Notes: generated by a model not told the origin, from the letters alone. Numbered from the stretch's first letter, positions 1 through 29,004 are shown. The stretch is DNA of 29,004 nt from a virus (IMGVR_UViG_3300032397_000794:1-29004); one strand, 5' to 3'. Translations and numbers: made by a program.

Positions 1-1139
1 CGGATCTTGTTCATCGAGTCGGCGACGGCGGAGAGATCCAGCCACGGCTTACCCGTCGACTTGCGGTCGGACTGCGACGCCGTCCACGCCCAGCCGTCGA
101 CCTCGACGGCCATCGACCGGAGGCCCTCGATCACCAGGCCCATGTCGTTGTAGACCGAGTCCTTAAGGTTGACCCGGAGCTTGTCGGCCATATCAATCAC
201 GAACAGCTTGGGGTCGAAGTCCGGCACGTCGCGCTTGTACTCAGCGATGCGCGCCCGGATGTCGCGCGGGCTCGTCACGATGGGCTCGGCGTAACCGATC
301 ATCAGGCGCCCCATCTGGAGCATCCCAAGACGCTTCATGGCGGTCGTCTGGTCGGTCTCGATCTCCCGCTGGGTCATGTCGACGAGGTTGCGGAGCAGGC
401 GGCGCCCGACCGTCTCCTCGGAGAGCTCCAGCGACACGAGCACGGTGTCGATGCCCTGCAAGATCCCGTGCGCCGCGATGTGGCCGAGGGTCATCGACTT
501 GCCCGCACCGGAGCCACCAACGAGCAGGCCGATCGCGCTACGCTCCAGGCCACCACCAAGGGCCGCGTCGATGTCGGGGATCCCGGTACCGAGGCGCCCG
601 TCCTTGATGCTCTTGAAGAAGTTAGGGCGCGAGACGAGTTGCTGGAGCGATGCTCCCCAGGCGTTCGACGTCTTGCCGAGCTTCGACAGCTTCTCGAAAT
701 CGCCCGTCGTCTTCTCCGGGTCCGCGTTGTTCTTGTAGTCCTCCAGCGCGGACTCGATCACCTCCTTGTGCTTGACCCGCTGGACGACTGGGACCACCGC
801 CGCGATGAGGTGGTCAACATCGCCGACGCCCTCGAGCTCGGCGTCGAGAATGTAGTCCTTGCAAGCGTTGACCTGATCGTGCGTCAGCTTGCCGGACCCC
901 ATCAGGTTGACGAGGTGTTGGATCACATACATCGGGCGCGTTGGACCGCCGCCGACCTTCTTCGCGACGGCGTGTGCGGCCTGCGCGAGTAGCTTCGCAC
1001 TCGGGTCCTTCAAGCGGTCGGCTTCGATCGCCGCCCCGATGGCCGAGTAGAACCTCGGCTGCGTGCAGAGCGCGAGCACCAGCGCCTTCTCGGTGCCCTC
1101 TTCAAACTGGTAGATCGGAGGCGCCTTGTTACCCTTCAC
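1..1139 (-). CDS. DnaB-like replicative helicase, C-terminus cut by window edge
   Basis: Ring-type 5'-3' replicative helicase of the RecA/DnaB fold, which would unwind the fork in phage replication. I translated 379 residues from the GTG at 1139; the C-terminus lies beyond base 1. A helical N-terminal part (residues 1-170) precedes the ATPase core. The Walker A motif is GGSGAGKS at about residues 208-215. A DnaB-type segment SLELSEETVGRRLL follows at about 236-249, and a Walker B strand LFVIDMAD at about 312-319. The start is set by a GTGA overlap with the stop of the upstream initiator-like gene, so the two are probably translationally coupled. A KaiC-like RecA ATPase is the alternative, but the ELS...RRLL motif and the replication context favour DnaB. 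Confidence 0.85.
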   Translation of the reverse strand, partial: MKGNKAPPIYQFEEGTEKALVLALCTQPRFYSAIGAAIEADRLKDPSAKLLAQAAHAVAKKVGGGPTRPMYVIQHLVNLMGSGKLTHDQVNACKDYILDAELEGVGDVDHLIAAVVPVVQRVKHKEVIESALEDYKNNADPEKTTGDFEKLSKLGKTSNAWGASLQQLVSRPNFFKSIKDGRLGTGIPDIDAALGGGLERSAIGLLVGGSGAGKSMTLGHIAAHGILQGIDTVLVSLELSEETVGRRLLRNLVDMTQREIETDQTTAMKRLGMLQMGRLMIGYAEPIVTSPRDIRARIAEYKRDVPDFDPKLFVIDMADKLRVNLKDSVYNDMGLVIEGLRSMAVEVDGWAWTASQSDRKSTGKPWLDLSAVADSMNKI

Positions 1140-2617
1140 AGGTCCACCCACTTCTTTGCAACGCCCCAGGAGTGAGCGGCTTGGTTCTGATTGATCCGCG
1201 TATACATCGCGTGCGGGTCCCCGTAGCCTCGGCGAGCCTCGTCCCGACGCATCTTCGCATACCAACTAGGCAGCACCTGCCAGACACGAGCCTCGTCGCC
1301 GCACCACTTCCAGCGCAGGTGCGCCTCCTGGTTACGACAGAGTTGCTCATGGTGCTCGCGGGTGATCAAATGTGACTCGGCGGGTAGCACGTAGTCCTTA
1401 CGGAAGAACCCGGCCATTTTCGCCACCCGCTTCGGTGACATCACCATGTTGATCGACGGCGCGCGTTTTACGCCGCGCTTGTCGCGGAAGAACGCGAGCT
1501 GCCAGATAGCCCAGTGCTCAGGCGACACCGCGTGATCCATCATCTCGACGGAGCACTTGGCCAGGCTCTTGTACCAGCGCGAGGCCCGTGGGTCGCCGCG
1601 ATCGGGGTTCCACCACGCCTTGCCGTAGATCTTCTTGACGGCGCGGCCGTAGCTGTCGATGAGCAACATGACCCGGTTGAGCTCGGGCATCGTCTCCGAG
1701 AGCCAGATGACCTGCGACGGCGCGGCCTGCGGCGGGTCCATCGGCAGCCAGACGGGTGGCGGGCCGACGGGCTCGGGTGGCCGAGGCCGGGGGCTCCGAG
1801 GGTCGAGGAGGCTCATCAGGAGCGACGTGACGGGTGTGAGGCCGATGGGGTTGGAGTCGGGATCGTGATCAACCACTCTCCAGTCCTTGGGAGGCGTCTT
1901 GGAAATCGATCTCCTCTCACTACAAGAAGAAAAAAATTGGCGGTCGCCTGCTTTCTTTTCTTCTTTAGAAGAAAAGAAAGTACCTATTCTCTCAGGGAGA
2001 TTAGACCGGTACGGATGCTGGCCTAAAGAACCGACTTCCCTCGGCAAAATCGAAAACGGGCGGCGGCGCCCTGGGCGGCGGTTTAGCTTGGCGTCGACCC
2101 GTAACTCGCGCTTCATGTTGGCGATGTGGAGCCGATCGATCCAGCCGGGCGTGAACGCTTGCGACTCGGGATAGGTTCCCGCCGGGGCTGGTACCGTAGC
2201 TGTCGCCCGCTTCACGGCGCATCGATCGACGTACTGCTTCCACGTCGAGGGGAAGCGCAGCTCCGCGACGCCGGCTCTTGTACGAATGGTGCCGCTGATC
2301 GAATAGAACAACCGCTCGGCCGCGTTGACCTCGCCATGCGCCGGGCGCCAGCGGGTGATGTAGTGGCGGTCGGTTGCGACGAGGCCAGCCCTACGGAGTT
2401 CGGCTAGCGCCGAGCGGGCGGTGTCATAGCTTGCGATCTTCGCCAGCCGGGCGAGGTGCGCCAGGTCTTCGAGCATCCACTCCCCCTGCGGGGCGCGCTT
2501 GCGATCCCGCAGCCGCACCAGCGCCCCCCACAGTCGCAACGACGTCGGACGTAGGAGACGAAGCTCCGACACGGTCGGCTCGACGAGCTCAACCGTTGCT
2601 GGTGCGGGGCCGCTCAT
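1136..2617 (-). CDS. Winged-helix replication initiator-like protein
   Basis: Predicted 493-residue DNA-binding protein, probably the phage replication initiator. Residues about 25-100 look like a winged helix: helices around LRLWGALVRLRD and LEDLAHLARLAKI, a recognition-helix-like segment ending in ALAELRRAGLV, then a beta wing. The middle (about 205-240) is a charged low-complexity linker containing FFSSKEEKK and FFSSCSERR, encoded by an AT-rich inverted repeat. The C-terminal half is rich in W and basic residues and I did not recognise a fold. It starts in an ATGA overlap with the SF2 helicase and ends in a GTGA overlap with the DnaB-like gene. Position directly upstream of a replicative helicase recalls lambda O/P or DnaD/DnaA-like loaders; the family assignment is inference. 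Confidence 0.65.
   Translation of the reverse strand: MSGPAPATVELVEPTVSELRLLRPTSLRLWGALVRLRDRKRAPQGEWMLEDLAHLARLAKIASYDTARSALAELRRAGLVATDRHYITRWRPAHGEVNAAERLFYSISGTIRTRAGVAELRFPSTWKQYVDRCAVKRATATVPAPAGTYPESQAFTPGWIDRLHIANMKRELRVDAKLNRRPGRRRPFSILPREVGSLGQHPYRSNLPERIGTFFSSKEEKKAGDRQFFSSCSERRSISKTPPKDWRVVDHDPDSNPIGLTPVTSLLMSLLDPRSPRPRPPEPVGPPPVWLPMDPPQAAPSQVIWLSETMPELNRVMLLIDSYGRAVKKIYGKAWWNPDRGDPRASRWYKSLAKCSVEMMDHAVSPEHWAIWQLAFFRDKRGVKRAPSINMVMSPKRVAKMAGFFRKDYVLPAESHLITREHHEQLCRNQEAHLRWKWCGDEARVWQVLPSWYAKMRRDEARRGYGDPHAMYTRINQNQAAHSWGVAKKWVDL
1951..1980. repeat. AT-rich perfect inverted repeat inside the initiator gene
   Basis: Arms 1951-1964 (ctttcttttcttct) and 1967-1980 (agaagaaaagaaag) are exact reverse complements, 14 bp each, around a 2-base spacer. 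A further A-rich tract lies beside it at 1924-1937. The surrounding stretch, about 1905-2060, is clearly AT-richer than the flanking gene. It encodes a low-complexity linker, so the bases are not obviously constrained by protein function. It lacks the GC stem of an intrinsic terminator. A replication origin or a protein-binding site is possible. Confidence 0.8.
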
Positions 2618-4056
2618 TCGCCGCGCTTCTCCGCTCGCGTCTTCAGCCGAGGGGCGTATGCCTTCAGCGAGCCATCGCGCTCGGCGATCATCGTCGCGTA
2701 GCCCTCTCGGACATAGGTGTTCATGCGGCGGCGGGCGTGCTTCTCCAACGACGGGATCCCCAGGTCGAGGATGTCGTAGACCTTGAAATCGGTCTTGGCG
2801 CCGTTGTTGGTTCTCATACCTCGACCGATCCGCTGGAGTGCAGCGATCACGGACTTACCGCCGGAGGCGATGATAACCGACTCGAGGGAGGGAATATCGA
2901 CACCCTCCTGAAACACAACCGACGCGATCAGGACGTCGGCGTCACCTCGCTCTAGGCGTTGGATCGATCCCTTGCGCCCGTGGCTCTTCGTCCCACCGAA
3001 CACGAACTCGGTGTTGAGCCCGGCTTGCTCACATGCCTTCTTCAGCGCGTGGCCGTGCTCGATCTCCTTGACGAACACCATGCACGGCTTCGGGGCGTCG
3101 CGGACGAGCTCGACCACGCGCATGTTGCGCGCGTCGCTCCCCGAGACGTGGGTGCTGTAGATCTGCGAGTACGCCCTCGCACCTCGGGCCACCTGACCCT
3201 GCGCCTGGAACTTCTGCGCGACCGGGATCATGGTGATCCGCGGACGAGCTAGCACACCAGACTCGATCAGGGTCGTAGCCTTGATGGAGTAGATCACCCG
3301 GCCGAGGGCGGCGATGGCCATTAGCGAGCGGTTGTCGGTGCGGTCTAGCGGCGTGCCCGAGAATCCGACCCGGTACTCGGCCGGGCACCGCTGCACCGCT
3401 CGGAAGTAGGTGTCGGCCGGGGCGACGTGCGCCTCGTCGATGATGAGCCCGTCGCACACGGCAAGCGCCTGGTCGACGAGCGCGGTGTCTCGCCGCAGGG
3501 CAGCCGCGAGCGTCTGAAAGGTCATCGCGTTGAGGCCGGGGGCTAGGCGCCAGTGTTGAGCGGGTACGCGCGACAGCACGTTCGCGACCCTTCCCGTGCG
3601 CAGCGTGTAGCGGTCGGACGCCTGGTCGACCAGCGTGTCCCGGTGGACGAGCATCAGCCAGCGGCCGGGGAGCTTCTGCGTGAGAGCGACGAAGCACTCG
3701 GTCTTGCCGCTACCTGTGGGGGCTCGGATGATGCCTCGCCGCTCCCGTGCGATGGCCTCCACCGCGTCGAGCTGGTAGTCGCGGAGCCAGTCGAGGTCGG
3801 CGTCAACGTCAACCTGTAGGTTGCTGGTACGCTTGTCGATCAGACCGATGGTGATGTTGTCGCGCTTGCCGGCGTCGAGCACCAGCGGCAGCAGCCCGCC
3901 GGGGAACGAGGCCGAGGCGAGGTGGTAGAGCGACACGCGCTTCGACGACTTGCGGAAGCCGCTGTCGGTGAACGACAGGTAGCCCTGGAGCCACTTGTGC
4001 TCCTCGGGCGTCGCCGAGGCGACGACCGCCATTACGTTGTGCGTCGTGAGCCACAT
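2614..4056 (-). CDS. Superfamily II DNA helicase (DEAH-box)
   Basis: ATP-dependent DNA translocase or helicase of superfamily II, 480 residues, comparable to phage UvsW-like or RecG/XPB-like repair and replication helicases. Visible motifs in order: Q-like YQLDAV at about 94-99, Walker A APTGSGKT at 112-119, DEAH at 207-210, motif III SGT at 233-235, GVDIP at about 385-389, and motif VI QRIGRGMR at 408-415. The open frame extends upstream, but the ATG at 4056 is chosen because it sits in an ATGA overlap with the preceding HTH gene and the extra N-terminus reads as arginine-rich out-of-frame sequence. The gene ends in an ATGA overlap with the initiator-like gene. It probably acts at forks or recombination intermediates. 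Confidence 0.9.
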   Translation of the reverse strand: MWLTTHNVMAVVASATPEEHKWLQGYLSFTDSGFRKSSKRVSLYHLASASFPGGLLPLVLDAGKRDNITIGLIDKRTSNLQVDVDADLDWLRDYQLDAVEAIARERRGIIRAPTGSGKTECFVALTQKLPGRWLMLVHRDTLVDQASDRYTLRTGRVANVLSRVPAQHWRLAPGLNAMTFQTLAAALRRDTALVDQALAVCDGLIIDEAHVAPADTYFRAVQRCPAEYRVGFSGTPLDRTDNRSLMAIAALGRVIYSIKATTLIESGVLARPRITMIPVAQKFQAQGQVARGARAYSQIYSTHVSGSDARNMRVVELVRDAPKPCMVFVKEIEHGHALKKACEQAGLNTEFVFGGTKSHGRKGSIQRLERGDADVLIASVVFQEGVDIPSLESVIIASGGKSVIAALQRIGRGMRTNNGAKTDFKVYDILDLGIPSLEKHARRRMNTYVREGYATMIAERDGSLKAYAPRLKTRAEKRGE

Positions 4057-4355
4057 CAGGTGACGAGCATCTCCTCGATCTGCTTGACGTAGCCCTCGGC
4101 CATACGCGCGTCGGTGTAGCGACGGCGCACGAACTTGATCAAGCTCTTCGCCTCGATGAATCGGAACCAGCCCTCGTTCGCGGAGAGAACGAGCTCGCCG
4201 TCGATCCACCGGTACACGGAGGTGTTCTTGACACCGAGCAGGCGCGCAACCTCCGCGGCTGGCAGGAATCCGCGCTGGCGCCAGGCCGTTCGGTTGTGGG
4301 TCACGTCCATAACGGAGGGGCTTACCAACGGCTTCGCCGATTTCCTACTCCGCAT
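4056..4355 (-). CDS. Small helix-turn-helix protein (MerR/excisionase-like)
   Basis: A 99-residue protein with one recognisable helix-turn-helix of the HTH_17/excisionase kind: FLPAAEVARLLGVKNTSVYR followed by a short wing (WIDGELV), at about residues 30-55. The C-terminus is basic and helical. The ATG at 4355 overlaps the end of the ParB-like gene by 11 bases and has a GAGG about 8 bases upstream; an internal ATG at 4310 lacks a Shine-Dalgarno sequence. It ends in an ATGA overlap with the SF2 helicase. Its place second in the replication operon suggests a regulator or an accessory DNA-binding factor; Xis function is not implied, as no integrase is visible. Confidence 0.7.
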   Translation of the reverse strand: MRSRKSAKPLVSPSVMDVTHNRTAWRQRGFLPAAEVARLLGVKNTSVYRWIDGELVLSANEGWFRFIEAKSLIKFVRRRYTDARMAEGYVKQIEEMLVT

Positions 4356-4956
4356 TGATCAACCTCAGCAGCCCATCGGCAAGGTCACCGCCGCGGCCGA
4401 CGGCTTTGCGGAGCGCCTTCTTCACGAGGGCCAGGTCCTCGCGGCATGTGAACGTGAGCTCCAGGAGGAATGGCTTGGCCACCTGATCGGGCGGGGCTTC
4501 CGGCTGGCCGCCGAGGTCCATATCGTCGAGGCTCGGCTCGCTGCTCTGCATCGCGGAGACGAGATCGTTGAGCTCGGACTCGCTGAAGCCGCTGATCGAG
4601 AGCGCGTCCGCTAGCACGCCGTCGTCGATGAGGTCCTCGATGATGAGGCCGGCGATGGCGAGGTCGGTCTCCCCGCGCAACCGGTTCATCGCCAGCGCGA
4701 CCAGGCGAGGGTCTTCGTTGCCCTCCAGCACGACGGCCGGGATGGTGGGCTCCCCCAGCTCGCGCATCGCGCGCGTGCGGTGGTGGCCGTCGACCAGCTC
4801 GTAGCGACCACCCGCGAGAGGGCGGACGAGGATCGGCTGCGCGAACCCCACCCGGCGGATCGACTCGACCAGCCGGTCGTACTGGGCCGGCGGCAACACG
4901 TTAGCGTTGCGGGGGGCGGGGTCGAGGTCGGTGAGGTCGACGGTGAGGGCCTTCAT
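4345..4956 (-). CDS. ParB-like nuclease-domain protein
   Basis: Protein of the ParB/sulfiredoxin fold, about 203 residues. The N-terminal half carries the typical order DLDPAPRNANVL, QPILVRPL, then YELVDGHHRTRAMRELG, which holds the ParB motif (GHHR in place of GEHR). The C-terminal half is acidic, then helical. Family members bind DNA, hydrolyse CTP or nick DNA; phages often carry them near replication or methylation genes. An in-frame ATG at 5025 would add 23 residues, but those codons (AAA, CCA, AGG, CTA, ATA) are unlike the rest of the gene and ParB homology begins after the ATG at 4956. Neither start has a clear Shine-Dalgarno sequence. This is the first gene of the leftward operon. Confidence 0.75.
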   Translation of the reverse strand: MKALTVDLTDLDPAPRNANVLPPAQYDRLVESIRRVGFAQPILVRPLAGGRYELVDGHHRTRAMRELGEPTIPAVVLEGNEDPRLVALAMNRLRGETDLAIAGLIIEDLIDDGVLADALSISGFSESELNDLVSAMQSSEPSLDDMDLGGQPEAPPDQVAKPFLLELTFTCREDLALVKKALRKAVGRGGDLADGLLRLINAE

Positions 4957-5130
4957 TATATATAGGGGCTCTAGCACAGGTTCCGGGTCGTTGGAAGGGT
5001 CCCTGGGGTAACTGCCTGGTTTCATTGAGAAAGAAAAGTTGTGGTAAGGGCTTGCGTTGAATGGGTTGAATGGTTAAGTTTGTTGGGCGGGAGAGAAGGG
5101 CGGGCCGGGAAGACCGGGTAAAAATTGAAT
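4957..5130. promoter_or_regulatory. Divergent intergenic control region, AT-rich
   Basis: This stretch separates leftward replication genes from rightward genes and is the only extended AT-rich non-coding DNA in the left half. It contains TATATATAAT (minus strand 4964-4955) abutting the ParB-like start, a tandem repeat at 5056-5073, and an A/T tract near 5117-5128. Promoters for both directions are expected here, but I could not match a convincing -35/-10 pair, so individual promoters are not called. Confidence 0.5.
5056..5073 (+). repeat. Two adjacent exact copies of GTTGAATGG
   Basis: Bases 5056-5064 and 5065-5073 are identical 9-mers placed head to tail, followed by TTAAG. The spacing is just under one helical turn, as in operators or iterons. 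It lies in the divergent control region, so a binding site for the nearby HTH or ParB-like protein is a reasonable guess. Confidence 0.6.
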
Positions 5131-5485
5131 AGCTGGCTACGACGAACGAGGGGCTGCCCCTTCGCCCATGAGGTCCCGCCTAGAGCGGCTGCACCCAAGG
5201 CGAGGGAGGAACACCGGCCCCGGAACCTACTGCGGCACGACAGCGCGACGGGAGCCCCAACGGTGGGAGCTCGAGCGACGCCTCGTCCTGGGAGTAGCTG
5301 GGCCTGCGAGACCGGCCCAACTGGAACTCACGCACGATCGCAGTCGACGCCCCACCGGGGCGCGGCTCGCAGGGCGAACGTGAGGCGCCGCAAGCGGGCC
5401 CGCCCGCCAGCAACGCGAGGGTCGATTCCCTCGGCGGCGCACGACTGCGTTTCACCACCACCACCACCACGAAAAGGACACCACC
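5131..5485 (+). ncRNA. Long non-coding hairpin-rich leader (candidate structured RNA)
   Basis: About 350 bases without a credible gene; open frames on either strand here lack Shine-Dalgarno sequences and protein-like composition. Visible hairpins: GGGG/CCCC near 5150-5160; AGcTGGGCC/GGCCCAaCT at 5296-5304 and 5314-5322 (one mismatch); CGCCCC-ACC-GGGGCG at 5348-5362; and a three-way-junction-like fold at 5385-5440. It is followed by a CACCACC tract and the Shine-Dalgarno sequence of the gene at 5486. It could be a long 5' leader or a separate small RNA; no known RNA family was recognised. Confidence 0.4.
5385..5444 (+). other. tRNA-like three-way junction lacking an arm
   Basis: A 7-bp outer stem GCGCCGC (5385-5391) / GCGGCGC (5434-5440) encloses a hairpin GCGGG-CCCG-CCCGC (5394-5407) and a hairpin CGAGG-GTCGATTC-CCTCG (5416-5433). 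The second hairpin abuts the outer 3' strand with no gap, as a T-arm does, and its loop resembles TTCGATT. The whole is only about 56 nt, too short for a tRNA: one arm is missing and the 3' tail is ACGA. It is not called as a tRNA. The 3' end GGCGCACGA matches the 3' end of the leader element at 5797-5842. Confidence 0.4.
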
Positions 5486-5752
5486 ATGGCGAACAAGAGC
5501 TACTGCCGCTTCCAGAACACCCTCGGCGACCTCCGCGATTGCCTCGACTCGATGATGGCGAAGCTGATCGAGGGCGAGGGCGACGAGGGCGACGAGTTCA
5601 CGACCATCTCGGGCAAGGAGGCCAACGCGCGTAAGCAGCTGATCGAGACCTGCGTCGAGATCCTCAGCTTCGCACACGAGAACGACCTGCTCCCCCACAA
5701 CATCCGCATCGACGCCGCTGACGGCATCGGCGCGACCATCGATGACGAGTAG
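5486..5752 (+). CDS. Small conserved-type phage protein, function unknown
   Basis: An 88-residue acidic soluble protein beginning MANKSYCRFQNTLGDLRDCL. A YCRF-N-T-DL-DCL start followed by a helical A-R-K-Q-L-I-E-T-C-V-E-I segment resembles small uncharacterised phage proteins I have seen, but no function is known to me. An EGEGDEGDE acidic stretch lies at about residues 29-38. The ATG at 5486 is preceded by AAAGGA about 9 bases upstream and by a CACCACC-rich leader shared with other rightward genes. It is the first gene rightward of the control region, so it is probably expressed early and strongly. Confidence 0.8.
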   Translation: MANKSYCRFQNTLGDLRDCLDSMMAKLIEGEGDEGDEFTTISGKEANARKQLIETCVEILSFAHENDLLPHNIRIDAADGIGATIDDE

Positions 5753-5796
5753 CGCCTGGGCTGCTTGCCAAGGCGCGCTCAACGATCGTACAAACG

Positions 5797-5842
5797 GCGC
5801 CCCCACCCAGAGGGACCGCGAGGCTCACCGCCTCCGGGGCGC
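5797..5842 (+). ncRNA. Structured leader element, copy A
   Basis: Outer stem GCGCCCC (5797-5803) / GGGGCGC (5836-5842) encloses the core CACCCAGAGGGACCGC (5804-5819) and an inner stem GAGG (5820-5823) / CCTC (5831-5834) with a loop containing CACC. The core and outer stem recur exactly at 8613-8656 while the inner stem sequence changes but still pairs. It lies in the 157-base gap before the gene at 5910, so it would sit in that gene's 5' leader. It has no T-run, so it is not an intrinsic terminator. Confidence 0.6.
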
Positions 5843-5909
5843 ACGAACGCTTGGACCGCTAGATGGCGGCACCCGGCGATCAAAAACCACCATCACGGAG
5901 AAAACGACC

Positions 5910-6515
5910 ATGGCCACTGCGAACAACCACAAGTCCACCGCCTCGAAGACCACCTCGGCCAAGCCGACCAAGGCCGCGCCCAAGACGGCGGCGAAGCGGG
6001 ACCTCGACGATGAGCTCGACGGTGCCGCCGGTACCAAGGGCGGCGGCGACGTGCCCTACTGGAAGAAGATGAACGCGCTGCCGGCGGCCAAGCGGATCCA
6101 GATCCGCGTCGCGAACGTCTCCGACCGGCTCGCGCGCCTGGTCGACGACACCACCGGCTGGCAGGGGATGGACGCCTTCCAGCCGAGCCTGCTCACCGCC
6201 GAGCTGAAGGACTTGGCGACCAAGGTCGCCCAGATCGGGCTCGCGTTCGGCGGGGCGCCCGACGGCTACAAGCCCACGGCGGCTCGCGCTGGCAAGGCGC
6301 CGAAGGGCGAGATCGTGGTCGGCTCGCTGATCCGCCTCACCGACAAGCAGGCGCCGAACTACGCCGGGGCCCTGGAGCCGGCACAGATGGTCGGCATCAA
6401 GGTGCTGGAGGTGCGCGACAACAAGCTGGTCGCGCTGACGAACGACGGCGTGAAGATGCTCATCTCGCGCGGCCACGTCTGCCTCGACGCGGCCACCGCC
6501 GCGCCCGCCGTCTGA
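5910..6515 (+). CDS. Unknown protein with basic K/A/T/P-rich N-terminal tail
   Basis: A 201-residue protein of unknown function. The first ~40 residues are a low-complexity basic tail with KTTSAKPTKAAPKTAAK, reminiscent of histone-H1-like or nucleoid-protein tails. A folded part with a helical region (SDRLARLVDD, ELKDLATKVAQI) follows, then a beta-rich C-terminus (GEIVVGSLIRL, VLEVRDNKLVALTNDGVKML) that may form a small barrel. The ATG at 5910 is preferred over the far-upstream in-frame ATG because GGAG lies about 9 bases before it and the upstream part overlaps structured leader A. Binding to nucleic acid is plausible from the tail; nothing more can be claimed. Confidence 0.75.
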   Translation: MATANNHKSTASKTTSAKPTKAAPKTAAKRDLDDELDGAAGTKGGGDVPYWKKMNALPAAKRIQIRVANVSDRLARLVDDTTGWQGMDAFQPSLLTAELKDLATKVAQIGLAFGGAPDGYKPTAARAGKAPKGEIVVGSLIRLTDKQAPNYAGALEPAQMVGIKVLEVRDNKLVALTNDGVKMLISRGHVCLDAATAAPAV

Positions 6516-6533
6516 GTCCGAGGTAGGGCACTT

Positions 6534-6611
6534 CGCTCCCCAACAGGAGCGCCGCCCGGCCAGCCCGTGAGCCTCCACCGAGGGGTTCGCTGGTTGGCCG
6601 GACTGCGTCCG
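6534..6611 (+). ncRNA. Hairpin-rich leader before the gene at 6638
   Basis: Three hairpins fill the gap after the stop at 6515. CGCTCC/GGAGCG spans about 6534-6551. CCGGCCAGCC (6556-6565) pairs with GGTTGGCCGG (6592-6601), with an inner CCTC-CACC-GAGG (6572-6583). CGGAC-TGC-GTCCG is at 6599-6611, competing with the second stem. The inner hairpin followed by a GGGG-like run resembles the core of copies A and B, but the 16-nt conserved string is absent, so membership of the same family is uncertain. Confidence 0.4.
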
Positions 6612-6637
6612 CAATCACCCACCACAAGGAGACGACC

Positions 6638-6877
6638 GTGAACAAGCACAACGATCAGAAAACCATTCTCAAGGCGCGGGCTGTCAAGACCGTGCGCGAG
6701 GCGTTCACCCGCCTCGTCCACACCGAGGCGCCGAGCGAGGAGCAGCTCCTCTCTCTGGCGACCATCTTGGCGATCAACACCGACGCCCGTCGGGCGTGGG
6801 ACATCATCCAGGGGAACGCGAGCCTGCTCATCTCCGCCGCCGACGCGGAGATTAGCAGCGAGCGGGTGTTGCTGTGA
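6638..6877 (+). CDS. Small helical protein, function unknown
   Basis: A 79-residue, mostly helical, mildly basic N-terminal then acidic C-terminal protein (TILKARAVKTVREAFTRLVH ... EEQLLSLATILAIN). No motif was recognised. The GTG at 6638 has AAGGAG 6 bases upstream and no competing start. It ends in a GTGA overlap with the following DUF6744-like gene, so the two are probably translated together. It heads a tight four-gene run ending with the sigma-like gene. Confidence 0.75.
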   Translation: MNKHNDQKTILKARAVKTVREAFTRLVHTEAPSEEQLLSLATILAINTDARRAWDIIQGNASLLISAADAEISSERVLL

Positions 6878-7746
6878 ACGCGCTCGCGAGCAGCCTGATC
6901 GCCGTCGCTGAGGACGTCGTCGGCTCGGACATCGGGGCGATCGTCTGGTGGAAGCTCTCCGGCGACGTCTCGGCGGACCGGCTGACGGTCGCGCTCGGTG
7001 GCCTGCCGGGCCCCGCGTTGCCGAGCCCCGACGTCGCCCTGCGGCGCGGGGTCAAGGCGCTGGCCAAGCGCAACCTGCTCGTCCGCTCGATCAAGGGCGA
7101 GGGTTGGGCGCTGGTGTCCGAGGACGACGAGGGGATCAAGGGGCTGGTCTACGCCAGCCCGGCCGACCAGCCACGGGTCAAGCTCGACATCATCGGGCGC
7201 CTATATTTCTCCCCTCACTGGTCGTGCTCTGCCGAGGCGAAGGTGCGCGACGCCTTCACCTACCACCAGGAGTGGCTCGACAGCGACGACATCTCGCCGT
7301 GGCTGATCGACCAGGCCACCATGTGTGGGGCGGTGCCGCTGCGCGACGGCGGTGGCGTGTACTTCGTTCCGGCGGGCGACGGCCTGCGACGGTGGAAGGA
7401 AATCACCGCCGCGCTGACCAGCGTGTCGGCGAGCTCGATCTACACGGTGCGTGCGATGCGGTCGGACGGCGACGCCGTCCGGTCGGCGATCGACGGCCTC
7501 ACGGGGCAGATCGAGGAGGAGGTCGCCAAGCGGACGGCCGACGCGATCTCCGGGACCCTCGGTGTCCGCGCGCTGAACAACCGGGCCAACGAGGCTCGCG
7601 ACCTGGCGCGCAAGGTGCGGCAGTACGAGAGCCTGCTCGGGGCGAACCTGGGTAAGTTGGTCGACTCGCTCGACCAGCTCGACACGCAGATCGCGGCGGC
7701 GGTGCTCGCGGCCGAGGCGCAGGCCGAGGAGGACGCCAATGGCTGA
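6874..7746 (+). CDS. DUF6744-like phage protein
   Basis: A 290-residue protein whose pattern (WWKLSGDVSADRL, GLP, LPSPDVALRRGVKAL, then LYFSPHW, DISPWLIDQA, LRDGGGVYFVP and an alpha-helical C-terminus) matches the uncharacterised phage family I know as DUF6744; this is from memory, not a search. Residues about 20-95 look like a winged-helix-like segment with a closing strand; residues about 210-285 are helical and could form a coiled coil. Molecular function is unknown. It starts at a GTG within a GTGA overlap and its end overlaps the zinc-ribbon gene by 8 bases. Confidence 0.75.
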   Translation: MNALASSLIAVAEDVVGSDIGAIVWWKLSGDVSADRLTVALGGLPGPALPSPDVALRRGVKALAKRNLLVRSIKGEGWALVSEDDEGIKGLVYASPADQPRVKLDIIGRLYFSPHWSCSAEAKVRDAFTYHQEWLDSDDISPWLIDQATMCGAVPLRDGGGVYFVPAGDGLRRWKEITAALTSVSASSIYTVRAMRSDGDAVRSAIDGLTGQIEEEVAKRTADAISGTLGVRALNNRANEARDLARKVRQYESLLGANLGKLVDSLDQLDTQIAAAVLAAEAQAEEDANG

Positions 7747-8041
7747 GCTCCTCGACCTCACCAAGCTCGTGCGGCGCACCAAGGCGCTCCGGGCGGCTTG
7801 CCCCCATCACTACATCCCCAAACGTAACGGCGTGCAGCGTTGCGAGCACTGCGGGGACCAGTTCCCCTGCCGCGACAACTGCATCCACCTCGACTGCATC
7901 GAGCGGGCCATCGGGCTCGGGCTCCGCAAGTTCCCACGGGACTACCCGGTGGCGCTGGTGGTGACCGAGTCCAAGGGGTCGCTCGACGTGGTCGTGATCG
8001 ACACGACCGACGATGACCCGCTGGAGTGGGTGACGCCGTGA
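7739..8041 (+). CDS. Small zinc-ribbon protein
   Basis: A 100-residue protein with a cysteine/histidine cluster at about residues 21-53: CPHHYIP, CEHCGDQFPC, CIHLDC. The spacing suggests one or two zinc sites. The C-terminal half is a short alpha/beta tail (YPVALVVTESKGSLDVVVID). Such proteins often bind nucleic acid or act as transcription adaptors; the role is inferred only from the cluster and from being translationally linked (GTGA overlap) to the sigma-like gene that follows. The ATG at 7739 overlaps the previous gene by 8 bases. Confidence 0.75.
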   Translation: MAELLDLTKLVRRTKALRAACPHHYIPKRNGVQRCEHCGDQFPCRDNCIHLDCIERAIGLGLRKFPRDYPVALVVTESKGSLDVVVIDTTDDDPLEWVTP

Positions 8042-8577
8042 ATGTCGACCCGAACGACGTCCTCGAGGTCGCCAGACACGTTGCTCGTAACTACAAGCGC
8101 CGCTGTTGGTGGGTCGATGTCGACGACCTGACCAGCGAGGCGTGCCTCCAGATCATGCTCTCGGCCCGGTCGTTCGATCCACAGGTCGGCGTCGCCTTCA
8201 AGGGGTACGCATACCGGGCCGCGATGCGGTCGCTGTCATACTACGTCCGCCGGCAGTCGTCGCCGGTCAGCGCGAGCGACGCCACGCTCAAGGACATGGT
8301 CAACGCTCGCCGCGCCGAGGTGCCCATCGGCCTCACCGACCACAGGCCGAGCGCGGCCGAGCAGCTCGACACGGTGCGCTGGCATCTCGCGGCTCGCCGG
8401 CAGATCCGACGGGTCGCCGCCAAGACGACTAATGGAGATGCGGCGATCAGGACCATCCTCGACGGCGACAAGCCGGCTCCTGCGGCGCGGGCAACTACAA
8501 GCCGCGCCGTCCACCTGATCCGACGTAAGCTGCGCGACGACGCTGTCATGTTTGAGCTCTGGCAGCGCACACCGTAG
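8038..8577 (+). CDS. Sigma-70-like factor
   Basis: A 179-residue protein resembling the region-2 core of a sigma-70-family factor: VDVDDLTSEACLQIMLSA, then RSFDPQVGVAFKGYAYRAAM, then RSLSYYVRRQSSPVS, at about residues 25-80. The pattern D-D-L-x-x-E and F-D-P-x-x-G-V-x-F-x-x-Y-A is typical of region 2.1-2.3. A region-4-like helix-turn-helix in the C-terminus is weak (TSRAVHLIRRKLRDD). It would redirect host RNA polymerase to phage promoters. GTG at 8038 is chosen because it forms a GTGA overlap; an in-frame GTG 12 bases upstream is also possible. A non-sigma DNA-binding role cannot be excluded. Confidence 0.7.
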   Translation: MNVDPNDVLEVARHVARNYKRRCWWVDVDDLTSEACLQIMLSARSFDPQVGVAFKGYAYRAAMRSLSYYVRRQSSPVSASDATLKDMVNARRAEVPIGLTDHRPSAAEQLDTVRWHLAARRQIRRVAAKTTNGDAAIRTILDGDKPAPAARATTSRAVHLIRRKLRDDAVMFELWQRTP

Positions 8578-8612
8578 GAACTCCACCTCACCTAACGTAA
8601 GACTCCGCTACC

Positions 8613-8656
8613 GCGCCCCACCCAGAGGGACCGCCCGACCCACCGTCGGGGGGCGC
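8613..8656 (+). ncRNA. Structured leader element, copy B
   Basis: Outer stem GCGCCCC (8613-8619) / GGGGCGC (8650-8656), core CACCCAGAGGGACCGC (8619-8634), inner stem CCGAC (8635-8639) / GTCGG (8645-8649) with loop CCACC. Compared with copy A at 5797-5842 the core and outer stem are identical and the inner stem differs on both strands while keeping pairing. It lies in the 125-base gap between the sigma-like gene and the MoxR gene, followed by an ACC-rich stretch and the MoxR Shine-Dalgarno sequence. Confidence 0.6.
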
Positions 8657-8702
8657 ACCACCGCCGGCCACTCACCACCACGACAACGAAAGGCACACGA
8701 TC

Positions 8703-9911
8703 ATGTCCAGTAATATGTCCCGCATCATCCGCACCGCCCTATTCACCCCGACCTCCGATGGGTGGGGCCTTCCCCTCCTCTTCTGGGGTGGCCCCGGCGT
8801 CGGCAAGAGCGCCATCGTCGAGGGCATCGGCCGCAACTACGGGCTGCCCGTCGAGGTGCTCTCCCCCGGCGAGCGCGGCGAGGGCGCCTTCGGGGTCATC
8901 GGCGTGCCCGACACCGAGGGGTACATCGCCTATCCGCCGCCCCGCTGGGTCCAGCAGTTCGAGGGTAGCCACGGCGGCTTCCTGTTCGTCGACGAGCTCA
9001 CCACGGCGCCGCCCGCGATCCAGTCCGCGCTGCTCGGGCTGCTGCTCAAGAAGCGCATCGGCGGTTCGACCCTCAACGGTCGCGTGCGCATCCTCGGCGC
9101 GGCGAACCCGATCGGCGACGGGGCCGGCTGCAACGACCTGGCCCCGGCGGTCGCGAACCGACTCGGTCACTTCAACTGGGAGGCCCCCTCCGAGACCGAG
9201 TGGTCGGAGTGGTTGATGTCGTCGATCAACGACACCACCGTCGTGGTCGAGCCGGCGAAGATCCTCGAGGCTCGCGTGATGGCCAACTGGGCTCGCCCGT
9301 GGGCGAAGTTCCGCGGGCTCGTCGCCGGATTCATCCGCGCCAACCCGGCGCTACTGCACAAGCAGCCCCCGAACGGCCACCCGGACTCGAGCCGCGCTTG
9401 GCCGTCGCATCGCTCCTGGGAGTATGCCTGCCGCGCGATGGCCGGCGCCGAGGCGAACGGGATGGGCGAGGTCGACGGCGACATGCTCGCCGCGTCGTTC
9501 GTCGGGCCTGGCGCGATCGGAGAGCTTGTCGAGTACCGCACCAAGTCGGACCTCCCCGACCCGGTCGACGTGCTCGACGGCAAGGTGATCTTCAAGCCGG
9601 ACTTCAAGCGGCTCGACCGCACATTCGCCGTCCTCGGCTCGACCACTAGCCTGGTGATGGGCGCGGTCGCTGAGATGAGCAAGGGCGCCGCGGCCGGCGG
9701 GGTCGCGAAGGCGATCAGGCAGGACAAGGTCCTGTCGCGCCGCCTCGATGCGCTCATCGAGCTCCTCACCAAGACTTCCGAGGGGGCGATCGACCTCACC
9801 TGGAACTCGGCCAAGCAGCTCGCAAAGGCCGGCATCCACGACATCAGCGACGACTCGAAGAAGCTGATCAAGCGGATGCGTCCGCTCATCGACGCCGTTG
9901 AGCAGCGGTAG
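8703..9911 (+). CDS. MoxR-type AAA+ ATPase
   Basis: A 402-residue AAA+ ATPase of the MoxR/CbbQ kind, which remodels or activates partner proteins with a VWA domain. Walker A GGPGVGKS lies at residues 29-36, Walker B FLFVDE at 93-98, sensor-1 GAANP at about 132-136, and an arginine-finger segment ANRLGHF at 151-157. The C-terminal ~180 residues are helical and not assigned. The ATG at 8703 follows GAAAGG. The next gene encodes a VWA/metallopeptidase-like protein 32 bases downstream, the usual partner arrangement for MoxR ATPases. It is soluble and presumably cytoplasmic. Confidence 0.9.
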   Translation: MSSNMSRIIRTALFTPTSDGWGLPLLFWGGPGVGKSAIVEGIGRNYGLPVEVLSPGERGEGAFGVIGVPDTEGYIAYPPPRWVQQFEGSHGGFLFVDELTTAPPAIQSALLGLLLKKRIGGSTLNGRVRILGAANPIGDGAGCNDLAPAVANRLGHFNWEAPSETEWSEWLMSSINDTTVVVEPAKILEARVMANWARPWAKFRGLVAGFIRANPALLHKQPPNGHPDSSRAWPSHRSWEYACRAMAGAEANGMGEVDGDMLAASFVGPGAIGELVEYRTKSDLPDPVDVLDGKVIFKPDFKRLDRTFAVLGSTTSLVMGAVAEMSKGAAAGGVAKAIRQDKVLSRRLDALIELLTKTSEGAIDLTWNSAKQLAKAGIHDISDDSKKLIKRMRPLIDAVEQR

Positions 9912-9943
9912 TCCACTCCACCACCTACGAAAGAGGCACGACC

Positions 9944-11209
9944 ATGAGCATCGCAGACAGGATGGCGACGGGCAGGCTCGTTGCCCAGCGCAAGGCACCG
10001 TACTTCAAGTCGCTGATTCAGTCGCTCGTCCCCCACGAAACCCCCGACGTGAGTACGATCGGGATCACTAAGACCCTCGTCCTGTTCTTCAACGCGGAGT
10101 GGCTCGACACCTGCTCGCCCGAGCAGATCGCCGGCCTGTACTGGCACGAAGGGATGCACATCGTCCTCGGACACCACGAGCGTCGCGGCGACCGCGACCC
10201 GCTGATGTTCAACATCGCGGGCGACATCTTCATCAACGACCAGGGGCGTAACGCCGGCTTCCAGTTCCCGCCGGGCGGCATGTTCCCCGAGCTCTTCGGA
10301 TTCCCCAAGAACCTCACCTCCGACGAGTACTACGCGCTGCTGCTCAAGATGGGGAAGGACGCCGCCAAGCAAAAGCTCGAGGACGAGCAGGGCGGTGAAG
10401 GCGGGGAGGGCGAGCCCGACCCGAAGAAGCGCAAGTGGAGTTCTGGGCAATGCGGCAGCGGCGCGGGTAACGGGCAGGACAGCGAGCCCGACGGCGCCGC
10501 TCCCGAGGTCGGTGGGCGCAGCGAGGCCGAGGTCCGCCAGTCCGTCATGCGCGTGGCCGAGGCGGTGAAGGCCGAGGCGCAGAAGGGTCGCGGCAACATG
10601 CCCTGCGGGCTCGACCGTTGGGCCGACGAGGCGCTCAAGCCGGCGCAGATCCCGTGGCAGACCAAGCTCTCGCGGGCCCTGCGGCAGTGCGTGAACTACC
10701 GCCCCGGAGCGGTGGACTACTCGTACTCGCGCCTATCGCGACGCCAGGCCGGCGTCGGCTTCGGCGTCGGCAAGCCAATCTTGCCGGCGCTGGTGCGGCC
10801 GGTCCCTCGCGTCGCGTTCGTCCTCGACACGTCGGGCTCGATGGGAACCGACCAGCTCAACGCGGGCCTCGCCGAGTGCCAGGGGATCCTCGCGGCGCTC
10901 GGCGCCGACGTGACGTTCATCTCCTGCGACGCCGCGGTCCACGCGGTCGGCAAGGTCAGCTCGACGTCGCAGATGAAGAAGCTCGTCAAGGGCGGCGGGG
11001 GGACGGACTTCAACCCGGCCTTCGAGTACATCACCGCGATGCGGCCTCGCCCCGAGGTGGTGATCTTCGCCACCGACGGCGATGGGTGGGCTCCCAAGTC
11101 GGTGCCGCCCTACCGCGTCCTCTGGCTGCTGATCGACTCGTACTGCGACCAGCCCCCGGTTCCGTGGGGCGAGCCGGTGGTGGTGTCGACCAGGGAGCGG
11201 GCGACGTGA
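9944..11209 (+). CDS. VWA-like protein with metallopeptidase-like N-terminus (DUF2201 type)
   Basis: A 421-residue protein with two parts. The N-terminal domain has WHEGMHIVLGHHERR: HEGMH (68-72) is an HExxH zinc-binding motif, followed by a conserved-looking DIFINDQGR. A glycine/acid-rich linker occupies about 145-190. The C-terminal VWA domain has a MIDAS: DTSGS at 295-299, the threonine of GGTDF at about 354, and a later ATDGDG. This order matches DUF2201-type putative metallopeptidase/VWA proteins. Such proteins are usually partnered with a MoxR ATPase, here immediately upstream. The ATG has AGAGG upstream. Whether it is an active protease is not known. Confidence 0.85.
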   Translation: MSIADRMATGRLVAQRKAPYFKSLIQSLVPHETPDVSTIGITKTLVLFFNAEWLDTCSPEQIAGLYWHEGMHIVLGHHERRGDRDPLMFNIAGDIFINDQGRNAGFQFPPGGMFPELFGFPKNLTSDEYYALLLKMGKDAAKQKLEDEQGGEGGEGEPDPKKRKWSSGQCGSGAGNGQDSEPDGAAPEVGGRSEAEVRQSVMRVAEAVKAEAQKGRGNMPCGLDRWADEALKPAQIPWQTKLSRALRQCVNYRPGAVDYSYSRLSRRQAGVGFGVGKPILPALVRPVPRVAFVLDTSGSMGTDQLNAGLAECQGILAALGADVTFISCDAAVHAVGKVSSTSQMKKLVKGGGGTDFNPAFEYITAMRPRPEVVIFATDGDGWAPKSVPPYRVLWLLIDSYCDQPPVPWGEPVVVSTRERAT

Positions 11210-11451
11210 CCTCCTGGTCGCCGGCCGCGCTCACACGCCTGCGGAGCCTGTACCGCTACCACAGCGCGCGGACAGACGGGCACATCCACCGGAACTTCCT
11301 GGCCGAGCGGTTCGGGCTCGCGCCGCTCGACGAGTTGAACGAGCGTGGTGTGCTTGTCGGCCCGCTCCAGAACTGGCACTACTCGCTCGACTGGGAGAAG
11401 CTCGAGCTCCTGCTCGCCGCTGTCACTATCGCGAGGAGCTCCCTCGAATGA
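11206..11451 (+). CDS. Small unknown protein coupled to the VWA gene
   Basis: An 81-residue soluble protein starting at a GTG in a GTGA overlap with the VWA-like gene. Features seen: a basic N-terminal helix (ALTRLRSLYRYHSAR), the segment HIHRNFLAERFGLAPLDELN, and a helical C-terminus (WEKLELLLAAVTIA). No known family was recognised. Tight coupling suggests it works with the MoxR/VWA pair or is simply the last gene of that transcript; a terminator follows about 90 bases later. Confidence 0.65.
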   Translation: MTSWSPAALTRLRSLYRYHSARTDGHIHRNFLAERFGLAPLDELNERGVLVGPLQNWHYSLDWEKLELLLAAVTIARSSLE

Positions 11452-11453
11452 AC

Positions 11454-11541
11454 GTTTCTGGGGACAGCCGACGTGGTGGTCGGTGGGGGGCGGAAGTTGT
11501 TTGGTCGCCTTTCTCTTCTAGCCCTTGTCCCCACTTTTCCC
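11454..11541 (+). promoter_or_regulatory. Structured segment upstream of the terminator, possible attenuator
   Basis: GGGGACA (11460-11466) can pair with TGTCCCC (11526-11532), enclosing a hairpin CCGAC-GTGGTG-GTCGG (11468-11483) and a pyrimidine tract. GGGCGG (11488-11493) can pair with CCGCCC (11540-11545), which would use bases of the terminator's 5' arm. Mutually exclusive pairings like this are the hallmark of attenuators, but nothing here proves it, and no promoter was recognised in the stretch. Confidence 0.35.
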
Positions 11542-11576
11542 GCCCGCCTGGGGTGAAACCCAGCGCGGGCTTTTTT
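11542..11576 (+). terminator. Rho-independent terminator
   Basis: GCCCGC (11542-11547) pairs with GCGGGC (11565-11570) and CTGGG (11548-11552) with CCCAG (11559-11563), with one bulged C, followed immediately by TTTTTT (11571-11576). It is read rightward only; the opposite strand lacks a T-run. It would end the MoxR/VWA transcript and sits directly before the Shine-Dalgarno sequence of the next gene. Confidence 0.85.
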
Positions 11577-11584
11577 CGTTTTCT

Positions 11585-11590
11585 GGAGGT
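11585..11590 (+). promoter_or_regulatory. Shine-Dalgarno GGAGGT deciding a GTG start
   Basis: GGAGGT lies 5 bases before the GTG at 11596 and fixes that start. It begins only 8 bases after the terminator T-run, so the mRNA for the nuclease gene must pass through the terminator or begin almost at the Shine-Dalgarno sequence. Confidence 0.7.
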
Positions 11591-11595
11591 GTCGC

Positions 11596-12069
11596 GTGGC
11601 AAAAATAACTAGGAGTCAGCTCGGGCGTCGGTCCCGTACTAAGGGGTCCAGCTTCGAGCGGACGATCAAGAACCGGCTCAAGCAGGTGCTCGGCCTGTCT
11701 TGGCCAGGCGTTGTCATCAGGCGCTCGGTGCAGGCCGATCGTGCCTACGAGCCGGACGTGGTGATCGAGGGCGTGGATGTGCCTGAGCTCATCCGCGACC
11801 TGTGGCTCGAGTGCAACCACTCGAAGGAGCCCAACCCCGGCGTCAAGCTCGCGCAAGCCCTCCGGGACTCGTCCATCGCCCGCATGGCCACCGGCCGGCA
11901 CCGCATTCCGATGGTCGTCTGGCGCCGCAACAAGGCGCGCACCGACAACGTTACTACGACGCTCGCGTGGCTCAACTACTGCACCGGCATGGCCTACGAC
12001 GACCTCCACTCGGAGGTCGAGGTGACGCTTCCCTTCGAGGACCTGCTCAAGCTATTGGTGGGGGGATGA
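11596..12069 (+). CDS. PD-(D/E)XK nuclease-like protein (Holliday-junction-resolvase-like)
   Basis: A 157-residue basic protein with the layout of small PD-(D/E)XK nucleases: KGSSFERTIKNRLKQVLG (early glutamate helix, about 14-31), VIRRSVQADRAYEPDVVI (aspartate of the catalytic motif at about 54), then LWLECNHSKEPN where an E-x-K is normally found. Here the usual lysine position is N and a lysine comes three residues later. It may cut branched DNA or other structures in recombination or packaging. The GTG start has a strong GGAGGT, and the stop overlaps the next gene as ATGA. Activity is uncertain because of the altered motif. Confidence 0.6.
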   Translation: MAKITRSQLGRRSRTKGSSFERTIKNRLKQVLGLSWPGVVIRRSVQADRAYEPDVVIEGVDVPELIRDLWLECNHSKEPNPGVKLAQALRDSSIARMATGRHRIPMVVWRRNKARTDNVTTTLAWLNYCTGMAYDDLHSEVEVTLPFEDLLKLLVGG

Positions 12070-12335
12070 GTGAGCGGAAACCGGGAACGAAGAGGAAGCC
12101 GCCCAACGTGACCACGCCGTTCGTACCAACCCAGGACACCGCCGCGTACCTCACCGAGCAACTCAAGAAGGTGGAGGCCGAGCGACGTATGGTGGTCGGC
12201 TACGCGGTCGACCTGCACCGACATTGCAAGGGCGTGATTGGCATCCTCGATCGGGTCGGCGGCTACCTCAACGAGGAGGACCAGAACACGCTGCGCGCGG
12301 CCAGGGTCTTCCTCAACAGCGTCCGCTTGCGCTAG
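12066..12335 (+). CDS. Small basic unknown protein
   Basis: An 89-residue protein with a lysine/arginine-rich N-terminus (SERKPGTKRKPP) and a helical remainder (TEQLKKVEAERRMVVGYAVD ... LNEEDQNTLRAARVFLNSVR). No family was recognised. It begins in an ATGA overlap with the nuclease-like gene, with a G-rich tract as Shine-Dalgarno. Its TAG stop at 12333-12335 overlaps the TAG of the convergent holin-like gene (12332-12334 on the other strand), so the two share the palindrome CTAG. Confidence 0.7.
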   Translation: MSERKPGTKRKPPNVTTPFVPTQDTAAYLTEQLKKVEAERRMVVGYAVDLHRHCKGVIGILDRVGGYLNEEDQNTLRAARVFLNSVRLR

Positions 12336-12763
12336 TGCTCCGTGGAGGTCGCCTTCGCGACCTTCGCCTCGATCATCTTCACCAGCGCGTCCTTGCTCGG
12401 GAGCGGCAGCTTGTGGTGAGTGATGAGGTCGTGGGCGTAGCTGATCGCGAGATCGAGCTTCTCGTTGCCGGCGAGCTTGGTGCCGGTCGCCGCGATCTTC
12501 TTCTTCGCGATCTGGCTCGCGTAGCTCACCGAGTCGGCGACGATGCCGTCGAGCATCTTGCCCGCGGCGCTGGTCGCGTCGATCTTCAACTTGCTGTGGA
12601 TCAGCCAGCCGAAGAGCCCGGTCGCGACGGTCGCAAGCGCGGAGCCGAAGTAGCCCCCCACGTCGTCGAACCAGGACCCGGTCCCCGCGAAGGCAGGGGC
12701 TGCGTACAGGATGGCGACCATGGCGATCAGGATGGCAAGGGCGATGCGCTGGGGCTTGTTCAT
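12332..12763 (-). CDS. Holin-like membrane protein (LL-H type)
   Basis: A 143-residue protein with two hydrophobic segments: a signal-like N-terminus (RIALAILIAMVAILYAAPAF) and a second at about residues 38-56 (SALATVATGLFGWLIH). Then comes a helical soluble tail with VSYASQIAKKK ... NEKLDLAISYAHDLI ... ALVKMIEAKVAK. The tail order (YA, K-E-K-L-D-A-Y, L, IEAKV) resembles LL-H-type phage holins. A holin would open the inner membrane at lysis. ATG at 12763 is preferred (AGGG 8 bases upstream); GTG at 12772 is possible. It is the last gene of the leftward block. A signal-anchored protein of other function is the alternative. Confidence 0.6.
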   Translation of the reverse strand: MNKPQRIALAILIAMVAILYAAPAFAGTGSWFDDVGGYFGSALATVATGLFGWLIHSKLKIDATSAAGKMLDGIVADSVSYASQIAKKKIAATGTKLAGNEKLDLAISYAHDLITHHKLPLPSKDALVKMIEAKVAKATSTEH

Positions 12764-12805
12764 ACCCGGCACCCTATCACCGTTTGGGACCCCCAGCGGG
12801 ACGCC

Positions 12806-12830
12806 AAAAAGGGGCCCCCCTGGGGTGGCC
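12806..12830 (-). terminator. Possible leftward terminator before the holin-like gene
   Basis: Read on the minus strand, GGCC-A-CCCC pairs with GGGGGGCC (one bulged A, very short loop), followed by CC and TTTTT (12810-12806). It lies between the small membrane protein gene at 12891 and the holin-like gene, so it could reduce read-through into the latter. The short loop and the two C before the T-run make it weaker than a textbook case. Confidence 0.5.
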
Positions 12831-12890
12831 GGGGAACGTGCGCCAGGGCGCAGCCTAGAGCTCTACGCGAGGCGACCTGATTCCAGGTAG

Positions 12891-13184
12891 TTAGCGACGA
12901 CGGGTGAGGGGCGTGGCCAGGGGCGAGCGGGCGCCATTCGCGGCGACCTTGCGCGTGCGCTCCTCGATGTCTGGCATCACGGCGACCCCCAGCGGGGGGG
13001 TATCGGTCGACGTGTTGAGGCGCGTGAGGCTGTGCGGCACCGCGTGCTTGCGCAGCACCATGCGGAGCTCGGTCAATGCGCGGTCGGCCTGCTCTGCGAG
13101 AGGGTCCCGCCGACGCCTGCGGCTGATCAACTCGGCGGCGGTCACAAGTACGGCGAAGAAGAGCATGGCGAGCAATGTCTCCAT
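12891..13184 (-). CDS. Small membrane-anchored protein with basic stop-transfer
   Basis: A 97-residue protein: one N-terminal hydrophobic helix (LLAMLFFAVLVTAAELI, about residues 4-20), a strong RRRRRD charge cluster, then a cytoplasmic-type helical part (ADRALTELRMVLRKH) and a basic C-terminus ending RRR. Size and topology would suit a lysis accessory (antiholin- or i-spanin-like) protein, but no lipobox partner or known family is seen. AAAGGG lies 8 bases before the ATG at 13184. It is separated by one base from the stop of the preceding small membrane gene. Confidence 0.65.
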   Translation of the reverse strand: METLLAMLFFAVLVTAAELISRRRRRDPLAEQADRALTELRMVLRKHAVPHSLTRLNTSTDTPPLGVAVMPDIEERTRKVAANGARSPLATPLTRRR

Positions 13185-13185
13185 T

Positions 13186-13410
13186 TCACGAACCCTTTGC
13201 CGGCTCGTCGTCGTCGACCGCCGAGATGAGCCGTTCCTGCTCGGCGCCGAGGTTGAGCGTCTTCGCGATGACGATGTTGGTGATGACGAGCTTGTTGACC
13301 AGCCGCGACAGCCGCTCCTGTCCAGCCCTCAGTGTGAACATAAAATACAGCGCGACAAGGGTCGCGAGCCCGTACTTGTCCAAGACGCGCTCGGCGACAG
13401 TCCAGTCCAT
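13186..13410 (-). CDS. Small single-pass membrane protein
   Basis: A 74-residue protein with one hydrophobic segment (YGLATLVALYFMFTLRAGQE, about residues 13-32) followed by a helical amphipathic tail with RE/RL-type charges (RLSRLVNKLVITNIVIAKTL) and an acidic end. The layout, a short N-terminus, one membrane helix and a charged helix, resembles BhlA-like holins and other small lysis proteins. The start at 13410 has no clear Shine-Dalgarno sequence and lies 6 bases from the stop of the structural gene before it, so re-initiation is likely. Confidence 0.65.
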   Translation of the reverse strand: MDWTVAERVLDKYGLATLVALYFMFTLRAGQERLSRLVNKLVITNIVIAKTLNLGAEQERLISAVDDDEPAKGS

Positions 13411-13416
13411 GGTGAG

Positions 13417-13815
13417 CTAGCGTACACCAGCGGGGACGACATTGAGGTACGAGAGTGCGACGACCTGCGACGTCTTCGCGGAGATGGTCGCCCAGACGTC
13501 GAAGATGAGCAGCACCTGCCAGTCCTGCGTGTTTGCCGGGACCATCGTCATCAGGTACTTGCCAGGAGCCCAAGTAGCTGGGGCCGTGGCCGACAGCTTG
13601 AACAGCCAGTCGGACCCGAACGCCCGTCGTGCGTACAAGATGAGCGAGTCACACTCGACGATGTCCAGCACAACCGGGTTACCCAGCGAGTCCACGAGCG
13701 TGACCTCAATGGTCGCGTCCGACCCTTGAGGAACATCGAGCTGGCGCGCGGTGTTCTTGGGGAGCTTTGGATCGATTGGACCGTCGGCCCAGATGGCGAG
13801 GAGGCTTAGGCGCAT
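13417..13815 (-). CDS. Small virion protein with BppU-N-like fold (predicted)
   Basis: A 132-residue protein. The pattern QLDVPQGSDATIEVTLVDSL, then GNPVVLDIVECDSLILYARR and a later beta-strand series (GKYLMTMVPA, WQVLLIFDVWATI) looks like the N-terminal domain of baseplate upper proteins and tail-fibre adaptors (the QGD...V.L.D..G.PV.L pattern). It would join a fibre to the baseplate. The open frame continues upstream, but the ATG at 13815 lies one base after the stop of the preceding gene and the extension is arginine-rich shadow sequence. It is the last gene of the tail block before the membrane proteins. Confidence 0.6.
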   Translation of the reverse strand: MRLSLLAIWADGPIDPKLPKNTARQLDVPQGSDATIEVTLVDSLGNPVVLDIVECDSLILYARRAFGSDWLFKLSATAPATWAPGKYLMTMVPANTQDWQVLLIFDVWATISAKTSQVVALSYLNVVPAGVR

Positions 13816-13816
13816 G

Positions 13817-15037
13817 TCACGGCCGATCGTAGGTCCAGCGGAAGTTCTTGATCCGTAGCCCAGTCGCGTGCCCGGTGCCCTGGACCACGACGGCGAACGT
13901 CCCATCGATGGTCGTTGGGCCGATCGGGATCGTGATGTCCGACCACGACGCCGCGTGGTTGTTGGAATCGAGCGTCGCGAGCACGGCGGCGGCGGTCCCA
14001 TCGTTGAAGAACTGGATGACGTCGGTGGTGAGGTCGGCGACCCCGTCCCCGTACAACGAGAAGGTGAAGCTCTTGAGACGGTCCCCGACCAGGAGCGGGA
14101 TCTCCCGCTGGTACGAGAGCCCGGCGCCCGTGGTCTCGAGGTACCCGACCACCGCCTGGAACGTCGTGTTGACGCCGATCACGCTGAGGGCCATGTACGA
14201 GCAGACCGTCACGTCGCCATGCGACCCGGCCGCTTGGTACTGACCATCGATCATCCACCGCCAAGTCACTCCGCTGGCGTAGCTGACGCGCCCAACGATT
14301 CGGGAAGCGGTGCCGGAGGTGAGTGACGGAATACCTACGTCCGAAACGTAGACATAGTCCCCGACCGTCGCCGGGCCGGTGTCCAGCTCGATCTCCGAGA
14401 TGCCGAGCACGCGAACAATGGCGTAGCCGTTCGCACCGATCGACGTGGGGGACCCAACGACTACCCCGAGTAGCCCCGCGACATTCGCGGCGGCGGTCGC
14501 GAGGGCGGTGGCGCAGGCCGGGATGACTTCTTGGCCTGGGAGTCCGACCTTGATCTGCGAGTCCAGGCGACCGACGGTGACCACCTGCCCGAGCGTCGGC
14601 ACGCTTGCGCCAGGGAGCCGGCAGACGACAAGGTTCGCGTCCGCGAGCGTACTGTCGAGGCGGGTGAGGAGTGAGTTCGCGGCCACCTTCCACCCGAGCG
14701 CGGCATCGTCTTCGGTGGTCTCGGTCGCCGCTGGGATGCGCTCATAGGTCTTGAGCGAGCGGATCGCGGCGATGGCCGTCGCGACCTTCTCGTTGGAGAG
14801 CGCCAGGTTGACGGTCAGGCGTAGGAGGTAGGTACCCTCTTTCTTGGGGGTGAAGGTGGGGTTCTCGATGGCCGACGACGACAGCACATCGGCGGTCCCG
14901 GCGGGCTGGTCGACGATCTCCCACAGGTACGTCAGCTCGCCCCCCGTGTCGGCGTTGGACAACTGGACGAGCGTGTTGAGCGGCAGGTCGTCGTTGGACC
15001 CGGCGACCGCGTTGATCTCGATGAGCGCCTGCGGCAT
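13817..15037 (-). CDS. Fibre or decoration protein with PKD/Ig-like N-terminus
   Basis: A 406-residue beta-rich protein. Residues about 1-85 look like a PKD/Ig-like domain (LTYLWEIVDQPAGT, ENPTFTPKKEGTYLLRLTVN). The middle has alanine-rich and small-residue strands around GYAIVRVLG, WRWMIDGQYQAAG. The C-terminal ~140 residues form a predicted beta-sandwich (VGDRLKSFTFSLYGDG, ITIPIGP, GTFAVVVQG) that could bind carbohydrate. It is likely virion-exposed. ATG at 15037 has GAGGA 7 bases upstream. No catalytic motif was recognised. Confidence 0.65.
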   Translation of the reverse strand: MPQALIEINAVAGSNDDLPLNTLVQLSNADTGGELTYLWEIVDQPAGTADVLSSSAIENPTFTPKKEGTYLLRLTVNLALSNEKVATAIAAIRSLKTYERIPAATETTEDDAALGWKVAANSLLTRLDSTLADANLVVCRLPGASVPTLGQVVTVGRLDSQIKVGLPGQEVIPACATALATAAANVAGLLGVVVGSPTSIGANGYAIVRVLGISEIELDTGPATVGDYVYVSDVGIPSLTSGTASRIVGRVSYASGVTWRWMIDGQYQAAGSHGDVTVCSYMALSVIGVNTTFQAVVGYLETTGAGLSYQREIPLLVGDRLKSFTFSLYGDGVADLTTDVIQFFNDGTAAAVLATLDSNNHAASWSDITIPIGPTTIDGTFAVVVQGTGHATGLRIKNFRWTYDRP

Positions 15038-15047
15038 GGTTCAATCC

Positions 15048-16199
15048 TCAGTAGGTGATGACGCCGCTGATGCTGATGACCAGATCCTCGAGGAGCACGT
15101 TCGTGTTGTTCGTGGTCCCCGCGCTCTGGTAGCGCGAGCGCACATAGGTCAGCAGCGCGGTCGCGTCGACCCCGACCGCGATGGTGGGCGTACACGCCGC
15201 CATCCGCGTCTGCACCGCCGTCGTTACGGCGATGACGGAGGTGACGTCGGAGCTACCGGACTGCGACAGGGCGACGATCTCGTTCGCGGCGGGTACTCCG
15301 TAGGTGACGAGGTTCACCACCTGGGTGCCGGCGGTGATCTGCCCGCCGACCGTGTAGATGTACGCCTCTCCCTTGGCGAGGCAGTAGAGCCCGATGCGGA
15401 TGCCGGGGGGCGCGTTCGACATCAGCGTCGTGACGATGGGGGTGCCGCCGTTCCACTGGAGCCGCCAGGAGGCGGCGACCGGCGTCACACCGCCCGGCAG
15501 GATCAGCGGTCGGGAGTCGACGAGGTTCGAGTCGCTGACACTGACCGTGGTCGAGTCGACGTGGACCTCGGCGATCTTGACGTACCCTGTGGTCACGGTA
15601 GGGGCGACCGGGCTTGCGGCAACGATTCCCTGTTTGTAGCTGAGGGCGGCGGTGCTGTCGGCCGGGGACACGACGTAGCCGACCGAGCTGTCGATCGAGA
15701 ACGCCAGCGTCTTGTTGAGCGAGCTCGGGGCGAACGCTCCCGTGGTCGTGTTCAGGAGTTGCCGCGACTGCGGGTTCCCAAGCAGCCGGTCATACCGGAC
15801 TTCGATGATGTCGATGCGAGCGTTCGCTCCGGGGGGCGCGGGCACCGTCAGCGTCGCCGCGTTGTTGAGGACGATCGGCTTGTACGACGACAGGTCATCG
15901 AGCCCTAGCACGCCACCGATCGCCGCCGGGGTGTCGCTCGGGACGTACTGGAATCCGATGCCAGCGGTGACCGACAGGTCGAATGACGCCGGGGACGACG
16001 GGCGGACCCACATGCTGGTCCCCGTGAACCCGGACCTGTTGAGGGCTGACACCAGCGTCGGGGCGATCCGCCGCTGCGCCTGGTACCGCAGCACCTCACG
16101 GATGCTCATGTCCTCCTGCGAGTAGCCCTGGTTGATGTCATCAGCGAGGGGCTTCTCAAGCGGGTAGAGCGGGGTGCGGTCGAACGGATTGTCAGCCAT
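15048..16199 (-). CDS. Tail-fibre or baseplate-attached structural protein
   Basis: A 383-residue protein. The N-terminus (FDRTPLYPLEKPLADDINQG, then a helix MSIREVLRYQAQRR) looks like a baseplate-docking part. The middle (DIIEVRYDRLLGNPQSRQLL, VKIAEVHVDSTTVSV) matches a recurrent pattern in phage fibre-base proteins in which D-x-I-x-x-V-x-Y-D precedes a description of fibre units. The C-terminus is strand-rich with no enzyme motif. ATG at 16199 is preceded by AGAGGA 5 bases upstream. It follows the gpI-like gene, the usual place for tail fibres. Confidence 0.65.
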   Translation of the reverse strand: MADNPFDRTPLYPLEKPLADDINQGYSQEDMSIREVLRYQAQRRIAPTLVSALNRSGFTGTSMWVRPSSPASFDLSVTAGIGFQYVPSDTPAAIGGVLGLDDLSSYKPIVLNNAATLTVPAPPGANARIDIIEVRYDRLLGNPQSRQLLNTTTGAFAPSSLNKTLAFSIDSSVGYVVSPADSTAALSYKQGIVAASPVAPTVTTGYVKIAEVHVDSTTVSVSDSNLVDSRPLILPGGVTPVAASWRLQWNGGTPIVTTLMSNAPPGIRIGLYCLAKGEAYIYTVGGQITAGTQVVNLVTYGVPAANEIVALSQSGSSDVTSVIAVTTAVQTRMAACTPTIAVGVDATALLTYVRSRYQSAGTTNNTNVLLEDLVISISGVITY

Positions 16200-16211
16200 G
16201 GTGTTCCTCTT

Positions 16212-17456
16212 TCAGCCTGCGTAGGCCGGGTCAAGCTCGATGGCGACGCTAACACCGCCGCCTTTGATGTGAGTGAGCAAAGACACGAGGTTCCGATAGA
16301 ACAACTCGATGCTCGCATCGGTTCCGTTGTAGACGCCGGAGAAGATCAGGTCGGTGTCCAAGGCCGGGGAATTGTAGGCCGATGTGGCTCGCACGCCTAG
16401 CGCGCTTACGAAATCTTCTGTCACCGCCCCAGGGTCGTTGTACGCCATCGCGCGCTCAGACCAGACCTGGAGTAGCGGTACGACGACGACGAACGCGGCC
16501 CGGTGATCGTTCTGGCCCATCCAACGCCCGTAGAACCCGTCGGTCCTGGTGTCGTTGTAGGCCAGCGTGCCCTCGAGTAGCGTCCCCTGGATCGGGTTAC
16601 TCAGGTCTCCCAGCGGGGCATTCCAGCAGGAGTCGTAGCGGTTCTCCCAGGTCTCGATGAGGTCGTAAGAGAGCCCGATGGGCAAGAAGATGCTGTCGAG
16701 CTGGCGCTTGATCGCGGCCGGGGAAACAGTATCCGGCAGCTTGCGGATGCGCTCCCGGTACACGTCGTCGGACTCGCCAGCGTTTCTGTCGATGCGTCGG
16801 TCGGCCCCGATAGAGTCCAGCGCCGCCGTCTGGCCGAGCGTCACCGGACCGGTCTGGCGAACCTGGATCGTCGGCTCTGCGTAGACGGGGTCGAGGTAGG
16901 GGAACGTCACCTCGTCGATCTCCCCCTCGAGCAAGGTACCGTCGGCGGTGATCAGCGGCCCCGGAACGTTGTACTCGCCCGCAGGGGTTGCGCCCTCCAC
17001 CACGCCGTTGACGATGAGGTCCGTCGAGCCGAACGAAACGTCGGCAGTAAGTACGAACTCACGGTTGGACTTCGACGCTCGGACCACGGTCCCGCGCTTG
17101 ACCACGAAGGCCCCAGCGCCGTCGGTCGCCCGGTAGAACTGGACGGTCCCGCGCCCCTGCACACCGCCGCTGGCATACAGGTTGAACATCGAGCATTCGG
17201 TGCGGCCGAGCGCGAGCGACGCCCGCTCGAAGATAGCGGCGAACGCTTGCAGGAGCTCGTAGCCGGGCCCCGGCGACTGGAGCGGCAGCAGGTACCACTC
17301 GGGCAGCAGGTTCGAGACCAGCTCGAGGAAGTTCTCGGCGGTGTAGTAGTACGGCAGGCCGAGGCTGACGCCAGGGGCCGGGGACAGGTACGACGACGCG
17401 GGCGCGACCGAGGGGACCCCGACCGGCGGGGTTATGAGCGGCCAGGAGTACGTCAC
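16212..17456 (-). CDS. Baseplate wedge / tail protein I-like
   Basis: A 414-residue structural protein. The N-terminal part (YYYTAENFLELVSNLLPEWY, LLQAFAAIFERASLALGR) is the helical pattern common in gpI/gp6-type wedge proteins. A beta part follows (RGTVQFYRATDG, FVVKRGTVVRAS) that resembles a baseplate-J-like domain. Next is DDVYRERIRKLPDTVSPAAI, a helix-rich segment shared with J-like proteins. The far C-terminus (FYRNLVSLLTHIKGGGVSVA) is a J-like end. The start is the GTG at 17456, in a GTGA overlap with the gene before it and with GAGG upstream; an ATG at 17477 would overlap by 25 bases. Confidence 0.7.
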   Translation of the reverse strand: MTYSWPLITPPVGVPSVAPASSYLSPAPGVSLGLPYYYTAENFLELVSNLLPEWYLLPLQSPGPGYELLQAFAAIFERASLALGRTECSMFNLYASGGVQGRGTVQFYRATDGAGAFVVKRGTVVRASKSNREFVLTADVSFGSTDLIVNGVVEGATPAGEYNVPGPLITADGTLLEGEIDEVTFPYLDPVYAEPTIQVRQTGPVTLGQTAALDSIGADRRIDRNAGESDDVYRERIRKLPDTVSPAAIKRQLDSIFLPIGLSYDLIETWENRYDSCWNAPLGDLSNPIQGTLLEGTLAYNDTRTDGFYGRWMGQNDHRAAFVVVVPLLQVWSERAMAYNDPGAVTEDFVSALGVRATSAYNSPALDTDLIFSGVYNGTDASIELFYRNLVSLLTHIKGGGVSVAIELDPAYAG

Positions 17457-17794
17457 GACGCCTCGCCACCGACCCAAACTCGGATCGACGGGGTCGTCTC
17501 CCAGCCGTACTGCTTGCGGACGGTGAACCGGTACCCACCCGCGACGAACGCCCTGGTGCCCTCATATCCATTCACGAAGTCAGCCCCGTCGTGGATGAGC
17601 TCTGGCGGTTGCAGCGGGTCGAGGGTTGCCACGGGCAGCACGACCAGACCGCCGCTGTAGCCGGTGATGTCGAATCGCAGGAACTCGGCCGGGCCGATCG
17701 GGTCGCCAGGCGTCGGGTACAGGTTCGTGATGACGGGGGTTCCGATCCCACCGCCGCCAGACCCGGCGCCGAACCAGCCACCGGACCAGCTCAT
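17453..17794 (-). CDS. Small glycine-rich baseplate-region protein
   Basis: A 113-residue protein with a glycine-rich N-terminus (SWSGGWFGAGSGGGGIGTP) followed by a single predicted beta-sandwich (VITNLYPTPGDPIGP, FLRFDITGYSGGLVVLPVA, YRFTVRKQYGWE). The Ig-like pattern suggests a virion surface or spacer protein. It overlaps its neighbours on both sides (ATGA upstream, GTGA downstream) and so belongs to the tail operon. No family was recognised. Confidence 0.65.
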   Translation of the reverse strand: MSWSGGWFGAGSGGGGIGTPVITNLYPTPGDPIGPAEFLRFDITGYSGGLVVLPVATLDPLQPPELIHDGADFVNGYEGTRAFVAGGYRFTVRKQYGWETTPSIRVWVGGEAS

Positions 17795-18309
17795 GTCCCG
17801 ACCCGCACAGCGACGGCGCGGACGCCGGTCGTCAGGGTGCCGGACACCCGCGTGGTGCCGTCGGGGTCCTTATACGAGTAGTTGCCGTCGCCGCTCGGGT
17901 TCAACCCGTCGCCGGATGCCTGCGCGACCGCGATCTTCAACGCGCCCCCGACGGTCACGCTTCCGAGCCCGCCGGTCAGGAGCACCGTCGCCAAGAACGC
18001 GGCCGATGGATCGAGGGCGACGATGACGTAATCGGAGAAGGTCCGCACGCTGGTCTTGATGACCTGCACTCGGAGTTCGCCGATCGTATCGGTCTCGGCT
18101 TGGGACAGGGTGAGAAGGTACGTTCCCGCGGCACCACCGCCGCCCGTGTCCTCGGCGGGCAAGGCCGACACGTTGGTCCAGGAGCCGCCGTGCTTCTTTA
18201 GCTTGACCTCCCCGGCGGAGAACGCGAGCCCGCTGACTCCGTTGCCGAAGGAGTCGACAAGGAACAGGGGGATCGTGCGTAGGGCCGCGTTGGACTCGTT
18301 CTGGTTCAC
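17791..18309 (-). CDS. Small virion protein, beta-rich, function unknown
   Basis: A 172-residue protein. The first half reads TIPLFLVDSFGNGVSGLAF, KLKKHGGSWTNV, GTYLLTLSQAETDTIGELRV, a strand-rich pattern typical of tail-fibre adaptor domains in which a material property is followed by G-T-Y. The C-terminal half includes GSVTVGGALKIAVAQASG and ends KDPDGTTRVSGTL. The GTG at 18309 follows AAGGAG with 5 bases spacing. It lies between the two large spike genes and the baseplate genes, so it may be an adaptor or connector. Confidence 0.6.
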   Translation of the reverse strand: MNQNESNAALRTIPLFLVDSFGNGVSGLAFSAGEVKLKKHGGSWTNVSALPAEDTGGGGAAGTYLLTLSQAETDTIGELRVQVIKTSVRTFSDYVIVALDPSAAFLATVLLTGGLGSVTVGGALKIAVAQASGDGLNPSGDGNYSYKDPDGTTRVSGTLTTGVRAVAVRVGT

Positions 18310-18324
18310 GGTGACTCCTTCAGT

Positions 18325-20463
18325 CTACGCTAGCTCGAGAGTGGCGAACACGTTGGTCTGGCCGGAGGTTACACCCGCCGCCTTGACGATGGACAGGCTG
18401 ATGAGGTCGCCAGCAGCCACGACCACCGTGTGCGTGGTGTCGCTGGTCAGGTTGGGCGACGCCGCGTCGTTGGCGACCGTCACGGTGATGGCCGTGTCGG
18501 CGCCGTTCTTGCGGACGGTGTAGACCACGTTCTGCGTCCCGACCCCGGCCCCGGTGCCGCGCACGCGCAAATTGCGGAGCGTGCCGACGCGCGTGACCGC
18601 TAGCTGCACCTCGGTCGCGGTCGCAGTCGCGATGTACCCAGGCGCGGGGTAGACCGCCGTCGCGACGGCGGTGGTGTCGCCGGTACCGAACACAAGCTGG
18701 CTGCCGCCGATGGCGACCCAGCCCGTATTTCCGGTGCCGCTCTCCTTGTAGTAGAACGTACTCGACGGACCACCGTCACGGCGCTGGTAGGTCGAGCCAA
18801 CCGTCGCGGTCACGTTGCCTTCCGGCGTGCCGCTACCCGACCAGACGTTGGGGCCGGTCGTGCAGGCGTTGCCGCCGGTCCGCAGGTACAGCGTCGCGCC
18901 ACTGATCGTGTAGTCGGCGGTGACGGCGTTGATCGTGTTACCCGCGAGCTGGTACTCGTTGGTGAACGTGCCGCCAGTCTGCGAGGTGTAGAAGACTCCC
19001 GTGTCCACGTTGTCGAGCATGTTGCCGTTGATCTGGCAGAGGCTCACCGCGTCGGTCGTGGCGAGCACCAGGATGGCAGCCAGGAACGTTCCGGCCTCGG
19101 CGCTGATGTTGTTGCCCGTGATCTGGAGGTTGCTGACAGCCGCCGAGGACGTGGACGCGAAGGTCGCGGCGACCGTGCTCGTCGCGCCCGCGTTGGTGTA
19201 GTGGATCATGTTCCCGGAAAACTGGATATTGCTTGCCGAGCGGACGAAGACGCACTCCTGGCCGGTGATCTCCTGCATGAACACGTTGCGCTGGATCTGG
19301 ACCCCGAGCGTGAGGTTGGCGGCGCTATTCGACACCGAGAGGCAGTAGCCGTTGCCCGTCGTCGATACACGGCTGATGACGTTGGTCGAGATCTGAATGT
19401 CGGAGTTTGCCCCGTCGAGTTGGACGACCGGGGCCGTCACGGCGGCGGTCGCCTGGTAGACCGCGTTGCCGAGCATCTGCGAACGCTTCAGGCCCTTGAG
19501 GTAGACGCTGCCGAGGATGACGTTGTCGGCGATCTGGATGCGGTTGGCGCGCGTCGTGGTGTCGCCGCTGATCGAGAGCGCGATACCGCCCGAGGCGGTG
19601 CTGGTCAGTTCGTTACCGCAGATCTTGATGTCGTCGATGGCACCCGCCGCCGACGCGATGTAGATCTCGGTCGTACCGGAGGTCGCGATCTCGTTGTCGA
19701 CGATCCAGCCCGTCGTCGCGTAGTCCCCGACGTAGACGCCATAGGTACCCATGTCGCGGATCTCACACTCGGCGATCCACCAGCTATCCATGTGGTGGCT
19801 GGTGTTGCCCTCGATCTTGATCCCGTAGCCGCCCGCCACGCCGTTGGAGAACCGGCAGCGCGTGGCTTTGACGAACTGCGCCGCCGTCGAGCCGTCGCCC
19901 CAGTGCAACATGTTGCAGGAGCCCGCGAGCGGGCTGACGACGCCGGCCTGGCTGAAGGTCAGGTCCTCCCACTCGATGCCGGTCGAGGCGCCCCGCACCA
20001 GGAACAGATCCCAGGCGGTCGAGCCGGCGTTGCCGCTCATCGTGATGGTCGCGCCGCCGAACCCCGACCCGAGGAACCGGATGCTGTTCATGCCGGTGAT
20101 GTCGAACGAGTACGCCTGCGCCGCGACGCGCGAGCACAGGTAGGTGCCCTGCGGGAAGTACACGCAGCCGCCGATCACGGCGGCGGCTGTGATGGCAGAC
20201 TGGATGGCGGCGCGGTCGTCCGTCACCCCATCGCCGGTCGCCCCGTAGTCGAGGACGTTGGTGTAGATGCTGTGCGCCGACTGCGTCCAGGCGGTGTTGC
20301 CGGCGGCGGTCTTGGTGTAGTCGCCGGCCGTGCCAGGCCCTCGGAAGTACTTGCTGCCGATGGCCGCGACGACGCCGCCACCAGCGGTCGGGTCGGCGGT
20401 GCCGTTGAGGAGGCTTACGCCCTTGAGGACGACGGTGTCGGCGTTGACTTGTTTGCTGCTCAT
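18325..20463 (-). CDS. Tail spike with pectate-lyase-like beta-helix (copy 1)
   Basis: A 712-residue spike. Residues about 1-60 are an attachment domain (LLNGTADPTAGGGVV). At about 70-110 comes the pectate-lyase-superfamily start VLDYGATGDGVTDDRAAIQS, with FPQGTYLCS soon after. Repeated N-x-I/V/L rungs of a right-handed beta-helix run to about residue 540. A conserved segment FYYKESGTGNTGWVAIG at about 578 precedes a C-terminal beta-sandwich (GTLRNLRVRGTGAG). It probably binds or degrades host surface polysaccharide. ATG at 20463 has GAGG upstream. It is a clear paralogue of the next spike. Confidence 0.85.
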   Translation of the reverse strand: MSSKQVNADTVVLKGVSLLNGTADPTAGGGVVAAIGSKYFRGPGTAGDYTKTAAGNTAWTQSAHSIYTNVLDYGATGDGVTDDRAAIQSAITAAAVIGGCVYFPQGTYLCSRVAAQAYSFDITGMNSIRFLGSGFGGATITMSGNAGSTAWDLFLVRGASTGIEWEDLTFSQAGVVSPLAGSCNMLHWGDGSTAAQFVKATRCRFSNGVAGGYGIKIEGNTSHHMDSWWIAECEIRDMGTYGVYVGDYATTGWIVDNEIATSGTTEIYIASAAGAIDDIKICGNELTSTASGGIALSISGDTTTRANRIQIADNVILGSVYLKGLKRSQMLGNAVYQATAAVTAPVVQLDGANSDIQISTNVISRVSTTGNGYCLSVSNSAANLTLGVQIQRNVFMQEITGQECVFVRSASNIQFSGNMIHYTNAGATSTVAATFASTSSAAVSNLQITGNNISAEAGTFLAAILVLATTDAVSLCQINGNMLDNVDTGVFYTSQTGGTFTNEYQLAGNTINAVTADYTISGATLYLRTGGNACTTGPNVWSGSGTPEGNVTATVGSTYQRRDGGPSSTFYYKESGTGNTGWVAIGGSQLVFGTGDTTAVATAVYPAPGYIATATATEVQLAVTRVGTLRNLRVRGTGAGVGTQNVVYTVRKNGADTAITVTVANDAASPNLTSDTTHTVVVAAGDLISLSIVKAAGVTSGQTNVFATLELA

Positions 20464-20470
20464 GTGGTCC

Positions 20471-22630
20471 TCAGCTTGCGGCGATCTCGAACGTGACGAT
20501 GACCAGCGACGGGGCGGTGACGGGGGCCTGACTCTTGGTCGTCTTGACGCCGATGATGTCTCCGACGGCGACCGTCGAAGTTCCCGTGCCCGTTCCCGTC
20601 GTCGCGGTGAAGTTCAGGGTACACGTCGGGTTCACGGCGGTGCCGTTCTTGCGAACGATGATCGTCGAAGTACCGGCCCCGGTCCCAGCCTTCTGGTGGA
20701 CGCGCATGTTTCGCAACGTGCCTGCGAATGGGCAGGCAATCGAAAGCTCGGTGCCGCTCTCGGTCGCCAGCGCCATACCAGGCGCGAGGAACTGCGTGCC
20801 GGTGGTCAGGTTCATCGCCAGGACACCGAACTGGAGAGTGGTCGGGCCGACGTTGATCCAGCCGGTGTTGCCCGCACCGCTCTCTTTGACGTAGAGCGTG
20901 AGGCCGTTGCCACCACCGGAGAAGCGCCGGGCCATCGAGCCGATGGCGGCAGTGATCGCTGCCTCCGGCGTCGCGTTCGCTGACCAGTTGGCGCAGCCGA
21001 GCCCAAGCGCGACGTTGCCGTCCGACGCGGTGATTCCGCCGACACCCGTGCTGGTGCAGATACCAACGTTGCGCGAGGCCATCGAAGGCCCGCGCTGGAC
21101 CGCGCCCGACGCCGAGGTGATGTCCGCGATGTCGGTCGCGGTGTTGACCATGTTGTCGACGACGATCCCCGCGTACTGGTCCTTCGGCGACGCACTCAAG
21201 ATCACGCCATCACCGAGCCGGACGCCGCCCGTCGAGAGGATCATGTTCTCGGCGACGAGGTTGGCTTTGCCGTCGTTGGTGAGCGCGCGGATGTTCACGC
21301 CGTTGCCAATACCCGCCACGGTCTGGTTCGCCGACAGCAGGTTGTTGGAGCAGGTGACGAACTGCGTACCCTCGAAGCGGACCATGACAGTTCCAGCCGC
21401 AGCGTGCGCGTCGGTGAAGATGTTGCCAGCGAAGATGATCCCGTAGTCGAGTACGACCGTGGATTGAAGCTGGAACGAGATCGACGACCCATCGACTAGC
21501 TGGTCGGCTTCGACATAGATCTGGTTGTCGGTGACGATCACGTCGTTGATGCGCTCGCGGAAGTCGAGCGCGCGGTTACCCTGCGCCGGATAGCCGGTGT
21601 TGACGACGATGTTCCCAGCGAACACAAGCTGCTGCACGTCGAGGTTGGGGCCACAGACCCCGTGCAAGATCGTGTTCAGCTTGAAGATGACCCAGCGGTT
21701 CCGGCCCACGCTGGTGCCGGTGAGCGTGACGCAGCCTTGCACCGACGCTGCGCTGTGCAGGAAGTGGTTACGCCGGATGATGTGCGACCCGAGCTGCTGC
21801 GTCGAGGTCGCCTCGAAGTCGATCTCTTGGTCGTGACTGCCCGTCATGTAGCAGTCGGCGATGTTCACCTCGAACGTGCCGCGCTGATAGGCCACACCCG
21901 AACGAGCGCCTGCACCGCCTACGTCGAGCGTGAAGACGCACCGCTTGATCAGCACGTCGCGGACGTAGTGCGTGCCGCCGAGCACGCGCACGCCATCCCC
22001 GACGCAGTAGTAGAAGCGGCAGTCGATCACGCGCCCGCGCCCCGTCTCGGTGGTGGTCGCGGAGTTCAGCCACTCCAGCAGGTGGTCCTGGTCGGACGGG
22101 TCGGGGCTGGTCACCATGTCGCCGATGAAGCCGACGTTCTTGAAGGTGACGTATTGGTTCCCTGCGCTCATCGAGAACAGGTGCCACTCACCGAACGCCG
22201 CCGAGCCCTTCTTGCGGATGATAGAGGCTCCGGCGTTGTCGCCCTGGAACAGCAGCTTGCTCGACGACGCCTGGAGGTTGAACGAGCCGATGCCGTTCTT
22301 CGAGCAGGCGTAGGTGCCGGCCGGGATGTAGATGACGCCACCGCCGACGGCCAGCGCCGCCGTGATCGCGGCCTGGATCGCCACGCGGTCGTCCGTCGTG
22401 CCATCGCCGATCGCGCCGTAGTCCTTGATGTTGAACCACTGCCCTTGGTCGAGAAGCTGTCGCCAGGCGTTGTCTGTCGAGCCTTGCTTCATCCACTGCA
22501 AGCGGCCAGGACCGAACGCGCGCGAGCCTACCGGAGCGGAAACACCCGCGCCCGCACGCGGGTCAACCAGCGTGCCCATCAGGTCGACAGCCTTGAGCCG
22601 GACGTGGTCGGCTGAGAGCGTCTTGCTCAT
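20471..22630 (-). CDS. Tail spike with pectate-lyase-like beta-helix (copy 2)
   Basis: A 719-residue spike with the same layout as the neighbouring spike: attachment segment VDLMGTLVDPRAGAGVSAPV, pectate-lyase start NIKDYGAIGDGTTDDRVAIQ and IPAGTYACS, beta-helix rungs in the middle, LYVKESGAGNTGWINVG near residue 590, and a C-terminal sandwich (GTLRNMRVHQKAG). Ends are similar in the two copies while the helix body differs, the usual sign of host-range diversification. It starts in an ATGA overlap with the short appendage gene. No catalytic residues can be assigned by eye. Confidence 0.85.
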   Translation of the reverse strand: MSKTLSADHVRLKAVDLMGTLVDPRAGAGVSAPVGSRAFGPGRLQWMKQGSTDNAWRQLLDQGQWFNIKDYGAIGDGTTDDRVAIQAAITAALAVGGGVIYIPAGTYACSKNGIGSFNLQASSSKLLFQGDNAGASIIRKKGSAAFGEWHLFSMSAGNQYVTFKNVGFIGDMVTSPDPSDQDHLLEWLNSATTTETGRGRVIDCRFYYCVGDGVRVLGGTHYVRDVLIKRCVFTLDVGGAGARSGVAYQRGTFEVNIADCYMTGSHDQEIDFEATSTQQLGSHIIRRNHFLHSAASVQGCVTLTGTSVGRNRWVIFKLNTILHGVCGPNLDVQQLVFAGNIVVNTGYPAQGNRALDFRERINDVIVTDNQIYVEADQLVDGSSISFQLQSTVVLDYGIIFAGNIFTDAHAAAGTVMVRFEGTQFVTCSNNLLSANQTVAGIGNGVNIRALTNDGKANLVAENMILSTGGVRLGDGVILSASPKDQYAGIVVDNMVNTATDIADITSASGAVQRGPSMASRNVGICTSTGVGGITASDGNVALGLGCANWSANATPEAAITAAIGSMARRFSGGGNGLTLYVKESGAGNTGWINVGPTTLQFGVLAMNLTTGTQFLAPGMALATESGTELSIACPFAGTLRNMRVHQKAGTGAGTSTIIVRKNGTAVNPTCTLNFTATTGTGTGTSTVAVGDIIGVKTTKSQAPVTAPSLVIVTFEIAAS

Positions 22631-23067
22631 TGGTCATCAGCCACGATGAAGTCGAGCTTGTCCCCCGCGGTGAACACCGAGCTCGCGATGAGCCTGAACT
22701 GCGTCGTGGTCCGGTCTCCGGCGGCGATGTCCGGCAGATCGAACGGGATGATAGAGGCAACCCCCGCACACTGGCCGACGATCCTGTAGGTGTCGTTCGC
22801 CCTCGCCGCCGGCAGCGTGATGAAGAAGTCGGAGAGGTCTGGCTCAACACCAGTGACCGTGTAGCGGAAGACCGTGACCGAGCCGCCGCTCGTAGCGAAG
22901 CGAGTCCACCCGGTGTCGGGCGCGCTCGTCTTCTGCCAGAGCTGGATCGACCCTCCGAGGGTGCGGTAGTAGAGCTGCCCGAGGGTCCCGACGACACCAC
23001 CGCCGGCCGACGGGTCAACCGTGCCAGTGATCGAGACTGCCTGCTGTGCTGATACTGGGGCTGGCAT
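22627..23067 (-). CDS. Short appendage protein sharing the spike attachment motif
   Basis: A 146-residue protein whose N-terminus (VSITGTVDPSAGGGVVGTLG, then LYYR and LWQKTSAPDTGW) repeats the attachment motif of the two following spikes, and whose C-terminal ~80 residues form a small beta domain (DTYRIVGQC, DKLDFIVADD). It lacks a beta-helix. It may be a hub to which the spikes attach or a reduced spike. Its stop overlaps the spike start as ATGA. The ATG at 23067 has only a weak purine-rich upstream site. Confidence 0.65.
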   Translation of the reverse strand: MPAPVSAQQAVSITGTVDPSAGGGVVGTLGQLYYRTLGGSIQLWQKTSAPDTGWTRFATSGGSVTVFRYTVTGVEPDLSDFFITLPAARANDTYRIVGQCAGVASIIPFDLPDIAAGDRTTTQFRLIASSVFTAGDKLDFIVADDQ

Positions 23068-23079
23068 GGGGGGGCTACC

Positions 23080-24282
23080 TTACGTCGTGATGATGAAGTC
23101 TGGGTTCGTGGTCGCCGACACCGAGGCACCTTGGTTCGTTGCGGTGACCAGATCGAACGTAGACCGGATGACCTGCATCGCGCGTGGCAGCACCTTGCCG
23201 GCCGGGACCGCGATCTCATTCCCGGTGATGACCAGGCCGGCGACGCTACGGAGCGCGCTAACCGCGTCTGCCGGAACGAACGGGGCGCCGGGGGCCAGGT
23301 CGTTCGTGTAGTTGACGACCGCCGCCCTCGCCTGGTCGGACACGGACGCGGTGTCGACACCAGCGGAGAAGGTCAGGTCGAGCCGGGACTGGAGCAGTAC
23401 GACTTGGGCCACGATCGGCTGAACGTACATACCGCCGCACCGCACGTTGACCAGCGCGTTGAAGACAGTCGTCGCGAGGCTCTGCGACTGAGCGTCGTAG
23501 GTCGAACTCGTCTCATTGAGCTCCGCGAGGGCGAGCGTGAAGCGGTCGGCGATGAGTAGCTGAACCCAGCGGCCGGGGCGACCAGAGCTATCTAGAACCT
23601 CGACCGCGGACGCGGTCACCACACCGGGGACAGCCAGCGCCCCGAGCTCGAGCGCGGCCAGCGTGCCCTTCTGGGCGGTAGTCCAGAATCGTCGACACCG
23701 ATCGCGCAACCCAGAGTCGTCCTCGCGGTCGGCGGCCCCGGCGGTCGCGACCGAGTTGGTGACGGCCAAGCCATCGGCGGCACCAGCGATCGTGCTTGCG
23801 ATGTTGATGATGGCCGCGATCTTCGCCTGCTGGTCGGCTCCGGCGAGGACCGACCTCACCGCGACGTACACCGGGCCAACAGATGCGGCCGGGAACGTAG
23901 TCGCGACCGTGCTAACGAACTGGACGCCGTCGGAGGTCGACAGGGCGGTCCCGGCTGGAATCGCGAACGACGTGATGGACGCCACGGTCAGGGAGAACTG
24001 CACCGTCCCCAGCGATGGCGCGGCCGGCTTACGGACTAGCCCGAACCGGTCGAAGGCGTAGCGGTCGAGCGCATCCCCTTCGGCCGAGTCAAGGAACTGG
24101 CCTGAGCAGACCATCATCGACTGTCCGACCACCGCGTCGCCCATCGCGCTTGCGGCGGCAAGCATGATATTCACGTCGGTACCATCGCGCTGCACTGCCT
24201 GCGCGGAGAGCTGGGCGTTGAGCCCAAGGACGGTGTCGCGCGCGATCCTGAAGAGATCGTTTCGGGTAGGGAACTCAGCCAA
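23080..24282 (-). CDS. Baseplate J-like protein (gp47 family)
   Basis: A 400-residue baseplate wedge protein of the J/gp47 family. Its N-terminal helical region (MAEFPTRNDLFRIARDTVLG, LDRYAFDRFGLVRKPA) leads into the typical beta part (GTVQFSLTVASITSFAIPAG, FVSTVATTFPA). The middle DDSGLRDRCRRFWTTAQKGT then LAALELGALAVPGVVTASAV, and the C-terminus with LRSVAGLVITGNE, are all typical J-family segments. J binds gpI and gpW in the contractile-tail baseplate. It uses a TTG start, supported by a perfect AGGAGG 5 bases upstream. Confidence 0.9.
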   Translation of the reverse strand: MAEFPTRNDLFRIARDTVLGLNAQLSAQAVQRDGTDVNIMLAAASAMGDAVVGQSMMVCSGQFLDSAEGDALDRYAFDRFGLVRKPAAPSLGTVQFSLTVASITSFAIPAGTALSTSDGVQFVSTVATTFPAASVGPVYVAVRSVLAGADQQAKIAAIINIASTIAGAADGLAVTNSVATAGAADREDDSGLRDRCRRFWTTAQKGTLAALELGALAVPGVVTASAVEVLDSSGRPGRWVQLLIADRFTLALAELNETSSTYDAQSQSLATTVFNALVNVRCGGMYVQPIVAQVVLLQSRLDLTFSAGVDTASVSDQARAAVVNYTNDLAPGAPFVPADAVSALRSVAGLVITGNEIAVPAGKVLPRAMQVIRSTFDLVTATNQGASVSATTNPDFIITT

Positions 24283-24287
24283 AATAA

Positions 24288-24293
24288 CCTCCT
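24288..24293 (-). promoter_or_regulatory. Shine-Dalgarno AGGAGG deciding a TTG start
   Basis: On the minus strand AGGAGG (24293-24288) is followed by 5 bases and TTG at 24282. This is the best Shine-Dalgarno match seen in the tail block and compensates for the rare start codon. Confidence 0.8.
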
Positions 24294-24321
24294 ACCTTGA
24301 CAGAGTTATTATCGACGGCCA

Positions 24322-25137
24322 TCAGCCCTGTCCGATCTGCGTGTTGAGCGCGACGTTGACTTGCTGCCCAGTACTCGCCATCCGAGCCTTGACCGAGATG
24401 ATCAGCAAGTTAGTACTCTGCTCGAGGCTGACACTCGCCTGCGAGATGTCTGGCTCTTGGAGCACCTGATTTTGGATCAGCGTCTTGAGCTTGACGAGGT
24501 CGCCGCCTGGGATCGCTTGCTTCACCTTGAGCCCGCACCCATAGTTTGGTAGGTGGAAGAAGTCGCCGGGTGTTGAGACTAGGCGCCGGATGATGAGCTT
24601 CTTGACAAGCTCGGGGCCATCGCTGAGGGCGTAGTCACCGCCGACGATCTGGAGCGTACCACCGACCGTGTTCTGGACACCGATCGAGCTATTACGGAGG
24701 TCGCGGTTGACAACCCGGCGCGCGGCGGCGACCTGGGTCGGTGTCGAGAGTGCGCGCTCAGTCACGCCCGCGAACTCGGCAGAGCGCGGGGCCTGGCAGA
24801 CCGATCCTCCGGCGTCAAGCAGCCCGACGATCTCGACCTGCATTTGGGCTGTCGATGGGGCGAACTGGTCGAGCGTCGTTAGCGTCCACTGTAGCTGGCC
24901 GCTGTAGGACTCGACCTCCTGGACAGGTAGGGCCTCACCAGTATCGAGGCGGGTCACGACCCAGCACACCGGGTTGCGGACGTCGCCAGCGAGTAGGAAC
25001 GAGATGTCCTTTGGAGGCTTGGACAGGACTACAACGACCTGCCGAGTGCTGATGGCGAAGGCGTAGTCGACCGTGAGATTCGGCGCGACGCCGAACGCGC
25101 CGGTCCCCCACGGGCCTGTCCCATACGGTGCGCTCAC
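24322..25137 (-). CDS. gp25/gpW-like baseplate wedge protein
   Basis: A 271-residue protein. The N-terminus starts YGTGPWGTGAFGVAP and forms a beta-rich domain to about residue 130 (VVVVLSKPPKDISFLLAG). The C-terminal ~110 residues (VKKLIIRRLVSTPGDFFHLP then NYGCGLKVKQAIPGG, LQEPDISQASVSLEQSTN) match the gp25/gpW lysozyme-like wedge fold, where LRT/LRL-T-x-x-G and EPR/EPDI are conserved. It starts at GTG in a GTGA overlap with the gpV-like gene. The N-terminal domain makes it longer than typical gpW (about 110-150 residues). Confidence 0.8.
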   Translation of the reverse strand: MSAPYGTGPWGTGAFGVAPNLTVDYAFAISTRQVVVVLSKPPKDISFLLAGDVRNPVCWVVTRLDTGEALPVQEVESYSGQLQWTLTTLDQFAPSTAQMQVEIVGLLDAGGSVCQAPRSAEFAGVTERALSTPTQVAAARRVVNRDLRNSSIGVQNTVGGTLQIVGGDYALSDGPELVKKLIIRRLVSTPGDFFHLPNYGCGLKVKQAIPGGDLVKLKTLIQNQVLQEPDISQASVSLEQSTNLLIISVKARMASTGQQVNVALNTQIGQG

Positions 25138-25790
25138 GTTGACCTCACCCTATCAGATGCCGAGGTCACTGCGGCGGTAACCGTGCCGACCAACGGGACC
25201 CCAGGCGTCGGGGCGTTGAGCGCGTACCGCGCATCCAGGCAGTTCTGTAGGGATGCGAGGTCGAGCCCCGGCGCAATCGAGACTTGGTCGCCGAGGCGGG
25301 CTACGCCGAGGGTGGCTGACTCGGACCCGAGTAGTACGACCGAGGCCCCCTCTGCCTCGACGACCGCGTTACCGCCACCCGACACCACCATCCTGAGCGT
25401 TTTCCCCGGCTTGACGTAGAGCAGGACGTCGGTCGGGTTCGTCGCGACCTGCGACGGGGGCGGGTCGCTTCGGCTGAACAGGCGCTTGGTGATGACGAAC
25501 CCGTTGCCCGGATCCCCGTTCGGGGCCTCGACCAGCACCTCGTCGTCGACCTCGAGCGGGGCATAGAACCCGAACCCGTTCCCGGCGTACTCGCACCCGA
25601 GCCGGGCGGTGCCCGCGAACATGCCGGGCATGGTCACCACGTCTACGAACACGCCCTCCAGCGGGTCGACCACGACCTTTTTGACGATCGCGAGGGACAC
25701 CCAGACACGCGGGTCGATGCCAGGCCGCGACACCGCGTTCGCCAGGCGCCCGGTGTCGATCCTGCTGCTCACCCTGGTGTGCTTCAGCAC
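25134..25790 (-). CDS. Baseplate assembly / spike protein gpV-like
   Basis: A 218-residue protein of the gpV/gp5 type. Residues about 28-105 look like an OB-fold (VWVSLAIVKKVVVDPLEGVF, GFYAPLEVDDEVLVEAPNGD, GFVITKRLFSRSD), and a short beta-stalk-like run follows (LYVKPGKTLRMVVSGGGNAV, SVVLLGSESATLGVARLG). It forms the membrane-piercing tip under the hub. The GTG start at 25790 overlaps the hub stop by one base (TAGTG) and has GGAGG upstream. It lacks an obvious lysozyme insert. Confidence 0.85.
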   Translation of the reverse strand: MLKHTRVSSRIDTGRLANAVSRPGIDPRVWVSLAIVKKVVVDPLEGVFVDVVTMPGMFAGTARLGCEYAGNGFGFYAPLEVDDEVLVEAPNGDPGNGFVITKRLFSRSDPPPSQVATNPTDVLLYVKPGKTLRMVVSGGGNAVVEAEGASVVLLGSESATLGVARLGDQVSIAPGLDLASLQNCLDARYALNAPTPGVPLVGTVTAAVTSASDRVRST

Positions 25791-27697
25791 TAGCTACCCT
25801 CCGGGATCCGACTGAAGTTCGTCGGGATGGCTTCCGCTGGGGTGGGCGCAGACCTGACCGCGTCGGCGGCTGAGGCCCCGCTGGGGAGGATCGTGAGCGC
25901 CCCGGCCTTGATCAACGCGGCCGACACTCGGCGTTGGCTCCTCGGAACTCGCGACGGGTTCGGGTTGGTCTTGTGCTTCCCTGGAACATGGTCGTTCGTC
26001 GCCGCTACCTGGGACGCGGTCCCGACGTTCGGCCCGAGTTGGGGAGTGACCGCGCTGCGGGCGACGAAGTAATTCTGAAAGTCGAAGCTAGTCTGGAGGC
26101 CTTGGTTCATCGACCAGTTGAAGACGACGTTCGCCACGCGGAAGAACCGGAGCATGTCGATAACCATCGAACGTGACGAGGCGACGATGACGCGGGCTAG
26201 GTTCTCGTCCCCCCCGTTAGACTTGCCGGAGAGCGCCTGGCGCACCTCCGCCACCTGCTCGTCGAACGAGCGGCGCATCCCATCGTTCAGCGTCGACACG
26301 ATCGGGACCTTGCTGCCAAGGTTCGACGTGTCGAAGAGGAACTCAACCATGTCTCCGACGCGGACCCGGCAGATGTCGGGGTCTGAGTTGGAGCCCTTGT
26401 ACGAGGAGAGCACGCCAGTCGAGCACTTCCCGCCGAGCTCCCCACGCCCGATCTCCTCGTACAGGTTCTTAGCGATGGTGAGGAGCTGCCCGACGTCGCG
26501 GATACCCTCGACGGTCTTCTGGATCACGTCCGTCTGGGATACCTCACCGCTTGGGGCTACCCCGGAGATCAGCGCCGCCTTCTCGTCGGCTGGTGGCCAG
26601 CGCGCCGAGAGGAGCTTCTGCTGCCCGCGGTTCGGGCTTGACGTGTCGAACGAGTTGACCTGGATGACCGGCGTCTTGACGCCGTGATACTTCCGCTCGA
26701 ACGCGAGCTCCTTGACGTTGCGGCCGAAGATGAGCTTGCGGATCGAGAACGGGTTGCCCTGGTCGTCAACCCGAACGGGTGGGTGGAATGCCCCGTACTC
26801 TTCGGAGAAGTACGGCTTGCTCTGATCGTACAAGGACGCCGCTGGGCGGATGCGCAAGTTCCGCCCCTCGAAGTACGGGACCGCGCCGACGAGGAAGCAA
26901 TAGTTCGTGATGATGTCCCAGTAGTTTGGGACGTCGCTTGCGGATGGGATCGATGAGCCGCCGCCGCCGGCCCCTTGCCGAACGCGGGTGAGCCCGCCCT
27001 TGTCGACCGGGCTCGGGGGGACTCCGTTCGGCCAGTCGTTGTCGTGCCACAGCACCTTGATGAACTTGTTCGCGGGGTGCGTTCCAAGGATCGCCTGCAC
27101 GACCCCGATGATCGACTTCGTGAGGTCGAACTTGCCCATCACGATGGGATTGATCGGGGAGTCGAGTAGCAGCCCGCGGAGGTCCCGACCGTCCATCTTG
27201 ATGACGCTGCCGCCGTCGTTGTGGGTCGCGCTCCAGTTGTCGACAACGCCGGCCAGCAGCATTAGGTCGTCGCGTGGCATCCCAGCACCGTCCGTGACCT
27301 TGAGGACAGAGCGCCGGGTCCCGTTGGCCTCGACGCTGGTCATGCCGGTCGCGAAGTTCTCCTCGGTGACGGTGCCGGCGTAGATCTCGACACCGATGCT
27401 ACGCATGAGGCGAGGGTCGATCGGTAGCTCGCGCCAGTCGAACTCGAGCGAGAAGGTCCCGGCCTGTCGATAGCTAGGGCACTCAACCTGCGCCGTCTTC
27501 GGGACGCGGTTCAAGATCTGCGTGAGCTCGTCGGCCCCAGTCTGCGTGATCAGTGGGCGCGTTATCGGCGCGCTCACGCCGCTGATAGCGTCGATGTCAC
27601 CCGACTGATCGATCGGGTCTGGGATGGTCGAGATCTTGAGGGTCTCGTCGAACCGGACTCGAAGATTGACGACGAGGGATGGGTAGTAGACCGGCAC
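25790..27697 (-). CDS. Tail hub protein (gp27 / gpD-like)
   Basis: A 635-residue hub protein. The N-terminal part (PVYYPSLVVNLRVRFDETLK, FSLEFDWRELPIDPRLMRSI) is the first of the beta domains of gp27/gpD hubs; VDNWSATHNDGGSVIKMDGR and YWDIITNYCFLVGAVPYFEG are typical late-control-D-like segments. Residues after about 560 form a P/S/A-rich, probably disordered tail. GTG at 27697, one base after the LysM gene's stop, is preferred; an ATG at 27739 would overlap by 41 bases and adds out-of-frame-looking codons. The protein is adjacent to its gpV partner. Confidence 0.8.
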   Translation of the reverse strand: MPVYYPSLVVNLRVRFDETLKISTIPDPIDQSGDIDAISGVSAPITRPLITQTGADELTQILNRVPKTAQVECPSYRQAGTFSLEFDWRELPIDPRLMRSIGVEIYAGTVTEENFATGMTSVEANGTRRSVLKVTDGAGMPRDDLMLLAGVVDNWSATHNDGGSVIKMDGRDLRGLLLDSPINPIVMGKFDLTKSIIGVVQAILGTHPANKFIKVLWHDNDWPNGVPPSPVDKGGLTRVRQGAGGGGSSIPSASDVPNYWDIITNYCFLVGAVPYFEGRNLRIRPAASLYDQSKPYFSEEYGAFHPPVRVDDQGNPFSIRKLIFGRNVKELAFERKYHGVKTPVIQVNSFDTSSPNRGQQKLLSARWPPADEKAALISGVAPSGEVSQTDVIQKTVEGIRDVGQLLTIAKNLYEEIGRGELGGKCSTGVLSSYKGSNSDPDICRVRVGDMVEFLFDTSNLGSKVPIVSTLNDGMRRSFDEQVAEVRQALSGKSNGGDENLARVIVASSRSMVIDMLRFFRVANVVFNWSMNQGLQTSFDFQNYFVARSAVTPQLGPNVGTASQVAATNDHVPGKHKTNPNPSRVPRSQRRVSAALIKAGALTILPSGASAADAVRSAPTPAEAIPTNFSRIPEGS

Positions 27698-27698
27698 C

Positions 27699-28910
27699 TC
27701 AGCACACGTCCTGCGGAGGTTGCTGGGGGACGAAGACAACCTGGCCCGCGGAGAGTCGGCTCGTCCGCAGGTTGTTGTAGTACATGAGCCCGCGCCACGA
27801 CGCCTCGGTCCCGTAGAACTTGATCGAGACCTGCCGCAAGTCCTGGCCGTCGGTCGCTTGGAAAATCCTGATCACGTCGGCGGTGATGCTAGCCATGAGC
27901 TTCGACTGCTCGCTGGCCGCGGTATCGCGGGCCGAGCGGGCTGCGTCAGCTTGGAGGCGCACGCCGTTGCGCAACAGCAGCTTCTGCCCGAACGCGCTGA
28001 TGGTGTCGGCGGTCTCGTTGAGGACAGCCCCGTCGGCCTTGTCCTGTAGCAGCGACCGCAAGAGCGCCCCCTGGGTCTTGATCCCGTCCAGGATGCCCGA
28101 GGTACGCCGGAGCGACTCAGCGGGGGCCGTGATCGATCTCGTCACCTGTACCAGCGAATCCTGAAGGGCGTCGACCCCGTCTTGGAGCGCGTTGGCGGTA
28201 GCGTCGATCGCGTGAGCTAGCCCGTTGAGGCGGCTTTCGATGGCGTTGAGCTGGTCCAGGACGCTCGACTGAATGGAAGAATCGATGGCGTCGATCGCAC
28301 TCTGGATCTTGGATGGGACGTCGGCAAGGTCCGTCGCGTTGTTGTCGACGAACGCCGTGGTGTCGAGCTCGTCGCCCTGGCTGATCCAGGTGAACATCAT
28401 CTCCCAGCCGACGTCGCTGGCGTTCTCCCACTTCTGGGTGAACCGCTCGAGGATGCCGCGTCGGACTTGGTTTAGCCAAGTGACCTCAACCTCCTGGCCC
28501 TTCCGGCGGATGTCGTCGACCAGCTTGCAGAGTGCTTGCGCGGAGACTAGATCAGCCGCCTCCAGTACCAGGGCAGAGCTCAAGACCGCCGAGGCGTCAA
28601 GGCCCGCAGCGGCGAGGACCGAGGCGTCTACCCCGCCGAGAGCCGAGCGGGACTCCACAGTCGCGGCAGCGCCGGTACCAACCGCTCCGAGGTACTTCGT
28701 CTTCCAGATACCCTGGATCGTCGTGCCCTCTTCCTTCGCGCCGTATACCTGCATGGTGCCGACCGGGGAGCCGGGGTACCAGTCGACCGAGTTGCGGTGG
28801 GTGCCCGAGAGCTCGAACGGTCGGTAGGGAAGCGCCCGCTCGCGGAGCGTGAGCGTCCGCTTGTCTCCTGTGAGCTCCCGGATTGTGAATGAAGAGACTG
28901 CGATCTCCAT
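27699..28910 (-). CDS. LysM-containing baseplate/tail protein with coiled coil
   Basis: A 403-residue protein. The N-terminus (FTIRELTGDKRTLTLRERAL, FELSGTHRNSVDWYPGSPVG, EVEVTWLNQVRRGILERFTQ) resembles the conserved N-terminus of gp53-type tail-completion proteins. A long helical, heptad-like stretch fills about residues 200-330 (KIQSAIDAIDSSIQSSV, LNAIESRLNGLAHAID). The C-terminus is a LysM-like domain (ADVIRIFQATDGQDLRQVSI, FYGTEASWRGLMYYNNLRTS, LSAGQVVFVP). In phage this class joins tail tube to baseplate. It ends one base before the hub start. ATG at 28910. Confidence 0.75.
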   Translation of the reverse strand: MEIAVSSFTIRELTGDKRTLTLRERALPYRPFELSGTHRNSVDWYPGSPVGTMQVYGAKEEGTTIQGIWKTKYLGAVGTGAAATVESRSALGGVDASVLAAAGLDASAVLSSALVLEAADLVSAQALCKLVDDIRRKGQEVEVTWLNQVRRGILERFTQKWENASDVGWEMMFTWISQGDELDTTAFVDNNATDLADVPSKIQSAIDAIDSSIQSSVLDQLNAIESRLNGLAHAIDATANALQDGVDALQDSLVQVTRSITAPAESLRRTSGILDGIKTQGALLRSLLQDKADGAVLNETADTISAFGQKLLLRNGVRLQADAARSARDTAASEQSKLMASITADVIRIFQATDGQDLRQVSIKFYGTEASWRGLMYYNNLRTSRLSAGQVVFVPQQPPQDVC

Positions 28911-28913
28911 AGG

Positions 28914-29004
28914 TCACCGGATGGTAAAGAGCGGAGTGAGGCCGGACTGGAGCTTCTTCTCGCCGAGGTCGGCGATGTCGCTGGCGAACGCCACGGCGAC
29001 TCGA
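28914..29004 (-). CDS. C-terminal end of an upstream tail gene (partial)
   Basis: Only 29 codons plus the stop are present: the visible end reads AFASDIADLGEKKLQSGL, then TPLFTIR and TGA at 28916-28914. The rest lies to the right of the window. Its place directly before the LysM gene suggests a tail tube, tape-measure-associated or completion protein, but the fragment is too short to assign. The stop lies 3 bases from the next start. Confidence 0.7.
   Translation of the reverse strand, partial: RVAVAFASDIADLGEKKLQSGLTPLFTIR

Follow-up and report, generated by a model that had tools for sequence, protein, structure and literature searches.

Three structure-conserved elements in the gaps of a rightward operon of a bacterial virus, and a candidate role as cis-acting RNA

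Background

In the early mRNA of phage T7, RNase III sites are repeated gap hairpins that define mRNA ends before genes, and RNase III requires a duplex of about 20 bp. The three elements described here, from the rightward operon of another bacterial virus, are alike in being hairpins repeated in the gaps of polycistronic phage mRNA. However, they contain only 12–13 stacked positions and not the near-continuous duplex of about 20 bp; only an unrelated hairpin of the same operon (6556–6601, 19 bp) resembles such a site. The 5' mRNA stabilisers of the ompA type are located at the 5' end of a single-gene transcript. As in our elements, a ribosome site without structure comes after a stable 5' stem, but the elements here recur inside an operon.

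Of the systems described so far, the extended start-associated sequences (ESAS) of cluster K mycobacteriophages come closest. They are 17-bp imperfect inverted repeats with spacers mostly of 4–13 bp beside GGGATAGGAGCCC, and for which the authors found little support for mRNA hairpins (PMC3203893). In both cases inverted repeats recur ahead of many gene starts within a single phage lineage, together with a start-proximal consensus. In contrast, the arms here are 7 bp long and 30–42 nt apart, with a nested hairpin, covarying pairs and no SAS motif; read directly, the sequence before these starts contains no GGGATAGGAGCCC. Finally, the 12-bp acceptor/T stack is believed to serve RNase P as a measure; the enzyme pairs with the 3' RCCA and cleaves acceptor/T-arm minihelices (PMC11143913).

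Results

The contig and its operons

The window analysed is the whole of IMGVR_UViG_3300032397_000794, an IMG/VR record of a bacterial virus with 29,004 bases and 66% GC. Leftward genes, including a helicase and a ParB-like protein, occupy 1–5 kb, and leftward tail genes occupy 12.3–29 kb. Between them, a rightward operon from about 5.4 to 11.4 kb encodes an 88-aa protein of phrog_8760, unknown proteins, a sigma-70 region 2 protein, an AAA ATPase and a DUF2201/VWA protein. For every protein tried, isolated phages gave only distant relatives. The genes that follow the elements, and the one after them, are:

5486–5752, + strand: gene behind element 3; its 88-aa product is of phrog_8760 and a relative of Pseudomonas phage YuA gp47
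5910–6515, + strand: gene behind element 1, 201 aa, family search without result
8703–9911, + strand: gene behind element 2, AAA/MoxR-type ATPase
9944–11209, + strand: DUF2201 metallopeptidase-VWA gene, next after the ATPase gene

Several other features of the contig were observed. The first 72 nt of gene 5486–5752 have 83% identity to YuA gp47, which is unusual beside otherwise very distant genes. The pair of AAA/MoxR ATPase and DUF2201 metallopeptidase-VWA genes recurs in many distant phages, where the latter is often annotated as HNH endonuclease. By direct reading, a textbook intrinsic terminator (GCCCGC...GCGGGC, then TTTTTT) at 11542–11577 closes the rightward operon ahead of gene 11596. 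About 360 nt of structured, non-coding sequence (5026–5384) separate the divergent operons, and a small hairpin there (GCCCC-ACC-GGGGC, 5347–5380) scores 10.4 bits, which is chance level. Among the tail genes, a 99-nt repeat (20162–20260 and 22335–22433, 74%) lies between two adjacent paralogous tail-spike-like genes.

Two copies with a shared core and an exchanged inner stem

The elements and the fourth structure discussed below are as follows.

5797–5842, + strand: element 1; P1 5797–5803/5836–5842, P2 5806–5808/5812–5814, P3 5820–5824/5830–5834 with loop TCACC (from sequence, fold and pair counts)
8613–8656, + strand: element 2; P1 8613–8619/8650–8656, P2 8621–8623/8627–8629, P3 8635–8639/8645–8649 with loop CCACC (from sequence, fold and pair counts)
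5385–5440, + strand: element 3; P1 5385–5391/5434–5440 (GCGCCGC/GCGGCGC), P2 5394–5398/5403–5407, P3 5416–5421/5428–5433 with loop TCGATT (from covariance model, fold and descriptor scan)
6556–6601, + strand: long simple hairpin of 10 bp, a C.U mismatch and 9 bp, with four G.U pairs, -44.7 kcal/mol, z -4.8

Elements 1 and 2 had been noticed in an initial annotation for a common outer stem, GCGCCCC/GGGGCGC, which is confirmed by direct sequence; a trailing GCGCAC is shared as well. The core reported there as 16 nt is indeed identical, but the exact word is longer, at 19 nt (CCCCACCCAGAGGGACCGC, 5801–5819 and 8616–8634); in 500 trials with shuffled gap sets the longest shared word never exceeded 14 nt. 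As for the inner stems, CCGAC/GTCGG was given correctly, while GAGG/CCTC is one pair longer (GAGGC/GCCTC), and both stems are 5 bp (GAGGC-tcacc-GCCTC in element 1, CCGAC-ccacc-GTCGG in element 2). The two copies differ mainly in this inner stem and its loop: the P2 hairpin and junction CCCAGAGGGACCGC are invariant while P3 swaps bases. The likeness stops at the closing stem, and the sequence after the element is not conserved. By sequence, elements 1 and 2 demonstrably share ancestry.

When elements 1 and 2 were aligned without structure, three P3 pairs were changed on both sides and none was broken, in agreement with the annotated changed-but-paired inner stem. For these two alone, three double changes were also reached by 69 of 500 shuffles, because two sequences give little power.

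Recovery of a third member

A covariance model built from elements 1 and 2 only was applied, unfiltered, to both strands of the 29,004-base window. It found the unseen 5385–5443 (element 3) with 24.7 bits (E about 8e-4); no other place in the window scored above 15.4 bits. In order to compare, the best score in 0.95 Mb of other viral loci was 14.8 bits. DNA chosen beforehand for the core or the outer stem, 1.16 Mb and mostly GC-rich, gave at most 20.2 bits away from the core, and its hits of up to 25.9 bits fell on the preselected 16-mer. On neither strand of the leftward operons was an element found, as the initial annotation had stated. Of the two further hairpins that it described as sharing part of the design, 5385–5440 was recovered by the model, while 6556–6601 was left unmatched and is rejected as a member. 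The observation is confirmed and enlarged to three members, with one of the four named structures dropped.

Element 3 does not contain the core of elements 1 and 2. By eye, it has CGCGAGG.TC and GGCGCACGA in common with element 1; P1 pair 6 and P3 pair 5 are swapped as whole pairs. The common architecture is a 7-bp closing stem, 1–2 nt, a small hairpin (CCC-AGA-GGG in elements 1 and 2, GCGGG-CCCG-CCCGC in element 3), 5–8 nt, and an inner hairpin of 5–6 bp that stands 0–1 nt from the 3' strand of the closing stem. Across the three elements, which are paralogues from one 29 kb contig, 15 of 15 pairs are kept and 6 of 15 are changed on both sides without any unpaired cell, which no shuffle reaches, and pairing falls to 38–53% when the partner strand is slid; these figures lean towards structure because the alignment was fitted to structure. 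The folds persist in 180–324 nt of context, with element 3 the weakest (mean pairing probability of its closing stem 0.53 in the longest context).

A descriptor (7-bp outer stem, abutting 5-bp inner hairpin, 3-bp hairpin between) matched three of the five rightward gaps, whereas 3000 shuffles gave 0.01 on average and never 2 or more; this figure flatters because the descriptor was defined after seeing the copies. Four more places in the window match it, all overlapping coding sequence, and in other DNA it occurs about once per 25 kb. An abutting inner stem of at least 5 bp is present in 2 of 80 chance IMG/VR places with the same outer stem and like spacing (among the matches listed), and in 3 of 3 here.

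Could these be chance hairpins spread by neutral local duplication, without function? Hairpins come cheap because the sequence is GC-rich, and the single-sequence z-scores are only -2.2 to -2.6. However, a neutral duplicate would not keep its pairing through three double changes, nor would it let an unseen third copy be recovered, and we give this explanation a close to negligible probability. A structure-conserved RNA within this contig is well supported.

Position before genes

All three elements are on the + strand in non-coding gaps of the rightward operon, 45–67 nt upstream of start codons: element 3 ends 45 nt before ATG 5486, element 1 ends 67 nt before ATG 5910, and element 2 ends 46 nt before ATG 8703 of the AAA ATPase gene. 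Four gaps in the operon are longer than 100 nt, and three of them contain an element. The fourth (6516–6637) contains a different hairpin, the 19-bp one at 6556–6601, in the equivalent position before GTG 6638; it looks more like an RNase III-type site than like the three elements.

A coding function of the elements was rejected on codon usage. GC3 is 0.68 in 5742–5909 and 0.94–0.96 in the genes on either side, even though an open frame runs through element 1; the matching frame of element 2 has an upstream stop and no start codon. A promoter-like pair just upstream of element 1 (TTGCCA, 18 nt, TACAAA) was given no weight because it is absent from the others and fails the scan, and no common promoter was seen at the three elements.

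Between each element and its gene lies a leader with the ribosome site, recognised by aligning five rightward start contexts:

5443–5485, + strand: A/C-rich leader and ribosome site before gene 5486, CACCACCACCACCACGAAAAGGACACCACC
5845–5909, + strand: leader and ribosome site before gene 5910, AAACCACCATCACGGAGAAAACGACC
8659–8702, + strand: leader and ribosome site before gene 8703, TCACCACCACGACAACGAAAGGCACACGATC

The pattern common to the five starts is close to CACC..ACGAAAGG.CACGACCATG, and in a fold of the context the mean unpaired value around the start of gene 5486 is 0.74.

This arrangement bears on whether the elements are sites at which an RNA-binding protein of the phage or its host co-regulates the downstream genes, either through a translational operator or through antitermination or anti-decay. 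An invariant CCCAGAGGGACCGC core on a base-swapping P3 is what one would expect if a scaffold carried a contacted core, and the element recurs ahead of three different genes. On the other hand, the core is absent from element 3, the elements end 45–67 nt before the start codons and leave the ribosome site uncovered, and no candidate binding protein was found. On balance we regard such a site as unlikely.

Tests against known RNA classes

With Rfam 15, no match was found in the window at the gathering cut-off, and at E 10 the elements gave only chance-level matches, in line with the initial annotation, which had recognised no known RNA class. HDV-like, hammerhead and other Rfam ribozymes were rejected, with no match and with unconserved sequence 3' of the element. 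The elements are not intrinsic terminators because no T-run follows the stem, and both a scan and the sequence show no such site there.

A further candidate is a tRNA-mimic processing site, at which host RNase P (or RNase Z) would cut and split the polycistronic mRNA. The closing stem and the abutting 5-bp hairpin would copy the 12-bp acceptor/T-arm stack, and the fold would be left at a new 5' or 3' end. The 7-bp stem with an abutting 5-bp hairpin is like the RNase P minihelix substrates (PMC11143913): in element 2 exactly 7+5 pairs are contiguous and ACCA, an RCCA motif, comes next, and element 3 has a T-arm-like hairpin, GAGGG-TCGATT-CCCTC. However, the 12-bp stack and RCCA are present in element 2 only, elements 1 and 3 having 13 stack positions and ACGA, and ACCA is common in these A/C-rich leaders. 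The loops of elements 1 and 2 are not T-loops, ARAGORN finds no tRNA, and the Rfam tRNA model is silent even at E 10 on the isolated stretches. We consider a processing site of this type quite unlikely. A broader proposal, which is very improbable, sees in the elements a novel class of tRNA mimic between phage cistrons. These would be minimal three-way junctions resembling an acceptor and T-arm that recruit host RNase P or RNase Z, so that the operon is cut into mRNAs under separate control, and they would have spread as a module and diverged under selection for structure.

Distribution

Exact core scans of IMG/VR gave 2 places for the 16-mer and 38 for the 14-mer, none with the stems, and the 16-mer occurs at 54 places in 84,980 GTDB species genomes, none with the fold. 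An outer-stem pattern scan of IMG/VR returned at least 120 stretches, with no member among the matches listed. The covariance model, which recovers its own record, found no member in 49 records, most of them with distant DUF2201 relatives, and nothing at the cut-offs used in 794 whole genomes from two phyla; a 28-bit Arthrobacter match has a mismatched outer stem and is at chance level.

Three single-protein queries returned no relatives, and an alignment search with DUF2201 gave relatives at about 30% only. The nearest relative found, via an AAA alignment, is IMGVR_UViG_3300033414_000001 (78.9 kb). Seven of its tail-region proteins have 34–48% identity to those of the window, and AAA and DUF2201 about 41%; by sequence, it is a genuine relative. 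The covariance model detects no element in it, and an apparent leftward ORF lies upstream of its AAA gene instead. This absence is weak counter-evidence because the gene block of 5.4–8.6 kb is missing (no recognisable relatives of these genes were found in it) and identity is only about 41%, and it says little on closer kin.

A DNA-level repeat, either an operator or a small mobile palindrome of the REP type inserting in gaps, with a dyad or cruciform, must be weighed here. The conservation is bounded by an inverted repeat and several copies lie in gaps; a DNA-level dyad is compatible with the pairs since all of them in the three elements are Watson-Crick, with no G.U. However, the three copies have a single orientation and an equivalent position with respect to genes, the differences in P3 are paired changes, unlike fresh insertions, and no copies occur elsewhere in the contig or in other records searched. 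Such a repeat appears distinctly improbable.

Discussion

The initial annotation had read its two copies as a conserved RNA, and held that a lack of further copies with covarying stems in related phages would refute this. Three members with six doubly changed pairs and none broken agree with that reading, and the search from two copies yielded a third in the contig; but no further copy was found in the 49 records, the nearest relative or the other genomes searched so far, which is weak evidence against it. Its interpretation is thus partly supported.

We favour a cis-acting RNA because pairing is preserved between diverged paralogues on one strand and at a fixed place before genes. That the elements are a lineage-specific mRNA leader or intercistronic module, which marks or protects mRNA segments, has in our judgement an even chance of being right. 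The three elements would be paralogous copies of one structured RNA in the leaders and gaps of the rightward operon. Each is predicted to fold as a compact three-way junction whose inner hairpin stacks immediately onto the closing stem at its 3' strand, and the junction would be followed by an A/C-rich, largely unpaired stretch with the ribosome site. In the mRNA, the module may form a 5' structural boundary for each gene segment, at which one and the same RNase or RNA-binding protein lands or stops. The ends and the half-life of the segments could be set in this way and the ribosome site screened off from the sequence upstream, and several genes might thereby be tuned by one factor.

The fold could be deduced without relatives because paralogous copies give covariation from one genome. 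If the tRNA-mimic reading were true, the phage would be using a host tRNA-maturation enzyme as an mRNA processor. More generally, repeated structure-conserved leaders in one phage operon would point to a single factor controlling several genes post-transcriptionally.
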